Shown one piece after another: positions 1-64,000 of a DNA stretch of 64,000 bases. The stretch's first letter is position 1, and every line of letters begins with the position of its first letter. The notes beneath the pieces were generated by a model. It ran no database searches and was not told where the DNA came from. It saw nothing but the letters and a program-made list of their open reading frames with translations. Source of the DNA: Lentibacillus jeotgali (GTDB lineage Bacteria; Bacillota; Bacilli; Bacillales; Amphibacillaceae); contig NZ_AGAV01000003.1 in the NCBI RefSeq assembly GCF_000224785.1, positions 310,001 to 374,000 of the forward strand, in the 5' to 3' direction. Position numbers and translations under genes: made by a program.

Positions 1-1
1 A

Positions 2-679
2 AAAGAGTTCGACTGGCATCACGAAGCAGAAAAGCAATGGGATGATCGTGCGGAATTCTGGAGTGCGCGGAGCATGGAAATGTGGGACTCCGGCAGCAGA
101 AAAGATATCGTGCCGTTTATCCAAAGGCAGCTGGAACAAGACAGCAAGATTCTAGACGTCGGGTGCGGTGACGGATATGGATCGTATAAATTGCACAAGT
201 TAGGCTATCATGTGACAGGTGTGGATATTTCCGGTGAGATGATCAGGCGTGCCAGCGAAAAAACGGAACAAGCAGCGATTTCTTTTCGGCAGGGCGATAT
301 CACCCGCCTGCCGATTGACGATAAAAGCCAGGACGCGATAATGGCGATCAATGTCCTTGAATGGACTGAAACCCCTGTAAAAGCACTGAATGAACTTGGC
401 CGCGTTCTGAAAAAAGACGGTTTGTTTGTTGCCGGAATCCTCGGACCGACAGCGGGACCGCGGATGAATAGCTATCCCAGGCTTCATGGCGAAAACGCCA
501 TATGTAATACGGTCATGCCGTGGGAATTCCAGCAGCTTGCTCAGGAAAATGACTTAATGTATGAAGATGGGTTTGGTATATATAAAAAAGGCGTTCATGA
601 ACGTCATTATAAAGGACTGGCACTTGACCTCCAGCAGGCGCTGACATTCATGTGGGTCTTTATGATGCGAAAGGTGTGA
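2..679 (+). CDS. Class I SAM-dependent methyltransferase, 5' end outside window
   Basis: Transfers a methyl group from S-adenosylmethionine to an unknown small molecule. The glycine-rich SAM loop (LDVGCGDGYG, about nt 153-182) is followed by the acidic GVDIS strand end near nt 220 and by a motif-IV-like AINVLEW. The frame is open all the way to the window edge and the residues before the first internal ATG (nt 74) read as protein (DWHHEAEKQWDDRAEFW), so nt 74 is not the true start and the gene is cut by the window. Seven bases separate it from the next gene, so the two are probably co-transcribed. Substrate unknown. Confidence 0.85.
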   Translation, partial: KEFDWHHEAEKQWDDRAEFWSARSMEMWDSGSRKDIVPFIQRQLEQDSKILDVGCGDGYGSYKLHKLGYHVTGVDISGEMIRRASEKTEQAAISFRQGDITRLPIDDKSQDAIMAINVLEWTETPVKALNELGRVLKKDGLFVAGILGPTAGPRMNSYPRLHGENAICNTVMPWEFQQLAQENDLMYEDGFGIYKKGVHERHYKGLALDLQQALTFMWVFMMRKV

Positions 680-686
680 GAAAAAT

Positions 687-1022
687 ATGGATAAAAGTGA
701 ATTTGAACAAAAGGTAATTGAAAGCTATCAAAAGGATGAAAAAATGATGATCCTCGTTTACGCACAGTGGTGCATCAATAACAGTCTTGATCCGGAAGCG
801 TTATATGAGCGTGCGTATCCCGGGCAGTTGCATAATCAGGCTTTGAGAGATGCGCTTGAATTAACGGTCCCCAAGCAGGAATCGGAAGACATACCCGATC
901 AGACGGTGCTAAACGTCCTTCAGCTATTCGGCAATAATGACCTGGCGTTTGTGGTCAGGGAGCAAATCGGTAATGAACAGAGAAAGGATAATGATAGTAA
1001 CCATAAGGGAGCAGACAACTGA
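687..1022 (+). CDS. Conserved small hypothetical protein (111 aa)
   Basis: A 111-residue soluble, acidic and mostly helical protein with no signal peptide or membrane segment. It contains a CINNSLDPEALYERAYPG stretch and a charged tail. I do not recognise the family. It sits 7 nt after the methyltransferase, and its stop codon overlaps the start of the GNAT gene (TGATG), which implies translational coupling within one operon. The tight packing and the good start context support a real gene. Confidence 0.7.
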   Translation: MDKSEFEQKVIESYQKDEKMMILVYAQWCINNSLDPEALYERAYPGQLHNQALRDALELTVPKQESEDIPDQTVLNVLQLFGNNDLAFVVREQIGNEQRKDNDSNHKGADN

Positions 1023-1468
1023 TGGATTGGTACATAAAGTCATTTCAGGAACTGACGAATGAAGATCTATACGCAATTTTGAAACTACGGGTTGATATTT
1101 TTGTCGTGGAACAGGAATGTGCATACCCAGAACTCGATGACTATGACCAGCAGGGTATTCATTACTTTTTAAAGGACAATAATGAAATAGTCAGTAATGT
1201 CCGGATTTTACCCAGGAATACCATTTTTGAAGAGCCATCCATTGGCAGGGTTGCGGTCGCAGAAAGTTATCGAGGTCGCGGTTATGCCAGTGAGATGATG
1301 CAAAAAGCCGTTGAGCTTGTTTCCCATCAATGGGATGAGTCAATAATTAAAATTGAAGCTCAAGAACATTTAAAGTATTTTTATTCAGAGCTCGGGTTCC
1401 GGCAAGTTTCCGAACCCTACCTAGACGATGGTATTCGACATGTTGACATGATATGGAAGCGAAATTAA
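1022..1468 (+). CDS. GNAT family N-acetyltransferase, ElaA-like
   Basis: Predicted acyl-CoA dependent N-acetyltransferase of 148 aa. The N-terminal pattern LTNEDLYAILKLRVDIFVVEQ followed by YPELDD is typical of the ElaA branch of GNAT proteins. The acetyl-CoA pyrophosphate loop is visible as VAVAESYRGRGYASEMM (about residues 78-94, R/Q-x-x-G-x-G/A type), and the C-terminal FYSELGFRQVSEPYLDDGIRH is the usual ElaA end. The start overlaps the upstream stop codon. Substrate unknown. Confidence 0.85.
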   Translation: MDWYIKSFQELTNEDLYAILKLRVDIFVVEQECAYPELDDYDQQGIHYFLKDNNEIVSNVRILPRNTIFEEPSIGRVAVAESYRGRGYASEMMQKAVELVSHQWDESIIKIEAQEHLKYFYSELGFRQVSEPYLDDGIRHVDMIWKRN

Positions 1469-1536
1469 AGTATCATTCACTTATATCGACACATAGTATG
1501 GTTAGCGATTCATTTTATAAAATGGAGGCTGACGCT

Positions 1537-2202
1537 ATGATTACAAATGATCAGCTTAAACAATGCAAAAACATGCTGCTGGAGCGGCAAAATACGCTAA
1601 TCAGTCAGGTGCAGGATCACTTTGGAACCTCGCTTGAAATGACAAAACAATCAATGGATGAATTATCCAATTATGATAATCATCCCGGTGACACGGGAAC
1701 CGAAATGTTTGAGCGCGAAAAGGATATCGCGCTGAATGAACATGCGGAAAATGAACTGCAGGATATCAATGCAGCTCTGCATGCAATTGCGGATGGCACC
1801 TATGGCATCTGTAGCGAGTGCGGGAGAGATATACCGTTTGAGCGGCTGGAGGCTATTCCAACGGCCGACCGCTGTTTTGAACACGCTGAAGATCTGGATA
1901 ATCATGCTAAGGATGACCGGCCAGTTGAGGAAGGTGTTTTCAGTCCAAATATCAACCCCGATGAAATAACCGTGGAGGAACAAACGGGTTACGACGCAGA
2001 AGATGCATGGCAGGAAGTCAGCCGCTACGGTACGTCGGAAACAGCGTCGGATTTTTACGGCGATCGTGACGATTATGATGAAATGTATCCGAACAGTGAT
2101 GAGAATGTCGGGAGTGTCACGGATGAGGAAAGCTTTCTGGCAGCTGACCAGGACGGGAATTTCACTGGTGTTACACCAAATCATAATAAATACGAGGAAT
2201 AG
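1537..2202 (+). CDS. yteA: YteA family sporulation protein, DksA/TraR-type zinc finger
   Basis: A 221-aa protein with an N-terminal coiled coil (residues about 1-80) and a DksA/TraR-like zinc finger read as CSECGRDIPFERLEAIPTADRC followed by FEH. The fourth ligand is His or absent rather than Cys, as is usual in YteA. The C-terminal third is very acidic (NPDEITVEEQ, SDENVGSVTDEESF). The start at 1537 is preferred over upstream in-frame ATGs because GGAGG at 1524-1528 lies 8 nt before it. The exact role in sporulation is not known. Confidence 0.85.
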   Translation: MITNDQLKQCKNMLLERQNTLISQVQDHFGTSLEMTKQSMDELSNYDNHPGDTGTEMFEREKDIALNEHAENELQDINAALHAIADGTYGICSECGRDIPFERLEAIPTADRCFEHAEDLDNHAKDDRPVEEGVFSPNINPDEITVEEQTGYDAEDAWQEVSRYGTSETASDFYGDRDDYDEMYPNSDENVGSVTDEESFLAADQDGNFTGVTPNHNKYEE

Positions 2203-2271
2203 TTTGATCTGTTCAGGGTGTGAAACCATATGATCTCCGTGTTCGTATAGCATCATAAGGAGATGATATAA

Positions 2272-2478
2272 ATGGAAGAGAACCGCGGATGTATTAAATG
2301 TGGCAGCACAGACGCAGAGCAGAAAGATGTATCCATGACCGGGACAGGCCTATCCAAAATGTTTGATGTGCAAAGTAATCAATTTACCGTTGTTTCGTGC
2401 AAAAACTGCGGGTACTCGGAATTCTACAATAAGAAGAGCTCATCCGGAAGCAACATTTTTGATTTCTTTTTTGGCTAA
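2272..2478 (+). CDS. Zinc-ribbon domain protein (68 aa)
   Basis: A small protein built on one zinc ribbon: CIKCGS near residue 7 and CKNCGYSEFY near residue 43, separated by a Thr/Gly-rich strand pair. It resembles the short predicted nucleic-acid-binding zinc-ribbon family (COG3478/DUF2082 type). A good AAGGAGATGATATAA context precedes the ATG. The gene is followed directly by a strong hairpin, so this is the end of the transcription unit. Confidence 0.75.
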   Translation: MEENRGCIKCGSTDAEQKDVSMTGTGLSKMFDVQSNQFTVVSCKNCGYSEFYNKKSSSGSNIFDFFFG

Positions 2479-2493
2479 AACTCTTCCCTCATA

Positions 2494-2534
2494 AAGGCTA
2501 GAAACCTTGGCGATAAGCTAAGGTTTCTAGCCTT
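2494..2534. terminator. 15-bp perfect hairpin between convergent genes
   Basis: A perfect 15-bp inverted repeat (AAGGCTAGAAACCTT and its complement) with an 11-nt loop lies between the zinc-ribbon gene and the convergent membrane protein. It is very stable but has no run of T on either side, so it may act as an RNA-stabilising 3' end rather than a classic intrinsic terminator. Confidence 0.6.
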
Positions 2535-2570
2535 AAATACTTTGTCCAAGCCTCTCATTAACATGCCGCT

Positions 2571-3368
2571 TTAATACCCGCCAAACATCGTATCCATCAT
2601 GCTCCCAAGAATTGAACTCAGGAACGCCTGTGAGAAAAAGGCAAATGCCATGATGACGATTATGTATAGGCCCAACAGTACATAAACTCGGTCAAACCCT
2701 TCTGATGGCTGTTCCAGTAAGATGAATGTAGGAGCTAATAATAATAATCCCAGAATACTTACCGGGATAAGGATCCCAGCGAGTGCTGACAGTCCGATGA
2801 ATGAAAAAATCAGGCCAGCGGCATATAAAAGCAGGAACGGAATTAAATAAGCACCGTATTTGGCTATAATGCCACGGAAGGTGACAGCCTGAACAGCCAG
2901 TTTCGCGCCGGCAAATGTCAGCCCTGCGATTAGGATCTGCAGTAATATAAAGGTGATTAATGGCAAGACAAAACTGTCAAACAGTGAAACATTGCTAAAA
3001 AAACCTGCAGGGATGGCAGTGAGTACAAAATGATAGCTCACCGACAACAATAAAGAAAATATCAGAATAGTTATAATGCCTGAGATCGTGTCTGAGTGAT
3101 TTGCCTTTTTTGCTTCACTTGGATTTTTCATGAGCGTGATAAAAAAGTGTCCAAAATTGATGGCATCGCTTTTTAATTTTTCTGTGAATTCATTAGAGGA
3201 ATCTGACGTTTCACTGTCTTGTTCAGAATCATTATTCACTATAACGTTACTGTCTTCCTGATGTGGAATGGTTTCCTCAGTATCTTCTTGTTCCGAAACC
3301 AGCTGGGCACCGCAATTGGTGCAGAATTTACCTTCCTCCGAATACTGACCGCACGAAGGACACTGCAT
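2571..3368 (-). CDS. Zinc-ribbon membrane protein, Yip1-like
   Basis: A 265-aa protein with an N-terminal zinc ribbon (CPSCGQ...CTNCGAQL, residues 3-21), an acidic Ser/Glu linker to about residue 70, and five or six hydrophobic segments from about residue 95 to the end (for example GIITILIFSLLLSVSYHFVL and ILIPVSILGLLLLAPTFIL). The layout resembles Bacillus zinc-ribbon/multi-spanning proteins of unknown function. It is transcribed toward the 2494-2534 hairpin and is separated from the upstream htrB gene by a terminator, so it probably has its own promoter. Confidence 0.75.
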   Translation of the reverse strand: MQCPSCGQYSEEGKFCTNCGAQLVSEQEDTEETIPHQEDSNVIVNNDSEQDSETSDSSNEFTEKLKSDAINFGHFFITLMKNPSEAKKANHSDTISGIITILIFSLLLSVSYHFVLTAIPAGFFSNVSLFDSFVLPLITFILLQILIAGLTFAGAKLAVQAVTFRGIIAKYGAYLIPFLLLYAAGLIFSFIGLSALAGILIPVSILGLLLLAPTFILLEQPSEGFDRVYVLLGLYIIVIMAFAFFSQAFLSSILGSMMDTMFGGY

Positions 3369-3471
3369 AACATCACTTCCTTTTCAATTTCTTAATTAAA
3401 GTATAATGGCTTTTGTTAAAATCTGAAAGAGTATCGCTTCTATTACCCGTTATATTCGGCCTAAACCAGAC

Positions 3472-3504
3472 AAAAAACCTGCTACTAATAATAGCAGGTT
3501 TTTT
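3472..3504 (-). terminator. Intrinsic terminator of htrB
   Basis: A 13-bp stem (AAAAAACCTGCTA with its complement) and a 7-nt loop. Read on the minus strand it ends in six T and lies about 140 nt after the htrB stop codon; the symmetric A/T flanks would allow use in both directions. Confidence 0.8.
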
Positions 3505-3641
3505 GCAGGGGGGGAGTTATTTCTGCTCAATCTCTAACCGGCAACAAGCTCCTTACTTCAAGGTTTTTAAGCAGGGGGCACAGCTGCCAGTAAGTTCATT
3601 AACAATCTATGGGGCGAGACCCTGCTGAGAAGCAGCATAAT

Positions 3642-4967
3642 TTACTGTTGGGATTCGCGCTCTACCAGTTCAAGGGATACGGTCTGTTTTTCGCCGTCCC
3701 GATAAATTTCAAGTTCGACTGATTCGCCGATTTCTGCTTCTTTATATAGATACTCACGCAAATCTACCAGTGAGGCGATCTCATTGCCATTAATCTTCGT
3801 TATCACATCAAACTGCTGCAGGTTCGCATTGTCTGCAGGTGATCCTGTTTCAACCTGTGCAACAACCATACCGCCTTCTACATCTTCAGGAAGCTGCACC
3901 TGATCACGATATTGTTGCGGAACCTGGTTAACGGATGCTGTACTGATGCCGATGTATGGACGGGCGACTGATTCATCATTTTCAAGCTGCTTCATGATTG
4001 GCAGCGCCGTGTCGATCGGAATGGCAAATCCAATGCCTTCAACGGCAGTCTGGGCGATTTTCATCGAGTTGATGCCAATGACTTTACCGTCGGAGTTGAC
4101 TAGCGCACCGCCGCTATTTCCGGGGTTAATGGCTGCGTCGGTCTGAATGACTTCTGTTACCCAGTCGGGCTGTCTATCACCGTTAGTATCCATACTGACG
4201 GAACGGTCCAGACCGCTGACAATTCCTTTCGTCAGCGTATTAGCAAATTCCATTCCAAGTGGGTTTCCAATCGCAATGACTGATTCACCGACTTTTAAAT
4301 CGCTGGAAGACCCAAGATTGGCGACGGTATCTACTTTAGAGCCATCAACTTTCAGGACAGCAAGATCACTCAGCTCATCCGTTCCCATCACTTCTGCATT
4401 GATATGTTCTTTATCATTAAGAACTACTTGGACTTCTTGAGCGCCATCGACGACATGGTGGTTTGTAACCACATAGGCGCTGCCGTTCTCTTTTTTATAA
4501 ATAATACCTGATCCTGTTCCGGATTTCTCGCTTTGTTCCCAGATGCTCTGCTGGTTCATTCGGGTGACGCCGACTACTGCCTTGGATGCCTCATCCATGG
4601 TTGAAGCGACATTAGCACTGTCTGAAGCAATCGTTTCTGTTACTTCAGGCGTTTCGGATGATTGGTTATTTTCGCTCGATCCATCATCAGAGCTGGTATT
4701 GTTGTCAATGTTTGGTATAATATTCGTTGTAAATAACAGGACGACGATAATAGCTGATATCAATCCGCCGGCGAGCCCGCTCAGTAAATTGCCGGATTTT
4801 TTTCGCTTTGGTTTCCCGGTCTTGCTCGTTTTTGTATTCTGCCGGGCTGTTTGAGCAATACCACTGTTCGTTTCCGGTTCTGTACTCTCTGCCGTTTCTT
4901 GCTCGAAATACTCTCGGTTATCATCGTTCATATTTTCATTATCACGATAGTTATTATTGTAATGCAT
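3642..4967 (-). CDS. htrB: HtrA-type serine protease, membrane anchored
   Basis: A quality-control protease degrading misfolded exported proteins at the membrane-wall interface. The 441-aa protein has a charged cytoplasmic N terminus, one membrane segment (residues about 62-85), a long Ser/Asn linker, a trypsin-like domain with catalytic H171 (TNHHVV), D201 (LSDLAVLK) and S285 (GNSGGAL), and one C-terminal PDZ domain (from about 345). The start at 4967 is set by AGAGGTGAG just upstream. It lies divergent from a CssR/CssS-like pair, exactly as htrB (yvtA) does in B. subtilis, which is why htrB is preferred over the paralogues htrA and yyxA. Expression is probably induced by CssR-P from the shared 163-nt intergenic region. 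Confidence 0.88.
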   Translation of the reverse strand: MHYNNNYRDNENMNDDNREYFEQETAESTEPETNSGIAQTARQNTKTSKTGKPKRKKSGNLLSGLAGGLISAIIVVLLFTTNIIPNIDNNTSSDDGSSENNQSSETPEVTETIASDSANVASTMDEASKAVVGVTRMNQQSIWEQSEKSGTGSGIIYKKENGSAYVVTNHHVVDGAQEVQVVLNDKEHINAEVMGTDELSDLAVLKVDGSKVDTVANLGSSSDLKVGESVIAIGNPLGMEFANTLTKGIVSGLDRSVSMDTNGDRQPDWVTEVIQTDAAINPGNSGGALVNSDGKVIGINSMKIAQTAVEGIGFAIPIDTALPIMKQLENDESVARPYIGISTASVNQVPQQYRDQVQLPEDVEGGMVVAQVETGSPADNANLQQFDVITKINGNEIASLVDLREYLYKEAEIGESVELEIYRDGEKQTVSLELVERESQQ

Positions 4968-5130
4968 GAATATCTCACCTCTTTGCGTTATGATGATTAC
5001 AAGTTTCATTATAGCCATAACATTTGGTACTATTTTGGTAAGAATATGGCAAAAATGTGTAATTTCAGTCATGGTATTCCCGTTTCTAAGCTCAGCCAAT
5101 CATATAAATCAATTGATGGAGGAAACATTT

Positions 5131-5817
5131 ATGACCAATCATATTGGTGTCGTGGAAGATGATACGAATATCCAAAATATTGTCTCGGCGTATTTAAAAA
5201 AAGAAGGCTTTGATATAACCGTTATGGAATCTGCTGAAAAGGCATGGGAGCTTTGGGAGACACAGCCGCCGAATATGTGGGTACTGGATATTATGCTGCC
5301 TGGAATGGATGGTTATGAATTTTGTAAAAAAATTCGGCAGGAAAGTGATGTACCGATTATTATTATTTCCGCAAAAGACGATGAAGTGGACAAGATTGTT
5401 GGACTCGAATTGGGCGGAGATGACTACTTAACCAAACCATTCAGCCCCAGGGAGCTCATAGCCCGTGTTAAGCGTGTGCTCAAGCGTAGTCAGCCGACAA
5501 CACATGATGATCACTCACCTCAGCACAAAATTAAAGCAGGTGAACTATTAATTCATGAAAATGACCGGCGAATTTTTTGGCACGGGGAGGAAGAAGATAT
5601 CACAACAAAGGAGTTTGATATGCTCCTGCTGCTAGCCAAAAATATTAACAGAGCATTTTCCCGGGAGGAACTTCTCATCAAAATCTGGGGCGAAGACTAT
5701 TTTGGCAGTGACCGTGCTGTTGACGATCTTGTTAAACGGCTTCGTAAAAAATTGACCGATATTCCACTGGAGACAGTATGGGGATATGGATATCGGCTGC
5801 GCGATGAAGAGGAATAA
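5131..5817 (+). CDS. cssR: Response regulator, secretion stress (CssR-like)
   Basis: OmpR/PhoB-class response regulator of 228 aa. The receiver domain has the acidic pair at E9-D11, phospho-acceptor D53 (VLDIMLPG) and K102 (TKPF). The C-terminal winged helix spans about 130-226. A longer in-frame ORF begins upstream, but ATG 5131 has GGAGG at 5118-5122 and gives the normal family length. Its stop is followed 2 nt later by the histidine kinase gene. Assignment as CssR rests on gene order next to divergent htrB; it should activate htr genes when secreted proteins misfold. Confidence 0.85.
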   Translation: MTNHIGVVEDDTNIQNIVSAYLKKEGFDITVMESAEKAWELWETQPPNMWVLDIMLPGMDGYEFCKKIRQESDVPIIIISAKDDEVDKIVGLELGGDDYLTKPFSPRELIARVKRVLKRSQPTTHDDHSPQHKIKAGELLIHENDRRIFWHGEEEDITTKEFDMLLLLAKNINRAFSREELLIKIWGEDYFGSDRAVDDLVKRLRKKLTDIPLETVWGYGYRLRDEEE

Positions 5818-5819
5818 CG

Positions 5820-7139
5820 ATGAAACTTCAATCCCAATTAAATATAGCATTTATTTCCCTTTTGCTGGTGATTCTGGCTGTAACGGGGTATGTCATTTAT
5901 TCGATGATTCTTGGAATGCTCATAAACACTGAAAAAACGGAATTGCAACAAAAGGGTGAATTGCTTGTTGATGTGTTGAATGAACAATACCAGTCACAGG
6001 GAGGCATTCAGGATTTTGGCGGCTTTTTGCAGGATCAGAACCTTCAGCTGTTTCTGTATGATCGCAGCCGGGATCAGGTGTTGATGTCAACGATGCCGCA
6101 GCAGTATGTCAGAGGATTTTCAGCCAATAATTATTTTGCGGAAACTCAAGAGGATTTATGGGAAGCGGGGGACAGTAAATTTGTCACCTCACGAATTTTG
6201 ATTTATCCGGAACAGACTGAGCTGGAACTGGTTTTGCTGACGCCGTTAACTGATCTGCAGTCAGTGCAGCAGGATTTCTTCAGACGGATGATGCTCGTCT
6301 TCTTCATTGGAATTCTGGCAGCAGTTCCAATAAGTTATCTGCTGACAAATAAATTGGTGACGCCGTTGACTAAATTAAAAAAACAACTGAAAAAAATTGA
6401 AAAACGGCAATTTGATCAAATAGAACGCGTGAAGGCAACGGGTGAAATTAAAGAGGTTGAACAAAGTGTATATGATATGGCGACAGAGCTTAACCGGTAT
6501 ATGAAATCACAGCAGGCGTTTTTCCAGAATGCCAGTCATGAACTAAAAACACCGCTCATGACGATCCAAGGCTATGCGGAGGGAATTCGTGATAATGTTT
6601 TTGGGGAGGAAGATAAGGAAAAAGGTCTGGAGATGATGGTTACAGAAGTTAATCGTCTAAAAACAATTATTAACGAAATGATTTTGCTTGCCAAACTGGA
6701 TAGTGAACAGACGGAATACCAGTCCGAGCGGATTGATGCTTCCGAGCTGGTTAGCCAGGTGCTGGACCGGGCATTCCCGCTGGTCCGCGAAAAGGGACTC
6801 GAGCTGAACCATACCGTGGATAAGAATAGTGTCTTTTTCGCCGATCAGGACAAGCTGCTGCGTGCCTTATTAAATATTACCGTCAATGCTGTCAGACATG
6901 CCAAATCACGTGTGGCGATCACCGTGGAAAATAAGACGATTATGATTGAAGATGATGGGGATGGTGTATCAGAGGATCTTATTCCGCATATATTCCATCG
7001 GTTCGTAAAAGGTAAGACTGGTGAGACCGGGCTGGGACTGGCCATCGCCCGGGCGATTGTCGAGCAATCAGGCGGGAAGATTATGGTGAGAGATTCCACG
7101 CTTGGCGGCGCTAAGTTTATGATTGTTTTTCAAGAGTGA
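5820..7139 (+). CDS. cssS: Sensor histidine kinase, secretion stress (CssS-like)
   Basis: A 439-aa membrane histidine kinase. It has TM1 at residues about 9-31, an extracytoplasmic sensor of about 125 residues, TM2 at about 157-175, a HAMP linker, the H-box with H240 (NASHELKTP), and an ATPase domain with the N box (NITVNAVRHA), G1 (DDGDGV) and G2 (GLGLAIA). It would sense misfolded or accumulating secreted proteins and phosphorylate CssR. Translation is probably coupled to cssR. Confidence 0.87.
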   Translation: MKLQSQLNIAFISLLLVILAVTGYVIYSMILGMLINTEKTELQQKGELLVDVLNEQYQSQGGIQDFGGFLQDQNLQLFLYDRSRDQVLMSTMPQQYVRGFSANNYFAETQEDLWEAGDSKFVTSRILIYPEQTELELVLLTPLTDLQSVQQDFFRRMMLVFFIGILAAVPISYLLTNKLVTPLTKLKKQLKKIEKRQFDQIERVKATGEIKEVEQSVYDMATELNRYMKSQQAFFQNASHELKTPLMTIQGYAEGIRDNVFGEEDKEKGLEMMVTEVNRLKTIINEMILLAKLDSEQTEYQSERIDASELVSQVLDRAFPLVREKGLELNHTVDKNSVFFADQDKLLRALLNITVNAVRHAKSRVAITVENKTIMIEDDGDGVSEDLIPHIFHRFVKGKTGETGLGLAIARAIVEQSGGKIMVRDSTLGGAKFMIVFQE

Positions 7140-7199
7140 ACTTCTATGTTACAATTGTATGGTTTGAGCCATCCTTAACGAATAGAGGAGCGTACGTTT

Positions 7200-9029
7200 A
7201 TGCAATTAAGAGAAGATATCCGCAACATAGCAATTATCGCCCATGTTGACCATGGCAAGACAACACTTGTTGATCAAATGCTGAAGTATTCGGGTACATT
7301 CCGGGAAAATGAACAGGTGGATGACCGCGCCATGGACACGAACGATATTGAGCGTGAACGCGGAATAACAATTTTGTCGAAAAACACGGCAATTAAATAT
7401 AATGACACTGCAATTAATATTCTCGATACACCGGGCCACGCCGACTTTGGCGGTGAAGTGGAGCGTATCATGAAAATGGTCGACGGTGTTCTGCTTGTAG
7501 TTGATGCTTATGAGGGCTGTATGCCGCAAACACGATTTGTATTGAAAAAAGCGCTGGACCAGAAGCTGACACCGATTGTTGTGTTAAATAAAATCGACCG
7601 TCCCAATGCTCGTCCGAATGCCGTGATTGATGAAGTTCTGGATTTATTTATTGAGCTGGGTGCAGATGATGAACAGCTCGAATTTCCGGTCATCTATGCC
7701 TCCGCATTGAACGGAACTTCAGGCGAGGAGCCTGATGAACAGACGGAAACAATGGATCCGGTGTTCACAACGATATTGGATCACATTCCTGCACCGCCGG
7801 ACACATCAGATGACCCATTGCAGTTCCAGATCACCCTTTTGGATTATAATGATTATTTGGGCCGAATTGGTGTCGGACGTGTTGTTCGCGGCCGAATCAG
7901 TGTCGGACAGCAGGTTGTTGTTCTAAAAAAAGACGGCTCGCAAAAATCGTTCCGCATCAGTAAATTATTTGGATTTATCGGTCTGAAACGCGTTGAAATC
8001 CAGGAGGCAAAAGCCGGTGATATCGTGGCAATTGCCGGTATGGATGATATTAATGTAGGCGAAACAATCTGCCCGCAAGATCACCCTGAAGGGCTGCCAT
8101 GGCTCCGCATTGACGAGCCAACACTGCAGATGACCTTTTTGACAAATAACAGTCCTTTTGCCGGACGTGAAGGCAGCTATATCACATCAAGACAGATTGA
8201 AGAGCGTTTAATGAAACAGCTCGAAACTGACGTCAGTCTGCGTGTCGAGCCAACCGATTCACCTGATGCCTGGACCGTTTCAGGACGCGGTGAACTGCAT
8301 CTTTCAATTTTAATTGAAAACATGCGGCGTGAAGGCTTTGAATTGCAATTATCCAAGCCGCAAGTTATCATTAAAGAAATTGATGGTGTTAAATGTGAAC
8401 CGGTTGAACATGTGCAAATCGATGTTCCGGAAGATTATACTGGCCCGGTCATGGAATCACTTGGCGAACGCAAAGGTGAAATGATCGATATGGTCAACCA
8501 GGGGAATGGCCAGGTACGTATTGAATTTAAAGTACCTTCACGCGGTATGATTGGTTATGCAACAGAGTTCATGTCATTGACACGGGGCTATGGCATCCTG
8601 AACCATACCTTTGATTCATATGAGCCGCTTACAAAAGGTCAAGTTGGCGGAAGACGTGAGGGTGTGCTTGTTTCTCTGGAAAACGGAAAAGCATCGACTT
8701 ACGGCATTATGCAGCTTGAAGACCGGGGGATGATTTTTGTGGAGCCGGGAACCGAGGTTTATGCCGGTATGATTGTTGGAGAGCACAGCCGTGAAAATGA
8801 TTTAACTGTCAATATCACCAAAGAAAAACACCTGACAAACGTCCGGTCTTCAACTAAAGACCAGACAGCAACCATCAGAAAAACACGTGATATGTCCCTT
8901 GAAGAAGCGATTCAATACTTGAACAATGATGAATATTGCGAAGTGACTCCGGAAACAGTCCGGCTTCGTAAAAAGATATTAAACCATAGTGAACGTGAAA
9001 AAGCAGCTAAAAAAGCAAAATTAGGCTGA
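7200..9029 (+). CDS. typA: Ribosome-associated GTPase TypA/BipA
   Basis: A translational GTPase of 609 aa related to EF-G and LepA that acts on the ribosome during stress and cold. G1 AHVDHGKTT (residues about 13-21), the switch RGITI, G3 DTPGHADF and G4 NKIDR are intact, followed by domain II, the EF-G-like domain V and the TypA-specific C terminus (YLNNDEYCEVTPETVRLRKK). Length is normal. A GGAG site precedes the start. Transcription ends at a strong hairpin directly after the gene. Confidence 0.96.
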   Translation: MQLREDIRNIAIIAHVDHGKTTLVDQMLKYSGTFRENEQVDDRAMDTNDIERERGITILSKNTAIKYNDTAINILDTPGHADFGGEVERIMKMVDGVLLVVDAYEGCMPQTRFVLKKALDQKLTPIVVLNKIDRPNARPNAVIDEVLDLFIELGADDEQLEFPVIYASALNGTSGEEPDEQTETMDPVFTTILDHIPAPPDTSDDPLQFQITLLDYNDYLGRIGVGRVVRGRISVGQQVVVLKKDGSQKSFRISKLFGFIGLKRVEIQEAKAGDIVAIAGMDDINVGETICPQDHPEGLPWLRIDEPTLQMTFLTNNSPFAGREGSYITSRQIEERLMKQLETDVSLRVEPTDSPDAWTVSGRGELHLSILIENMRREGFELQLSKPQVIIKEIDGVKCEPVEHVQIDVPEDYTGPVMESLGERKGEMIDMVNQGNGQVRIEFKVPSRGMIGYATEFMSLTRGYGILNHTFDSYEPLTKGQVGGRREGVLVSLENGKASTYGIMQLEDRGMIFVEPGTEVYAGMIVGEHSRENDLTVNITKEKHLTNVRSSTKDQTATIRKTRDMSLEEAIQYLNNDEYCEVTPETVRLRKKILNHSEREKAAKKAKLG

Positions 9030-9038
9030 TAAAAGGAA

Positions 9039-9075
9039 CCGGCAATGGCAGTTAATGCTGTTGCCGGGTTTTTTT
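9039..9075 (+). terminator. Intrinsic terminator of typA
   Basis: GC-rich stem CCGGCAA/TTGCCGG with an inner GGCAG/CTG arm, followed by eight T (9068-9075), starting 10 nt after the typA stop. Confidence 0.9.
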
Positions 9076-9100
9076 GCTGCGATTGTTGCCCGGATATCGT

Positions 9101-9350
9101 CAGATGAGCGTGGATATCAACAGAAGGCAGAAAATATCGACAGAAGAGAGCGGGTATCAACAGAAGGCAGAAAATATCGACAGAAGAGAGCGGGTATCAA
9201 CAGAAGGCAGAAAGTATCGACAGAAGAGAGCGGGTATCAACAGAAGGCAGAAAATATCGACAGAAGAAAGCGAATATCAACAGAAGAGGCAAAATATTAG
9301 CAGAACAAGAGAATTATCACCAGAAGAACAGCAATAGCTTCAGAAATGAC
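9101..9350. repeat. 20-nt tandem repeat array (minisatellite)
   Basis: About thirteen consecutive 20-nt units stay in exact phase from 9101. Two unit types alternate: CAGAAGGCAGAAAATATCGA and CAGAAGAGAGCGGGTATCAA, forming a 40-nt higher-order repeat present almost identically at 9121-9160, 9161-9200, 9201-9240 and 9241-9280. Units decay toward both ends (9101-9120 and after 9281). All units begin CAGA. The 20-nt period is not a multiple of three, so the open frames across it are not coding evidence. Confidence 0.92.
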
Positions 9351-9421
9351 TCTCTAATTAATACTGACAGACGCGGTAATCCTGCTGACACTGTATATCC
9401 AGTGAAAATTATTTTAAAGGT

Positions 9422-9457
9422 AAAAACTGCTTTGCATCGATTTGCAAAGCAGTTTTT
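9422..9457 (+). terminator. Orphan intrinsic terminator after the repeat array
   Basis: A 15-bp perfect stem (AAAAACTGCTTTGCA and its complement) with a 6-nt loop and a T-run. No recognisable gene lies between this and the typA terminator; only the 20-nt array is upstream. Confidence 0.8.
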
Positions 9458-9503
9458 TATTGGCTTTCCATGCCGCTGATTCAAGAAGCAGAACATCAAA
9501 ATG

Positions 9504-9517
9504 TGTAAGCCCTTGCA
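9504..9517 (+). promoter_or_regulatory. cre site (CcpA) upstream of treP
   Basis: TGTAAGCCCTTGCA matches the consensus TGWAARCGYTWNCW at 13 of 14 positions (central CG is CC). It overlaps the -35 box of the treP promoter, a position suited to CcpA-dependent catabolite repression by glucose. Confidence 0.65.
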
Positions 9518-9541
9518 TAACATGGCTATACAAGTTATACT
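9513..9541 (+). promoter_or_regulatory. SigA-type promoter of the trehalose operon
   Basis: -35 TTGCAT (9513-9518), a 17-nt spacer and -10 TATACT (9536-9541), about 60 nt before the treP start codon. The cre site overlaps the -35 and putative TreR boxes lie in the spacer and just downstream. Confidence 0.75.
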
Positions 9542-9564
9542 AAATATTGAATTTGTATAGACAA
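9526..9564 (+). promoter_or_regulatory. Putative TreR operator boxes
   Basis: Two inversely oriented CTATACAA / TTGTATAG boxes (9526-9533 and 9553-9560). The second is part of the near-palindrome TTGTATAGACAA (9553-9564), close to the TTGTATATACAA-type tre operator known from B. subtilis. They flank the -10 box. A treR gene ends the operon, so autoregulation by trehalose-6-phosphate-responsive TreR is likely. Confidence 0.65.
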
Positions 9565-9601
9565 GTTGTAATTTTTATGTCATATCAGGGAGGTAAATCC
9601 T

Positions 9602-11515
9602 GTGTCAACTGAAGAAATAATCATCTATTCACCGGTCAGCGGTGAAGTTAGGCAATTGAAGGAAGTGCCCGATCCGACATTTTCACAAAAAATGATGGGT
9701 GATGGGCTGGCAGTTGAACCGAGTGAAGGAAAAGTTGTGGCACCGATAAACGGTGAGGTGGTGCAACTATTTCCGACAAAGCACGCTGTCGGAATACAGG
9801 GTGACTCGGGAATTGAAATCCTTATCCATATTGGTCTCGATACAGTCAATATGGACGGTGAGGGATTTGAGGCTTCCGTCGGCCAGGGTGATTATGTAAA
9901 AGCCGGGGATACACTGATTACATTTGATAAAAACCTTGTTCTAGAAAAGGCACAAGGTGCTGTAACACCGGTTATCATCACCAATGGAAACGAAGTGGAA
10001 ACCCTAGAGAAGACGGGCGACAATACCGTTGAAGCTGGTTCATCCGTACTGCTTAAAGCGTCCATGAAAGGTGAGCAGGAACCAGATACACCGGCTGTAT
10101 CAGCAGGAGAATACCGAAACGAAGCAAAGGATATTGTTGCTGCATTGGGCGGTGAGGATAATATCAGTGTTGCAACCCATTGCGTGACAAGGCTGCGTTT
10201 TGCATTAAACGATCAGGATCAAGTTGATGATAACAGACTGGAAAATATGGATATTGTCAAGGGCTCATTTTTGGCAAACGGACAATTTCAGGTTGTCATT
10301 GGACAGGGAACTGTTGATAAAGTATATGCAGCAATGGTCAACGAAACAGGTATAGGTGAAGCTACCAAAGAGGATGTCAAAGCGGCCATTGGTAAAAAGC
10401 AAAATTGGCTTCAGCGCGGGATCAAGGTGCTCGCGGATATCTTCATTCCGATACTGCCCGCTATCGTAACAGCCGGTCTTTTGATGGGTATTAATAACAT
10501 ACTCGCAAATCCGGGTATTTTCTACGATGAGCAGTCGGTTATCGAAGTGCATCAGCAGTGGGCCGGTGTTGCCGATATGATTAATGTCATCGCCAATACT
10601 GCTTTCACATTTTTACCGGCGTTAATTGGTTGGTCTGCGGTGAAGAGGTTTGGCGGAAATGAGCTGCTGGGTGTTGTGCTTGGCCTGATTATGGTTCACC
10701 CGGACTTATTGAATGCCTGGTCATACGGTGACGCATTGAAAGAGGGGGAAATCCCGACTTGGAATCTGTTCGGCTGGGAAATTGACAAGATAGGTTATCA
10801 GGGGCAAGTGCTCCCTGTATTATTCGCGTCATGGATTATGGCAAAAATTGAATTGTTCCTGAAAAAACGTGTAATGGATTCACTGCAGCTGCTGGTCGTG
10901 GCACCAGTTGCACTTCTATTGGCCGGATTTTTGACATTTATTATTATTGGTCCGATCACCTTCACAATTGGAACGTGGATTACAGATGGTCTTGTTGCAC
11001 TGTTTGATCAATTCGCCATTTTGGGCGGACTGGTTTACGGAGCAATTTATGGACCGCTCGTTATCACCGGTATGCACCATACATTCCTTGCAGTGGATCT
11101 GCAGCTTATAGGAAGTACAGGTTCGACATTCCTGTGGCCGATTCTCGCATTATCAAACATTGCACAAGGTTCGGCCGCATTTGCAATGATGGTTGCTGCA
11201 AAAGATGAGAAATTAAAAGGTTTATCGGGAACGTCAGGGCTCTCGGCTTATCTAGGAATAACGGAACCGGCTATGTTTGGTGTAAACTTAAGGTATAAAT
11301 TCCCATTCATTGCTGCAGTGATTGGTTCGTCCATTGCTGGCGCCTACATTACCATGGAGAACGTGCGGGCATCTTCAGTTGGTATCGGCGGTGTCCCCGG
11401 CATACTCTCCATTATACCAGAGGGCTGGCTTGCCTTTGGAATCGGTATAGCAATCGTCATTGTTGTGCCATTTGTGATCACGTATTTAATGGCTTTTCGC
11501 AAACTTGATAAATAA
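9602..11515 (+). CDS. treP: Trehalose-type PTS transporter EIIABC (EIIA fused at N terminus)
   Basis: Takes up trehalose and phosphorylates it to trehalose-6-phosphate in the membrane. The domain order is unusual: an N-terminal IIA-Glc-like domain (residues 1-155, active H76 in ILIHIGLD, helper H61), then EIIB (from about 170, phospho-cysteine C194 in ATHCVTRLRF), then a multi-spanning EIIC (about 268-637, with GITEPAMFG). The GTG start at 9602 has GGGAGGT upstream. It is first in treP-treA-treR, which fixes the sugar as trehalose with good confidence. B. subtilis TreP lacks the EIIA part. Confidence 0.9.
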   Translation: MSTEEIIIYSPVSGEVRQLKEVPDPTFSQKMMGDGLAVEPSEGKVVAPINGEVVQLFPTKHAVGIQGDSGIEILIHIGLDTVNMDGEGFEASVGQGDYVKAGDTLITFDKNLVLEKAQGAVTPVIITNGNEVETLEKTGDNTVEAGSSVLLKASMKGEQEPDTPAVSAGEYRNEAKDIVAALGGEDNISVATHCVTRLRFALNDQDQVDDNRLENMDIVKGSFLANGQFQVVIGQGTVDKVYAAMVNETGIGEATKEDVKAAIGKKQNWLQRGIKVLADIFIPILPAIVTAGLLMGINNILANPGIFYDEQSVIEVHQQWAGVADMINVIANTAFTFLPALIGWSAVKRFGGNELLGVVLGLIMVHPDLLNAWSYGDALKEGEIPTWNLFGWEIDKIGYQGQVLPVLFASWIMAKIELFLKKRVMDSLQLLVVAPVALLLAGFLTFIIIGPITFTIGTWITDGLVALFDQFAILGGLVYGAIYGPLVITGMHHTFLAVDLQLIGSTGSTFLWPILALSNIAQGSAAFAMMVAAKDEKLKGLSGTSGLSAYLGITEPAMFGVNLRYKFPFIAAVIGSSIAGAYITMENVRASSVGIGGVPGILSIIPEGWLAFGIGIAIVIVVPFVITYLMAFRKLDK

Positions 11516-11535
11516 TTCAACGAGAGGTGTTGGCA

Positions 11536-13197
11536 ATGAATGAAGCATGGTGGCAAAAAACTGTCGTCTATCAGATATATCCCAAAAGTTTTAACGACTC
11601 AACAGGGAATGGTATGGGGGATATACAGGGCATTATTCAGAAGCTGGATTACATTCAACAGATTGGGGTTGATGTGATTTGGCTGACTCCCGTTTATCAA
11701 TCACCGCAAAATGATAACGGCTACGATATCAGCAATTATTATGACATCGAGCCTGCCTATGGTACGATGGATGATTTTGAAAAGCTGCTTGAAGAAACGC
11801 ATAAACGTGGCATGAAGCTGATAATGGATCTGGTAATTAACCATACGTCAACGGAACATGAGTGGTTCAGCCAGGCATCAGCATCCAAAGACAACCCTTA
11901 TCGTGATTTTTATATCTGGAAAGATCCGGCTGATGACGGCGGTCCTCCGAATAACTGGCAATCCAAGTTCGGCGGACCGGCATGGCAATATGATGAAGAA
12001 ACTGGTCAGTATTATCTTCACCTGTTCGATGTGACACAGGCGGATCTGAACTGGGAAAATAAAGAACTTCGCGGTAAATTATATGGGATGATGCGTTTTT
12101 GGGCGAAAAAAGGAATTGATGGTTTTCGCCTGGATGTCATCAATCTGATATCGAAAAACCAGCAGTTTCCTAATGATGATTCAGGGGACGGGCGCAAATT
12201 TTATACGGATGGCCCCCGTATCCACGAATACTTGCACGAAATGAACCAGTCGGTTTTTTCACCGTATGATATGATGACTGTCGGTGAAATGTCATCAACA
12301 AGATTGGAAAATTGTGTGCTCTATACACAGCCTGAACGGCAGGAGCTTGATATGACGTTCCAGTTTCATCACTTGAAAGTGGATTATCTGAACGGCGAAA
12401 AATGGACAAATGCACCATTCGACTTCCTGGAATTAAAACAGATCCTTTCCAGGTGGCAGGAAGGAATGCATGAAGGCGGCGGATGGAATGCGCTGTTCTG
12501 GTGTAATCATGATCAGCCGAGAGCCGTCTCCAGGTTCGGTGACGATGGAAAATATCATACGGAATCGGCTAAAATGCTTGCAACTGTTCTGCACATGATG
12601 AAAGGCACGCCGTATATTTATCAGGGCGAAGAATTCGGAATGACAAATCCCGGGTTTGATCGGATAGACGATTATCGGGACATCGAATCACTCAATGCGT
12701 ATAATAAAATGCGTGAGAACGGGAAAAGCGAAGCGGATATTATGGCCATTCTCAAGGAAAAATCCCGTGATAACGCCCGAACACCAATGCAATGGACGGC
12801 TGGGGAAAATGCCGGGTTCTCCGCTGCTGAACCCTGGATCCCATTGGCCAATAATTATGAAACGATAAATGCGGTGAACGCCCTGCAGGATCCGGAATCA
12901 ATCCTGACCCATTATCAAAAGCTTGTGTCCCTGCGCAAACAATATGATATTATTACCTATGGGGATTACCAGTTGCTGCTTGAAGATGATGCGCGCATTT
13001 TTGCCTACACACGCAACTGGAATAATGAAAAATTGCTCGTTGTCAGCAATTTTTATGAAGAAGAAGCAGCGGCTCCAATTGATATTGGTCAGACAAACGG
13101 TGTTCAGTTGCTCATATCCAACTATCCGGATACTGATCAAACGTTTGATCAGCTTGTATTAAGACCATACGAATCGGTCGTGTATCATATAACGTAA
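11536..13197 (+). CDS. treA: Alpha,alpha-phosphotrehalase
   Basis: Cytoplasmic GH13 enzyme hydrolysing trehalose-6-phosphate to glucose and glucose-6-phosphate. The 553-aa length is normal. The GH13 regions are intact: DLVINHTS, GFRLDVIN with nucleophile D200, E251 (TVGEMS) as acid/base and D326 in NHDQPR. ATG 11536 is chosen over the upstream TTG because GAGAGGTG lies 7 nt before it. It follows treP by 20 nt. Confidence 0.95.
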   Translation: MNEAWWQKTVVYQIYPKSFNDSTGNGMGDIQGIIQKLDYIQQIGVDVIWLTPVYQSPQNDNGYDISNYYDIEPAYGTMDDFEKLLEETHKRGMKLIMDLVINHTSTEHEWFSQASASKDNPYRDFYIWKDPADDGGPPNNWQSKFGGPAWQYDEETGQYYLHLFDVTQADLNWENKELRGKLYGMMRFWAKKGIDGFRLDVINLISKNQQFPNDDSGDGRKFYTDGPRIHEYLHEMNQSVFSPYDMMTVGEMSSTRLENCVLYTQPERQELDMTFQFHHLKVDYLNGEKWTNAPFDFLELKQILSRWQEGMHEGGGWNALFWCNHDQPRAVSRFGDDGKYHTESAKMLATVLHMMKGTPYIYQGEEFGMTNPGFDRIDDYRDIESLNAYNKMRENGKSEADIMAILKEKSRDNARTPMQWTAGENAGFSAAEPWIPLANNYETINAVNALQDPESILTHYQKLVSLRKQYDIITYGDYQLLLEDDARIFAYTRNWNNEKLLVVSNFYEEEAAAPIDIGQTNGVQLLISNYPDTDQTFDQLVLRPYESVVYHIT

Positions 13198-13209
13198 TGA
13201 GGTTTGGCG

Positions 13210-13926
13210 ATGCAGAAAAAGTATCTGACAATTTATCAGGATCTTGTGGAAAAAATCGAGGTGGGCCGCTGGGCTGAATCTTCCATGCTGCCTTCGGAAT
13301 ATGAGCTGTCAGAGATGTTTGCGACGTCTCGTGAAACCATCCGGAAGGCTCTGAACTTATTGGCTCAGAACGGTTATATTCAAAAAGTCCGCGGCAAAGG
13401 ATCTGTTATCATTGATGTGAATAAGTTTGACTTTCCGGTTTCCGGGATTGTCAGTTTTAAGGAATTGGCAGATAAACTAGAGCTGCAGGCAAAGACAATT
13501 CTTCATGAACTGGCAATCGTTGAGGCAAGTCAAAAATTAACTTCAAAGCTTAAAGTCAATCTTCATGAACAGGTGTGGAAAGTCAGCCGGGTCAGAGAAT
13601 TTTCCGGAGAAAACGTGATCCTGGATAAAGACTTTTTTAATATGGATTTTGTTCCAGCGTTAACGAAAGAGATATGCGAGGATTCTATTTACAACTATCT
13701 GGAAAATGAATTGAAGCTGAACATTAGTTTTGCCAGAAAGGAATTTACAGTGGAGGAGCCCACCCGGGAGGACCGGACATTGTTGGATCTTGAAGGCTAT
13801 TCAAATATCGTTGTTATTAAGAGTATGGTATTTTTAGACGATACAAGCTTATTCCAATATACCGAATCCCGGCATCGCCCGGATAAATTCAAGTTCGTCG
13901 ATTTTGCCAGGCGTCTGAAGGGTTAG
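13210..13926 (+). CDS. treR: GntR-family repressor of the trehalose operon
   Basis: A 238-aa HutC-subfamily GntR regulator. The N-terminal winged helix (LPSEYELSEMFATSRETIRKAL, shown in part: residues about 28-47) binds DNA and the C-terminal UTRA domain binds the effector, presumably trehalose-6-phosphate. ATG 13210 has TGAGGT directly after the treA stop. It would repress treP-treA-treR through the boxes at 9526-9564. Confidence 0.92.
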   Translation: MQKKYLTIYQDLVEKIEVGRWAESSMLPSEYELSEMFATSRETIRKALNLLAQNGYIQKVRGKGSVIIDVNKFDFPVSGIVSFKELADKLELQAKTILHELAIVEASQKLTSKLKVNLHEQVWKVSRVREFSGENVILDKDFFNMDFVPALTKEICEDSIYNYLENELKLNISFARKEFTVEEPTREDRTLLDLEGYSNIVVIKSMVFLDDTSLFQYTESRHRPDKFKFVDFARRLKG

Positions 13927-13955
13927 TATTTTCTGGATCCTCAGACTGTTAGATT

Positions 13956-13995
13956 GAAGGCTTCCCCTCTATAGTGTAACGGGAAGTCTTCTTTT
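13956..13995 (+). terminator. Terminator of the tre operon
   Basis: 11-bp stem GAAGGCTTCCC/GGGAAGTCTTC (one G-T pair), a 14-nt loop and TTTT. Confidence 0.8.
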
Positions 13996-14057
13996 GATGC
14001 AGGTGATCATAATAACTGTATGTGTATCAGCATTTTGATAGAGGCAGGTATCAATAT

Positions 14058-14333
14058 ATGGTAAGGTTTTTAAAACGGCTTGGCTTCTTATTCAAATTCC
14101 ATAAATCAATTCCGTTTATAGTGGATTTCTTCAGATCAACGCAGGTAAAAGGAATAACAAAATTCCTATATGTTGGGCTGATCATTGGCTATATTGCACT
14201 CCCGTTTGACCTGATTCCGGATTTTCTTTATATATTCGGGATAGTTGACGATATAACGGTTGCAACTTTCATTTTACAGCTGATGGTGAAAGCCGCCCCG
14301 GAATCATTGAAGGAAAAACATCATTTTAAATGA
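14058..14333 (+). CDS. YkvA/DUF1232 family small membrane protein
   Basis: A 91-aa protein with the DUF1232 signature YIALPFDLIPDF...GIVDDITV in a hydrophobic region. An in-frame start exists at 14022, but ATG 14058 follows GAGGCAGG and gives the usual MVRFLKRLGFLF beginning. Function of the family is unknown. It is convergent with the 58-aa membrane protein and shares a hairpin with it. Confidence 0.75.
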   Translation: MVRFLKRLGFLFKFHKSIPFIVDFFRSTQVKGITKFLYVGLIIGYIALPFDLIPDFLYIFGIVDDITVATFILQLMVKAAPESLKEKHHFK

Positions 14334-14347
14334 TTGTTCGTTCAACT

Positions 14348-14383
14348 AATAATCAGCGGGGGAAAGACACCCCGCTGATTATT
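14348..14383. terminator. Bidirectional terminator hairpin
   Basis: 14-bp stem (AATAATCAGCGGGG and complement) with an 8-nt loop, between the convergent DUF1232 gene and the small membrane protein gene. It overlaps the last codons of the latter. Confidence 0.75.
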
Positions 14384-14555
14384 GTTTGTCATTTTTATCG
14401 TTTGGTATATATTTAGTGAAGTATACGGCAAAAATTAAACAGACAAATGCTATCCCCCATGAAGCAATCCCGCTCCAGTATAGGTCCACGCCCATGCCAA
14501 TAATCAGCACAACACCGCTGATGATGAAGAATATGGAAGTTAAATACCGCTTCAT
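14379..14555 (-). CDS. Small two-TM membrane protein (58 aa)
   Basis: A 58-codon frame with a good GAGGTG ribosome site 7 nt before ATG 14555. The product starts MKRYLTSIFFIISGVVLI, has two hydrophobic segments (residues about 6-23 and 30-47) and ends in a polar PNDKNDKQ tail inside the terminator hairpin. I do not recognise the family. The RBS, membrane topology and terminator together support a real gene. Confidence 0.65.
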   Translation of the reverse strand: MKRYLTSIFFIISGVVLIIGMGVDLYWSGIASWGIAFVCLIFAVYFTKYIPNDKNDKQ

Positions 14556-14634
14556 AGATACACACCTCGGATATTCAGGTATATCGTCTTATTCAATTAT
14601 AATATATTTTCCAATTATATGCTGGTGGAATATT

Positions 14635-15594
14635 TTAGTGTCCGGCTATATCCCGTTTGGTGAAAAACACCCATGAGATTACAAGGAAAACGACGTAATA
14701 AACCGCCAGAACTGCAATGGAGAATCCTAAGCTCATACCGTCAAACATTGGTGACCCATTAATATATTGATTCATGTTTGTGTTGGCAAACAGGATGTAT
14801 TTTGCCCAGTCGTAATGTGAGAAAAAGCCGACAATTGCATTACCGGAAAGCATAAGGAAAATGGCGAGACCGATAGCAAGAGCGCTCTGCCGGAAGATTG
14901 TCGAAATCATAAAGGCGAATGTTGCCATCATGACCAGCGTGATAAGCTGCAGTCCGTAGCCTTCAATAATTTCTCCAATAATGGAAACATATGCATAGCC
15001 ATCACTTTGATTGAGTACGATATGCGGATTCAATCCGTTGACCCCGAAAAATAACGCTCCAACAATCCACGAAAAAATCAATACAAACAGGAGGGTAAGT
15101 AACGCAAACAATAACACGGATACATATTTGGAAGCCAAAATTTTGGTCCGGGTAATTGGCCGGATCAGTAATAGTTTAATCGTTCCCCACTTGAATTCAT
15201 TTGCGACGATCCCTGCAGCAATGATAATCGTCAAAAGGCTTACCAGCGAAAGCAGAAATTTATTTTCCATGACAAACTGCCATGTATCGTAACTGCGCGG
15301 CTGGATGTCGTTTTCAAGATAATAATTATTCTTCTCAATTTGGCCTGTATATGCTCCCTGCATCATCTCTTTCTGTTCCATTTCTTTCTGCATTTCAGCA
15401 TTTTCATCTTGCAATGTCTGTCGCCAGTTGTCGTCTTGAGATGCCTCATATGTCCGTGAATTTTCCATAGCGTTATGGTTGATAAAAGCCAGCCCCAGAA
15501 CCAGCAGAGCTATAAGAATGTACATGATCCAGGTTGATTTGCGTATGTATAATTTAAGTTGTTCATTAACCAGCAGCTGAAAAAAATTACCCAA
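14635..15594 (-). CDS. ABC-2 type transporter permease
   Basis: A 319-aa membrane subunit. TM1 follows RKSTWIMYILIALLVLGL, then comes a large extracytoplasmic Glu/Gln-rich loop (residues about 40-110), then five more hydrophobic segments. The start is a TTG at 15594 with GGAGAGA upstream; it overlaps the stop of the ATP-binding gene, so translation is coupled. Similar to BcrB/NatB-type permeases paired with one ATPase, which export antibiotics, peptides or ions; substrate unknown. Confidence 0.85.
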   Translation of the reverse strand: MGNFFQLLVNEQLKLYIRKSTWIMYILIALLVLGLAFINHNAMENSRTYEASQDDNWRQTLQDENAEMQKEMEQKEMMQGAYTGQIEKNNYYLENDIQPRSYDTWQFVMENKFLLSLVSLLTIIIAAGIVANEFKWGTIKLLLIRPITRTKILASKYVSVLLFALLTLLFVLIFSWIVGALFFGVNGLNPHIVLNQSDGYAYVSIIGEIIEGYGLQLITLVMMATFAFMISTIFRQSALAIGLAIFLMLSGNAIVGFFSHYDWAKYILFANTNMNQYINGSPMFDGMSLGFSIAVLAVYYVVFLVISWVFFTKRDIAGH

Positions 15595-16507
15595 TCGTAT
15601 TCTCTCCAATCAAATCAAAGAATTTATCCTCTAGTGTTGATTTCGTCGTGACCACCTGGTATATCTGTATATCGTAATTGACGAGTGTCTGGACGATCTT
15701 TGGTATGGTTTCGCGTTCCACGTGCAGTGATAACCGGTCGTTGACGACTGTTGCATTGATACCATGTTCGTTATGCAGTATTTCAGCTGCCTGATTTACT
15801 GGCGCTGCTTCCATTTCGATTCCAACATCTGTTGTCTCAGCGGTAGCTGCATTTACATCCTGAATCGCAATCATTTCGCCATTTTTAATCAGACCGATAC
15901 GGTCACACATTTGCTCAATTTCAGAAAGCAAATGACTGGAAATGATAACTGCGACATTTTCTTCTTCTGCCAATTTTCGTATGTAGCGGCGGATTTCGCG
16001 AATGCCAGCAGGGTCCAGACCATTGGTAGGTTCGTCAAGAATAAGTACAGATGGTTTATGGAGCAGAGCCTGAGCAATTCCCAGTCGCTGTCGCATGCCT
16101 AAAGAATACTTTCCCGCCTTTTCTTTAATCGGCTTTTCCAGCCCGACAAGCTCAATAACCTCCTGGATACGCTCTTTAGTGACCCTGGGCATCATGCGGG
16201 CGTAATGCATTAAATTCTGTTTCCCGGTCATGAACGGGTACATTTCCGGATTTTCAACAATTGCGCCGACTTCCCGGATGGCGGATTTATAGTCCGAATT
16301 GATGCTGTTGCCCAGTATCCGCACATCACCGCCTGATAGACCCATCAATCCGACCATCATGCGGATGGTTGTCGTTTTACCGGCACCATTGGGACCGATG
16401 AATCCGAATACTTCTCCTTTACGAATCTCGAATGATAATCCTCTAATAATGTCTTTGTTGCCAATTGTCTTTTTGACATCGATTAATTCCATGGCTGTTT
16501 TTGTCAT
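15587..16507 (-). CDS. ABC transporter ATP-binding protein
   Basis: A 306-aa ATPase with Walker A GPNGAGKTT (residues about 40-48), signature YSLGMRQR, Walker B VLILDEPTNGLD and an H-loop SSHLL, followed by a C-terminal regulatory extension of about 90 residues typical of the BcrA/CcmA class. ATG 16507 is preceded by GGGGG. Partner of the overlapping permease gene. Confidence 0.9.
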   Translation of the reverse strand: MTKTAMELIDVKKTIGNKDIIRGLSFEIRKGEVFGFIGPNGAGKTTTIRMMVGLMGLSGGDVRILGNSINSDYKSAIREVGAIVENPEMYPFMTGKQNLMHYARMMPRVTKERIQEVIELVGLEKPIKEKAGKYSLGMRQRLGIAQALLHKPSVLILDEPTNGLDPAGIREIRRYIRKLAEEENVAVIISSHLLSEIEQMCDRIGLIKNGEMIAIQDVNAATAETTDVGIEMEAAPVNQAAEILHNEHGINATVVNDRLSLHVERETIPKIVQTLVNYDIQIYQVVTTKSTLEDKFFDLIGENTIG

Positions 16508-16569
16508 AGATAAACCCCCATATATATCAATACAGTTATCCCCGGCACCTTCCCTTTGAAACATTCGTG

Positions 16570-16581
16570 AAACACGTGTTT
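16570..16581. promoter_or_regulatory. Perfect 12-bp palindrome upstream of the ABC pair
   Basis: AAACACGTGTTT lies 63 nt before the ATP-binding gene start, in the expected promoter region. Possible operator; the regulator is unknown. Confidence 0.35.
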
Positions 16582-16706
16582 ACCCGAAAAAGCTGGATGG
16601 CGATAACCCTTAGTTATTACGAAAATAGACCTAAAAAGTTTCATATAAATATAATCTTTATATAGTAGGGAAGGATTTACAATACCATTAATATAAAGAA
16701 GCCGAT

Positions 16707-16748
16707 ATAAAAAGTACCCTGCCCATTTGCTTTGGACAGGGTGCTTTT
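16707..16748 (-). terminator. Terminator after the yfhE-like gene
   Basis: Stem GCACCCTGTCCA / TGGGCAGGGTAC on the minus strand followed by TTTTT, 18 nt after the stop codon. Confidence 0.8.
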
Positions 16749-16765
16749 GGTAATAATCTATTTTA

Positions 16766-16924
16766 TTATTCTTTTAATTCGGGATTATCACGTTTGGCGT
16801 CTCGGACTTTTGGTCTCCGAAATCCGCCGGCAATGTCTGCCTGCTTAAATTCTTTAGTAAAATGTACTTCCTGAGCGTCTGACAGCTGTCTGCCCTTTGT
16901 TGGCTGATATTGTGTTTTTCGCAT
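16766..16924 (-). CDS. yfhE: YfhE family small protein (52 aa)
   Basis: A 52-aa basic protein starting MRKTQYQPTKGRQLSDAQEV, with the SDAQEVHFTKEFKQAD and AGGFR motifs typical of the short YfhE family of sporulating bacilli. AAAGGACG precedes ATG 16924 by about 7 nt and a terminator follows. Function unknown; monocistronic. Confidence 0.75.
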   Translation of the reverse strand: MRKTQYQPTKGRQLSDAQEVHFTKEFKQADIAGGFRRPKVRDAKRDNPELKE

Positions 16925-17099
16925 AGAAGACGTCCTTTCTATTAATAGAGTCTACTAGGGTCTTCCCGACGAGATAGCAGTGTTAAACATAGTGATCCAA
17001 ATTATGTTTAAAATCGTTTACTGTATATACTTTTTTCCTTTTAAGAAACACTGTGGTATCCTAATGAAAATACGTCTTAGAGCTGAGAAGGAGTATGTT

Positions 17100-17666
17100 A
17101 TGCGGGAACAAGATGCAGAACTGTTTTATCGTGTCCAGAATAAAGATGAGGACGCACTGGAACAGTTATATGATCGCTATGAAAAATTGTTATTCTCTTT
17201 TTCGTATCGTATGACCAATAATAAATTTCTTGCAGAAGAAGCTGTCCAGGATGTTTTCACAAAGATCTGGTCAAGACAGAGACATTTCGATGAAGAAAAA
17301 GGTAAGTTTTCTTCGTGGTTATTAACGGTCACACGAAATGCATGTATTGATTTATTGCGAAAAAAGAAAGAGCCGGCTTATGAACTGGAGGAACGGGACG
17401 CCCTTCATGCACAGGAACCGACACCGGAAGAAACGGTGGAGTGGCAGGAACGTGGTGAAGAGATTCGGGGAGCTGTCAGACAATTAACGGAAGAACAGCA
17501 GGAAATCATCGAATTATTTTATTTCAAAAGGATGTCACAGACCAACATAGCCAAAACATGCCATATACCATTAGGGACTGTTAAAGGAAGAGTGAGGCTG
17601 GCTTTAAAGCATTTAAAAGAAATATTGGCATCAAAGAACGAAAGGGGGGTTCGGGATGACGGCTAA
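17100..17666 (+). CDS. ECF-type RNA polymerase sigma factor
   Basis: A 188-aa group IV sigma factor. Region 2 (residues about 10-80) includes AEEAVQDVFTKIW and the FSSWLLTVTRNACIDLLR block; region 4 (about 125-178) includes an HTH with MSQTNIAKTCHIPLGTVKGR. ATG 17100 has AGAAGGAG upstream. Its last 11 nt overlap the anti-sigma gene. Together with the RskA-like anti-sigma partner it probably controls this locus, including the sortase genes downstream; the target promoter is not established. Confidence 0.92.
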   Translation: MREQDAELFYRVQNKDEDALEQLYDRYEKLLFSFSYRMTNNKFLAEEAVQDVFTKIWSRQRHFDEEKGKFSSWLLTVTRNACIDLLRKKKEPAYELEERDALHAQEPTPEETVEWQERGEEIRGAVRQLTEEQQEIIELFYFKRMSQTNIAKTCHIPLGTVKGRVRLALKHLKEILASKNERGVRDDG

Positions 17667-18423
17667 TCATTGTGATCGTCTGCTTGATTATTTTAATGAC
17701 CAGCTGACGGATGAACAGAAAGCGGAATTTGAGGCGCATTTACTGGAATGTGAAGATTGCCGGATGGAATTGGCCGAACTTGAGCAATTGACCGAAGTTC
17801 TGCCATACAGCAGTGAGCCTGTTGATCCGCCAAGCGGCATGAAAGAACGTGTGTTGTCAAATGTCATTGGGGAAAAGGCGGATGATGTACATGAAGAAGA
17901 AAATGTTGTTCCTGTTCCGGAGAGCCGGAATGAGCCGGCTAAAAAGCGCAGAGGATGGTATAAACCGTTAATGGCGGCAGTATTGACGCTTTCCTTAGTT
18001 GGAAACGGGGCGGCAGTCATTTATATTACAAATAATGAGCAGACAACCGAACCAGCGCCTGAACCTGAAGGAGGCGTTTCCCTCGATACACTCGAAACAA
18101 TGAGGACATTACAGCCATCTGAAGGGGTTAACGCTCAAGCTACTGCGATGATGATCAGCCAAAATGATCAAACAAATCTGGTCGTTCAGGCGAATGGATT
18201 AGAGGAACTCGAAGGTGAGGAAACCTATCAAGTGTGGGTGCTAGAGGGTGAACAGCCATACCGCGCCGGCACGTTTGTTCCGAATGAAGACGGTGACGGC
18301 GGTGTCTCCTATGTTATGGATTATGAGGGAGAACAAAACTTTGACACAATCGCCATTACCAAAGAACCCGATGCAAACAGTCAGACACCCCAGGGAGATA
18401 TACTTCTAAGCTCATCACTATAA
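17656..18423 (+). CDS. Membrane anti-sigma factor, zinc type with RskA domain
   Basis: A 255-aa protein that holds the ECF sigma factor at the membrane. N-terminal zinc-binding anti-sigma domain with H28, C32, C35 (AHLLECEDC); one TM segment (about residues 98-120, PLMAAVLTLSLVGNGAAVIY); an extracytoplasmic RskA-type domain with TYQVWVLEGEQPYRAGTFVP. Start overlaps the sigma gene. Release of the sigma factor would need a signal or proteolysis; the signal is unknown. Confidence 0.9.
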   Translation: MTANHCDRLLDYFNDQLTDEQKAEFEAHLLECEDCRMELAELEQLTEVLPYSSEPVDPPSGMKERVLSNVIGEKADDVHEEENVVPVPESRNEPAKKRRGWYKPLMAAVLTLSLVGNGAAVIYITNNEQTTEPAPEPEGGVSLDTLETMRTLQPSEGVNAQATAMMISQNDQTNLVVQANGLEELEGEETYQVWVLEGEQPYRAGTFVPNEDGDGGVSYVMDYEGEQNFDTIAITKEPDANSQTPQGDILLSSSL

Positions 18424-18431
18424 AAAAGAGG

Positions 18432-18473
18432 AAAAACCGGAATGCGCTCATGGCAGTGCATTCCGGTTTTTTT
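18432..18473 (+). terminator. Terminator of the sigma/anti-sigma operon
   Basis: 14-bp perfect stem (AAAAACCGGAATGC), a 12-nt loop and seven T. It separates the sigma pair from the surface-protein gene, which must have its own promoter or depend on read-through. Confidence 0.88.
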
Positions 18474-18571
18474 CTAACTTTTCAGGGCAATAAGTGATCC
18501 GATTGCAACTCTGCTTCGTTAGCCTAGTAGAAAACAAGAAAGACAAATCTTTTAAAGGAGTGGAGTCAAGG

Positions 18572-19927
18572 ATGAATTGGAAAAGAGCATTAGTTGCAGC
18601 ACCATTAAGTGCGGCGCTCATATTCTCAGCAACGGGAGGACCGGTGAGTGCAGAAACATCAGACAGTAACCCTTCTGTTGATACAGCAGCGGTTGATCTG
18701 AGAGCTGATTTGGGACATTTGCTGAGTGAACACGCATTCCTTGCCATTGAAGCAATGCGCAACGGAGCGGATGGATCAGAGGATTTCGAGGCATCTGTTG
18801 CTGCATTGGAGTCAAACACAGCGGATTTATCGGAAGCAATCGCATCGGTTTATGGCGACAAAGCAGGTCAATCGTTTAAAGACATGTGGAGTGCACATAT
18901 CGGCTATTTCGTTGATTATGTGAATGCAACAGCTGAAGGGGACGAAGAAGCGAAACAGGCTGCATTGGATGAGTTATCACAATATCGTGAAGACTTTTCC
19001 CAATTTCTTGAAACCGCTACTGAGGAACGTTTGGAAGCCGGATCACTGGCGGACAGCCTGCAAATGCATGTGGATCAATTAATTGGCGCTTTCGACAGCT
19101 ATGTGGCCGAGGATTATGAGCAAGCGTATAATCATGAGCGTGAAGCAATTGGACACATGCATATGGTAGCAAAGGGATTGTCATCAGCTGTCGTTGATCA
19201 AATGCCGGATCAGTTTAATAACACCATGGCCGTGACACCTGCGGGAGATCTGCGGACAAAGTTAGGTAAGCTTTTATCAGAGCATGCCGGCATTGCAGCC
19301 ATTGCCATGCAGAATGGGATTGAAGGTGCGCCGGATTTTGAAGCATCAACTAATGCATTAAGCAGTAACACGGAGGATTTGAGTTCAGCCATTGCATCTG
19401 TGTACGGTGATGAAGCTGGCCAGGCGTTTAACAACATGTGGTCAGAGCATATCGGTTATTTTGTCGATTACGTAAACGCAACTGCTGAAGAAGATGAAGA
19501 AGCCAAGCAAGAAGCACTGGATAACCTTCAAATGTATAAAGAGGATTTTTCAGCGTTCATTGAAGAAGCAACCGGCGGCAATGTGGAAGCATCTGCCATG
19601 GCTGAGGGGTTACAGGCACATGTCAATCAGCTAATCGGAGCGTTTGATAGCTATGCCAATGGATCATATGATGAAGCGTTTAACCAGACACGGGATGCTT
19701 ATGGCCATATGTATGGAGCTGCTAAATTAATTTCATCCGGAATCGTAGCGGACAATGCGGCTATGTTCGCAAGCGATATGCCTTCTGAAATGCCTGATAC
19801 CGGTATGGGAACGATGGCTGAACAAAACAGTAATATGATGTGGGCATGGATTCTGGGTACAAGTGTATTTGCACTGGCGGCACTAATAGCAATCCGTAAA
19901 TATACCACGGCAAACCATGATAAGTAG
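18572..19927 (+). CDS. Exported duplicated-domain protein with MPDTG wall-sorting motif
   Basis: A 451-aa surface protein: signal peptide (cleavage probably after VSA, residue 27), two tandem homologous helical domains (about 42-215 and 226-395; both contain LLSEHA, ASVYGD, MWSxHIGYFVDYVNATAE, HVxQLIGAFDSY and a GHM motif), then MPDTG (407-411), a short polar linker, a hydrophobic anchor (WAWILGTSVFALAALIAI) and the tail RKYTTANHDK. MPDTG is a variant of the sortase motif LPXTG. The neighbouring class F sortase is its likely ligase. Conserved His and Met residues in both repeats could bind metal or ligand, but this is a guess. ATG 18572 chosen for the signal peptide and AAAGGAG upstream. Confidence 0.82.
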   Translation: MNWKRALVAAPLSAALIFSATGGPVSAETSDSNPSVDTAAVDLRADLGHLLSEHAFLAIEAMRNGADGSEDFEASVAALESNTADLSEAIASVYGDKAGQSFKDMWSAHIGYFVDYVNATAEGDEEAKQAALDELSQYREDFSQFLETATEERLEAGSLADSLQMHVDQLIGAFDSYVAEDYEQAYNHEREAIGHMHMVAKGLSSAVVDQMPDQFNNTMAVTPAGDLRTKLGKLLSEHAGIAAIAMQNGIEGAPDFEASTNALSSNTEDLSSAIASVYGDEAGQAFNNMWSEHIGYFVDYVNATAEEDEEAKQEALDNLQMYKEDFSAFIEEATGGNVEASAMAEGLQAHVNQLIGAFDSYANGSYDEAFNQTRDAYGHMYGAAKLISSGIVADNAAMFASDMPSEMPDTGMGTMAEQNSNMMWAWILGTSVFALAALIAIRKYTTANHDK

Positions 19928-19953
19928 TTTCTTACCCGAGAGGAGGCTGTGTG

Positions 19954-20619
19954 ATGTGGAAATTTCTTAGCATATTGCTGCTGATGTTAATGGTCAGCTG
20001 CGGACAGACACAGAGCACAGGCTCCTCCGGTCAGCCGGATAAAGAGCGTGTAAACGATCAGGGAGAAGCCACTGAGGAAGTAGATGATTCAGCAAAACAG
20101 ACGGATCATAACAGTAATCAGGGTGATGACCATATTCAAACAACGTCATCACCGATCATAACAGATCCAGAATACGGGATTAAGCCTGAGACCATTCAAA
20201 TTGACAGTATCGGTGTAGATTCGGTTGTTGAAGGCGTTGGTCTGATGGAGAACGGGGAAATGGCTGTTCCCGAAGATTTTCGGATCACCGGCTGGTATGA
20301 GCAGGGAGCAAAACCAGGTGAACGGGGGAGCGCTGTTATTGCCGGTCACGTGGATGACAAAACAGGTCCTGGTGTATTCTTTGACCTGGAAGACCTGCAA
20401 AAAGGTGATGAGGTGGAGGTCCTCAATGACAAAGGTGATAAATTAGTGTTCGAAGTCGTCGATAAACAGGTTTTTCCTATGGACGATGCGCCGGTGAAAG
20501 ATATCTTTGGTTATACTTCCAGGAGAATGTTGAATTTGGTTACCTGTACCGGCCCGTTTGATGAGTCAAGAGGTGGTCACATTGATCGGCTTGTTGTTTA
20601 TACAGAATTAAAAGAATAA
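19954..20619 (+). CDS. Class F sortase
   Basis: A transpeptidase that would cleave the MPDTG protein encoded 26 nt upstream and attach it to the wall. The 221-aa product has the sortase triad H132 (AGHVDD), C198 (LVTCTG) and R212 (HIDRLVVY). Instead of a plain N-terminal TM, its N terminus (LLLMLMVSCGQ) looks like a lipoprotein signal with C16, followed by an acidic low-complexity linker to about residue 70. ATG 19954 follows AGGAGG. Ends at a terminator. Confidence 0.88.
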   Translation: MWKFLSILLLMLMVSCGQTQSTGSSGQPDKERVNDQGEATEEVDDSAKQTDHNSNQGDDHIQTTSSPIITDPEYGIKPETIQIDSIGVDSVVEGVGLMENGEMAVPEDFRITGWYEQGAKPGERGSAVIAGHVDDKTGPGVFFDLEDLQKGDEVEVLNDKGDKLVFEVVDKQVFPMDDAPVKDIFGYTSRRMLNLVTCTGPFDESRGGHIDRLVVYTELKE

Positions 20620-20630
20620 TAACGTGAAAG

Positions 20631-20665
20631 AAGAGGCGGTTCCTTGAATGGGACCGCCTCTTTGT
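20631..20665 (+). terminator. Terminator of the sortase gene
   Basis: 13-bp stem AAGAGGCGGTTCC/GGGACCGCCTCTT (one G-T pair) followed by TTTG. Confidence 0.8.
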
Positions 20666-20732
20666 TTGTTACAAATTGAAAGATGTTATCAATTTTAAAG
20701 TTACGCTACTCTTGAATTTGACTAAAGTTAAG

Positions 20733-20820
20733 GGTTGAGACGCAGCTTCGTTAAGTGTCTTTTGTGCCTGGTGTGATCTTATGATTAAGGCAAAATAACG
20801 AATGAGCAAGGTGAATGAAA
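20733..20820 (+). repeat. Dispersed intergenic repeat, copy 1
   Basis: This 88-nt stretch matches 25406-25496. The last 40 nt (20781-20820) agree at 36 of 40 positions, including GAGCAAGGTGAATGAAA; the first half matches more loosely (CGTTnAGTGTC). Here the RBS-ATG end opens only a 35-codon frame (20815-20922) that runs into the convergent ABC gene and is probably not translated usefully. Confidence 0.75.
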
Positions 20821-20918
20821 TCGGGGTACTCAGTCTGGTGCGTTCTTTTGCTAATTAATACCCCTTGCCCCGTTTTTCTGTCTTTGAAGGATCCCAGAAA
20901 GGCCAGAAAATTATTTCT

Positions 20919-22771
20919 TTAACTTACCGGCGATTTCTGTTTATCATTTGCTTTCACTGCGAATTGATTGTGATAAAGTTCTGCATAAAACCCGCCTTTT
21001 GCAAGTAATGCTTCATGACTTCCCTGCTCAATTACCTGTCCCTGATCCATCACGAGAATGGTATCAGCCTGCTGGATCGTGGAGAGTCTGTGCGCAATAA
21101 TGAAACTTGTTCTTCCTTTCATCAGGCGATTTAAGGCACGCTGTATATGAATTTCCGTTCGTGCATCCACATTGCTTGTTGCTTCATCAAGGATCAGGAT
21201 TGCCGGGTCGGATATAACTGCCCGGGCAATCGTCAGAAGTTGCTTTTGCCCCTGTGAAATATTGGATGTCGATTCATTCAACAAGCTATCATAGCCGTGG
21301 GATAACGTTCGGATAAACCGGTCTGCATAGGCAGCCTCAGCTGCCTGGATGATTTCCTCTTCTGTTGCATCTTCCCTTCCATAAGCAATATTTTCTTTTA
21401 TCGTTCCATGAAAGAGCCAGGTATCCTGCAGCACAAGGCCGAACATACTGCGCAAATGATCGCGGTTTAAATCTCTAATGGGTATGCCGTCGATTGTGAT
21501 CCGACCGCTGTCTGCTTCATAAAAACGCATCAAAAGATTAATGATGGTGGTCTTGCCTGCGCCGGTAGGGCCGACGATAGCAGCAGTTTGCCCCGGTTTT
21601 ACATCAAAATGGACATCTTCCATAACGGGCTTATCCTGCTGATATCCAAAAGTAACGTGTTCAAAACGGACATGGCCTTTCGGATTAGGTAAAACCTGTT
21701 TATCATCAGATGCTTCCTCTTCGGGTTCATCAAGGATTTCAAACACACGCTCAGCAGCTGCAACCGTTGATTGAATAATATTTGATACATTCGCTACCCG
21801 TGTAATCGGCTGGGAGAACAATCTAATATAAAGAATAAAAGCCTGCACTTCGCCAATGGTCATTGATCTTAACATAACAAGAATACTTCCAAGAACACAA
21901 ATGAGCACGTAGATGATATTATTGATGAAACGTAAGATGGGCATAATGATGCTTGAGATAAATTGAGCCTTCCATCCTGAATGATAGAGTTGGCTGTTTA
22001 CAGCTTGAAAATGACCAATAGACTGCTGTTCCCGTCCAAAGGCCTTCATTGTTTCGTGGCCTGTGTACATTTCTTCTACATGTGTATTTAACACCCCGAG
22101 CGATTGTTGCCGTCCTTTGAAAAATTTCTGGGACATTGAGACAACTTTTTTAGTGACAAGAATACTTAGCGGCAATGTCAAAAGGACAATAATGGTTAGA
22201 AGCGGACTGATGAGCAGCATCATAATGGTGACACCAATCATCGTAATCGTGGATGTGATTATTTGTGTAAGGCTTTGCCGCAGTGTACTGCTCACCTTTT
22301 CCAGGTCATTGACAGCCCGGCTTAGTACATCGCCATGTTTTGCTTTATCAAAAAAATGAAGTGGCAGCAGGGAGAGTTTTCTATTGATTTCTTTCCTTAG
22401 CGTATACACAACCTTTTGCGAAATCCCTGCCATCACATACTCCTGTACATAGATGAAACAGCTGCTTAACAAATATAATGCCGCAAGTACAAGGAGGATC
22501 TTCAACACAAGGAAAAAGTCAATCCCTTCCCCACGCACGCCCTGGAACAATTCCGTGATTGCAATACCGAGAATGGTGGGGCTGAGTATAGTGAATAAGG
22601 TGCTTGCCACAGCAGAAATCGCAACGAGTACGATTTTCCATTTATGTTCACCCAAATAGCTGGCCAGACGCTTTAAGGTATACTTGAAATCTTGTGGTTT
22701 TTGGATGAACTGTTCGGATTCCGTTTCTTTGTATGTTTAATAGACTGTGTTATGACACTTTTTTTGTTCAT
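20919..22771 (-). CDS. ABC exporter half-transporter, frameshifted near N terminus
   Basis: Membrane-ATPase fusion, half of a probable heterodimeric multidrug-type exporter (YfiC-like). Six TM segments precede an ATPase with Walker A GPTGAGKTT, signature ISQGQKQ and Walker B ILDEATSNVD (canonical Glu). The natural start is ATG 22771 (GAGGAGG upstream, overlapping the previous stop as ATGA), but that frame stops after 32 codons. The conserved KPQDFKYTLKRLASYL stretch lies in another frame. One missing base in the T5 run at 22698-22702 would join them. As it stands, only a TTG at 22655 could start the long frame, losing the N-terminal elbow. Mutation or sequencing error. Confidence 0.8.
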
Positions 22772-24492
22772 GAAACTTCCTCCTCAAAATCTTGTGAGGA
22801 TACAATTTCCTGATAAACCCCGCAGGTTTCTTTCAGTTCCTCATGGCTGCCTGCACCCGCAATCATTCCTTCATCAAGGACAATAATTTTATCCGCCTGT
22901 TCTGCAATGGTGGCACGTTGGGTAACCATTAATACACTGGAATCACCGGTTTCCTTTCTGAGTGAGGAGAACAGTGTTGCTGTTGTTTTTGCGTCAAGCG
23001 CAGAGAAACTATCATCAAAGATATAGACTTCAGGGTTTCTCAGAAGGGCACGGGCTATGGCAATCCGCTGCCGCTGTCCTCCTGAGAGATTCGTCCCAAA
23101 CCGGGAGACGGTTGTATCAAAGCCATTCTCCAGCTGGGAAATAAACCGGGCCTCTGAAACTGCTGCGGCATGATACAAGTCTTCCTTCGTTGCCGTTTCA
23201 TTGCCATACCGGATATTATCCGCGATCGTCCCCCTGAACAGATGCGCCTGCTGAGAGACAAATCCTATCTTTTCACGGAGCTTTTGCTGGGAAATATTTC
23301 GTATATCTATACCATCAAGGAGAATGCTGCCGTGATGAATGTCATAAAAACGCAGAAGCAGACTGGCAAGTGTTGATTTCCCTGCACCAGTTCCGCCAAT
23401 AATAGCTGTGATCTCCCCAGGGTTTACCTGGAATGAAACAGCGGAAAGCACAGACTTCTCTGCTTGCGGATAGCTGAATGATATATCCCTGAATTCAATT
23501 TCTCCCCTATGTTCCCCGGCTTCCACAGGATATTCTGGATCTTTTACACTTGTATCGGTATCAAGTATCTCGTTAATTCTCTTCGCAGAAACAGAAGCAC
23601 GGGGGATAGCAACAAACATGACAGAGGCCATGATTAAAGAAAACATAATCTGCATCGCATACTGAATGAATGCCATTAATTCACCGACCTGAAGAGATCC
23701 TGCCTCTATTCTGAAGGCGCCTATCCATATCAAAGCAATAATGGTAAAGTTAAGAATGATTGTCATGACTGGTGTTAAAATGGCTATCATCCGGTTGACT
23801 GTGGTGGCTGTTTCGGAAAAGTCAAGATTTGCCTCATTAAACCGGCGCCCCTCATGTTCTGTTCGATTAAATGCCCGGACTGTGCCTACACCCGTCAACC
23901 CTTCCCTTAAGATAAGATTTAAGTGATCTGTTTTTTCTTTTAGACTTTTAAAGAGTGGGATAGCCTTTTTTGCAATCACAAATATGGAAATAATGATGAG
24001 CGGCAACGGTGCAAAAATAACTAAGGAAAGCGTGGGGTTCATCCATAGTGCTATGAAAAAGGCACCAATAAATAACATAGGCGCCGTAATCATCGTTCTA
24101 AGCAGCATGGTCAGCACCTGTTGAACCTGCATCACATCATTGGTCGTTCTTGTAATCAGCGAAGAGGTACCGAGTTGGTCAAATTCCTTTAGCGAAAAGT
24201 TTTCCACACGGGTAAAGACCTTTTCGCGTACATCCCTGCTAAAGCCTGCTGTGACTTTCGCTGCAAATAAACTGCCCCAGATGGAGAAAACGCCGATCAT
24301 AGCTGTTACGAATAGCATGAGGGCACCAATCTGGATAATATAAGCGATGTCTTCATTTACTATTCCGGTATCTACAATCGCAGCCATGAGTGTTGGCAGA
24401 AACAATTGGGATAAGGATTGCAGAAAGAGAAGGATCAGCATAACAGCAATTGACTTACGATACGGTTTTAAGAGCTGGAACAGCTTAAGCAT
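22768..24492 (-). CDS. ABC exporter half-transporter (YfiB-like, degenerate site)
   Basis: A 574-aa fusion of a six-TM domain and an ATPase: Walker A GGTGAGKST, signature LSGGQRQR, Walker B VYIFDDSFSALD. The catalytic Glu after Walker B is Asp, as in the non-consensus subunit of heterodimeric type IV exporters, so it probably pairs with the product of the overlapping downstream gene. ATG 24492 has AAAGGTGAT upstream. A terminator separates it from the peptide genes before it. Confidence 0.9.
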   Translation of the reverse strand: MLKLFQLLKPYRKSIAVMLILLFLQSLSQLFLPTLMAAIVDTGIVNEDIAYIIQIGALMLFVTAMIGVFSIWGSLFAAKVTAGFSRDVREKVFTRVENFSLKEFDQLGTSSLITRTTNDVMQVQQVLTMLLRTMITAPMLFIGAFFIALWMNPTLSLVIFAPLPLIIISIFVIAKKAIPLFKSLKEKTDHLNLILREGLTGVGTVRAFNRTEHEGRRFNEANLDFSETATTVNRMIAILTPVMTIILNFTIIALIWIGAFRIEAGSLQVGELMAFIQYAMQIMFSLIMASVMFVAIPRASVSAKRINEILDTDTSVKDPEYPVEAGEHRGEIEFRDISFSYPQAEKSVLSAVSFQVNPGEITAIIGGTGAGKSTLASLLLRFYDIHHGSILLDGIDIRNISQQKLREKIGFVSQQAHLFRGTIADNIRYGNETATKEDLYHAAAVSEARFISQLENGFDTTVSRFGTNLSGGQRQRIAIARALLRNPEVYIFDDSFSALDAKTTATLFSSLRKETGDSSVLMVTQRATIAEQADKIIVLDEGMIAGAGSHEELKETCGVYQEIVSSQDFEEEVS

Positions 24493-24624
24493 CAATAATC
24501 ACCTTTATTCCTTGATTTTTATATGTAAGAGGTTTAGCAATTGAAATCGAAAGAACAGCTTGAGTATTTCTCTTGGGGCATGGCTGCCTTTGGAAAAGAT
24601 GTAGACCGCTTGGCACACTAGGCA

Positions 24625-24660
24625 TGAAAAAGGTCGGGGATCTATAAAATATCCCCGACT
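24625..24660 (-). terminator. Terminator after the acidic-peptide genes
   Basis: Perfect 9-bp stem GTCGGGGAT/ATCCCCGAC with a 9-nt loop followed on the minus strand by CTTTTTC. It ends the peptide transcript about 50 nt after the last peptide gene. Confidence 0.82.
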
Positions 24661-24708
24661 GCTTGTACAATTTCTATTGAAAGCCAGTATAACGGCTTTT
24701 ATAGATAC

Positions 24709-24855
24709 TTATAGTAAATCACTTACATCTACATCAAGATTACCTGAATCATTTGCGCTGTCGTTTAGAATGTCGCTTACATCTACATCTGCATTACCTG
24801 AATCATTTGCGCTGTCATTGAGAACATCGCTTAAAATTTGCGTTACGTCTAACAT
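24709..24855 (-). CDS. Acidic repeat peptide A (48 aa)
   Basis: A 48-aa peptide beginning MLDVTQILSDVLNDSAND. It contains two copies of an 18-residue unit (ILNDSANDSGNxDVDVSD type). It has 12 Asp and no Lys, Arg, His, Glu, Pro, Cys or aromatic residue. ATG 24855 has a strong GGGAGGTGA 5 nt upstream; a longer frame from 24915 has no RBS. It is the last of three paralogous genes on this strand and is followed by a terminator. I know no named family; no signal peptide is evident. Confidence 0.75.
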   Translation of the reverse strand: MLDVTQILSDVLNDSANDSGNADVDVSDILNDSANDSGNLDVDVSDLL

Positions 24856-24914
24856 GATGTCACCTCCCTTTTGCATCCGACTGTTTATGCCATTCTTGAT
24901 TTCAGCTGAGGTCA

Positions 24915-25007
24915 TTAAAGGATGTCGCTTACGTCCACATCAAGGTTGGCAGAATCATTGGCACTGCCGTTCAAGATGTCGCTTAGAATTTGGGTTGCAT
25001 CCATCAT
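24915..25007 (-). CDS. Acidic peptide B (30 aa)
   Basis: A 30-aa peptide, MMDATQILSDILNGSAND followed by SANLDVDVSDIL. It aligns without gaps to peptide C (25222-25314) and to the first 30 residues of peptide A. GAGGTGA stands 5 nt before ATG 25007. Composition again lacks basic, aromatic and Cys residues (6 Asp, no Glu). The conserved amino acids together with silent differences between copies indicate selection on the protein. Function unknown. Confidence 0.75.
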   Translation of the reverse strand: MMDATQILSDILNGSANDSANLDVDVSDIL

Positions 25008-25070
25008 GATTCACCTCTCTTTCTAATTAGCTAGCTTGTTAAGTGAAGGATTGGACCAATCTGATTTTTA

Positions 25071-25089
25071 ATACGATGTTTTATCGTAT
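25071..25089. promoter_or_regulatory. Small inverted repeat upstream of peptide B
   Basis: ATACGAT-GTTTT-ATCGTAT, 7-bp stem with 5-nt loop, adjacent to a TATAAT-like sequence. Operator or leader hairpin; not assigned. Confidence 0.3.
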
Positions 25090-25106
25090 CTATAATACAT
25101 TACCTC

Positions 25107-25125
25107 GTTTAATAAATTATTAAAC
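25107..25125. promoter_or_regulatory. Perfect 19-nt palindrome in the peptide-gene intergenic region
   Basis: GTTTAATAA-A-TTATTAAAC is a 9-bp perfect inverted repeat centred about 110 nt upstream of peptide B. It has the size and symmetry of an operator; no regulator gene is adjacent. Confidence 0.4.
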
Positions 25126-25150
25126 ATTGGATAACTAATAATTTTTAAAC

Positions 25151-25204
25151 TTATATAAGATTGGCTATTTCTACATTGATGTTGACTGCATCATTATTTT
25201 CCCT
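25151..25204 (-). pseudogene. Possible decayed fourth acidic-peptide copy
   Basis: Between peptides C and B, one minus frame reads ENNDAVNINVEIANLI and then stops. It mirrors the end of the family (ANDSANVDLNISDLL) by conservative substitutions at most positions and stops at the same place. It has no start codon and a stop lies 17 codons upstream, so if related it is a remnant. Confidence 0.35.
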
Positions 25205-25221
25205 CTACTTATGGTCGTTTC

Positions 25222-25314
25222 TTAAAGTAAGTCGCTGATGTTCAGGTCAACATTGGCAGAATCATTAGCACTGCCATTTAGAATGTCACTTAAGATTTGT
25301 GTTACATCTGTCAT
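25222..25314 (-). CDS. Acidic peptide C (30 aa)
   Basis: A 30-aa peptide, MTDVTQILSDILNGSAND followed by SANVDLNISDLL, first of the paralogous set on the minus strand. GAGGTGA lies 7 nt before ATG 25314, and the leader GAGGTGAATCAT is shared with peptide B, showing recent duplication of the whole gene with its RBS. Five Asp, no Lys, Arg, His, Glu, Cys or aromatic residue. Function unknown. Confidence 0.75.
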   Translation of the reverse strand: MTDVTQILSDILNGSANDSANVDLNISDLL

Positions 25315-25405
25315 TATGATTCACCTCGCTTTTACAAAGCTAACGCAGAAAATAGTCATTTGGATCATCATTTTTTAAATTTTTTTGGTCAGTGGGGTAG
25401 AGGAA

Positions 25406-25496
25406 GGATGAAACGCGCAACCTCGTTCAGTGTCGTTTTTGGTCTGACATCATGTTATGATTAGGGCAAAATGACTAAGGAGCAAGGTGAATGAAA
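25406..25496 (+). repeat. Dispersed intergenic repeat, copy 2
   Basis: Matches 20733-20820. Here the repeat supplies the RBS (AGCAAGGTGA) and first codons of the CapA-like gene, so the copy may be the functional leader from which the other was duplicated. Confidence 0.75.
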
Positions 25497-26663
25497 CAGG
25501 GTCAATTAAACTGGATTGTTCTGTTGCTGATAATCTGTGTGCTGTTATCTGCGTGTACCGGTGAGGAACAAGAGACACCAAAGGTTGCCAATTACCATGA
25601 AGCATCAGACCGAGTCCAGGCAATAAAAACGCAAAAGCCTGATACGGGACACAAGGAAATAACTATTTCTGCCATTGGCGATATGCTGATTCACAGCAGA
25701 GTGTATGAAGATGCGCGGACAGACGATGGCGGATTTAACTTCATGCCGATGCTTGAGCAGGTTAAGCCATATTTAAATGATTCGACCATAACGTTTGCCA
25801 ATCAGGAAACGATGATTGGCGGTGAAGACTTAGGACTGTCGACCTACCCGGCGTTTAACAGTCCTTATGCAGTCGGTACTGCCTTAAACAAAGTCGGAGT
25901 TGATGTTGTTTCCCTTGCTAACAATCATACAATGGACCGCGGGGAAGAAGCGATCAAGAATGCCATCGAACATTGGGAAAAGATTGATATGATGTATACG
26001 GGTGCTTATAAAAGTGAGGGTGACAGCAATAAGATGCGTGTTTACGAGACAGACGAAGGTATTTCGGTGGCTTTTCTGGCTTATACCTATGGCACAAACG
26101 GTATTCCTATACCCAATGGGAAAGATCACTTGGTGAATTTGATTGACAAAGAAGTCATGTCCAAGCGGATTGGCGAGGCTAAGCAGCAGGCGGACGCGGT
26201 CATATTAAGCCTGCATTATGGCACTCAATATGAGCGAATGCCGACTGCAGAACAGAAAGACCTTGCTCAGTTTGCTGCGAATGAAGGAGTAGATGTCATA
26301 TTAGGTCATCATCCGCATGTGCTGCAGCCGATTGACTGGGTTGAAGGAAAAAACGGCCACAAGACGCTTGTTGCCTATTCGCTCGGTAATTTTCTCTCCG
26401 GACAGGATGAGTTTTACCGCCGGATCGGAGGCATTTTCCGGTTTTCAATAGAGAAAGCCATGGAGAATGGCGAGACAACGGTTAAGGTGAAAGAGCCAAA
26501 GTTTTTGCCGACGTTTGTGAATTACGAGAACTGGGCAAATTTTGAAGTTGTCCCGATGTATCAATTGACCGATGACGAGTTTACTAATGCTAAGGGACAT
26601 TACCAGGAGATTAAGAAGCATATGTCGCGGTGGTTGCCGGAGCTTGAGTTTATCGAGGAATAG
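25491..26663 (+). CDS. CapA family lipoprotein (poly-gamma-glutamate type metallophosphoesterase fold)
   Basis: A 390-aa predicted lipoprotein (lipobox LLSACTG, C22) with a CapA/PGA_cap domain: GDMLIHSRVYED near residue 63, ANHTMDRG near 143, SLHYGTQYE and GHHPHVLQP with the metal-binding His/Asp set. CapA proteins take part in poly-gamma-glutamate synthesis or anchoring, but no capB or capC lies nearby, so the role here is open. The RBS is inside a repeat present twice in the window. Confidence 0.85.
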   Translation: MKQGQLNWIVLLLIICVLLSACTGEEQETPKVANYHEASDRVQAIKTQKPDTGHKEITISAIGDMLIHSRVYEDARTDDGGFNFMPMLEQVKPYLNDSTITFANQETMIGGEDLGLSTYPAFNSPYAVGTALNKVGVDVVSLANNHTMDRGEEAIKNAIEHWEKIDMMYTGAYKSEGDSNKMRVYETDEGISVAFLAYTYGTNGIPIPNGKDHLVNLIDKEVMSKRIGEAKQQADAVILSLHYGTQYERMPTAEQKDLAQFAANEGVDVILGHHPHVLQPIDWVEGKNGHKTLVAYSLGNFLSGQDEFYRRIGGIFRFSIEKAMENGETTVKVKEPKFLPTFVNYENWANFEVVPMYQLTDDEFTNAKGHYQEIKKHMSRWLPELEFIEE

Positions 26664-26825
26664 CTGCTCAGCCATTAGCGAGAGCAAAATTACCAACCTG
26701 TTGATCGGTTCTTGCTACAAGCCGCCAGCAATCAGGACATAAAATTTTCATGTAATTTACAAGCATATTTTGATATGATTAGCTTATGATTTTATTAGAG
26801 TGCTGGACAAGGGAGATTTGTAATA

Positions 26826-27641
26826 ATGGAATGGAAAAATATTTATCGTGGCCTGGTGATGGGGGCGAGCGACGTCATCCCTGGCGTGAGCGGGGGAACA
26901 ATCGCTGTTCTGCTTGGAATCTATGAGCGGTTGATTGCAGCTATCAATGGGCTTATGAGTAAGCACTGGAAAAAGCAATTGGGTTTTCTGGTTCCGCTAG
27001 CCATTGGAATCTTAACGGCTATATTTTTACTGAGTAATGTGATTGATTGGCTATTTAAGAATTATCCGGGACCGACGAAATTTTTCTTTTTGGGGCTGAT
27101 TTTAGGTGTACTGCCCTATTTGTTCCATAAAGCTGATGCAAAAAATAAGTTTCAGGCTAAACACATTTTGATATTAATAGTAGGTGCTGCGCTTGTAGGA
27201 TCGTTGGCTATTTTTCAGGCCAGTGAGGGGGGCGTTATTGAAAATGTGACGGCTTCCAAATATGTATTGCTGTTTTTTGGTGGGATTATCGCTAGCAGTG
27301 CGTTGGTCTTGCCTGGTATTAGCGGTTCGTTTATGCTTTTGATTATGGGTTTGTATACGACGATCATTAGCGCAGTCAGTCATTTGCAGTTTGATATTAT
27401 TGCTGTCACAGGCGCGGGGATCGTGATTGGTATTGCTTTCATGAGCAAAATCGTTAATTTCTTTTTAAATAACTATTATACCGGGACATTTGCCGTTATT
27501 ATCGGCATGGTGATCGGCTCGGTTTTTGTCGTGTTCCCGGGCTGGCCGGCGGAAGCCTTAATGGTGCTCTCAAGCATTGTCACGTTCGCAGCGGGACTGG
27601 CTGCAGCTTATTTGCTTGGAAGGTTTGAATACGCGGAGTAA
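26826..27641 (+). CDS. DUF368 membrane protein
   Basis: A 271-aa polytopic membrane protein with the duplicated DUF368 signature: SDVIPGVSGGTIAVLLGIYE near residue 16 and ALVLPGISGSFMLLIMGLY near residue 160. About eight hydrophobic segments. Members of this family have been linked to polyprenyl-phosphate (C55-P) recycling across the membrane; assignment of that role here is by family only. Confidence 0.85.
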   Translation: MEWKNIYRGLVMGASDVIPGVSGGTIAVLLGIYERLIAAINGLMSKHWKKQLGFLVPLAIGILTAIFLLSNVIDWLFKNYPGPTKFFFLGLILGVLPYLFHKADAKNKFQAKHILILIVGAALVGSLAIFQASEGGVIENVTASKYVLLFFGGIIASSALVLPGISGSFMLLIMGLYTTIISAVSHLQFDIIAVTGAGIVIGIAFMSKIVNFFLNNYYTGTFAVIIGMVIGSVFVVFPGWPAEALMVLSSIVTFAAGLAAAYLLGRFEYAE

Positions 27642-27708
27642 ACAAACTAAAAGACACACAGAAATAAAATAGGTACAATGTAGATAGAATTAAAGGGGGG
27701 TTTTCGAA

Positions 27709-28029
27709 ATGAAACATATTGATACAGAAGAACAATTTAACGATATCATCCAGTCAGATGCGCCGGTGATTGTAAAGTTTTTTGCAGATTGGTGCCCGGA
27801 CTGCAAGCGCATGGATATGTTCATAGGTGATGTCATGGATGAATTCAATAACTATGATTGGTATGAGATCAATAGTGACGAAGTTGAAGGTATAGCGCAG
27901 AAGTATGAAGTGATGGGTATTCCGAGCATCTTGATTTTTAAAGATGGTGAAAAGCTTGCCCATCAGCATAGTGCTGATACGAAAACACCGGAATCGGTCA
28001 GTGAGTTTTTACATCAGCAATTGGCATAG
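27709..28029 (+). CDS. Thioredoxin family protein
   Basis: A 106-aa thioredoxin-fold protein with redox motif WCPDC (C29, C32) and cis-proline MGIPSI. It resembles B. subtilis YtpP-type thioredoxins. GGGGGG upstream of ATG. Cytoplasmic; probably reduces disulfides. Monocistronic with its own terminator. Confidence 0.88.
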   Translation: MKHIDTEEQFNDIIQSDAPVIVKFFADWCPDCKRMDMFIGDVMDEFNNYDWYEINSDEVEGIAQKYEVMGIPSILIFKDGEKLAHQHSADTKTPESVSEFLHQQLA

Positions 28030-28037
28030 TAGCATTT

Positions 28038-28069
28038 AATCACCCTTGATACGAGGGTGATTATTTTTA
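28038..28069 (+). terminator. Terminator of the thioredoxin gene
   Basis: 9-bp stem AATCACCCT/AGGGTGATT with a 7-nt loop and ATTTTTAT. Confidence 0.85.
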
Positions 28070-28110
28070 TGCTTTAAGGGAAATATGGATCCCATAAGGA
28101 GTCGGTATAA

Positions 28111-28707
28111 ATGGAAAAGTTATTTTCACAGTTCGCCGAGCCACATGGCAGAACAGGTCAATTGGTTGGCTGGTTCATGTCGAAGGAAAACAAATCGATT
28201 AACAAGTGGACGATTGATTTTTTAGATATCCAGAATGATGACCATGTGCTTGAGATTGGGTTCGGCTCAGGGAAAGCGATGAAATATGTGTTGAAGCAGG
28301 GGAATAACCTGTCAATCACCGGAGTAGATCCGTCTAATGTGATGGTTTATCAGGCACTAAGGCGATTAAACAAACGTTTGATCAAAGGCCAGATTCGGCT
28401 GATAGAAGGAACGGCGGAGAGCATGCCCGCTCTGCCGCAGAAAATTGATAAAGTGCTTGTCATTAATAATATAACGTTCTGGGAGGATCCGGTTGGCACG
28501 CTTAGCCATATCCGCCGGCAAATGAATGGTGGCGGAAAAATAGCTCTAACGATCAGACCGCATGAAAAAGGGACATCGGATGAAACGAGTGAGCTGATCG
28601 GTGGGCAGATGTCTGCACTGTTGACGCATGCCGGTTTTAGAGATGTTGAGTTTTTTCTAAAACCAACAAAGCCAAATGATACGGTGTGTGCACTCGGAAC
28701 AAAATAA
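28111..28707 (+). CDS. Class I SAM-dependent methyltransferase
   Basis: A 198-aa methyltransferase with motif I VLEIGFGSGKAM (residues about 45-56), GVDPSNVM as post I, and motif IV-like VLVINNITFW. AAGGAGTCGG precedes ATG 28111. Substrate unknown; it is alone, convergent with cadA. Confidence 0.82.
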   Translation: MEKLFSQFAEPHGRTGQLVGWFMSKENKSINKWTIDFLDIQNDDHVLEIGFGSGKAMKYVLKQGNNLSITGVDPSNVMVYQALRRLNKRLIKGQIRLIEGTAESMPALPQKIDKVLVINNITFWEDPVGTLSHIRRQMNGGGKIALTIRPHEKGTSDETSELIGGQMSALLTHAGFRDVEFFLKPTKPNDTVCALGTK

Positions 28708-28736
28708 GCTGATCATTCAAACGAGTGTCAGCTTAT
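28704..28736. terminator. Hairpin shared by the convergent methyltransferase and cadA genes
   Basis: Perfect 9-bp stem ATAAGCTGA/TCAGCTTAT that includes both stop codons. Weak T-runs on both sides. Confidence 0.5.
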
Positions 28737-30794
28737 CTTTAACAGTCTTAATGCATTCAAAGTGACAAGCAGCGTCGCTCCCATATCGGCAAAGATGGCG
28801 ATCCATAGTGTCAGCCAACCAGGAATAACGAGCAAGAGAGCAAGGATTTTAATACCGATTGCAAAGCTGATATTTTGTTTGATGACGCCGAGTGCTTTGC
28901 GGCTCAATTTAACAGTGTACGGCAGTTTATTCAGATCGTCGCCCATTAAGGCAACATCAGCTGTTTCCAATGCACTGTCTGTCCCGGCAGAGCCCATTGC
29001 AATTCCCACCTTGGATGCTGCCAGTGCCGGTGTGTCATTAATACCATCACCAATCATGGCGATATTGCCATTTTCCTGTCCTTTGACGAAGTTCAGTTTG
29101 TCTTCGGGCAGCAAACCTGATTTAACATCGGTCAGCTTTAAGTCGTATTTTAATGCGCTGGCTGTCTGTGCATGATCACCTGTCAGCATGTACGTCTGTT
29201 TGATTCCGAGATTATGCAATTTCTGAATGACTGATTTACTTTCGGTCCGCGGTTCATCACGAAGGGCAACAGCCATCAGCAGCTCATCATCCGTACCGCA
29301 TAACATAACGGTTTTACCTGCTTTCTGGTAGCTTCTGACCTCGTTCGGCACGTTTTTAAAGAAATCCGGTGAACCGGCGAAAACCGTCTCGCCATTGATT
29401 TCGCCCTGAATGCCTTTGCCGTGGAGTGCAGTAAATGATTGGACATCAGCCGCTGTTATATCCTGCTGCTCATCATTCATGTAAGTCATAGTCGCTTTTG
29501 CCAGCGGGTGGTTCGATCTAGCTTCAAGCCCTTTCAGGCAGCTGAGTGCTTTACTGTGTTCATCGGAGAAAAAGTGAATGTCCGTAACTTGTGGTGTTCC
29601 CTGTGTCAGGGTGCCTGTTTTATCAAATGCGATTTTCTTGATCGTTCCAATTTGTTCCAGGTGAATACCACCTTTGATCAGAACCCCGTTACGAGCCGCA
29701 TTGCCGATTGCGGTCACGATGGCGACTGGCGTTGACACAACAAGTGCACACGGACAGCCGACAACGAGAACGGCAAGCCCCTGGTAGACCCAGGTACTCC
29801 ATAGACCGCCAAACAATGGCGGGATAACAGCGACCGATGCAGCAATAGCGATAATGGCAGGTGTGTAATAGGCAGCAAACTTATCGATGAATGCTTGAGC
29901 CGGTGCCCGTTCTTCCTGCGCTTCTTCAACCATATGGATGATTTTCGCAATGGTGGTATCTTTCGCTTTTTTCGTCACTTCGATTTCAAGAAAACCGTCC
30001 TGATTAATGGTACCTGCAAAAACGTTATCACCATGTGTCTTCTCTGCCGGCATCGATTCACCGGTGATCGATGCCTGATTGATAGAAGAATATCCATCAA
30101 TGATTGTGCCATCCATTGCGATCCGCTCACCCGGCCTGACGAGAATGGTGTCACCAATAGCTATGTCTTCAATAGCTACTGTTTGTTCATTGCCGTTGCG
30201 TCTGATCCGGGCTGTATTCGGTGATATTTTCATCAATGAACGGATCGATGAGCGCGCTTTGTCCATCGAATATGATTCCAGGGCTTCGCTGATGGCAAAT
30301 AAAATAACGACAACAGCGGCTTCACGCCATTCGCCGATGATGGCAGCCCCAATGACCGCAATTGTCATCAAAGTTTTCATATCAAAGCGGAGTTTGGTCA
30401 GGTTGATCAGGCCGGCTTTAAACAGGCTTAAACCGCCCACAACTGCTGACAGACCGTAGATTACGTTCGGCAGATAGTGTGCATTGCCAAACATGATATT
30501 GGCGATGAAACCGAAAACAACCAGTAAAGATGCGAGCAGTACTTTATCATATCGTATCAAGAATGGTTCCTTTTCAGGCTCAGTATTCTCTCTGATAACT
30601 TTAATATTTTCAAAGGATCCAGCCTTTTCGATATCGGAAATGGATGCTTTTCCGACGACATCAATTTTTGACGTGGTAAAATGAACGTTTGCATCCTGTA
30701 CGCCATTAATTTCTTTTACATTGTTTTCAAATGTCTGCGCACAGTTGGCGCATGATATGCCATTAAGGCGGTAGGTTTGCTGTTCAGACGGCAT
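28728..30794 (-). CDS. cadA: Heavy-metal P1B-type ATPase (Cd/Zn/Pb exporter)
   Basis: Exports divalent soft metals using ATP. The 688-aa protein has an N-terminal HMA domain (GISCANC, C15 and C18), eight TM segments with the CPC transport motif (GCPCALVV), phosphorylation site FDKTGTLT and hinge GDGINDTPAL. ATG 30794 follows GAGGAGG. Its start overlaps the cadC gene by 11 nt; CPC motif and the CadC partner favour Cd/Zn/Pb over copper. Confidence 0.92.
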   Translation of the reverse strand: MPSEQQTYRLNGISCANCAQTFENNVKEINGVQDANVHFTTSKIDVVGKASISDIEKAGSFENIKVIRENTEPEKEPFLIRYDKVLLASLLVVFGFIANIMFGNAHYLPNVIYGLSAVVGGLSLFKAGLINLTKLRFDMKTLMTIAVIGAAIIGEWREAAVVVILFAISEALESYSMDKARSSIRSLMKISPNTARIRRNGNEQTVAIEDIAIGDTILVRPGERIAMDGTIIDGYSSINQASITGESMPAEKTHGDNVFAGTINQDGFLEIEVTKKAKDTTIAKIIHMVEEAQEERAPAQAFIDKFAAYYTPAIIAIAASVAVIPPLFGGLWSTWVYQGLAVLVVGCPCALVVSTPVAIVTAIGNAARNGVLIKGGIHLEQIGTIKKIAFDKTGTLTQGTPQVTDIHFFSDEHSKALSCLKGLEARSNHPLAKATMTYMNDEQQDITAADVQSFTALHGKGIQGEINGETVFAGSPDFFKNVPNEVRSYQKAGKTVMLCGTDDELLMAVALRDEPRTESKSVIQKLHNLGIKQTYMLTGDHAQTASALKYDLKLTDVKSGLLPEDKLNFVKGQENGNIAMIGDGINDTPALAASKVGIAMGSAGTDSALETADVALMGDDLNKLPYTVKLSRKALGVIKQNISFAIGIKILALLLVIPGWLTLWIAIFADMGATLLVTLNALRLLKIS

Positions 30795-31152
30795 GAGATT
30801 GTTCCTCCTCTCCATGAAGGAAGCCTCGTGTGATAACTTGTTTCATATGTTCATCAGACAATGAGTAGTAGGCAAGCTTTCCCTCTTTGCGGAATGTGGC
30901 AATTCCGGCTTTACTCAGTTTCCGTAAATGATGGGATGTCGTGGCGATTGTCGCTCCGATAATATTGGCAAGATCGCAGACGCAGAGTTCTTTTTCCACT
31001 AATAGTGCAGACGCTATTTGGAGTCTGTTTCTGTCTGCCAAAAGTTTATATAATCCAATAACCTTATCAATCGGCTGGCCATTAAGTTCCTGTTTGACAC
31101 GGTCGACTTTTTCCTCATTAATACAGGTTACATCACAAACGTCCTGGCCCAT
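30784..31152 (-). CDS. cadC: ArsR/SmtB-family metal-responsive repressor CadC
   Basis: A 122-aa winged-helix repressor with N-terminal Cys residues (DVCDVTC) and the ELCVCDLA metal motif (alpha-3N type site), followed by the HTH (ATTSHHLRKLSKAGI). It dissociates from DNA on binding Cd(II), Pb(II) or Zn(II). Two inverted repeats upstream (31165-31211) are its likely operators; cadA is co-transcribed. Confidence 0.92.
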   Translation of the reverse strand: MGQDVCDVTCINEEKVDRVKQELNGQPIDKVIGLYKLLADRNRLQIASALLVEKELCVCDLANIIGATIATTSHHLRKLSKAGIATFRKEGKLAYYSLSDEHMKQVITRGFLHGEEEQSHAV

Positions 31153-31164
31153 GAATCACACCTC

Positions 31165-31211
31165 ATTCAAATGAATATTTGATTGTATTATATTCAAACG
31201 ATGGTTTGAAT
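31165..31211 (-). promoter_or_regulatory. Two tandem CadC operators
   Basis: Two ATTCAAA-N-TTTGAAT inverted repeats: 31165-31184 (ATTCAAAT-GAAT-ATTTGATT, 7 of 8 pairs) and 31192-31211 (ATTCAAAC-GATG-GTTTGAAT, perfect). Centres are 27 nt apart. They match the known cad operator type and sit directly upstream of cadC. Confidence 0.8.
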
Positions 31212-31219
31212 GTCAATAG

Positions 31220-31264
31220 AAAAAAGCCAGCATTTCCCTCATTGACGTTGAGGGTGAATGCCGG
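31220..31264 (-). terminator. Terminator following the VOC gene and repeat array
   Basis: Hairpin on the minus strand with arms CCGGCATTCACCCTCA and TGAGGGAAATGCTGG, followed by six T. It lies beyond the 21-nt repeats, so they are probably in the 3' untranslated region of the VOC transcript. Confidence 0.78.
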
Positions 31265-31320
31265 TCTGCGGGCGTGATATGGAGTGGGGCAATTAATGGC
31301 ACCCGGTTTGGTGAGGTTTT

Positions 31321-31425
31321 TGCATGGGATAGGTAGTTTATTGCACGAGTCTGTGATGCTCTCGCACGAGTTAGACCGATTCCTGCACGAGTTACACCAT
31401 TATCCACATGATTTGACCTAATCCC
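31321..31425. repeat. 21-nt degenerate tandem repeat
   Basis: Five units in exact 21-nt phase starting at 31321, 31342, 31363, 31384 and 31405; core TGCACGAGTTagacc. On the minus strand the period becomes a heptapeptide ending TRA (GVTRA, IGLTRA, ASQTRA), but the ORF that carries it has no convincing start or family. Confidence 0.8.
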
Positions 31426-31439
31426 CCTATTAATAAAAA

Positions 31440-32066
31440 TTATTCAATCGAGAATCGCAATTCATCAGAAATTTTCAATTCCGCGTTTTTGAGCTGGGCT
31501 GTCTGATTTTCAAAATGCAATTGATAAATGGAAGCGAACGTGTCTATGTCTGTCGCGGATACAGAGACTGCACTGATAGCTTTGTCATTTATTTGTTTAG
31601 GATCCTGCGATGTATTTTTCACTTTTCCCCATTCAATATGAAAGGGCAAAACCTGCCGTTCTGCCTCCGCAAAGAGCATTCGCCATTCCAAAAGACTTCC
31701 ATTCGGGCGTTTGCGGCTACCAGGTATAGGACCGGTATATGGGACATTGAGGTTCTGCAGGTTTTTAACATCCTTATCCATTTGTTCTGTTCTGAATGCA
31801 AGCTGGATTGGCCCTTCATGCCCCTCCGCAAGCTCCCGGGAAAGCAAATGGATTAACGGGTTTTCAGATCTGGCAGCGGTTGTTTCATCAAAAATGCCAA
31901 TCCATTCGATGTAGCACTCGTTACGGAAATAAGCAAGGAAGTTGTAAGTTCCCCAGTTAGCGTGCCGGCCGCCTTCTGTAACGGTAATATCATGTTTCTT
32001 TCCGAAATCTTTTGCTGCCTTTTCCGGATCTCTGGCAGCAACGACAATATGATCAATAGCAAGCAT
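31440..32066 (-). CDS. VOC / glyoxalase-like domain protein
   Basis: A 208-aa protein beginning MLAIDHIVVAARDPEKAA, the usual start of the Glyoxalase_3-type VOC fold: metal-site candidates are H6 and, later, E residues in LAYFRNECYIEWIG. ATG 32066 has GCAGGAGG 8 nt upstream; an earlier in-frame ATG lacks this. Substrate unknown. Confidence 0.8.
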   Translation of the reverse strand: MLAIDHIVVAARDPEKAAKDFGKKHDITVTEGGRHANWGTYNFLAYFRNECYIEWIGIFDETTAARSENPLIHLLSRELAEGHEGPIQLAFRTEQMDKDVKNLQNLNVPYTGPIPGSRKRPNGSLLEWRMLFAEAERQVLPFHIEWGKVKNTSQDPKQINDKAISAVSVSATDIDTFASIYQLHFENQTAQLKNAELKISDELRFSIE

Positions 32067-32272
32067 ATGTTTCCCTCCTGCCGCCATCGTATTTCAAAAA
32101 GGCTCTTTTAGAAAGCATTTAGACTTGTTTCAGGTTGTATATCCCGAAGTTCACATTTTCATTAGTCTGGATTCTCATTTTTTCAATGAAAAACGACCGA
32201 CCTCAGTCATCCACTTTTTAGGCAATATTTGATATAGTAACTAAAAGAGCTAATGTAAGCGGGTGAATCGAT

Positions 32273-32965
32273 ATGGAGAAACCGAAGATATTAATTGTCG
32301 AGGATGAAGAAAAACTAAGCCGGGTGCTTCAGCTCGAGCTGGACTATGAAAACTACCGGACGACCGCAACCTATAATGGGAAAAGCGCTTTGGAGCTTTT
32401 GACAGAACAGGAATGGGATCTTGTACTATTAGACATCATGCTGCCGGAATTGAGCGGGATGGAGGTGCTGCGCCGTGTGCGACGGTTTGATGAATCCACC
32501 CCCATCATTTTACTGACAGCACGGGATGAGGTTTATGATAAAGTGAACGGCCTTGATCAGGGGGCTAATGATTATATTACAAAGCCCTTTCAAATTGAGG
32601 AGCTGCTGGCGCGAATCAGAGCGCAGCTCCGCCAGCCCCGTAAAGCCGAAGCGCCACAGCACGAAGAATTGAGTATCGGTGACCTTGCAGTGGATGTTGA
32701 TGCCCGTGAAGTACGCCGGTCTAAACAGCCTATAGATCTTACCCCCAGGGAGTTTGATCTCTTAGTCTATCTGCTGAAAAATAAAAATGTCGTGTTGACG
32801 AGAGACCAACTGATTGAACATGTATGGGGCTTTGATTATTTCGGGGACACCAACGTGGTCGACGTTTACGTCCGCTATTTGCGCCAGAAAGTCGATAAAC
32901 CATTTGATCCCCCGTATATTCAAACTGTACGTGGTGTCGGTTATACGATAAAGGAATATACTTGA
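32273..32965 (+). CDS. OmpR-family response regulator (YkoG-like)
   Basis: A 230-aa response regulator: receiver with D54-type acceptor (LLDIMLPELSG) and ITKPF lysine, then a winged helix (DLTPREFDLL...VRGVGYTI). It is followed by an overlapping kinase gene and a PepSY protein, the order of B. subtilis ykoG-ykoH-ykoI, so the same system is likely. Signal unknown. Confidence 0.87.
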   Translation: MEKPKILIVEDEEKLSRVLQLELDYENYRTTATYNGKSALELLTEQEWDLVLLDIMLPELSGMEVLRRVRRFDESTPIILLTARDEVYDKVNGLDQGANDYITKPFQIEELLARIRAQLRQPRKAEAPQHEELSIGDLAVDVDAREVRRSKQPIDLTPREFDLLVYLLKNKNVVLTRDQLIEHVWGFDYFGDTNVVDVYVRYLRQKVDKPFDPPYIQTVRGVGYTIKEYT

Positions 32966-34308
32966 TGAAACTTTCCGTGAAGATCCGACTGTTTTCCAGT
33001 TTATTTATGCTTGTATTGATTTTGCTGGTTAATACGTCAATTTATTACTTATTTCATACAATATCGCTGGACAGAGAACTTGAGGATTTGAGCACACAAA
33101 CGAATGAAATGGTTGAGACACTCAATAATAATCCGAATACGTCGACAAGCGACATGCTTGAAGCTTTCTTGCCGCCAGAAGGGTTGATCCGGGTTATCAG
33201 GGAGGACGGCTCTTATGTTGCACAAATGATGAAGGCCGATTATACCGCATTACCGTCGAACTATGTAACATCGGAAACAAGGTCCATTATTCAAATGAAT
33301 GACCAGCCTGATTTTGCGACGGTTGCCAAACCAATTATCTGGGAGAATGGCAATGTTGTTACTATACAAGTGTATAAACATCTGACGGGACACTCATCCA
33401 CAATGGAAACGTTGTTTTATGTTCTTGTTGTCGCCTCGCTGATTATGCTTATTCCAACTATTATAGCGGGTTTCTTTTTATCCCGGTTCATTACAAGACC
33501 GGTCCAGGAACTGACTGCAGCCATGAAGGAAAATACCACATACGGAAACTGGAAGAAGATCAGTGAGACCGATCAGTCAAAAGATGAATTGTATGAAATG
33601 AAAGTCACGTTTAACCGGATGATTGATCATTTGCGGGAGAACTTTGAGAAGCAGGAGATGTTTGTTTCAGACGCTTCCCACGAACTGAAAACGCCGATTT
33701 CAATTGTCAAAAGCTATTCCCAGTTTATGAAACGCCGTGGTGCGGATAATTCGGAATTATTGCAGGAATCCACAGAAGCCATTGAATCGCAGGCCGATCG
33801 AATGCAAAAGCTTGTGGAACAGATGCTGCTGCTGGCCAAAAATAAGGACCGGGAAGTATATGAACCGTTCGATATCGTTGAATTGTGCCGGTCAACAGCA
33901 GAGACGTTTAAAGGGGCCTATGACAGAGACATTTCATTCAGTACCACTGCCGATATCCTTCAAGTCAACGGGAGCTATGATCAGCTGCAGCAAGTTGTCT
34001 ATATTTTAATGGATAATGCCGTCAAATATAGTCGGGGTGCAGTTAAAATATCTGTAAGGCAAGATACACAGTGTATTAAAGTGAATGTCCAGGACAATGG
34101 ACCGGGAATCCCTGAAGCGGAGCAGGAAAAAATATTCGACCGCTTTTACCGGATTGATAAATCGAGAAACAGGGAAACAGGAGGCACCGGTTTGGGATTA
34201 TCCATTGCCAGAGCCATAACAGAGGCACATGATGGCACACTCACAGTTTCAAGTACAGCGGGAGGATCGACATTTAAATTGCAGCTCCCAGATTCTCAAA
34301 AAGGCTAA
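32965..34308 (+). CDS. Sensor histidine kinase (YkoH-like)
   Basis: A 447-aa membrane kinase with two TM segments (about 9-30 and 150-172), an extracytoplasmic domain, HAMP, the H-box DASHELKTPISIV, N box LMDNAVKY, and G boxes DNGPGI and GTGLGLSI. ATG 32965 overlaps the regulator stop codon by one base. Likely partner of the upstream regulator; the PepSY gene downstream may be its target or modulator. Confidence 0.88.
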   Translation: MKLSVKIRLFSSLFMLVLILLVNTSIYYLFHTISLDRELEDLSTQTNEMVETLNNNPNTSTSDMLEAFLPPEGLIRVIREDGSYVAQMMKADYTALPSNYVTSETRSIIQMNDQPDFATVAKPIIWENGNVVTIQVYKHLTGHSSTMETLFYVLVVASLIMLIPTIIAGFFLSRFITRPVQELTAAMKENTTYGNWKKISETDQSKDELYEMKVTFNRMIDHLRENFEKQEMFVSDASHELKTPISIVKSYSQFMKRRGADNSELLQESTEAIESQADRMQKLVEQMLLLAKNKDREVYEPFDIVELCRSTAETFKGAYDRDISFSTTADILQVNGSYDQLQQVVYILMDNAVKYSRGAVKISVRQDTQCIKVNVQDNGPGIPEAEQEKIFDRFYRIDKSRNRETGGTGLGLSIARAITEAHDGTLTVSSTAGGSTFKLQLPDSQKG

Positions 34309-34404
34309 TGGTTTTCTCATTATTTTCTAATCTGTTGCACAGTGTCTTTTCATTTGCCGTGGATATGATATAGTCAGAAAACAAAAATGAGGAGGCCTTA
34401 ATAC

Positions 34405-35163
34405 ATGAAAAAGAAAATAGGGATTGTATTAGCTGTAATACTAGGCATTTCCGCGCTGGGACTTGGAATGCTTCAGTCAAGTGCATCAGAAGCATCACCG
34501 AAAATGGACCGGCAGGAAATTGAGGATTTAATCAAAGCGCAGTATCCGGGTGAAGTTACCGAACTGGAACGGGAAAAAGAAGGCAACCGGACAGTATATG
34601 AAGCAGAAATACACGATGGCAGCAACGAATATGAGATTAAACTGGATGGCAACACGGGTGAGGTTTTAGAACTGGATAAGAAATTGGCTGCTAAAACTGA
34701 TAAAGATCAAAACAAAACCACTAACAATGAGAAAAAGTCCGTCAAGGCGGGCAATGCTCAGGACAACGCTGCAAAATCACGGGATGACGACGGTGATGAC
34801 AAAAAGGATTCCGGCCAGGACGATACCCGGATGAAATTAAGCCAAAGCCAAGATAGCAACAAAGCTGAAACCAGTAATAACACGTCACAAGAATCGGCGG
34901 TTATTGACACAGCCGAAGCAGAAAAAATTGCAAAAGGTGCATTCTCAGGTACGATTACTGAACTGGAACTCGATGAAGATGACGGCCAATTATATTATGA
35001 AATCAAAATGAAGTCTAAAAAGAAAGAGGCTGAAATCGAAGTTAACGCCTATACTGGTAACATTATGGTGATGGAAATTGATGGTAACGACGATGATGAT
35101 CATGATGACCATGAAGGTGACGACGTCGATGATCATGATGACGATGACAGAGACGATAATTAA
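34405..35163 (+). CDS. Exported protein with two PepSY domains and Asp/His-rich tail
   Basis: A 252-aa protein with an N-terminal signal or anchor (residues 5-25), a first PepSY domain (about 33-90, with GNTGEVLELD), a Lys/Asp/Ser-rich linker (95-165), a second PepSY domain (about 170-230, with AYTGNIMVMEIDG) and a tail of about 25 residues that is nearly all Asp and His. The tail suggests metal binding. YkoI in B. subtilis stands in the same place after its two-component pair. Confidence 0.82.
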   Translation: MKKKIGIVLAVILGISALGLGMLQSSASEASPKMDRQEIEDLIKAQYPGEVTELEREKEGNRTVYEAEIHDGSNEYEIKLDGNTGEVLELDKKLAAKTDKDQNKTTNNEKKSVKAGNAQDNAAKSRDDDGDDKKDSGQDDTRMKLSQSQDSNKAETSNNTSQESAVIDTAEAEKIAKGAFSGTITELELDEDDGQLYYEIKMKSKKKEAEIEVNAYTGNIMVMEIDGNDDDDHDDHEGDDVDDHDDDDRDDN

Positions 35164-35215
35164 TACGATCAGATCAGCTTAGATTAGCCTCTCAGGCTTT
35201 GGAAGGGGAGTCAAA

Positions 35216-36103
35216 TTGAAATACGAAAAAGGGCTATTTATTTATAATGGAACTGCCGGTAATGAAAATATCGAACAAAAATTATCACAGGTGCTCCCGG
35301 TTCTTGCAAAGGCGATCAAGAATCTGACTGTTATCCAGACGGAATCAATTGAAGAAGCGAAAGGCGTCTTTAGGGGATATGCTGCCAAAGTGGATATCAT
35401 GATAATTCTCGGAGGAGACGGTACACTTCATGAATGTGTAAACAGCATTGCACCTTTGGATCACCGGCCGGCGATTGCCGTTTTGCCCGGAGGTACATGT
35501 AATGATTTCAGCAGATCTTTAAACATACCGCAAAACCTCTACCAGGCAGCACAGGCAATTACAACAGGAGAAGTTGTGGATGTCGATGTCGGTAAATCGT
35601 TGAACAAATATTTTCTGAACTTTTGGGGTATCGGACTTGTTTCGGAAGCATCATTAAATATTGATGCAGAACAAAAGAAGAACTTAGGTGTCCTGAGTTA
35701 TTTTATGAGTACATTGCGCACGGTTAATCAGGCGGTGCCCTTTTCGTATAAAATTGAAACTGATCATGAACAGTATGAAGGCGAAGGTGTTTTGATTCTC
35801 ATATTGAATGGAAGGTTTATCGGCACACAGGAACTGCCTTTGCCGACAGTTACCCTTAATGACGGCAAGTTGGATGTGCTCGTCATCAAAAACTCCACAC
35901 TTGCCTCATTCAGGGAATTACTGGCAATGAACAAACCGGATATCAATTCACAACAGCTAACAGAACTCACCCATTTTCAAGCAACGTCGATAAAGGTATC
36001 AGCCCCTGAAGAAAAAGCAGTTGATATGGACGGGGAAGTTGATACGGCCACTCCGGACGACATAACAATTTTGCCGAAGCATATCCCGATGATAAAAAAA
36101 TAG
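35216..36103 (+). CDS. Diacylglycerol/lipid kinase family protein
   Basis: A 295-aa DAGK-catalytic-domain protein with the nucleotide motif IILGGDGTLHE (residues about 62-72) and the PGGTCNDFSRSL loop. TTG start at 35216 with GGGGAG upstream. Probably phosphorylates a lipid such as diacylglycerol; the substrate of this branch (YtlR/BmrU type) is not settled. Confidence 0.85.
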   Translation: MKYEKGLFIYNGTAGNENIEQKLSQVLPVLAKAIKNLTVIQTESIEEAKGVFRGYAAKVDIMIILGGDGTLHECVNSIAPLDHRPAIAVLPGGTCNDFSRSLNIPQNLYQAAQAITTGEVVDVDVGKSLNKYFLNFWGIGLVSEASLNIDAEQKKNLGVLSYFMSTLRTVNQAVPFSYKIETDHEQYEGEGVLILILNGRFIGTQELPLPTVTLNDGKLDVLVIKNSTLASFRELLAMNKPDINSQQLTELTHFQATSIKVSAPEEKAVDMDGEVDTATPDDITILPKHIPMIKK

Positions 36104-36197
36104 CCTGAAATGTGATATCAATCATAGCAGGCAACGATGAAAGTGGATTATAATTGTAATATAGAGGCGGGGGACCTCTGCTTAGTGAATAGCTTTT

Positions 36198-36238
36198 AAG
36201 AAGTAAACCTTTTGTTATCCAGGGTTTGCTTCTTTTTT
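36198..36238 (+). terminator. Terminator of the lipid kinase gene
   Basis: Stem AAGAAGTAAACC/GGGTTTGCTTCTT (one T-G pair) followed by six T. Confidence 0.8.
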
Positions 36239-36294
36239 AATAACGGCAAAAATGTGAAAGAAGGCTTTTTATGTCATGATTTTGTAATAAGTAT

Positions 36295-36319
36295 GTTTAA
36301 TTTGTTACAAAGCGGGTAT
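36295..36319 (+). promoter_or_regulatory. Consensus SigB promoter upstream of glutaredoxin-like gene
   Basis: GTTTAA (36295-36300), a 13-nt spacer, GGGTAT (36314-36319): exact match to the SigB consensus, 50 nt before the start codon. The window carries sigB itself at 53.8 kb. Confidence 0.85.
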
Positions 36320-36369
36320 ACATCAAAAACCGGATATTTCATGTCCATATAGAATGAGGGGGATCCTAA

Positions 36370-36642
36370 GTGAACGAACAAGAAGTGATTGTTTACACCA
36401 GTGAAAATAGTTCACAGTGTGAGAAGCTGCTGAATCAACTAAATCAATGGAAGATTGATTATAAAGAGCGAAATGTAACCGAGCATAAGGAATACCTGGG
36501 TGACCTTCAGGAAGAGGGGATATTCGGTACGCCTGCAACATTTGTGGATGAAAAAGTTGTACTGGGTGCACAGTTCAATAAAATTAAACATGTTCTGGGT
36601 ATGTCCGATCAATATCACTCGTATACGTCATTTAAGCGTTAG
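36370..36642 (+). CDS. Glutaredoxin-like protein lacking the first active-site Cys
   Basis: A 90-aa thioredoxin-fold protein of the NrdH/glutaredoxin type: VIVYTSENSSQCEKLL at the N terminus, GTPATFVDEKVVLG with the cis-proline and GAQF in the second half. The usual CxxC reads SSQC, so only the second cysteine remains (C18 region), giving a monothiol arrangement with the Cys in the less usual position. GTG start with GAGGGGG upstream. Placed under a SigB promoter, so a general-stress role is likely. Confidence 0.8.
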   Translation: MNEQEVIVYTSENSSQCEKLLNQLNQWKIDYKERNVTEHKEYLGDLQEEGIFGTPATFVDEKVVLGAQFNKIKHVLGMSDQYHSYTSFKR

Positions 36643-36723
36643 CTGAGGCAAGGATGGGGCATATCACACATTTTAAGGTGTTTTTCATATAATAACGAAA
36701 GACCATTAAAAGAGGTGTGTGTT

Positions 36724-37074
36724 ATGCGAAGAAGACCCTATCCTTATCAGCAGCCCTACTACAGCAGTCAAGCAAATTTTAACCCTCATACAGTTAATCC
36801 AATCAGTGAAAACGCACAATATTATCCAACAGCATTTGACGTGTATGCCAAACCGAAACAGCCCGCTAATTGGATGGCTAATCCTTATGGAGAAGCAATA
36901 TCTCCCCATCAGCCTAAGTCAAGTAATCCCTTGTATTATTTTCAGGATCATAACGGTGAACTCGACCTTGATAAAATACTTTCAACGGCAGGACAAGTAG
37001 CAGACACAGTCCAGCAGATGTCACCTGTTATTAAGCAAGCGAGTCATATTATTAACCGATTTGATAATTCTTAA
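36724..37074 (+). CDS. yppG: YppG family protein
   Basis: A 116-aa protein with a Tyr/Pro/Gln/Asn-rich N-terminal half (MRRRPYPYQQPYYSSQ) and a C-terminal domain with LYYFQDHNGELDLDKILSTAGQ, the YppG signature. Such proteins occur in sporulating bacilli and resemble coat-associated proteins. AGAGGTG precedes ATG 36724. Confidence 0.8.
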   Translation: MRRRPYPYQQPYYSSQANFNPHTVNPISENAQYYPTAFDVYAKPKQPANWMANPYGEAISPHQPKSSNPLYYFQDHNGELDLDKILSTAGQVADTVQQMSPVIKQASHIINRFDNS

Positions 37075-37174
37075 CAACCGTCCGGGATGCCAGCATCTTC
37101 GGATTATTTTGGTGTGAATTAATAATTGCAGTTTAGGAAAAATGAAGATATACCGAATCTTAAGGAGAATTCTC

Positions 37175-37888
37175 ATGACTGGATGTCTTATCATTCACGG
37201 ATATACGGGAAGCCCGTATGAAGTCGGACCACTGGCAGATTACCTGAGAGAATATACAGACTGGCATATTAAAGTGCCCACACTCCCGGGGCACGGCAGC
37301 GAACTGGCATTGGATAATGTGTCACATGAGAAATGGCTGACGGCGGCCGAGGAGTCACTCAAGCAGCTAAACGAGAAAACGGACACGATATATTTGATTG
37401 GATTTTCGATGGGCGGTATGATAGCGGCTTATCTGGCGTCCAAGCATAACATTGATAAGCTGGTCCTCCTCGCGCCATCAGGAAAATATTTATCGTTTCG
37501 GCAAATTATACGGGATGTTAAAGGTGTGGTCGCTGACGGGTTTAAGGGGAAACTAAAGCAGAACAATCTTTATTTACATTATAAACGCAAATGGGGAACG
37601 GTGCCGTTTAAGGCGAATATTGAATTCCTTAAACTCATCCGGTTTACCCGACGGTATCTAAGCAAAGTCACATCACCTGTCCTGATCGCCCACGGTCAGC
37701 AGGACATGATGGTGCCGTATAAAACGGGCTATTACCTGGATAAGGAAATTACATCGGAACAGAAAGAGGTCGTCTTTTTTGAACGCTCAAGGCATCTGAT
37801 TTGTCTGGGTGATGACAACATTACACTAAATAAGATGGTTTATGACTTTCTAACCAGAGGAAAAGAGGAGGGTGCAGTTACTTCATGA
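37175..37888 (+). CDS. Alpha/beta hydrolase, carboxylesterase (Est30-like)
   Basis: A 237-aa serine hydrolase. Oxyanion segment IIHGYTGSP, nucleophile in GFSMGG (S about 85), acid in AHGQQDMMVP and His in ERSRHLICLG. ATG 37175 follows AAGGAG; the upstream in-frame ATG lacks an RBS. Similar to thermostable Bacillus carboxylesterases acting on short acyl esters. Confidence 0.87.
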   Translation: MTGCLIIHGYTGSPYEVGPLADYLREYTDWHIKVPTLPGHGSELALDNVSHEKWLTAAEESLKQLNEKTDTIYLIGFSMGGMIAAYLASKHNIDKLVLLAPSGKYLSFRQIIRDVKGVVADGFKGKLKQNNLYLHYKRKWGTVPFKANIEFLKLIRFTRRYLSKVTSPVLIAHGQQDMMVPYKTGYYLDKEITSEQKEVVFFERSRHLICLGDDNITLNKMVYDFLTRGKEEGAVTS

Positions 37889-37904
37889 GCATCCTCCTCT
37901 TTTT
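37865..37904 (+). terminator. Terminator overlapping the end of the esterase gene
   Basis: Stem GAGGAGGGTGC/GCATCCTCCTC followed by five T; the stop codon is in the loop. Confidence 0.82.
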
Positions 37905-37928
37905 CTGCCTCCAGTCTCCGATACTGAT

Positions 37929-38783
37929 TTAATTTTTAAAAAACGAAATAACCAGGCCGCCTTCTCCTGCATACGTGGCAATCAATGGCCCCATGTCTGT
38001 TAGGTAGGCATCCTTGAAAGGGTATCTTTCCTGGATGTCTGCAAGTACTTTCCTGGCACGGTCTTCAGCGTTGCAATGGGTCATGGTAATAATCTTGTCC
38101 TCGACGTTTTTGGTATATTCATCGATTTGTTCAACAAACCGTCTGATCGATTTTTTATCGCCGCGCACTTTTTCTGTAACTTCGATGGTGCCCTCATCAC
38201 TTCCGCGCATCAGCGGTTTAATGTTCAATGTTTTGGCAATTGTCCCCTTTACGCGGTCAAGACGCCCGCCGAGAATCAGGTTGTCCAGCGTTTTCAGAAC
38301 AAACAGCGTATTCGTCTGCTCAATCCGCTCATATAAATGATTAACGAGTTGTTCAGACGTATAATTTTCGTCTATTTTTGTTTTGGCTTCATGGAGTAGC
38401 AGTGAAAGACCGCAAGAAGCGGTTTTGGAGTTGATAACTTCGATTTGTCTGTCCGGTTCTTCTTCAAGCAGCATATTTTTAGCTAGTACCGCATTTTCAT
38501 ATGTGATACTCAAGCCTTTTGAGATACTTAGCATAATGATTGGCGTATCGGGACTGATTTGTTTGTATGCCTCATAAAAATCATTCGGGCTTGGTGCCGA
38601 TGATTGTGGCAGTTCATCTGTTTCGGCCATTTTCTGATAGAATGCTTCCAGATTCATCGTCACGCCGGCTTTATATTCCTCATCCCGGAAACGCAAATAA
38701 AGTGGTACAACCCTTATATCAAGCGTCTCATTCAAACGTTTTGGGATGTCCGATCCGCCGTCGGTCATTAATTGTATACGCAT
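37929..38783 (-). CDS. DegV family fatty-acid-binding protein
   Basis: A 284-aa EDD-fold protein. DGGSDIP at the N terminus, SSAPSPNDFYEAY (TSQPS-like loop) and the long C-terminal helix/strand part with LDNLILGGRLD are DegV hallmarks. Members bind fatty acids, and several serve as FakB carriers for the FakA kinase; no FakA gene is in the window. ATG 38783 chosen over a TTG four codons upstream. Confidence 0.87.
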   Translation of the reverse strand: MRIQLMTDGGSDIPKRLNETLDIRVVPLYLRFRDEEYKAGVTMNLEAFYQKMAETDELPQSSAPSPNDFYEAYKQISPDTPIIMLSISKGLSITYENAVLAKNMLLEEEPDRQIEVINSKTASCGLSLLLHEAKTKIDENYTSEQLVNHLYERIEQTNTLFVLKTLDNLILGGRLDRVKGTIAKTLNIKPLMRGSDEGTIEVTEKVRGDKKSIRRFVEQIDEYTKNVEDKIITMTHCNAEDRARKVLADIQERYPFKDAYLTDMGPLIATYAGEGGLVISFFKN

Positions 38784-38900
38784 CTCTTCACCCAATCCAA
38801 TTGTGTCGTGTACTCATTATATCAGTTTTAATAGCAGTAAAAAGCAAATTGACAACATTAGATGAAATCGCCGAAATTAAGAGTGAAAATGCTTTTTCAG

Positions 38901-39806
38901 TCAATTCCGCTGCGATATTGTGACTTTTCGCTTCTTTGTCGTGCTCATGATAAATAGGAACAACCCGAACAGGACGATTGAGCCGCCGAGCCATTGTGAC
39001 CATGTAATTGTCTCGCCCAGTATGAAAAAGGCCAGGATGGATGCGCCGACCGGTTCAAACACGATTCCCATTGAGATGGTTGCCGTGCTCAGCCACTTTA
39101 ATGCCCAATTAAATAATGTGTGCCCTAAGAAAGTCGGGAAAATCGCTAATGCTAAGAAAATGAACCAATGATCGGCGGAATATCCGAAAAAGGAATTGCC
39201 AGCAATCAGGTTATATAATATGAGTGTTAGTGAGCTGATGCCATATACAACGAACGTGTAGGTCATGAGCGACAGCCGTTTTCTGACCTGTTGCCCCATC
39301 AAAAAGTACGCTGTTATCAAAACCGCTCCCATTAGTGCAAGCATATCGCCGAACAAAGCGATGCCACTGATTTGGAAGTCCCCCCAGCTGATAATCACAC
39401 TTCCGAGAAGTGCAATGATCATACTGATGATGGCGCCATATGAAAACCGTTCCTTGAAAAAGAAATATGTTCCCAAAAATGCAAATATCGGCTGTAGTGT
39501 TACGAGAACGACAGAACTTGCCACAGATGTATAATTCAGGGATTCGAACCAGACAATAAAATGAAATGCAAGAAAAATACCGGCCAATGCTGAGAACAGC
39601 CAGTCCCTTTTTTGGATGAATTGAAATTCGTCCCGGTTTTTCAGCAAGATGTACGGTGCCATGATCAGTACTGCCAGCACCAGGCGATAATTTGCAATAA
39701 TAGCCGAGGGTGCCTGATCCGCCAGTTTAACCAGCACTGCTGAGGTTGAAACAGAGATGACACCGATAACCACCGGAATATATGGATTAATCGGAGGGAA
39801 CCGCAT
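38901..39806 (-). CDS. EamA/DMT superfamily transporter
   Basis: A 301-aa protein with ten predicted TM segments arranged as two EamA repeats (first around STSAVLVKLADQAPSAIIANYR, second around GHTLFNWALKWLSTATISM; both within the membrane region). ATG 39806 has a near-perfect AAAGGAGGTT. Exports small metabolites in other members; substrate unknown. Divergent from cshA. Confidence 0.87.
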   Translation of the reverse strand: MRFPPINPYIPVVIGVISVSTSAVLVKLADQAPSAIIANYRLVLAVLIMAPYILLKNRDEFQFIQKRDWLFSALAGIFLAFHFIVWFESLNYTSVASSVVLVTLQPIFAFLGTYFFFKERFSYGAIISMIIALLGSVIISWGDFQISGIALFGDMLALMGAVLITAYFLMGQQVRKRLSLMTYTFVVYGISSLTLILYNLIAGNSFFGYSADHWFIFLALAIFPTFLGHTLFNWALKWLSTATISMGIVFEPVGASILAFFILGETITWSQWLGGSIVLFGLFLFIMSTTKKRKVTISQRN

Positions 39807-40055
39807 ATATAACCTCCTTTGTTGACGTCTTCGTTTATTGAACCTTTTCCGCATGTAACTAGCAGCAGATCCATGCGAGTGATTAAACTGCCAGTAAAGA
39901 CCGAACCAGCGGGCCTGCAACCCCTCTTCTGGTTAAAGTGCCTCTATGTATTTTATCATGCACCAATAAAAAAATCATTATAGGAAGTAGTGGATATTAC
40001 CTTAGTGACTGTGTTAATATAAAATGACTGTTATTTTGGATGAGAGTTCACGGAT

Positions 40056-40091
40056 GAGGCCTTTTTCCATTACTGGGAAAAGCCTCTTTTT
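40056..40091 (+). promoter_or_regulatory. Terminator-like hairpin in the cshA leader (putative attenuator)
   Basis: GAGGCCTTTTTCC / GGGAAAAGCCTC followed by TTTTT on the plus strand. Lies 56 nt before the cshA start, in the 340-nt gap (39807-40146) whose other flank is the divergent EamA gene, so no plus-strand gene needs a terminator here. An AT-rich -10-like region (AATATAAAAT, about 40016) precedes it. Confidence 0.55.
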
Positions 40092-40146
40092 ACAGCTATC
40101 ATACGTTAACTGATATATTGAAATGAAAAAGGAGAAGATTTATAAA

Positions 40147-41634
40147 GTGACAACATTCAAGGAATTAAATATTTCACAGGCCATTATGAAAGCATTACAA
40201 AAAATGGGCTTTGAAGAAGCAACACCAATTCAGGCGGAAACGATTCCGCTTGCCATAGAAGGTTATGACGCAATTGGACAAGCACAGACAGGGACTGGAA
40301 AGACTGCCGCATTCGGTATCCCGATGATTGAAAAAATCGATCCGCAGCAACGTAAGATTCAAGGATTGGTCGTTGCCCCGACAAGGGAATTGGCAATTCA
40401 GGTTGCTGAAGAATTGAACAGACTCGGCAAAATCAAAGGTGTACGCTCTATGTCAGTATACGGCGGCCAGCATATGGAACGCCAGATACGTGCTTTGAAA
40501 GATGGACCGCACATCGTCGTCGCGACACCCGGAAGACTGCTTGATCATATGCGCCGCAAAACAATCCGGACGGAAAATATTCGGACAGCTGTTTTGGACG
40601 AAGCAGATGAAATGCTGAACATGGGCTTCATTGACGATATCCGCGATATCCTGAAAAACATCCCGGAAGAGCGGCAGACATTGCTGTTTTCTGCAACCAT
40701 GCCAAAAGAGATCCGTGATATTGCAACGAACCTGATGAAAAGTCCCAAAGAAGTCAAAGTGAAAGCTAAAGAGATGACGGTTGAAAACATCGATCAGTAT
40801 TTTATTGAAGTTCCTGAGAAACAGAAATTCGATACCTTAACCAACCATCTGGACTTCTATGCACCTAAACTCGCCATCGTCTTCAGCCGGACGAAAAAAC
40901 GTGTGGATGAAATCACCGACGGGCTTCAGGCACGCGGGTTCCGCGCAGAAGGGATTCATGGGGATCTGACACAGGGAAAGCGGATGTCCGTTTTGAATAA
41001 ATTTAAAAATAATCGGGTCGATGTACTTGTAGCCACGGATGTAGCGGCACGGGGACTGGATATTTCCGGTGTAACCCACGTTTATAACTTTGATATCCCG
41101 CAGGACCCGGAAAGCTATGTGCACCGGATTGGACGTACCGGCAGGGCAGGTCGTACAGGAGAGGCCGTGTCATTTATTACACCGCGGGAAATCGCCCATT
41201 TGAATGTAATCGAAAAAGTAACGAAAAGTAAAATGAAGCGTATGGCGCCTCCGACTTATCAGGAAGCGAAGCGCGGTCAACAGCAGGCGGCAGCAGACAA
41301 ACTGCGGAAAAAGATTGACCAGCAGGATCTGCAGGATTATCAGGAAACCGCCAGTGAGCTGCTTCAGGATCATGACTCGATAACGGTTGTGGCTGCTGCC
41401 CTTAAAATGATGACGAAAGAGCGACGCAATGCTCCTGTCAATATTTCATCCGTTCAGCCGATCAGCGTGAAAAAAGCGCAGCGCGGCGGCAAGAACAATA
41501 AAGGTAGAACACAGAACAAGAAATTTTATGGAAAACGCGGACAAGGCGGACGCAAGCAAGGGGGCCGCAACCAAGGCGGGCGAAATCGAAAAGGGAACTA
41601 CCAGAAGCACCGCAGCCGCAAACCGAATAATTAA
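40147..41634 (+). CDS. cshA: DEAD-box RNA helicase CshA
   Basis: ATP-dependent RNA helicase acting in mRNA turnover and cold adaptation. 495 aa with Q motif [14 protein letters not shown], motif [13 protein letters not shown] (VLDEADEML), SAT, and [10 protein letters not shown]; Arg/Gly-rich C terminus from about residue 445 ([18 protein letters not shown]). GTG 40147 gives the usual [10 protein letters not shown] start and has AAGGAG upstream; an ATG at 40123 lacks an RBS. First gene of the cshA-ydbS-ydbT order of B. subtilis. Confidence 0.93.
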
Positions 41635-41643
41635 AAGGACAGC

Positions 41644-41680
41644 AAAAGGCTCGGTCGGTATTCCGGGTCTTTTTATTTTT
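41644..41680 (+). terminator. Terminator of cshA
   Basis: AAAAGGCTCGG / CCGGGTCTTTTT stem with two wobble pairs, then an extended T-rich tract. Confidence 0.78.
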
Positions 41681-41814
41681 TTTGTTTGCAATTTCTACAA
41701 GGGAGATCCTTAAACCCGGACAGTTATTATCTATTAAAAATATCGAAACTTTGATAATATAAATTCGTATAGGATAATGGAGCTAATTTACTGTATTAGG
41801 GGGAAGTGACGATT

Positions 41815-42294
41815 ATGCGACAGCCACCGGTTAACCGGATTGCACCCGATGCCATCAAAGCATGGAAAATTTCGGCTGCACTCGCTGAAGGGGTGATCTG
41901 GCTAGTAACGATTGCGCTCTTCGTATTGGCATTTATATTTGAATTTTCTTATTGGTATGGCGCCGGAGCAGCTCTAATCAGTATGATAACGACTGTTTTA
42001 TTTGTGTTTGTGCTGCCAAAGGTACGTTGGAGAAGATGGCGCTATGAAGTGTTCGAGCAGGAGATTTATATTCAGCATGGGATATTAATTGTTTCGCGCA
42101 CGCTTGTACCCATGATCCGTGTACAGCATGTTGATACAAAACAGGGACCGATTCTAAAAAAATACAATTTGGCAAGTGTGGAAATTTCCACTGCTGCCAC
42201 TACCCACGAAATTCCTGCTCTGCTGGAAGAAGATGCATCGGAACTGAGGGACAGAATTTCGGCACTGGCAAGGGTGGATGAAGACGATGTTTGA
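41815..42294 (+). CDS. ydbS: PH-domain membrane protein YdbS
   Basis: A 159-aa protein with two TM segments (residues about 22-64) and one bacterial PH domain (bPH2, IYIQHGILIVSRTLVPMIRVQHVDT, read in part). GGGGGAAG lies before ATG 41815. It overlaps ydbT by 17 nt. In B. subtilis ydbS/ydbT contribute to resistance against amylocyclicin-type bacteriocins. Confidence 0.87.
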   Translation: MRQPPVNRIAPDAIKAWKISAALAEGVIWLVTIALFVLAFIFEFSYWYGAGAALISMITTVLFVFVLPKVRWRRWRYEVFEQEIYIQHGILIVSRTLVPMIRVQHVDTKQGPILKKYNLASVEISTAATTHEIPALLEEDASELRDRISALARVDEDDV

Positions 42295-43726
42295 AGCGAA
42301 ACGATTACATCCGGCAGCTATTATTTTTAATTTGATTAGAACAGTAAGGGAATTTTTATTTGCCATTATCCTTGGCTTTATTACATTCAGGGATGAGTCA
42401 CTATTATATTTTGTCCTGATTTTAGCAGGTTTAGTGGTCATCTTTATTGGGGCCAGCGTACTTACCTGGTATCGCTACACTTACCGGATAGAAGATGATG
42501 AACTGCGTATCGAATATGGGGTTTTTATCCGCAAGAAGCGCTACATATCCAAAAATCGCATCCAATCAATCGATCTGACATCAGGCATTATTCACCGGAT
42601 TTTTAAACTGACAAAGGTGCAAATTGAAACAGCAGGATCCGGCATGAGCGCTGAAGCTTCACTAAGTGCGGTTAAGTTGGAAGAAGGGGAAGCTATAAGG
42701 GCTGAGTTGAAAACATCAGGTACACACCAACAAGCTGCTGATGATCCCCATGAGGAAACTGGTGAGTGGGCGGAAAAGACAAATCCATCTTCAACAATCA
42801 GCTTTAAACGGTTATTTATTGCGGGAACTACATCGGGTAGTATCGGTGTTATTTTGGCATTGGGAGCAGCCGGTTTTTCCGAACTTGAGCAATTTATTCC
42901 GGAGTCATTTTTCGATGAGACACTGGAATGGGTTATCGGGTTGGGGATCATTATTTTAATTGTAATGGCTTTTTTTGCCTTATTATTATTCTGGCTGCTG
43001 GGAATTGCCGGAACGATGATTAAATACGGCAAGTTTACCATCACAAAAAATGAAAATGAGCTGTTTATCACACGCGGTCTCCTGGAAAAAAAGCAATCGA
43101 CGATACCGTTAAAACGAATCCAGGCTGTTGGTATTCAAGAAAGCATCATCAGACAGCCGCTCGGCTATGTCACAGTGTTTGCGGAAATAGCTGGTGGTTC
43201 CGCGAATAAAGGGGAAGACTTTTCATCAATTCTTTTCCCGATTATGAAGCGGGATGAAGTGGAGGCATTTCTGGAAACCTTTTTGCCTGATTATGCCGGG
43301 CTGCATGAGCTGACACCATTACCGAAGCGGTCGCGGAAATTTTATATTATGCGGTCTTCTGTGTTGTTTGTGTTGATTGTTGCAACAGTGGCTATTTTCT
43401 TTCCATCGTTTGTCTGGGCGCCGGTATTACTGCTGATTGCCGGTGTCTTCCTGGGCAGGCTCCGGCATAAGGATGGCGGTTTTAACGTACAGGGTCAAAG
43501 GTTGACAATCCGCCATCGGGTGTTCAGCAGGAATACGATCATGCTATATCATAAGCGGGTCCAGGCCTTTGAGAAAAAACAGCATAAAGTGCAGCGATTA
43601 CAGAATCTGGCCAGCATGACGCTTTCTATAGTTGGGAGAATGGGAACAGGTACACACTTTACCATCAAGGACCTTGAGGAATCTCATGTTGATGAATTAT
43701 CAGATTGGTATTCGCGGAGAAATTAA
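42278..43726 (+). CDS. ydbT: PH-domain membrane protein YdbT
   Basis: A 482-aa membrane protein with several TM pairs and three bPH2 modules (around residues 65-150, 260-335 and 400-475; each has a Y-ISKNRIQSIDL or IPLKRIQAVGIQE-like strand). Works with YdbS. The start overlaps the ydbS end; an alternative ATG at 42287 is possible. Confidence 0.87.
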   Translation: MKTMFEAKRLHPAAIIFNLIRTVREFLFAIILGFITFRDESLLYFVLILAGLVVIFIGASVLTWYRYTYRIEDDELRIEYGVFIRKKRYISKNRIQSIDLTSGIIHRIFKLTKVQIETAGSGMSAEASLSAVKLEEGEAIRAELKTSGTHQQAADDPHEETGEWAEKTNPSSTISFKRLFIAGTTSGSIGVILALGAAGFSELEQFIPESFFDETLEWVIGLGIIILIVMAFFALLLFWLLGIAGTMIKYGKFTITKNENELFITRGLLEKKQSTIPLKRIQAVGIQESIIRQPLGYVTVFAEIAGGSANKGEDFSSILFPIMKRDEVEAFLETFLPDYAGLHELTPLPKRSRKFYIMRSSVLFVLIVATVAIFFPSFVWAPVLLLIAGVFLGRLRHKDGGFNVQGQRLTIRHRVFSRNTIMLYHKRVQAFEKKQHKVQRLQNLASMTLSIVGRMGTGTHFTIKDLEESHVDELSDWYSRRN

Positions 43727-43732
43727 TTGTTC

Positions 43733-43774
43733 AACTGACAATCAGCTGCTGGAAGCGTTCACTGATTGTCAGTT
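43733..43774. terminator. Convergent terminator between ydbT and the rhomboid gene
   Basis: Perfect 13-bp stem (AACTGACAATCAG and complement) with a 16-nt loop. Confidence 0.72.
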
Positions 43775-43780
43775 CATTTT

Positions 43781-44539
43781 CTAAAATATTCTGCTGAAAA
43801 GTCCGAGTACGACGAGGATTCCGAGGAAAATCCAGAGGCCGTTTTTGAAAATCTTTTTGTTCCGCTTCTTTTTTTGCCAGCGGTTTGGGTCAAACTGAAC
43901 AGATCCGTCGTCAACGTATTGCCGTCTCAGCCATGGTGAATACGGACGGACATTATTCAATATAAGCGGTGCGAGCGCAAAACCGCCGATAAAGCCGAAC
44001 ACATGGGCATATATATTGATGCCTGAGCGTACAAATGTCATGATCAGACCAATCACCAAAATAATTGTGATGATCTGGGAACTTGATGGATCAATCAAAT
44101 GCTTGCGGAAAGCGACCATGAAGGCGTAAATGCCAAACAGACCGTAAATCGCTCCCGATGCACCAACATGCGAGTAAAGTGCAGGGCCGAGCAGAAACGT
44201 AGCCAGGTTGCCGATTAGACCTGCACCTAGGTAAGCGGTGATGAACTTTACTTTGCCAAGCATCTGCTCCAGAGCGGGGCCAAATAGAACAAGAGCAAAT
44301 GAATTAAACAGAACATGCATGAGGCCGGCATGGAGGAAAATCGATGTAATCAACCGCCAATATTGTCCCTGGCTAATAGCAAAGTTGATACCCATTCCCC
44401 AATCCCTGATCAAGTTGCCAAGCGGGGTGTGCAAAAATCCGGTCAGAAGCCAAAGGACGAGCTGAATAATGATCAGCCAGGCGACAACCGGATATAATTG
44501 CATAAATTCCTTAATACTGCGTTCGTTCCGTATGAACAT
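43781..44539 (-). CDS. ydcA: Rhomboid family intramembrane serine protease
   Basis: A 252-aa polytopic protease. Six or seven TM segments; catalytic Ser in GASGAIYGLFG and His in YAHVFGFIGGF; HAGLMHVLFNSFAL contains the conserved HxxxN. ATG 44539 follows AGAGAGGAA. The place next to acpS matches B. subtilis ydcA. Confidence 0.9.
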   Translation of the reverse strand: MFIRNERSIKEFMQLYPVVAWLIIIQLVLWLLTGFLHTPLGNLIRDWGMGINFAISQGQYWRLITSIFLHAGLMHVLFNSFALVLFGPALEQMLGKVKFITAYLGAGLIGNLATFLLGPALYSHVGASGAIYGLFGIYAFMVAFRKHLIDPSSSQIITIILVIGLIMTFVRSGINIYAHVFGFIGGFALAPLILNNVRPYSPWLRRQYVDDGSVQFDPNRWQKKKRNKKIFKNGLWIFLGILVVLGLFSRIF

Positions 44540-44732
44540 AAATATTCCTCTCTCCCTTACCGGAAAATGCTCTCTTTTCATTTAACCATTTAAGCTTTGG
44601 TTTTATGAATGGGTGCTGCAGGGTAATATAATGATAGTATTGCATTCTATAGTATGACCATTTTAATCTTACTAGAATACGCGATTTTAGTATAATGATA
44701 TACAATTTTCCGCAGAGAGGAAAGCGATTTTT

Positions 44733-45095
44733 ATGATAAAGGGTATAGGAATTGATTTGATTGAATTAGATCGGATACAGCACAGTATACAGCGAAATAG
44801 CCGATTTGCCGGCAGGATTTTAACACAATCAGAAAAAATAGATTTTGATGCGTTGAAAAATAACCGGAGACAGATTGAATACCTTGCCGGCAGATTTGCT
44901 GCCAAGGAGGCTTTCTCAAAAGCGGCAGGCCGCGGTATTGGTAAACTGAGTTTCAAGAATATCGAAGTGACAGCGAATACATATGGTGCGCCGGTGATGA
45001 ATGTTGCCGGCTACGAAAACTGGAACATTTTTATATCCATTACGCACAGCAGGGACTATGCAGTAGCGGAGGTTGTTATCGAGGAAAAGGACTGA
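44733..45095 (+). CDS. acpS: Holo-[acyl-carrier-protein] synthase
   Basis: Transfers 4'-phosphopantetheine from CoA to apo-ACP. 120 aa with Mg-binding D8 in GIGIDLIELDRI and E58-type residue in AGRFAAKEAFSKA; SITHSRDYAVAEV at the C terminus. AGAGAGGAAAG upstream. Confidence 0.95.
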   Translation: MIKGIGIDLIELDRIQHSIQRNSRFAGRILTQSEKIDFDALKNNRRQIEYLAGRFAAKEAFSKAAGRGIGKLSFKNIEVTANTYGAPVMNVAGYENWNIFISITHSRDYAVAEVVIEEKD

Positions 45096-45169
45096 AAACA
45101 CTCGCCGGGTGATTCTGCATAATTGAAAAGGTTGTCTCATATATTCTAGTGCGGGCAGGAGGGAATTGC

Positions 45170-46693
45170 GTGTATATTGTCACCGCAGAAGAAATGTACG
45201 ATATGGATCATGGGGCTATTCATGACATAGGTATTGATGGCAGAATGTTAATGGAAAATGCAGGAAGGGCCATGGCAGACAGGATTGAAACGCGCATCGG
45301 CAAAACGGACCGTATCCGAATTTTGGCCGGGAGCGGAAGCAATGGCGGTTATGGGTTCGTGATTGCCAGAACACTGTTGAATAAAGGTTATGAAGCAGTC
45401 GTTGTGCAGGTTGTGCCGAATGAGAAAGTTACCGGTGATGCGCTTTTGCACAAAAATTTATTCATCAGGTGCGGAGGGAATGTCCGTGTTACCCGTCAGC
45501 CTTCCGAAATCGAAGTGATTTTGAAAGAAGCAGATGTGATTATTGATGCCATACTGGGGATTGGCACAAAGGGAATGCTCCGTGAGCCGCTCGATGAAAT
45601 TGTCCCCATTATGAATGAGTTGGCTGCGTATATCATTTCGGCAGATATTCCATCTGGACTGCCGGCTGATGAAGGGATGGAGGACTTTCAAGCGGTACAA
45701 GCCGATGAAACAGTCGTCGCCGAATACCCGAAGATGAGTGTATTTCTGGAATCCACGTCCGCTTATTACGGGGAGTGGTCGGCGGTTTCAATCGGGCTTC
45801 CAAAGCACATGCCAGCAAATCAGGTGCAACGGAGGATCTGGATGCCTGAAGATTTTCAGGCGACGATGCCGGAGCGTAAATGTAACGCCCATAAAGGCAA
45901 CCACGGTCGCGGACTGGTCATCGGCGGCAGTGCGGAAATGCCCGGTTCGATTGCGATGACGTCTAATGCAGCACTACGAACAGGCGCCGGTCTGATGACA
46001 GTTGCTACACCTAAAAATGTGATACCGGTAGTTGCATCACATTGTATGGAAGCAACATACCTGACGCTGGAGGACACAGGGGGCTTTTTGAACGGTCAGA
46101 CGGCCATCCCTTTTGACCATTTTGATGCAACCGTTCTCGGTATGGGAATGGGGCGTCATGAAGAAGCCGGTGAATTGACGGAGCAGGCAGTTGAAACACA
46201 GTGCCCGCTGATTGTGGATGCAGACGGTCTGCACCATTTGAAACCGCTGCTGGAAAGACTTAAAGATCGATCAGGTCCTGTTGTCCTGACACCGCACCCG
46301 GGGGAGATGGCGATGCTCTTGGATACTTCAGTCCCGGAACTGCTGAAGACACCGTTTGCCTATACAAAAATGTTTGCTGAAAAATATCAGGTTTACGTCG
46401 TACTCAAAGGGATGTCTACCATCATCACAACGCCTGAAGGCATGCAGACAGTCAGCACAGCTGGGAACCAGGGGCTGGCTAAAGGCGGAAGCGGTGATGT
46501 GCTTTCAGGAATCATGCTGGCAATGATCATGCAGCCCCAGACTGTTTCTGATGCGTTATGCAATGCCTGTTTCGTACATGGAAAGGCTGCTGAACTGCTT
46601 ACTGAAGAGTCACATTCAGCCTATGATCTGATGGCTTCCGATGTCATTAGAGGCATTACAGATGTCTATCGTACGTTTCTGACATTACCGTGA
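45170..46693 (+). CDS. nnr: Bifunctional NAD(P)H-hydrate epimerase/dehydratase
   Basis: Repairs damaged NAD(P)H hydrates. 507 aa: N-terminal epimerase (YjeF_N, about 1-205, GSGSNGGYGFVIAR loop), C-terminal ADP/ATP-dependent dehydratase (about 225-505, AHKGNHGRGLVIGGS, LTPHPGEMA and GGSGDVLSGI). GTG 45170 is preferred to the upstream GTG 45149 because AGGAGG sits 8 nt before it. The gene is between acpS and the ydcC-like gene. Confidence 0.92.
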   Translation: MYIVTAEEMYDMDHGAIHDIGIDGRMLMENAGRAMADRIETRIGKTDRIRILAGSGSNGGYGFVIARTLLNKGYEAVVVQVVPNEKVTGDALLHKNLFIRCGGNVRVTRQPSEIEVILKEADVIIDAILGIGTKGMLREPLDEIVPIMNELAAYIISADIPSGLPADEGMEDFQAVQADETVVAEYPKMSVFLESTSAYYGEWSAVSIGLPKHMPANQVQRRIWMPEDFQATMPERKCNAHKGNHGRGLVIGGSAEMPGSIAMTSNAALRTGAGLMTVATPKNVIPVVASHCMEATYLTLEDTGGFLNGQTAIPFDHFDATVLGMGMGRHEEAGELTEQAVETQCPLIVDADGLHHLKPLLERLKDRSGPVVLTPHPGEMAMLLDTSVPELLKTPFAYTKMFAEKYQVYVVLKGMSTIITTPEGMQTVSTAGNQGLAKGGSGDVLSGIMLAMIMQPQTVSDALCNACFVHGKAAELLTEESHSAYDLMASDVIRGITDVYRTFLTLP

Positions 46694-46761
46694 CAACAAG
46701 CCTTCCCTTCGTCGGATAAACAGCCCGCAAAATGTTTGAATGCGACAAGGGAGACATGTCC

Positions 46762-47778
46762 ATGAAAAAAAAGTTTGGAATTTGGGTTGTGATTGTCTTT
46801 GGCCTAATCTTTGCTTTATCTGCGTGTGGTGAACAATCCCAGGAGGATGTTGTGAACAAATTGGAGTCCAACCTGGAATCCATGAACGGGTATAAAGCAA
46901 AGGCCGAAATGACAATGAACACTGGACAGGAGGACCAGAAGTATAATATAGATATCTGGCATAAGAAAAAAGATATGTATCGCGTGGAGCTTAACAATGA
47001 TCAGGATGATAAGGGAAGCCAGATCATTTTGAAAAACGAAGACGGGGTTTTTGTTCTGTCACCGGCATTGAATAAAAGCTTCAAGTTTCAGAAAGAGTGG
47101 CCGGAAAATGGTAGCCAGCCGTACCTTTATCAATCACTTGTAAACGATATTCTGAAAGACAGTGAAGCGGAGTTCGAAGTAAGCGAGGATTATTATATTT
47201 TTGAAACCAAAACAAACTACCAAAGTAACAACAACCTGCCATTCCAGAAAGTTTACTTTGATAAAAATTCCTACACGCCAGAAATGGTAGAAGTGCTTGA
47301 TAAAGATCGAAATACTCTGGTACAGGTCAATTTCTCTGAATTTGATACAGACCCCACTTTTGAAGACGATGATTTCGCGAGGGAGAAATACATGACAGAG
47401 GAATCTGGTGAAGAAACAGCTTCCGCTGATGGCAATACGGATACATTCAGTGTTGTTTACCCGCGGAACATGGCAGGATCTGAACTCGTTGAGGAGTCAC
47501 AGGTTGAAACGGAAAATGGTGAGCGGGTTATCATGACTTTCTCCGGTGAGAAGAATTTCACATTGGTTCAGGAAAAACAGAATGTTATGCCAACCATGTC
47601 TGCTCCTAAGATGGTAGAGGGGCAAATCGTGAATTTGGGCCATGCCATAGGCGCCCTGTCCGATAACACCATTGAATGGTTCAGTAACGGAAAGAATTTT
47701 GTCCTGGCGAGTGAAGAATTAACCAGGGAACAATTAATCGAAGTGGCAAAATCCGTCAAAGGTAAAGAAGTGAAGTAA
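46762..47778 (+). CDS. ydcC: LolA-like outer-membrane-lipoprotein-carrier fold lipoprotein
   Basis: A 338-aa lipoprotein (lipobox FALSACGE) with a LolA/LppX-like fold: VVNKLESNLESMNGYKAKAEMT start, then a long beta-rich body. In a Gram-positive cell it would lie on the outer face of the membrane and may bind lipid; function unknown. ATG 46762 follows AAGGGAG. Position before alr matches B. subtilis ydcC. Confidence 0.88.
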   Translation: MKKKFGIWVVIVFGLIFALSACGEQSQEDVVNKLESNLESMNGYKAKAEMTMNTGQEDQKYNIDIWHKKKDMYRVELNNDQDDKGSQIILKNEDGVFVLSPALNKSFKFQKEWPENGSQPYLYQSLVNDILKDSEAEFEVSEDYYIFETKTNYQSNNNLPFQKVYFDKNSYTPEMVEVLDKDRNTLVQVNFSEFDTDPTFEDDDFAREKYMTEESGEETASADGNTDTFSVVYPRNMAGSELVEESQVETENGERVIMTFSGEKNFTLVQEKQNVMPTMSAPKMVEGQIVNLGHAIGALSDNTIEWFSNGKNFVLASEELTREQLIEVAKSVKGKEVK

Positions 47779-47792
47779 TTGAAACGTAGCAA

Positions 47793-47830
47793 GCAGACTC
47801 TGGTAGAGAGGGGGTCTGCTTTTTATTTTT
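47793..47830 (+). terminator. Terminator of the nnr-ydcC unit
   Basis: GCAGAC / GTCTGC stem with a 15-nt loop, followed by TTTTTATTTTTT. Confidence 0.8.
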
Positions 47831-47877
47831 TCTTTTTTTCGGTAAAATATAGAGTAAATGATAAAGAGGGGATTTCT

Positions 47878-49002
47878 GTGAGTAATCAAATGTTTCGGAG
47901 TACATGGGCTGAAGTGGACCTTGAAGCGATTAGCCACAACATTAATGAAATGCGAAACAGACTGCCAGGTCGCTGTGGGATTATAGCGGTAGTTAAGGCC
48001 GATGCATACGGCCATGGTGCAGTGGAAGTTGCTAAAAAAGCACTGTCGTCGGGTGCGAAGATGCTTGCGGTAGCATTGCTGGAAGAAGCGTTGATATTGC
48101 GTGAAGCCAATATGACAGTACCGATTTTGGTATTCGGAAGGGTGTTGCCTGAGGACGTCCCGACTGCAGTAAACCATGACATTACGCTAACATGTTTTCA
48201 AAAAGAATGGATTCGTGATGTGAACAGACTGTCACTTCCGTCCCCGGTGAAAGTACATATGAAATGGGACACTGGCATGGGGCGAGTAGGTTTGCGGACA
48301 GAAGAGGAATTGAAGGATGTTACCGAAGAAATTCGCAGCTGCTCAAGGGTTCAATTGACCGGCGTTTACACACATTTTGCCACGGCTGATGCTGCTGGGT
48401 TTGATTATTTTGAAATGCAGCACACCCGATTCAAGCAATTTCTTAGTACGTTTGAATCCATCTGGCAGGAACCCGTGACAGTTCACATCGGCAATAGTGC
48501 CGCCTCGATACGCTTCCCTGAACGGATGTATCATTATATACGGTTTGGCATATCGATGTATGGTTTGTACCCCTCAGATGTCCTAAAAGATGAATATGAG
48601 GTTGATCTGGAGCCGGCCTTTTCCTTGCACAGCAGGCTTGTTCATGTAAAAAAAATGGACCCGGGCGAGTCCATCAGCTACGGTGCCACTTATACAACGA
48701 CAGAAGAAGAATACATCGGTACGATACCGATTGGTTATGCTGATGGCTGGATCCGAAAACTACAGGGAATGGACGTTCTGGTGGATGGAAAAAGAATGCC
48801 GATTGTCGGTCGTATAACGATGGATCAGTCGATGATAAAACTTGATAAGGCATATCCTGTCGGAACAAAGGTAACATTAATAGGAAAACAGGGTAATGAC
48901 GAAATTGAAACCGATGAAATCGCAGAAAAATTAGAGACAATCAATTATGAAATACCGTGCATGATATCTGAACGTGTTCCAAGGATTTATAAAACGGATT
49001 GA
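47878..49002 (+). CDS. alr: Alanine racemase
   Basis: PLP enzyme making D-alanine for peptidoglycan. 374 aa: PLP lysine in VVKADAYGHG (K40 region), catalytic Tyr in ISYGATYTT and GRITMDQSM near the C terminus. GTG 47878 with AAGAGGGG upstream; the ORF extends further up but includes the terminator. Confidence 0.95.
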   Translation: MSNQMFRSTWAEVDLEAISHNINEMRNRLPGRCGIIAVVKADAYGHGAVEVAKKALSSGAKMLAVALLEEALILREANMTVPILVFGRVLPEDVPTAVNHDITLTCFQKEWIRDVNRLSLPSPVKVHMKWDTGMGRVGLRTEEELKDVTEEIRSCSRVQLTGVYTHFATADAAGFDYFEMQHTRFKQFLSTFESIWQEPVTVHIGNSAASIRFPERMYHYIRFGISMYGLYPSDVLKDEYEVDLEPAFSLHSRLVHVKKMDPGESISYGATYTTTEEEYIGTIPIGYADGWIRKLQGMDVLVDGKRMPIVGRITMDQSMIKLDKAYPVGTKVTLIGKQGNDEIETDEIAEKLETINYEIPCMISERVPRIYKTD

Positions 49003-49307
49003 AGCGTTGCCCGCTGAAAGCGTCAAGCGATATCAAACAGCATTTTAATAAACAGCCCTGTCAAAATTTGCGGGCATAATAGCGTTCTGAAACAATATGA
49101 TAATAACAGGAGCCGATTCAGCACGTTTCATGTGTACAGGATAATTCAGCAGTATATACTAGCTTGTAATCAGGTAAAATATGCCTGTAAGAAAACAGGT
49201 ACTCCAAAAAATAATTCCGAGAAGCCTTTGCAAACCATTCAATACAATGATATTATTGAAAAAGAATTCAATAAGGATCGTCTTACAAGTTTCGGAGGTG
49301 TATGGTT
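49003..49307. other. Intergenic region alr-ndoAI (305 nt)
   Basis: No gene, stable hairpin or clear consensus promoter is visible apart from the ndoAI Shine-Dalgarno GGAGGTG at 49294-49300. It must hold the ndoAI-ndoA promoter unless transcription comes from alr. Confidence 0.5.
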
Positions 49308-49595
49308 TTGTCAGAGGGCTCACAGGAAATTTCAGTAAGATTACCACAGAACCTGCTAAACGAGGTGGATGGACTAATGAAGTATGAAAATAGTGATTTA
49401 AGTGATTTCATCTGTCAAGCAACGAGAAATTATCTGGAGCATAAAAAAGAGGAGCATGTCCAGTATTTTCGTGAATCGATGCAGCAAGGGTATATGGAGA
49501 TGGCTAATATTAATCTGACAATCGCTTCAGAAGCTTTTCAGGCCGAAGAAGAAGCTGAGAAAAACAACTTGCAGCGCACAGTGATCGGGGTGTAA
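49308..49595 (+). CDS. ndoAI: Antitoxin EndoAI (MazE type, ribbon-helix-helix)
   Basis: Neutralises the EndoA RNase and autoregulates the operon. A 95-aa RHH protein ([19 protein letters not shown]-terminal strand-helix) with [16 protein letters not shown] as the toxin-binding part. TTG 49308 gives the usual MSEG start and 7-nt RBS spacing; ATG 49302 is only 1 nt from GGAGGTG. Confidence 0.92.
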
Positions 49596-49600
49596 GGCAC

Positions 49601-49960
49601 TTGATCGTTCAGAGAGGCGAAGTTTATTTCGCCGACTTATCCCCTGTTGTGGGGTCAGAACAAGGCGGGATACGCCCGGTACTGATTCTGCAAAATGATA
49701 TCGGTAACCGCTTCAGCCCAACGGTTATTGTTGCTGCTATCACTGCTCAGATTCAGAAGGCCAAGCTCCCGACACATGTGGAGATAAACGCGAAACGGTA
49801 CGGATTTGACCGTAACTCGGTTATATTGCTGGAACAGATCAGAACGTTGGATAAGCAGCGGTTGACCGATAAAATCACAAAGCTGGATAAGCATATGATG
49901 GAAAAGATTGATAAAGCATTGGAAATCAGTCTTGGACTAAAAGAAATGTATGATCAATAG
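49601..49960 (+). CDS. ndoA: mRNA interferase EndoA (MazF family toxin)
   Basis: Sequence-specific endoribonuclease (UACAU in B. subtilis). The 119-aa product has the near-invariant Bacillus features: [52 protein letters not shown] start, 5 nt after the antitoxin. Immediately upstream of the SigB operon, as in B. subtilis. Confidence 0.96.
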
Positions 49961-50003
49961 GGTGTCCCTTTTTTCTAATCGAAGGAAGGGATGCTTTTTT
50001 GTG
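49961..50003 (+). terminator. Terminator of ndoAI-ndoA
   Basis: Stem GTGTCCCTT / AAGGGATGC with wobble pairs and a T6 run. Confidence 0.65.
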
Positions 50004-50134
50004 TAAACTAAATGAAGTTTCACTTCATCGATTTTTGACTTATTTTGTGGTAAAATAAAAAATTAGCATGGGAGAGTAGAATATAATTTTCGAAAAACTG
50101 TTTATGGTTCGTGGATAAATAGTGGGAGGATAAT

Positions 50135-51004
50135 ATGGATAGTAAGTTCGGAAAGATTCTATTGGATAACAGCGATGTTATCATTCAGAAATGGATCGAT
50201 GAGATTGAGATGCTGAATGGTTTTAATTACTCCGATAGTGTATCTGACGAATTGTTGGAAAGCACTAACCGAGAATTTGTTAATATAATTTTCAGCAGTA
50301 TTAAAGATGAAGGCGACACAAAGCGGCTGAAGGAGTTTTCCGAGAAGCTGATAAACCTTGGATGGAAAGTGAGTTACATAACGGATGGCCTGCAGGTGTT
50401 CAGACGGGTAAGCATTGACTTTATTCTGCAGCAATCTGACCAAATTGATACCAGTTATATTTCCGACCTGCTGCAGAGTGTCGATGAATGGATTGAACCG
50501 CTGATCAGACAGCTGGTCAATGAGTTCTCGGGGAACTGGGAAAACATCCTGTCCCTGCAGCGCGTGGCACTTCAGGAGTTATCCGCCCCGCTTATTCCGG
50601 TGATGGACAATATCACTGTTATGCCATTGGTGGGAACAATTGATACGGAACGTGCCAAATTAATTATGGAAAATCTGCTCGAAGGCGTTATGAACCATAA
50701 TTCTGAGGTTGTTTTAATTGATATAACCGGTGTCCCGGTTGTAGACACGATGGTTGCCCATCATATTATCCAGGCAGCTGAAGCGGTCCGTCTTGTAGGG
50801 TCAACGTGTATCCTCGTAGGTATACGCCCTGAAATAGCCCAGACAATCGTTAATCTTGGCATTGATTTGAGTAAATTCCCGACCAAAAGCTCGTTGAGAA
50901 AAGGATTTATCAAAGCTCTTGAACTGACCGACCGTAAAATTATCAGTACGGAAGAGAAGGACACTTCGATTGAACAAATGATTGAATCACTTGGCAGGGA
51001 GTGA
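50135..51004 (+). CDS. rsbRA: Stressosome protein RsbR
   Basis: A 289-aa stressosome sensor-scaffold: N-terminal non-heme globin-like domain (1-135), linker, and a C-terminal STAS domain (about 150-275) with [13 protein letters not shown] and [11 protein letters not shown], which carry the Thr residues phosphorylated by RsbT. Forms a large complex with RsbS and RsbT that senses environmental stress. Confidence 0.95.
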
Positions 51005-51008
51005 TAAC

Positions 51009-51365
51009 ATGCGGATACCTATTTTAAAACTTCACGATTATTTGCTTATTTCGATTCAGACAGAGATTGATGATAACACGGCTATACAGTTTCAGGAGGA
51101 CCTGTTGGGCAAAATACATCAAACAGGCTCAACAGGCGTTGTTATTGACTTGACCTCGGTGGAGATCATTGATTCTTTTATTGCAAAAGTTTTGGGTGAT
51201 GTCGTAACAATGTCAGACCTGATGGGGGCTAAAGTTGTTTTGACCGGAATTCAGCCCGCAGTTGCCGTCACACTGATTGACCTGGGTGTACATTTGAAGG
51301 ATGTGCCAACTGCATTAAACTTGGAACAAGGACTGATTAAATTACACCAGGAATTGGGGGACTAA
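51009..51365 (+). CDS. rsbS: Stressosome protein RsbS
   Basis: A single STAS-domain protein (118 aa) with the phosphorylatable Ser in [12 protein letters not shown]. Sequesters RsbT in the stressosome until phosphorylated. ATG 51009 lies 4 nt after the rsbR stop. Confidence 0.95.
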
Positions 51366-51367
51366 GT

Positions 51368-51769
51368 ATGGCTCCCAAATTTTGTGTAGACATTAAACAA
51401 GAGTGGGATATTGTTAAAGCGCGTCAGCTTGGAAGAGACCGGGCGCGTGAAATCGGGTTTGGCACAGTGGACCAGGCCCGTCTTGCCACTGCTATATCAG
51501 AGCTTGCCCGTAATATATATTTATATGCAGACAGCGGGAAGATATGTTTTGAGATTACGGATGAAACGGACCGTAAGGGAATATGTGTCATATCGCTCGA
51601 TACCGGTCCCGGAATACAAAATATTAGCCGGGTGATGGAGGATGGGTATTCCACATCCGGTGGTCTTGGAGCAGGACTCCCGGGTGTGAAACGTCTGGTT
51701 GATCAATTTGATATTCAATCAGAAGAAGAGAAAGGGACTGAAATCAGGGTGATAAAATGGCTAAGATAA
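51368..51769 (+). CDS. rsbT: Serine/threonine kinase RsbT (switch protein)
   Basis: A 133-aa GHKL kinase: N box SELARNIYLYA, G1 DTGPGI, G2-like GGLGAGLPGV. It phosphorylates RsbS and RsbR and, once released, activates RsbU. Packed 2 nt after rsbS. Confidence 0.95.
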   Translation: MAPKFCVDIKQEWDIVKARQLGRDRAREIGFGTVDQARLATAISELARNIYLYADSGKICFEITDETDRKGICVISLDTGPGIQNISRVMEDGYSTSGGLGAGLPGVKRLVDQFDIQSEEEKGTEIRVIKWLR

Positions 51770-51953
51770 ACAGAATCGGACATTGACGGGCAGTTTTCCC
51801 CCGCTCACCTTATCTTTTTCCTGACGTTTTTAAAGAAGGGGGGTTCTACTGCTCGTGAAGGCAGGATAAAATAGAAAAGAAATTGTCAGCAAAATGGGGG
51901 AACGTATGTTGGCGCTCACTTCTTTTGCTGTTTATCTTTAGGGGGCGAGTTGA

Positions 51954-52964
51954 ATGGAAACGCTGAATACAGAGATCCACAATTACCGCAATCTACTAAA
52001 ACACTACATTCAAATACGAGATGAACAATCACTCTACGGTGCTGAACAACTCAGCAAAGCGTTTATAAAAGACAATGTTCCGCCTGAAGAGATTATTAAC
52101 CTTCATATCCGGGCAATGGCAGAGTTATACCCGGATTCACCGGATCATTTTCAGGATTCCATGAATTTCTTGCTGGAAGTGATGATTTCTTACGGAATTG
52201 CTCACCAGGAATACCGTTCCTTAAGGGAGGAACAATCGGAGCTGAAATCAGAAATTGCCGTAGCGGCAAACATGCAGGATACCCTTCTGACAACGACGAA
52301 ACCTGAAGTCGACGGTTTGGATATAGGTGTTGTCAGTGTCCCGGCACACCAAATGAGCGGTGATTATTACCATTTTCTTAAGGGCGAAGATGATTCACTG
52401 GGAATAGCTGTGGCTGATGTCATTGGTAAGGGGATACCCGCAGCATTATGCATGTCAATGATTAAATACTCCATGGACAGCCTTCCTGAAGCAACTATGA
52501 GCCCTAAAACAATATTGAAAAACTTAAATCGGGTCGTTGAACGAAACGTCGACTCCAGTATGTTTATTACCATGTTTTATGCGCAATTTCTTCCGTATGA
52601 AAATAAATTGTGGTATGCGTCTGCCGGCCATGAGCCTGGTTTTCATTACGATGCCGCAACGAAAACATTTGAGGAAATAAAAGCAAAGGGACTGGTACTT
52701 GGTGTAACCCCTGATACTGATTATCGGGAATATGAGCGCACGATTGATAAAGGTGATATGGTCATCTTGCTGACGGACGGTGTGACGGAATGCAGACAAG
52801 GCGACCGTTTTATAGAAACAGATGAAGTATTGGGAGTCATTAAACAATACGCCGATTTACCGGCCCAGGAAATGGTAAATAAAGTGTATAAACATTTTGA
52901 ACGGATGCAGAACTTTCAGTTACGTGATGACTTTACACTGATTGTTTTGCGAAAAGAGGTTTAA
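51954..52964 (+). CDS. rsbU: PPM phosphatase RsbU
   Basis: Dephosphorylates RsbV when activated by RsbT. 336 aa: an N-terminal four-helix RsbT-binding domain (1-85) and a C-terminal PP2C/SpoIIE-type phosphatase (about 120-335) with SGDYYHF, VADVIGKG, and DGVTECR metal sites. Full length against the family. Unlike B. subtilis, a 184-nt gap separates it from rsbT. Confidence 0.95.
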   Translation: METLNTEIHNYRNLLKHYIQIRDEQSLYGAEQLSKAFIKDNVPPEEIINLHIRAMAELYPDSPDHFQDSMNFLLEVMISYGIAHQEYRSLREEQSELKSEIAVAANMQDTLLTTTKPEVDGLDIGVVSVPAHQMSGDYYHFLKGEDDSLGIAVADVIGKGIPAALCMSMIKYSMDSLPEATMSPKTILKNLNRVVERNVDSSMFITMFYAQFLPYENKLWYASAGHEPGFHYDAATKTFEEIKAKGLVLGVTPDTDYREYERTIDKGDMVILLTDGVTECRQGDRFIETDEVLGVIKQYADLPAQEMVNKVYKHFERMQNFQLRDDFTLIVLRKEV

Positions 52965-52984
52965 CCGTTATTTATTTTGGGAAT
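52959..52984 (+). promoter_or_regulatory. SigB-dependent promoter before rsbV
   Basis: GTTTAA (52959-52964), a 14-nt spacer and GGGAAT (52979-52984; consensus GGGTAT), 59 nt before rsbV. Same place as the autoregulatory SigB promoter of B. subtilis. Confidence 0.78.
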
Positions 52985-53043
52985 TGGACAATAATACGTA
53001 TAGAAAATCACACGGCGGAAAAGCGCTGTATAGGAGGATATAG

Positions 53044-53376
53044 ATGAATTTGAACATTGATGTTGCAGAAGGGAACGAGAAATCTGTTGTAAAACTTTCA
53101 GGTGAAATTGATGCCTATACCGCGCCGAAGCTGAAAGAAAATTTATTGCCGCTGACAAAAAAAGAAGGGCATCAGACAGAAATTAATATGGAAGATGTAC
53201 ACTATATGGACAGTACGGGCCTGGGGATATTTATCAGTGCGTTAAAGTCAACGAATGAAAACGACAGTGATATGCGTTTGGTTGATTTGCAGGATCGCGT
53301 TTTACGATTATTCCGGATCACAGGCCTTGATGAATTAATCACGATTGATACTGCAATTCGAGGTGGAAATGAATAA
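53044..53376 (+). CDS. rsbV: Anti-anti-sigma factor RsbV
   Basis: A 110-aa STAS protein with phosphorylation Ser in HYMDSTGLGIF. Unphosphorylated RsbV binds RsbW and frees SigB. AGGAGG upstream. Overlaps rsbW by one base (TAATG). Confidence 0.95.
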   Translation: MNLNIDVAEGNEKSVVKLSGEIDAYTAPKLKENLLPLTKKEGHQTEINMEDVHYMDSTGLGIFISALKSTNENDSDMRLVDLQDRVLRLFRITGLDELITIDTAIRGGNE

Positions 53377-53852
53377 TGGAAAAATTTGATTTTGTGGAAA
53401 TGAAAGTACCTGCCCAAGCAGAGTATGTTGGTGTTGTACGGCTCAGCGTTTCCGGGATTGCGAACCGGCAGGGTTTTGCATATGAAGCAATTGAGGATTT
53501 GAAGGTAGCTATTTCCGAGGCGATTACAAATGTTGTCGATCACGCCTATTATCAAGAGGACAACGGCGAAGTAACAATCGGGTTTGGTGTGTATGATGAC
53601 CGACTGGAGGTTATGGTATCCGATCACGGAGACAGTTTTGATCTCAGTGAAATAAAGGAGGGGATCGGACCTTACGAGGGTACAGAGTCTGTCGAAAATT
53701 TGTCCGAGGGCGGCTTTGGCCTTTTCCTGATTGATGCATTAATGGATAAAGTAGAAATTAATAACAATCATGGTGTTGTCGTTCTAATGACGAAGTACCT
53801 TCATAAAGCAGAGGTGGGTCTTGATGACGACCAAATCTCAACAACCCAATAA
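53376..53852 (+). CDS. rsbW: Anti-sigma-B factor / serine kinase RsbW
   Basis: A 158-aa GHKL kinase (N box SEAITNVVDHAY, G1 DHGDSF, GGFGLFLID) that binds SigB or phosphorylates RsbV. Overlaps sigB by 29 nt, so the two are co-translated. Confidence 0.95.
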   Translation: MEKFDFVEMKVPAQAEYVGVVRLSVSGIANRQGFAYEAIEDLKVAISEAITNVVDHAYYQEDNGEVTIGFGVYDDRLEVMVSDHGDSFDLSEIKEGIGPYEGTESVENLSEGGFGLFLIDALMDKVEINNNHGVVVLMTKYLHKAEVGLDDDQISTTQ

Positions 53853-54615
53853 GAATCAGGACGAAATTTATCAATGCATCGAAGACCTCCAGAAAGACCC
53901 GGAAAATGAGGCACTTCAGGAAACGATTGTACTGGCTTACTCGGATCTGGTTGAATCCATCGCCAGAAAGTATTCAAAAAACAGCAGTATACATGAAGAC
54001 CTGACCCAAGTGGGCATGATTGGTCTGATTGCTGCTGTAAGACGGTATGATACATCATTTGGCAAATCATTTGAGTCATTCGCCATACCGACGATTATTG
54101 GTGAAATTAAACGGTTCATCCGTGATAAGACTTGGAGTGTCCATGTACCGCGGCGGATTAAGGAATTAGGTCCAAAAATCAGGAAAGCTGCGGACGAGCT
54201 GACGACGGAAAACCAGGATTCGCCGACCGTTCCGGAAATTGCGGATTATTTAAATGTCTCTGAAGAGGAAATACTTGAAACGATGGAGATGGGTAAAAGC
54301 TATAAAGCGCTGTCCGTCGACAGAAAAATTGAAGCCGATTCTGAAGGCAGCACTGTCGCCATTTTGGATTTGGTCGGCAACAGTGACAGCGGATATGACA
54401 ATGTCGATCAGCGGATGCTGCTGGAAAAAATACTTCCTGTCCTGTCCGAGCGCGAACAGGAAATTTTGCGTTGCACTTATTTTGAACACATGAGCCAAAA
54501 AGAAACTGGGGAAAGGCTCGGGATTTCGCAGATGCATGTTTCAAGATTGCAGCGCCGTTCACTTCGAAAACTCCGCGAGGCACTCCAGAATGAAAGTACG
54601 GAGATTCTCGATTGA
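53824..54615 (+). CDS. sigB: RNA polymerase sigma factor SigB
   Basis: General stress sigma factor, 263 aa, SigB/F/G type: region 2 (EDLTQVGMIGLIAAVRRYD), region 3 and region 4 HTH (SQKETGERLGISQMHVSRLQ). ATG 53824 has GAGGTGG upstream. Binds the promoters at 52959 and 36295 by consensus. Confidence 0.97.
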   Translation: MTTKSQQPNKNQDEIYQCIEDLQKDPENEALQETIVLAYSDLVESIARKYSKNSSIHEDLTQVGMIGLIAAVRRYDTSFGKSFESFAIPTIIGEIKRFIRDKTWSVHVPRRIKELGPKIRKAADELTTENQDSPTVPEIADYLNVSEEEILETMEMGKSYKALSVDRKIEADSEGSTVAILDLVGNSDSGYDNVDQRMLLEKILPVLSEREQEILRCTYFEHMSQKETGERLGISQMHVSRLQRRSLRKLREALQNESTEILD

Positions 54616-55211
54616 GGGAACACAATAAAGTAGAAACAGCTGTCTTCCAGAAGGCAAAAAAGAATCGGTATTATTGCGGTGACAGCTATTTCTACACAGA
54701 AACTGAAAATGAATATATTTGTGCTCTTGCGGATGGATTGGGCAGCGGCGAATTAGCAAAAGAGTCTTCTGAGGTTGTGATCGGTGTTATAAAGGATAAC
54801 ATTGATGCAACTGTTGAGCAGCTGATCAAAGAATGCAATCAGAAACTGTCAGGAAAGCGCGGAGCAGTCATTGGTATTTTGAGAATCGACTTCCGGGCGC
54901 ATCAATATACATTTTCGTCGATTGGAAATATCGGTGTTTTAGCCATTAATGAGAATGGACGGAAGAAGCGTAACATTCCAAATACCGGTTATCTGGCCGG
55001 TTATCACAGACCATTTAAGGTTGTGACGGACGGACTTGAGCATGCAGCGCGATTTATTTTATTTTCTGATGGCGTCACTGATAAGGATTTATCACAGTGG
55101 TTTTTATTGAACAAAGATGTGTATCAGGTTGTTCAGATGTTTGCCGATTATACAGATAGTGTAACAAGAACAGATGATACAACATTAATCGCGATAAATT
55201 ATCAAGGCTAA
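54612..55211 (+). CDS. rsbX: Phosphoserine phosphatase RsbX
   Basis: A 199-aa PP2C-like phosphatase that resets the stressosome by dephosphorylating RsbS and RsbR. Signature CALADGLGSGELAKESS and ILFSDGVTDKDL. TTG start overlaps the sigB stop. The last gene of the operon. Confidence 0.93.
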   Translation: MREHNKVETAVFQKAKKNRYYCGDSYFYTETENEYICALADGLGSGELAKESSEVVIGVIKDNIDATVEQLIKECNQKLSGKRGAVIGILRIDFRAHQYTFSSIGNIGVLAINENGRKKRNIPNTGYLAGYHRPFKVVTDGLEHAARFILFSDGVTDKDLSQWFLLNKDVYQVVQMFADYTDSVTRTDDTTLIAINYQG

Positions 55212-55243
55212 GATCGGCTTGGAATCGGCCGGTCTTTTTTTCT
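55209..55243 (+). terminator. Terminator of the sigB operon
   Basis: AAGATCGGC / GCCGGTCTT stem (one T-G pair) followed by seven T. Confidence 0.85.
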
Positions 55244-55291
55244 TTTGCGGGCTTTTTGGACAGTTACTACTTTCTTACTGTATAAGTGCAA

Positions 55292-55333
55292 CTTAGGCTT
55301 TCGCCATAAACGCTTGGCGAAAAGCCAAGTTTT
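55292..55333 (+). promoter_or_regulatory. Strong hairpin with short T-run in the tex leader
   Basis: Arms CTTAGGCTTTCGCCA and TGGCGAAAAGCCAAG (small bulges) around an 8-nt loop, then TTTT; ends 56 nt before the tex start and follows the rsbX terminator. A leader hairpin or attenuator of tex; not proven. Confidence 0.4.
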
Positions 55334-55389
55334 CTAATAGAATGAAGATGTTACATAAAGGATTGTCAGCTGAACGAGGAGGAACGAAT

Positions 55390-57552
55390 GTGACAACTGA
55401 ACTGGAACAATGGGTAGCAAATGAAACAGACGTGAAGCCTGCTACGGTGAAAAAAGTAATTGCCTTAATGGATGAAGGCAACACAGTACCATTCATTGCA
55501 CGTTACCGGAAAGAAGCAACAGGCGGATTGGACGAGGTTCAGATCAAACTGATTCAGGATAAGTGGCAATATGCTGTGAATCTGGCTGAGCGAAAAGAAG
55601 AAGTCATCCGTCTGATCGATGAACAGGGAAAGCTCTCCGAAGAACTGCAGCAAGCGATCACAGTGGCCACACAATTGCAGCGAGTGGAGGATTTATACAG
55701 GCCATACAAACAGAAGCGCCGAACCAGGGCTGCAAAAGCGAAGGAAAAAGGGCTGGAACCTTTGGCAATACGTGTGTGGGAGCAAGAGACGAGCGATGTT
55801 TATGGAGTAGCAAAAGATTTCTTATCAGAGGAACATGAATTGAATACAATTGAAGATGTACTTATGGGTGTTAATGATATTATTGCTGAATGGATTTCAG
55901 ACGATCCGGAATATCGTGATTACATTCGCGGGGAGACATTTAAGCGAGGCATGGTGCATGCAGAAGGTAAAGACACCGACAAAGACGAAAAAGGTATCTA
56001 TGAAATGTACTATGCATATGATGAAGCTGTTCGTTCAATGGTCTCGCATCGTATTTTAGCTTTAAACCGTGGCGAAAAAGAGGATGTGCTGAAAGTTTCG
56101 GTTGAGCCGCCGACCGAGCGGATACTGGCGTATTTGCACCGTAAAGTCGTTACAAATAAGGCAAATCAAGAAACGGCAGGCATACTTAAGGAAGCAATCG
56201 AAGACAGTTTCAAGCGGCTGATCCAGCCAGCTGTGGAACGGGAAATCCGAAGCAGCTTAACGGAAAAAGCAGAAGAGCAGTCGATTGAAGTGTTTTCCAG
56301 GAATCTAAAAAACCTGTTGCTCCAACCGCCGTTAAAAGGAAAAATGGTGCTTGGTGTGGATCCGGCATACCGGACAGGATGCAAACTGGCTGTCGTTGAC
56401 GAAACAGGCAAAGTACACAAAGTGGATGTTATGTATCCGACACCACCAAAGAAAGATACAGCTGGTTCCGAGCGAATTGTTCTGGAGTTTATCAATCAAT
56501 TCAGTGTGGAGCTTATTGCTATCGGAAATGGGACAGCTTCAAGGGAGACCGAACAATTCATTTCCGATGTGATCGGAAAGCATTCCTTGGATGTTCCATA
56601 TATTATTGTCAACGAAGCTGGAGCGAGTGTGTATTCTGCATCCAAGCTGGCCCGGGAGGAGTTCCCGGATCTACAGGTAGAGGAGCGAAGTGCTGCATCG
56701 ATTGCCAGAAGGGTGCAGGATCCATTGGCTGAACTTGTCAAAATTGACCCGAAATCGATCGGTGTCGGTCAGTACCAGCATGATGTCAGCCAGAAGGCAC
56801 TGAACGAATCCCTGACCTTTGTGGTGGAAACCGCTGTTAACCAGGTCGGGGTCAATGTCAACACGGCCTCACCTTCATTATTGCAGTATGTTGCCGGTTT
56901 AAGCAAAACAGTTGCCAATAATATCGTTACAAAACGGAATGAAGATGGAAAGTTCATCAACCGGAAGCAGCTTAAGAAAATTCCGCGCCTGGGCGATAAA
57001 ACCTATGAGCAGGGAATTGGCTTTTTGCGCGTTGTCGAGGGTGAAAATCCGCTTGACCGGACTCCGATCCACCCTGAAAACTATGATCAAGTCGAACAGC
57101 TGTTGAAAGTGGTTGGATGTGATATGGGAGATGTCGGAAGCGATCAACTTCGTGAAAAACTGGAGACAGTGAATGTGAAAGATATGGCGGATGAATTGGA
57201 CATTGGTGAGCCGACTCTGAGAGATATTATTGCAGCATTGAGCCGGCCTGAACGTGATCCGCGTGACGATCTACCAAAACCGCTGCTGAAACAAAATGTT
57301 TTATCGATGCAAGATTTACAGCCCGGCATGGAAATGCAGGGAACTGTCCGCAATGTTGTTGATTTCGGCGTATTTGTTGATATTGGCGTGAAACAGGATG
57401 GACTGGTTCATATCTCCAAAATGTCCAATCAATTTGTCAAACACCCAATGGATATCTCCTCGGTCGGTGATGTCGTCACTGTATGGGTGGAAAATGTCGA
57501 TATTGACAAAGGACGTATTGCCCTTTCGATGGTTGAAAGCAAAAAAAGCTGA
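55390..57552 (+). CDS. tex: RNA-binding transcriptional accessory protein Tex
   Basis: A 720-aa RNA-binding protein conserved near sigB (ydcI in B. subtilis). Tex-like N domain with PFIARYRKEATGGLDE, YqgF-like domain (LGVDPAYRTGCKLAVVD), helix-hairpin-helix motifs (LQYVAGLSKTVANNIV) and a C-terminal S1 domain (VRNVVDFGVFVDIGVKQDG). GTG 55390 has AGGAGG 6 nt upstream. Confidence 0.95.
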   Translation: MTTELEQWVANETDVKPATVKKVIALMDEGNTVPFIARYRKEATGGLDEVQIKLIQDKWQYAVNLAERKEEVIRLIDEQGKLSEELQQAITVATQLQRVEDLYRPYKQKRRTRAAKAKEKGLEPLAIRVWEQETSDVYGVAKDFLSEEHELNTIEDVLMGVNDIIAEWISDDPEYRDYIRGETFKRGMVHAEGKDTDKDEKGIYEMYYAYDEAVRSMVSHRILALNRGEKEDVLKVSVEPPTERILAYLHRKVVTNKANQETAGILKEAIEDSFKRLIQPAVEREIRSSLTEKAEEQSIEVFSRNLKNLLLQPPLKGKMVLGVDPAYRTGCKLAVVDETGKVHKVDVMYPTPPKKDTAGSERIVLEFINQFSVELIAIGNGTASRETEQFISDVIGKHSLDVPYIIVNEAGASVYSASKLAREEFPDLQVEERSAASIARRVQDPLAELVKIDPKSIGVGQYQHDVSQKALNESLTFVVETAVNQVGVNVNTASPSLLQYVAGLSKTVANNIVTKRNEDGKFINRKQLKKIPRLGDKTYEQGIGFLRVVEGENPLDRTPIHPENYDQVEQLLKVVGCDMGDVGSDQLREKLETVNVKDMADELDIGEPTLRDIIAALSRPERDPRDDLPKPLLKQNVLSMQDLQPGMEMQGTVRNVVDFGVFVDIGVKQDGLVHISKMSNQFVKHPMDISSVGDVVTVWVENVDIDKGRIALSMVESKKS

Positions 57553-57580
57553 TGATCATTCAAGATCATCAGCTTTTTTA
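57542..57580. terminator. Bidirectional terminator between tex and katA
   Basis: Perfect 16-bp stem (AAAAAAGCTGATGATC and complement) with a 6-nt loop; A/T tracts make it a good terminator on both strands for the convergent tex and katA genes. Confidence 0.92.
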
Positions 57581-57590
57581 TTATATTCGA

Positions 57591-59054
57591 TTATTTAACA
57601 CTTGCTGGAACGGATAAGCCTAATTCTTCGGCAACCCGCTCTCCCCATTCAGGATCAGCTTTATAGAAATGCTCGATTTGACGCAGTTTAATGTCATCAC
57701 GTGTAACCTGACGCATATGATCAGCGAAGTTTTTCACAAGACGGGATTTTTCATCTTCACTCATCAGACGATAAAGATCACCTGGCTGTGTATAATGATC
57801 TTGACTGTCATAGGCTACGCTGTCTGCAACACCTTCAACTTCAAATGGACTTACTTTTGATGCCGAATCTTCAACTGGTCCATCCACACTGTTTGGTTCA
57901 TAAACCGGCTTTCCACCGCCATTGCCGTTAACAGCCATATAACCATCACGCTGATAATGGTTGACTTCTACTTTTGGACGGTTAACCGGAATCTGTTGGT
58001 GATTGACGCCCAAACGGTAACGTTGCGTATCGGAATAACTGAATAGACGGCCTTGCAGCATTTTATCCGGTGATGTTTCAATTCCGGGTACCAAGTTAGC
58101 TGGTGAAAGCGCAGACTGTTCCACATCAGCAAAGTGATTCTCAGGGTTGCGATTCAATACCATTTTTCCAACTTCGATACGTGGATAATCTTTTTTGGAT
58201 ACTGTTTTGGTAATATCAAAAATATCCCATTTATACGTTTTATAATCCTCGTAAGGAATGATTTGAACGTATAGTGTCCAGGAAGGATAGTCACCATTCT
58301 CAATGGCGTTGTATAAATCCTCCCGATGATAATCCGGTTGTTCACCGGCAAGCTTTTCGGCCACGTCAGGATCAAGGCCTTTAACACCCTGATCACTAAT
58401 GAAGCTGTATGTTATCCAGAACGCTTCACCTTGATCATTCACCCATTTATAGGTATGGCTTCCATACCCATTCATGTGACGGTAAGTTGCAGGAATCCCG
58501 CGGTCACCATGCAAATATGTGATCTGATGGAGTGACTCCGGTGATAATGACCAGAAATCCCAGACCGCATCTTTGTCTTTCAACCCTGTACGCGGATTGC
58601 GCTTTTGTGTATGGATAAAATCAGGGAACTTCATGGCATCGCGGACAAAGAAAACAGGTGTGTTATTGCCAACCAGGTCGTAGTTTCCTTCATCAGTGTA
58701 GAATTTCAAAGCGAAACCGCGCGGATCTCGTTCAGTATCAGCAGCACCCAGTTCGCCGGCAACCGTTGAAAAACGGGCAAACATTTCTGTGCGCTTTCCT
58801 TTTTCACTGAGGAAGTCAGCCTTTGTATATTTGGAAATCTCATCGTTTGTTACTTCGAAATACCCGAATGCGCCTGAGCCCTTAGCATGAACAACACGTT
58901 CAGGAATACGTTCTCTGTCAAAATGAGCCATTTTTTCTAAAAAGTGAACGTCTTGAATTAAAGTTGGACCTCTTTCGCCTGCCGTGATAGAATTCTGATT
59001 ATCACCTACAGGAGCACCAGAGGCAGTAGTCATTCTTTTCTTTTCGTTACTCAC
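57591..59054 (-). CDS. katA: Vegetative-type heme catalase
   Basis: Degrades hydrogen peroxide. A 487-aa small-subunit clade 3 catalase: active His in [12 protein letters not shown] (H56 region), distal Asn in VGNNTPVFF, heme-ligand Tyr in [17 protein letters not shown] start with AAGGAGAGG upstream. It is placed between tex and sprT, where B. subtilis has no catalase. Likely peroxide-regulated (see 59133-59147). Confidence 0.95.
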
Positions 59055-59097
59055 TACCTGAACACCTCTCCTTATAGAATCATTTTGTACATAATCT

Positions 59098-59125
59098 ATT
59101 ATAATACAAATCTATCAAAAATCAA
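59098..59125 (-). promoter_or_regulatory. SigA-type promoter of katA
   Basis: On the minus strand TTGATT (59125-59120), 16-nt spacer, TATAAT (59103-59098), 44 nt before the start codon. Confidence 0.7.
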
Positions 59126-59132
59126 TCTTTAT

Positions 59133-59147
59133 TTAAAATTATTGTAA
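59133..59147 (-). promoter_or_regulatory. Putative PerR box upstream of katA
   Basis: TTACAATAATTTTAA on the minus strand matches the TTATAATNATTATAA PerR/Fur-like box with two mismatches, and lies 7 nt upstream of the -35 box. AT-rich surroundings weaken the case. Confidence 0.45.
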
Positions 59148-59230
59148 ATAAGCGGTTCAGCAAAACGGTCATTTAATATCTGCTAAGGCTGTGGTAGAAT
59201 ATTATTGATTAGCCTGTGAGGATGATATTC

Positions 59231-59695
59231 ATGAGTCTGCTAGATGAAAAAGATCTAAATGAAATTGTGCATGAGATATCAATGAGGTTTTTCGGCAAAC
59301 CTTTTTATGATAATGCAATTTATAATCACCGGCTCAGAACAACCGGCGGACGGTATATTCCCGCTAAACGAACGATCGAAATGAATCCTAAATATACATC
59401 TGAGTTTGACGATGAGGAGCTTATTGGTATTATTAAGCATGAGCTGTGTCATTATCACCTTCATGTAGAAGGAAAAGGGTTCAGACATGGTGACAGGGAT
59501 TTCAAAAACCTTCTAAAGGCGACCGGGTCGCCCAGGCATTGTTCACCGCTGCCATCAGCTGAAAAGCGCTTCAAGCATATTTACATATGCAAAAATTGCG
59601 GCCATGTATACCGGCGTGTCCGCAGAGTGAACCTGGCCAAATACCGCTGTGGAAAATGCAGAGGGGAATTGGTTAGAGACAATAAAAAAGGCTGA
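59231..59695 (+). CDS. ydcK: SprT family zinc metalloprotease-like protein
   Basis: A 154-aa SprT-like protein with the HELCHYH metal site, RTTGGRYIP and a C-terminal zinc ribbon (CKNCGHVY...CGKCRG). ATG 59231 follows GAGGATG. Same position before the tRNA cluster as B. subtilis ydcK. Confidence 0.88.
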   Translation: MSLLDEKDLNEIVHEISMRFFGKPFYDNAIYNHRLRTTGGRYIPAKRTIEMNPKYTSEFDDEELIGIIKHELCHYHLHVEGKGFRHGDRDFKNLLKATGSPRHCSPLPSAEKRFKHIYICKNCGHVYRRVRRVNLAKYRCGKCRGELVRDNKKG

Positions 59696-59835
59696 AAATG
59701 ATTTGTTTAATAAATGGCTGTCAGAGATGTTGACGAAAGCTATCTCGCATGTTAAATTAAGTAAGCCTTAATAAATGAGGATATACAGACAGAAATTTTG
59801 ATGCAACAGCTCTCAAAAAACTTTCGTGAATGATG

Positions 59836-59864
59836 TTGACATTGATGCTTATCTGTTGTATTAT
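59836..59864 (+). promoter_or_regulatory. Strong promoter of the tRNA cluster
   Basis: TTGACA (59836-59841), 17-nt spacer, TATTAT (59859-59864), about 145 nt before the first tRNA, within the 313-nt gap 59696-60008 that otherwise holds no visible gene. Confidence 0.85.
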
Positions 59865-60008
59865 ATTTTTCGTCGCAGTTAAACTGCACTTTAATGATGT
59901 GATGTGATTTAAAGAGTGCGCATCACCAGACTGATGTGGTTTAGGACAAGCATGTTGGCTTATACTTCCTTTAAAAAGCGTACTTTTAAGTTGTTCATTT
60001 CGGAATAT

Positions 60009-60083
60009 TCCACAGTAGCTCAGTGGTAGAGCAATCGGCTGTTAACCGATCCGTCGCAGGTTCGAGTCCTGCCTGTGGAGCCA
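60009..60083 (+). tRNA. tRNA-Asn (GTT)
   Basis: 75 nt, acceptor TCCACAG/CTGTGGA, anticodon GTT, encoded CCA. Confidence 0.95.
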
Positions 60084-60089
60084 TTATCT

Positions 60090-60180
60090 GGAGAAGTACT
60101 CAAGTGGCTGAAGAGGCGCCCCTGCTAAGGGTGTAGGTCGTGTGAACGGCGCGAGGGTTCAAATCCCTCCTTCTCCGCCA
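60090..60180 (+). tRNA. tRNA-Ser (GCT)
   Basis: 91 nt with a long variable arm, acceptor GGAGAAG/CTTCTCC, anticodon GCT, encoded CCA. Confidence 0.95.
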
Positions 60181-60186
60181 TTTCAT

Positions 60187-60258
60187 GGCCCGTTGGTCAA
60201 GCGGTTAAGACACCGCCCTTTCACGGCGGTAACACGGGTTCGAGTCCCGTACGGGTCA
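60187..60258 (+). tRNA. tRNA-Glu (TTC)
   Basis: 72 nt, acceptor GGCCCGT/ACGGGTC, anticodon TTC; the 3' CCA is not encoded. Confidence 0.93.
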
Positions 60259-60286
60259 TTCCTTGCTTTTTCAACTAAAACGGTTG

Positions 60287-60363
60287 GGTCCGGTAGTTCA
60301 GCTGGTTAGAATGCCTGCCTGTCACGCAGGAGGTCGCGGGTTCGAGTCCCGTCCGGACCGCCA
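60287..60363 (+). tRNA. tRNA-Asp (GTC)
   Basis: 77 nt, acceptor GGTCCGG/CCGGACC, anticodon GTC, encoded CCA. Confidence 0.95.
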
Positions 60364-60368
60364 TTCGT

Positions 60369-60443
60369 TGGGCTATAGCCAAGCGGTAAGGCATCGGGTT
60401 TTGATCCCGTGATTCGCTGGTTCGAATCCAGCTAGCCCAGCCA
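60369..60443 (+). tRNA. tRNA-Gln (TTG)
   Basis: 75 nt, acceptor TGGGCTA/TAGCCCA, anticodon TTG, encoded CCA. Confidence 0.95.
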
Positions 60444-60511
60444 TTTTCTGTGCAAGATAACTTGAAAAAGAGTATCCATATATTTAGGCAAAACTCCTTA
60501 TAACTGAACAT

Positions 60512-60587
60512 GAGCCATTAGCTCAGCTGGCAGAGCATCTGACTTTTAATCAGAGGGTCGGAGGTTCGAATCCTCCATGGCTCACCA
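60512..60587 (+). tRNA. tRNA-Lys (TTT)
   Basis: 76 nt, acceptor GAGCCAT/ATGGCTC, anticodon TTT, encoded CCA. Confidence 0.95.
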
Positions 60588-60593
60588 CTCGTT

Positions 60594-60675
60594 GCGGATG
60601 TGGCGGAATTGGCAGACGCGCTAGACCCAGGATCTAGTGTCTTACGACGTGGGGGTTCGACTCCCTCCATCCGCA
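60594..60675 (+). tRNA. tRNA-Leu (CAG)
   Basis: Long variable arm, acceptor GCGGATG/CATCCGC, anticodon loop CCCAGGA (CAG); CCA not encoded. Confidence 0.92.
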
Positions 60676-60729
60676 TTTTTATCACTTATATTGCTGTGGG
60701 ACTCACGGCATTTTATTTTGCTTAAATAC

Positions 60730-60813
<84 letters not shown>

Positions 60814-60822
60814 TAAAAATTG

Positions 60823-60851
60823 TTGACAAATCATCATTTTCCTGATATATT
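60823..60851 (+). promoter_or_regulatory. Internal promoter in the tRNA cluster
   Basis: TTGACA (60823-60828), 17-nt spacer, TATATT (60846-60851), 18 nt before tRNA-Arg; probably drives the last four tRNAs and the rRNA operon. Confidence 0.85.
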
Positions 60852-60869
60852 GAAAGATGTCGCTTTAAA

Positions 60870-60946
<77 letters not shown>

Positions 60947-60952
60947 TATTAA

Positions 60953-61029
60953 CGGGAAGTAGCTCAGCTTGGCAGAGCACATGGTTTGGGACCATGGGGT
61001 CGCAGGTTCAAATCCTGTCTTCCCGACCA
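60953..61029 (+). tRNA. tRNA-Pro (TGG)
   Basis: 77 nt, acceptor CGGGAAG/CTTCCCG, anticodon TGG, encoded CCA. Confidence 0.95.
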
Positions 61030-61062
61030 TCGAAAATTTATAAAGCTATTAACGTAATCTTT

Positions 61063-61136
61063 GCGGGTGTAGTTTAGTGGTAAAACCTCAGCCTTCCAAG
61101 CTGATGTCGTGGGTTCGATTCCCATCACCCGCTCCA
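61063..61136 (+). tRNA. tRNA-Gly (TCC)
   Basis: 74 nt, acceptor GCGGGTG/CACCCGC, anticodon TCC, encoded CCA. Confidence 0.95.
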
Positions 61137-61141
61137 TTTGC

Positions 61142-61215
61142 GGGCCTGTAGCTCAGTCGGTCAGAGCGCACGCCTGATAAGCGTGAGGTCGGTGGTTCGA
61201 GTCCACCCAGGCCCA
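61142..61215 (+). tRNA. tRNA-Ile (GAT)
   Basis: 74 nt, acceptor GGGCCTG/CAGGCCC, anticodon GAT; CCA not encoded. Confidence 0.94.
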
Positions 61216-61379
61216 TTTTGCTCCTTGAAAACTGAACAAAACAACCAGTATGACAAAGATGTCAGAGGTAAGAGGTCGGAAGCCGGAACTTGGTTTTGGC
61301 AGAAGACCAATGAAACCCTGTATCAATTTTTGAAGCAAAGCCATGAAAGAGATTGATCGGTGTCAATCTCCTAACAAAC

Positions 61380-64000
<2,621 letters not shown>

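Follow-up and report, generated by a model that had tools for sequence, protein, structure and literature searches.

Leaderless peptide export by dedicated ABC pumps is known for cationic or membrane-active peptides, and the phenol-soluble modulins (PSMs) are leaderless, amphipathic and partly encoded in tandem. In Staphylococcus these short paralogous peptides are exported by the ABC transporter Pmt, which the available part of the source describes as having separate ATPase and membrane subunits encoded in a pmtR-pmtABCD operon with a GntR regulator (PMC5080381). A second group comprises the leaderless multi-peptide bacteriocins; aureocin A70 consists of four peptides of 30-31 aa, and like garvicin KS and the cereucins it combines 3-4 unmodified tandem peptides of ~30 aa with export genes nearby, as set out in the portions of the review that were accessible (PMC6131525). 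A third is the BmrB-BmrCD system of Bacillus subtilis, in which a 53-aa leader precedes an ABC pair in the order small ORF, terminator and heterodimeric ABC exporter (PMC4191407, accessible sections). How does a locus with features of all three compare with each of them? Within a window of 64 kb, by which we mean the whole stretch of Lentibacillus jeotgali DNA analysed, three peptide genes lie in tandem upstream of an ABC exporter pair, and we consider their best reading to be that they form the output arm of an extracytoplasmic function (ECF) sigma regulon. In the open-access literature, to which the search was largely confined, no description of this peptide/ECF/exporter system was found.

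Peptide genes of the window and their family

A preliminary description made from the sequence alone had reported three minus-strand ORFs of 48, 30 and 30 aa with strong ribosome-binding sites, and these are present with the positions and sequences given there. Gene 1 (25222-25314) encodes a 30-aa peptide, MTDVTQILSDILNGSANDSANVDLNISDLL, behind the Shine-Dalgarno (SD) sequence GGGAGGTGA, and gene 2 (24915-25007) encodes 30 or 29 aa behind AGAGAGGTGA, since either of two adjacent ATGs is a possible start. Gene 3 (24709-24855), with the SD GCGAGGTGA, encodes 48 aa and corresponds to the 30-aa peptide with its C-terminal 18-residue unit doubled by an in-frame 54-bp tandem duplication (24718-24833, minus strand; 2.1 copies, 85% matches). 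The interval separating genes 1 and 2 holds, on the same strand, the 3' part of a fourth copy (25151-25198; NNDAVNINVEIANLI and then a stop, no start), and the closest likeness of this relic, in a comparison by eye, is to the first copy in locus L040. Lys, Arg, His, Glu, Pro, Cys and aromatic residues are absent from all three window peptides, as had been claimed. Elsewhere in the window, a PGA_cap-family lipoprotein-like gene (25491-26663, plus strand) is divergent from the array, and an ORF resembling a PGA_cap-family gene was seen by eye after the sortase gene in L175. Rfam at the gathering threshold returned only rRNA and tRNA for the window, where positions 60009-64000 hold twelve tRNA genes, then 16S and then the start of 23S rRNA.

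The family comprises 80 copies in 14 multi-copy loci of bacilli, with 3-11 tandem copies each (3, 3, 11, 4, 4, 4, 3, 4, 7, 5, 11, 11, 6 and 4). Convincing carriers amounted to 2 of the 12 genomes of the genus, namely the window's own genome and G005, alongside weak matches in G003 and G004 (E 0.98 and 0.48). At wider ranks the peptide was found in 7/159 genomes of the family, in 8/397 of an order sample (two of these doubtful single copies) and in 6/398 of a class sample, three of them weak (G554, G565 and G825, E about 0.007-0.009); among 269 genomes of a phylum sample the own genome alone matched. A scan of contigs confirmed five named loci, in Lentibacillus kapialis, L. sediminis, Halobacillus hunanensis, Shouchella shacheensis and Alkalicoccobacillus porphyridii. 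Two single weak copies, G452 (with one internal TGA) and G509, are doubtful and were excluded from the 14 loci; no ABC pair was found beside either within the 9.6 and 15 kb of sequence retrieved, and neither genome has the surface protein surf450 described below. L090 and L091 are lone diverged peptide-like ORFs without an ABC pair or surf450 and may be relics or chance.

Alignment of the family has zero internal gaps. Codon and charge counts refer to 75 of the 80 copies; the five left out are copy 2 of L009, the third and fourth copies of L048, and copy 1 of both L086 and L087. In these last two no ATG, GTG or TTG lies within six codons of the TQ. Residues D3, T5, Q6, L8 and L12 are invariant in 75/75 copies, N17 is kept in 73 and N21 in 72, and position 14 is G in 42, E in 23 and D in 10. 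The composition is less strict than in the window: Lys, Arg or His occurs in 4 copies, Tyr in 4, Phe in 19 and Glu in 34, with Pro and Cys in none. Net charge averages -5.4. A conserved GG, GA or GS cleavage site was sought and is not present across the 75 copies.

Are these short ORFs translated? Among the window copies pS is 0.84 and pN 0.11, giving a pN/pS of 0.13, and 65% of the differences fall at codon position 3. By the Nei-Gojobori method pN/pS ranges from 0.11 to 0.26 within loci and is 0.23 over 2452 between-locus pairs, against 1.07 in a control in which the same bases were read one position later. A strict SD precedes 72 of 75 copies, compared with 244 of 5230 ATGs (4.7%) in the same loci. 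The preliminary description had proposed that the peptides are translated and selected as proteins, and had named homologous short ORFs with a conserved SD and a codon-position bias as the checks. Both were found, and the low pN/pS and conserved SD support translation under protein-level purifying selection.

The earlier statement that no named family applies also holds, with 0 matches in Pfam, NCBIfam, PHROGs and PADLOC at E 0.1. Pfam and NCBIfam hold PSM models, and neither database gave a PSM/delta-lysin family match, at the same E of 0.1. The 48-aa peptide was unmatched in phage and plasmid records, 17 pattern matches in viral contigs yielded 0 confirmed, and a profile search of the PDB returned weak matches only (best E 0.49). 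Structure modelling of the peptide gave a poor result (pLDDT 66.5, pTM 0.23), with helices predicted at low confidence at 4-15 and 26-34. An EF-hand-like calcium loop, picked out by eye from N17, S19, N21, D25 and position 28, was set aside because loop position 6 is hydrophobic and not Gly.

The exporter pair and the intervening terminator

Two ABC exporter genes lie downstream of the array on the minus strand. Subunit A (22768-24495) is a 575-aa fused TMD-NBD protein with a degenerate Walker-B glutamate (FDD), and subunit B (20919-22655) is 578 aa as read and carries a degenerate signature (SQGQ); like heterodimeric ABC exporters, the pair has one degenerate ATP site. The only whole domains above cut-off in either subunit are ABC_membrane and ABC_tran, and a C39 peptidase is absent from both. 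An ABC pair follows the array directly on the same strand in all 13 loci with flank available, the contig of L050 ending before the ABC genes, and by eye the flanking genes beyond array and pair differ among loci. In a tree of 52 subunit A proteins, the 11 peptide-linked sequences form one side of a branch (support 100/99) against 41 unlinked ones, which are the best matches of thresholded searches and not a full census, and 0 of 500 label shuffles were as low. PEP_L044 and PEP_L087 are long branches in this tree, which excludes L041 and L086 (split), L050 (contig end), and L114 and L136 (shorter than 540 aa). Close relatives of subunit A also occur apart from the peptides: among 24 genomes of the family with a close subunit A, the peptide motif lies within 1.5 kb upstream in 6 and not in 18, and among 27 further subunit A loci from the order search it is upstream in 2 and not in 25.

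The preliminary description had suggested an exported or surface-assembled peptide. The dedicated ABC pair downstream of the array makes the export part of that suggestion probable, and surface assembly is the less certain part. An alternative hypothesis is that the peptides are never secreted and modulate the exporter or envelope from inside the cell. They have no signal peptide, and a basic-cavity signature separating the transmembrane domains of peptide-linked subunit A from those of unlinked relatives was sought and not found, both of which would suit an intracellular role; however, a dedicated exporter clade sits directly downstream in 13/13 loci, and we regard this alternative as very unlikely.

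A second alternative is that the array encodes a multi-peptide leaderless bacteriocin, with the ABC pair providing both export and protection. The locus has the tandem leaderless paralogues of 29-30 aa and the adjacent ABC exporter that characterize such systems, much as in aureocin A70, but it lacks the cationic peptides and high pI: the leaderless bacteriocins tabulated in the accessible portions of the review carry +2 to +7 with a pI above 10 (PMC6131525), whereas net charge here is -4 to -12. In addition, the ABC pair is the only element that recurs beside the arrays, by eye, with no separate immunity gene. A bacteriocin is therefore an unlikely explanation.

A terminator-type hairpin with a 9-bp stem followed by CTTTTT (24633-24659, minus strand) occupies the interval between array and ABC genes. 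In 13/13 loci a GC-rich hairpin with a T-run is found in the gap that separates the final peptide stop from the ABC genes (shuffled mean 0.075, maximum 1). A generic sigma-70 and terminator scan near the array gave nothing above shuffles; it admitted loops of up to 8 nt, and that of this hairpin is 9 nt. This arrangement raises a third alternative, that the small ORFs encode leader peptides translated only to detect ribosome-targeting drugs and to regulate how far transcription continues into an ABC drug pump, the BmrB/BmrCD arrangement. The constant terminator and the position of BmrB ahead of its ABC pair argue for it. However, BmrB is one ORF, with both terminator and anti-terminator located within its 3' end, in the sections of the report available to us (PMC4191407), against 3-11 ORFs here. 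The hairpin of the present loci lies wholly outside coding sequence, at a distance past the last peptide stop that ranges from 9 nt in L041 up to more than 80 nt in L049, and what is conserved in the ORFs is the amino acids and not the RNA. Attenuation of this type is accordingly quite unlikely.

Pump integrity varies among the carriers. The usual N-terminal part of subunit B is out of frame in the window (22680-22773), whereas its relatives are 588-628 aa long with a start overlapping the end of subunit A; either real decay or a sequencing error may account for this. Subunit A is split into two frames in L041 (6261-7963) and in L086 and is whole in near relatives. These frame breaks, which affect 3 of the 13 loci, may reflect pump decay or misreading, and judged from sequence not every carrier can be assumed to have a functional pump.

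A shared ECF-type promoter and its predicted regulon

What would switch such an array on? Upstream of its first copy, preceded by A-tracts, is TGATCC-N16-CGTTAGC (25339-25367, minus strand), whose spacing and layout we take to be those of ECF promoters. The strict motif precedes the first copy in 12/14 loci (shuffle mean 0.002); the two exceptions are L041, with a CAATAGC variant, and L049, in which it stands before copies 2 and 3. The window contains two occurrences of the strict motif, with 0.01 expected: that of the array and one at 18495-18523 (plus strand) ahead of a surface protein gene. Genome-wide, 27 strict motifs were counted in 11 carriers, of which 12 lie upstream of arrays, 10 before surf450 genes, 2 before CHRD-domain genes and 3 elsewhere, one of these last lacking fetched surroundings. 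The array-linked motifs include two about 550 bp upstream (G192 and G385) and one before a degenerate copy (G348). Seven same-genus non-carriers have 4 motifs, none with an obvious gene behind it, and the reversed pattern occurs twice in all 18 genomes.

The second motif of the window stands among plus-strand genes for a sigma factor, an anti-sigma factor, a surface protein and a sortase, 5-8 kb from the array. The ECF sigma factor (17100-17666) is a 188-aa protein with Sigma70_r2 and r4_2 domains, and the adjoining gene (17656-18423) encodes an RskA-type anti-sigma factor with zf-HC2 and RskA_C, all of these Pfam domains scoring above their cut-offs. A relaxed form of the motif, TGATCC-N16-CGTT, precedes the sigma gene (16993-17018, plus strand), as it does in 11 of 14 carriers (shuffle mean 0.17), which points to autoregulation. 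Next is surf450 (18572-19927), a secreted two-repeat helical surface protein of 451 aa; it falls below the cut-off of the GVDTG sorting model, and an MPDTG-type sorting signal and hydrophobic tail are visible in its sequence. Its structure model has a pLDDT of 70, and a fold search gave no PDB match at E <= 0.001. The sortase gene (19951-20619) is class F-like, scoring below the NCBIfam class F cut-off (140.5 vs 166) and above the Pfam sortase cut-off.

Sigma, anti-sigma, surf450 and sortase genes are consecutive in 7 of the 9 surf450 or promoter loci fetched, and the sigma/anti-sigma pair is kept in 7/9, the exceptions being L181 and L182. In those seven genomes the peptide array is distant or on a separate contig, and it is therefore the promoter, not neighbourhood, that links array and regulon. 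An ECF homologue (E <= 1e-30) is present in 14/14 carriers and in 0/6 same-genus non-carriers tested. Likewise, surf450 is present in 14/14 carriers and in 11/152 other genomes of the family (P 7e-8, a value that ignores shared ancestry), and in 0/10 other genomes of the genus. L040 holds a second surf450 paralogue, 39% identical, and after it a 316-aa ORF (7900-10232, minus strand); the two stand directly upstream of its 11-copy array and have a copy of the ECF-type promoter to themselves.

An anti-sigma gene beside the sigma gene, and one promoter shared by the sigma gene, its adjacent target and the array, are what an ECF regulon would be expected to have, and we regard the comparative evidence for ECF-regulon control of the array, drawn from these genome comparisons, as strong. 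The pairing of this sigma factor with this promoter is predicted from adjacency and conservation alone. A CHRD-domain secreted protein is a possible third target of the regulon; its gene carries the same ECF-type promoter in L182 (G385) and L173 (G192), one of the two having been domain-scanned. The spore-coat role that the preliminary description had offered is not supported; the arrays share their promoter with the ECF sigma gene and the sortase-anchored protein gene. Could the peptides instead be an extracellular signal, exported and then sensed at the surface, for instance via the anti-sigma factor, in a self-reinforcing ECF circuit? Apparent autoregulation of the ECF gene and its co-occurrence with the peptides in every carrier fit such a circuit, but ECF, anti-sigma and surf450 genes are present in genomes without peptides (L187-L189, L191 and L192), and 11 near-identical copies would be unusual for a pheromone. 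A signalling role thus appears improbable, and because surf450 and the sigma factor occur without peptides, the peptides are better regarded as an accessory of the regulon.

Proposed mechanism and comparison with known systems

The reading that we favour, and judge moderately likely, is that the anionic, leaderless peptides are made under induction by the ECF sigma factor and reach the cell surface through an ABC pump of their own. An envelope signal would free the sigma factor and lead to high-level transcription of the tandem peptide genes, whose many copies may serve dosage. The terminator 3' of the array would let part of the transcripts reach the two ABC genes, such that peptides outnumber pumps. 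The peptides, predicted to be leaderless, with neither a signal peptide nor double-glycine processing, would be exported whole by the dedicated heterodimeric exporter. The set of genes, their copy number, the terminator and the lack of leaders all fit a product that is secreted in abundance by a pump expressed at a lower level. The least certain steps are those outside the cell, where the peptides, alongside the co-regulated anchored protein, may work through sheer quantity by covering the cell surface with an anionic amphipathic coat or matrix, which could sequester cations or cationic antimicrobials.

The peptides are probably secreted and of a previously undescribed kind. Tentatively, they could represent a new class of stress-induced secreted peptides, in which an ECF sigma factor that also controls a sortase-anchored helical protein switches on amplified arrays for strictly anionic, leaderless peptides of 30 residues, and a co-evolved exporter releases them to form or charge an extracellular layer, either a coat sequestering cations or antimicrobials or a fibre in which the 18-residue repeat, visible in the 48-aa copy, would stack head to tail. 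If the proposed mechanism is right, the known export of leaderless peptides through dedicated ABC pumps would gain an anionic counterpart under an envelope-stress sigma factor, the ECF sigma factor would have a predicted promoter sequence, a loop of autoregulation and a short list of targets, and a function would be offered for genes short enough to escape gene callers.

The locus differs from each described system in a particular way. Double-glycine peptides are paired with a C39 exporter, and neither a C39 domain nor a cleavage site was found here. By sequence the nearest relatives of the pump are the MarR-linked heterodimeric ABC exporters of Bacillales, which have no peptide motif within 1.5 kb upstream and have a MarR gene immediately upstream in 3/3 scanned. 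BmrB is one ORF overlapping its terminator, as far as the accessible account goes (PMC4191407), whereas the arrays consist of 3-11 selected copies with a separate downstream hairpin and contain no single leader ORF overlapping a terminator. Aureocin A70, garvicin KS and the cereucins are strongly cationic in the portions of the review at hand (PMC6131525), in contrast to the anionic family of the window with almost no Lys, Arg or His. The likeness to the PSM/Pmt system of Staphylococcus lies in short paralogous peptides and ABC export; where Pmt has separate ATPase and membrane subunits, the present locus has two fused TMD-NBD proteins behind an ECF-type promoter.
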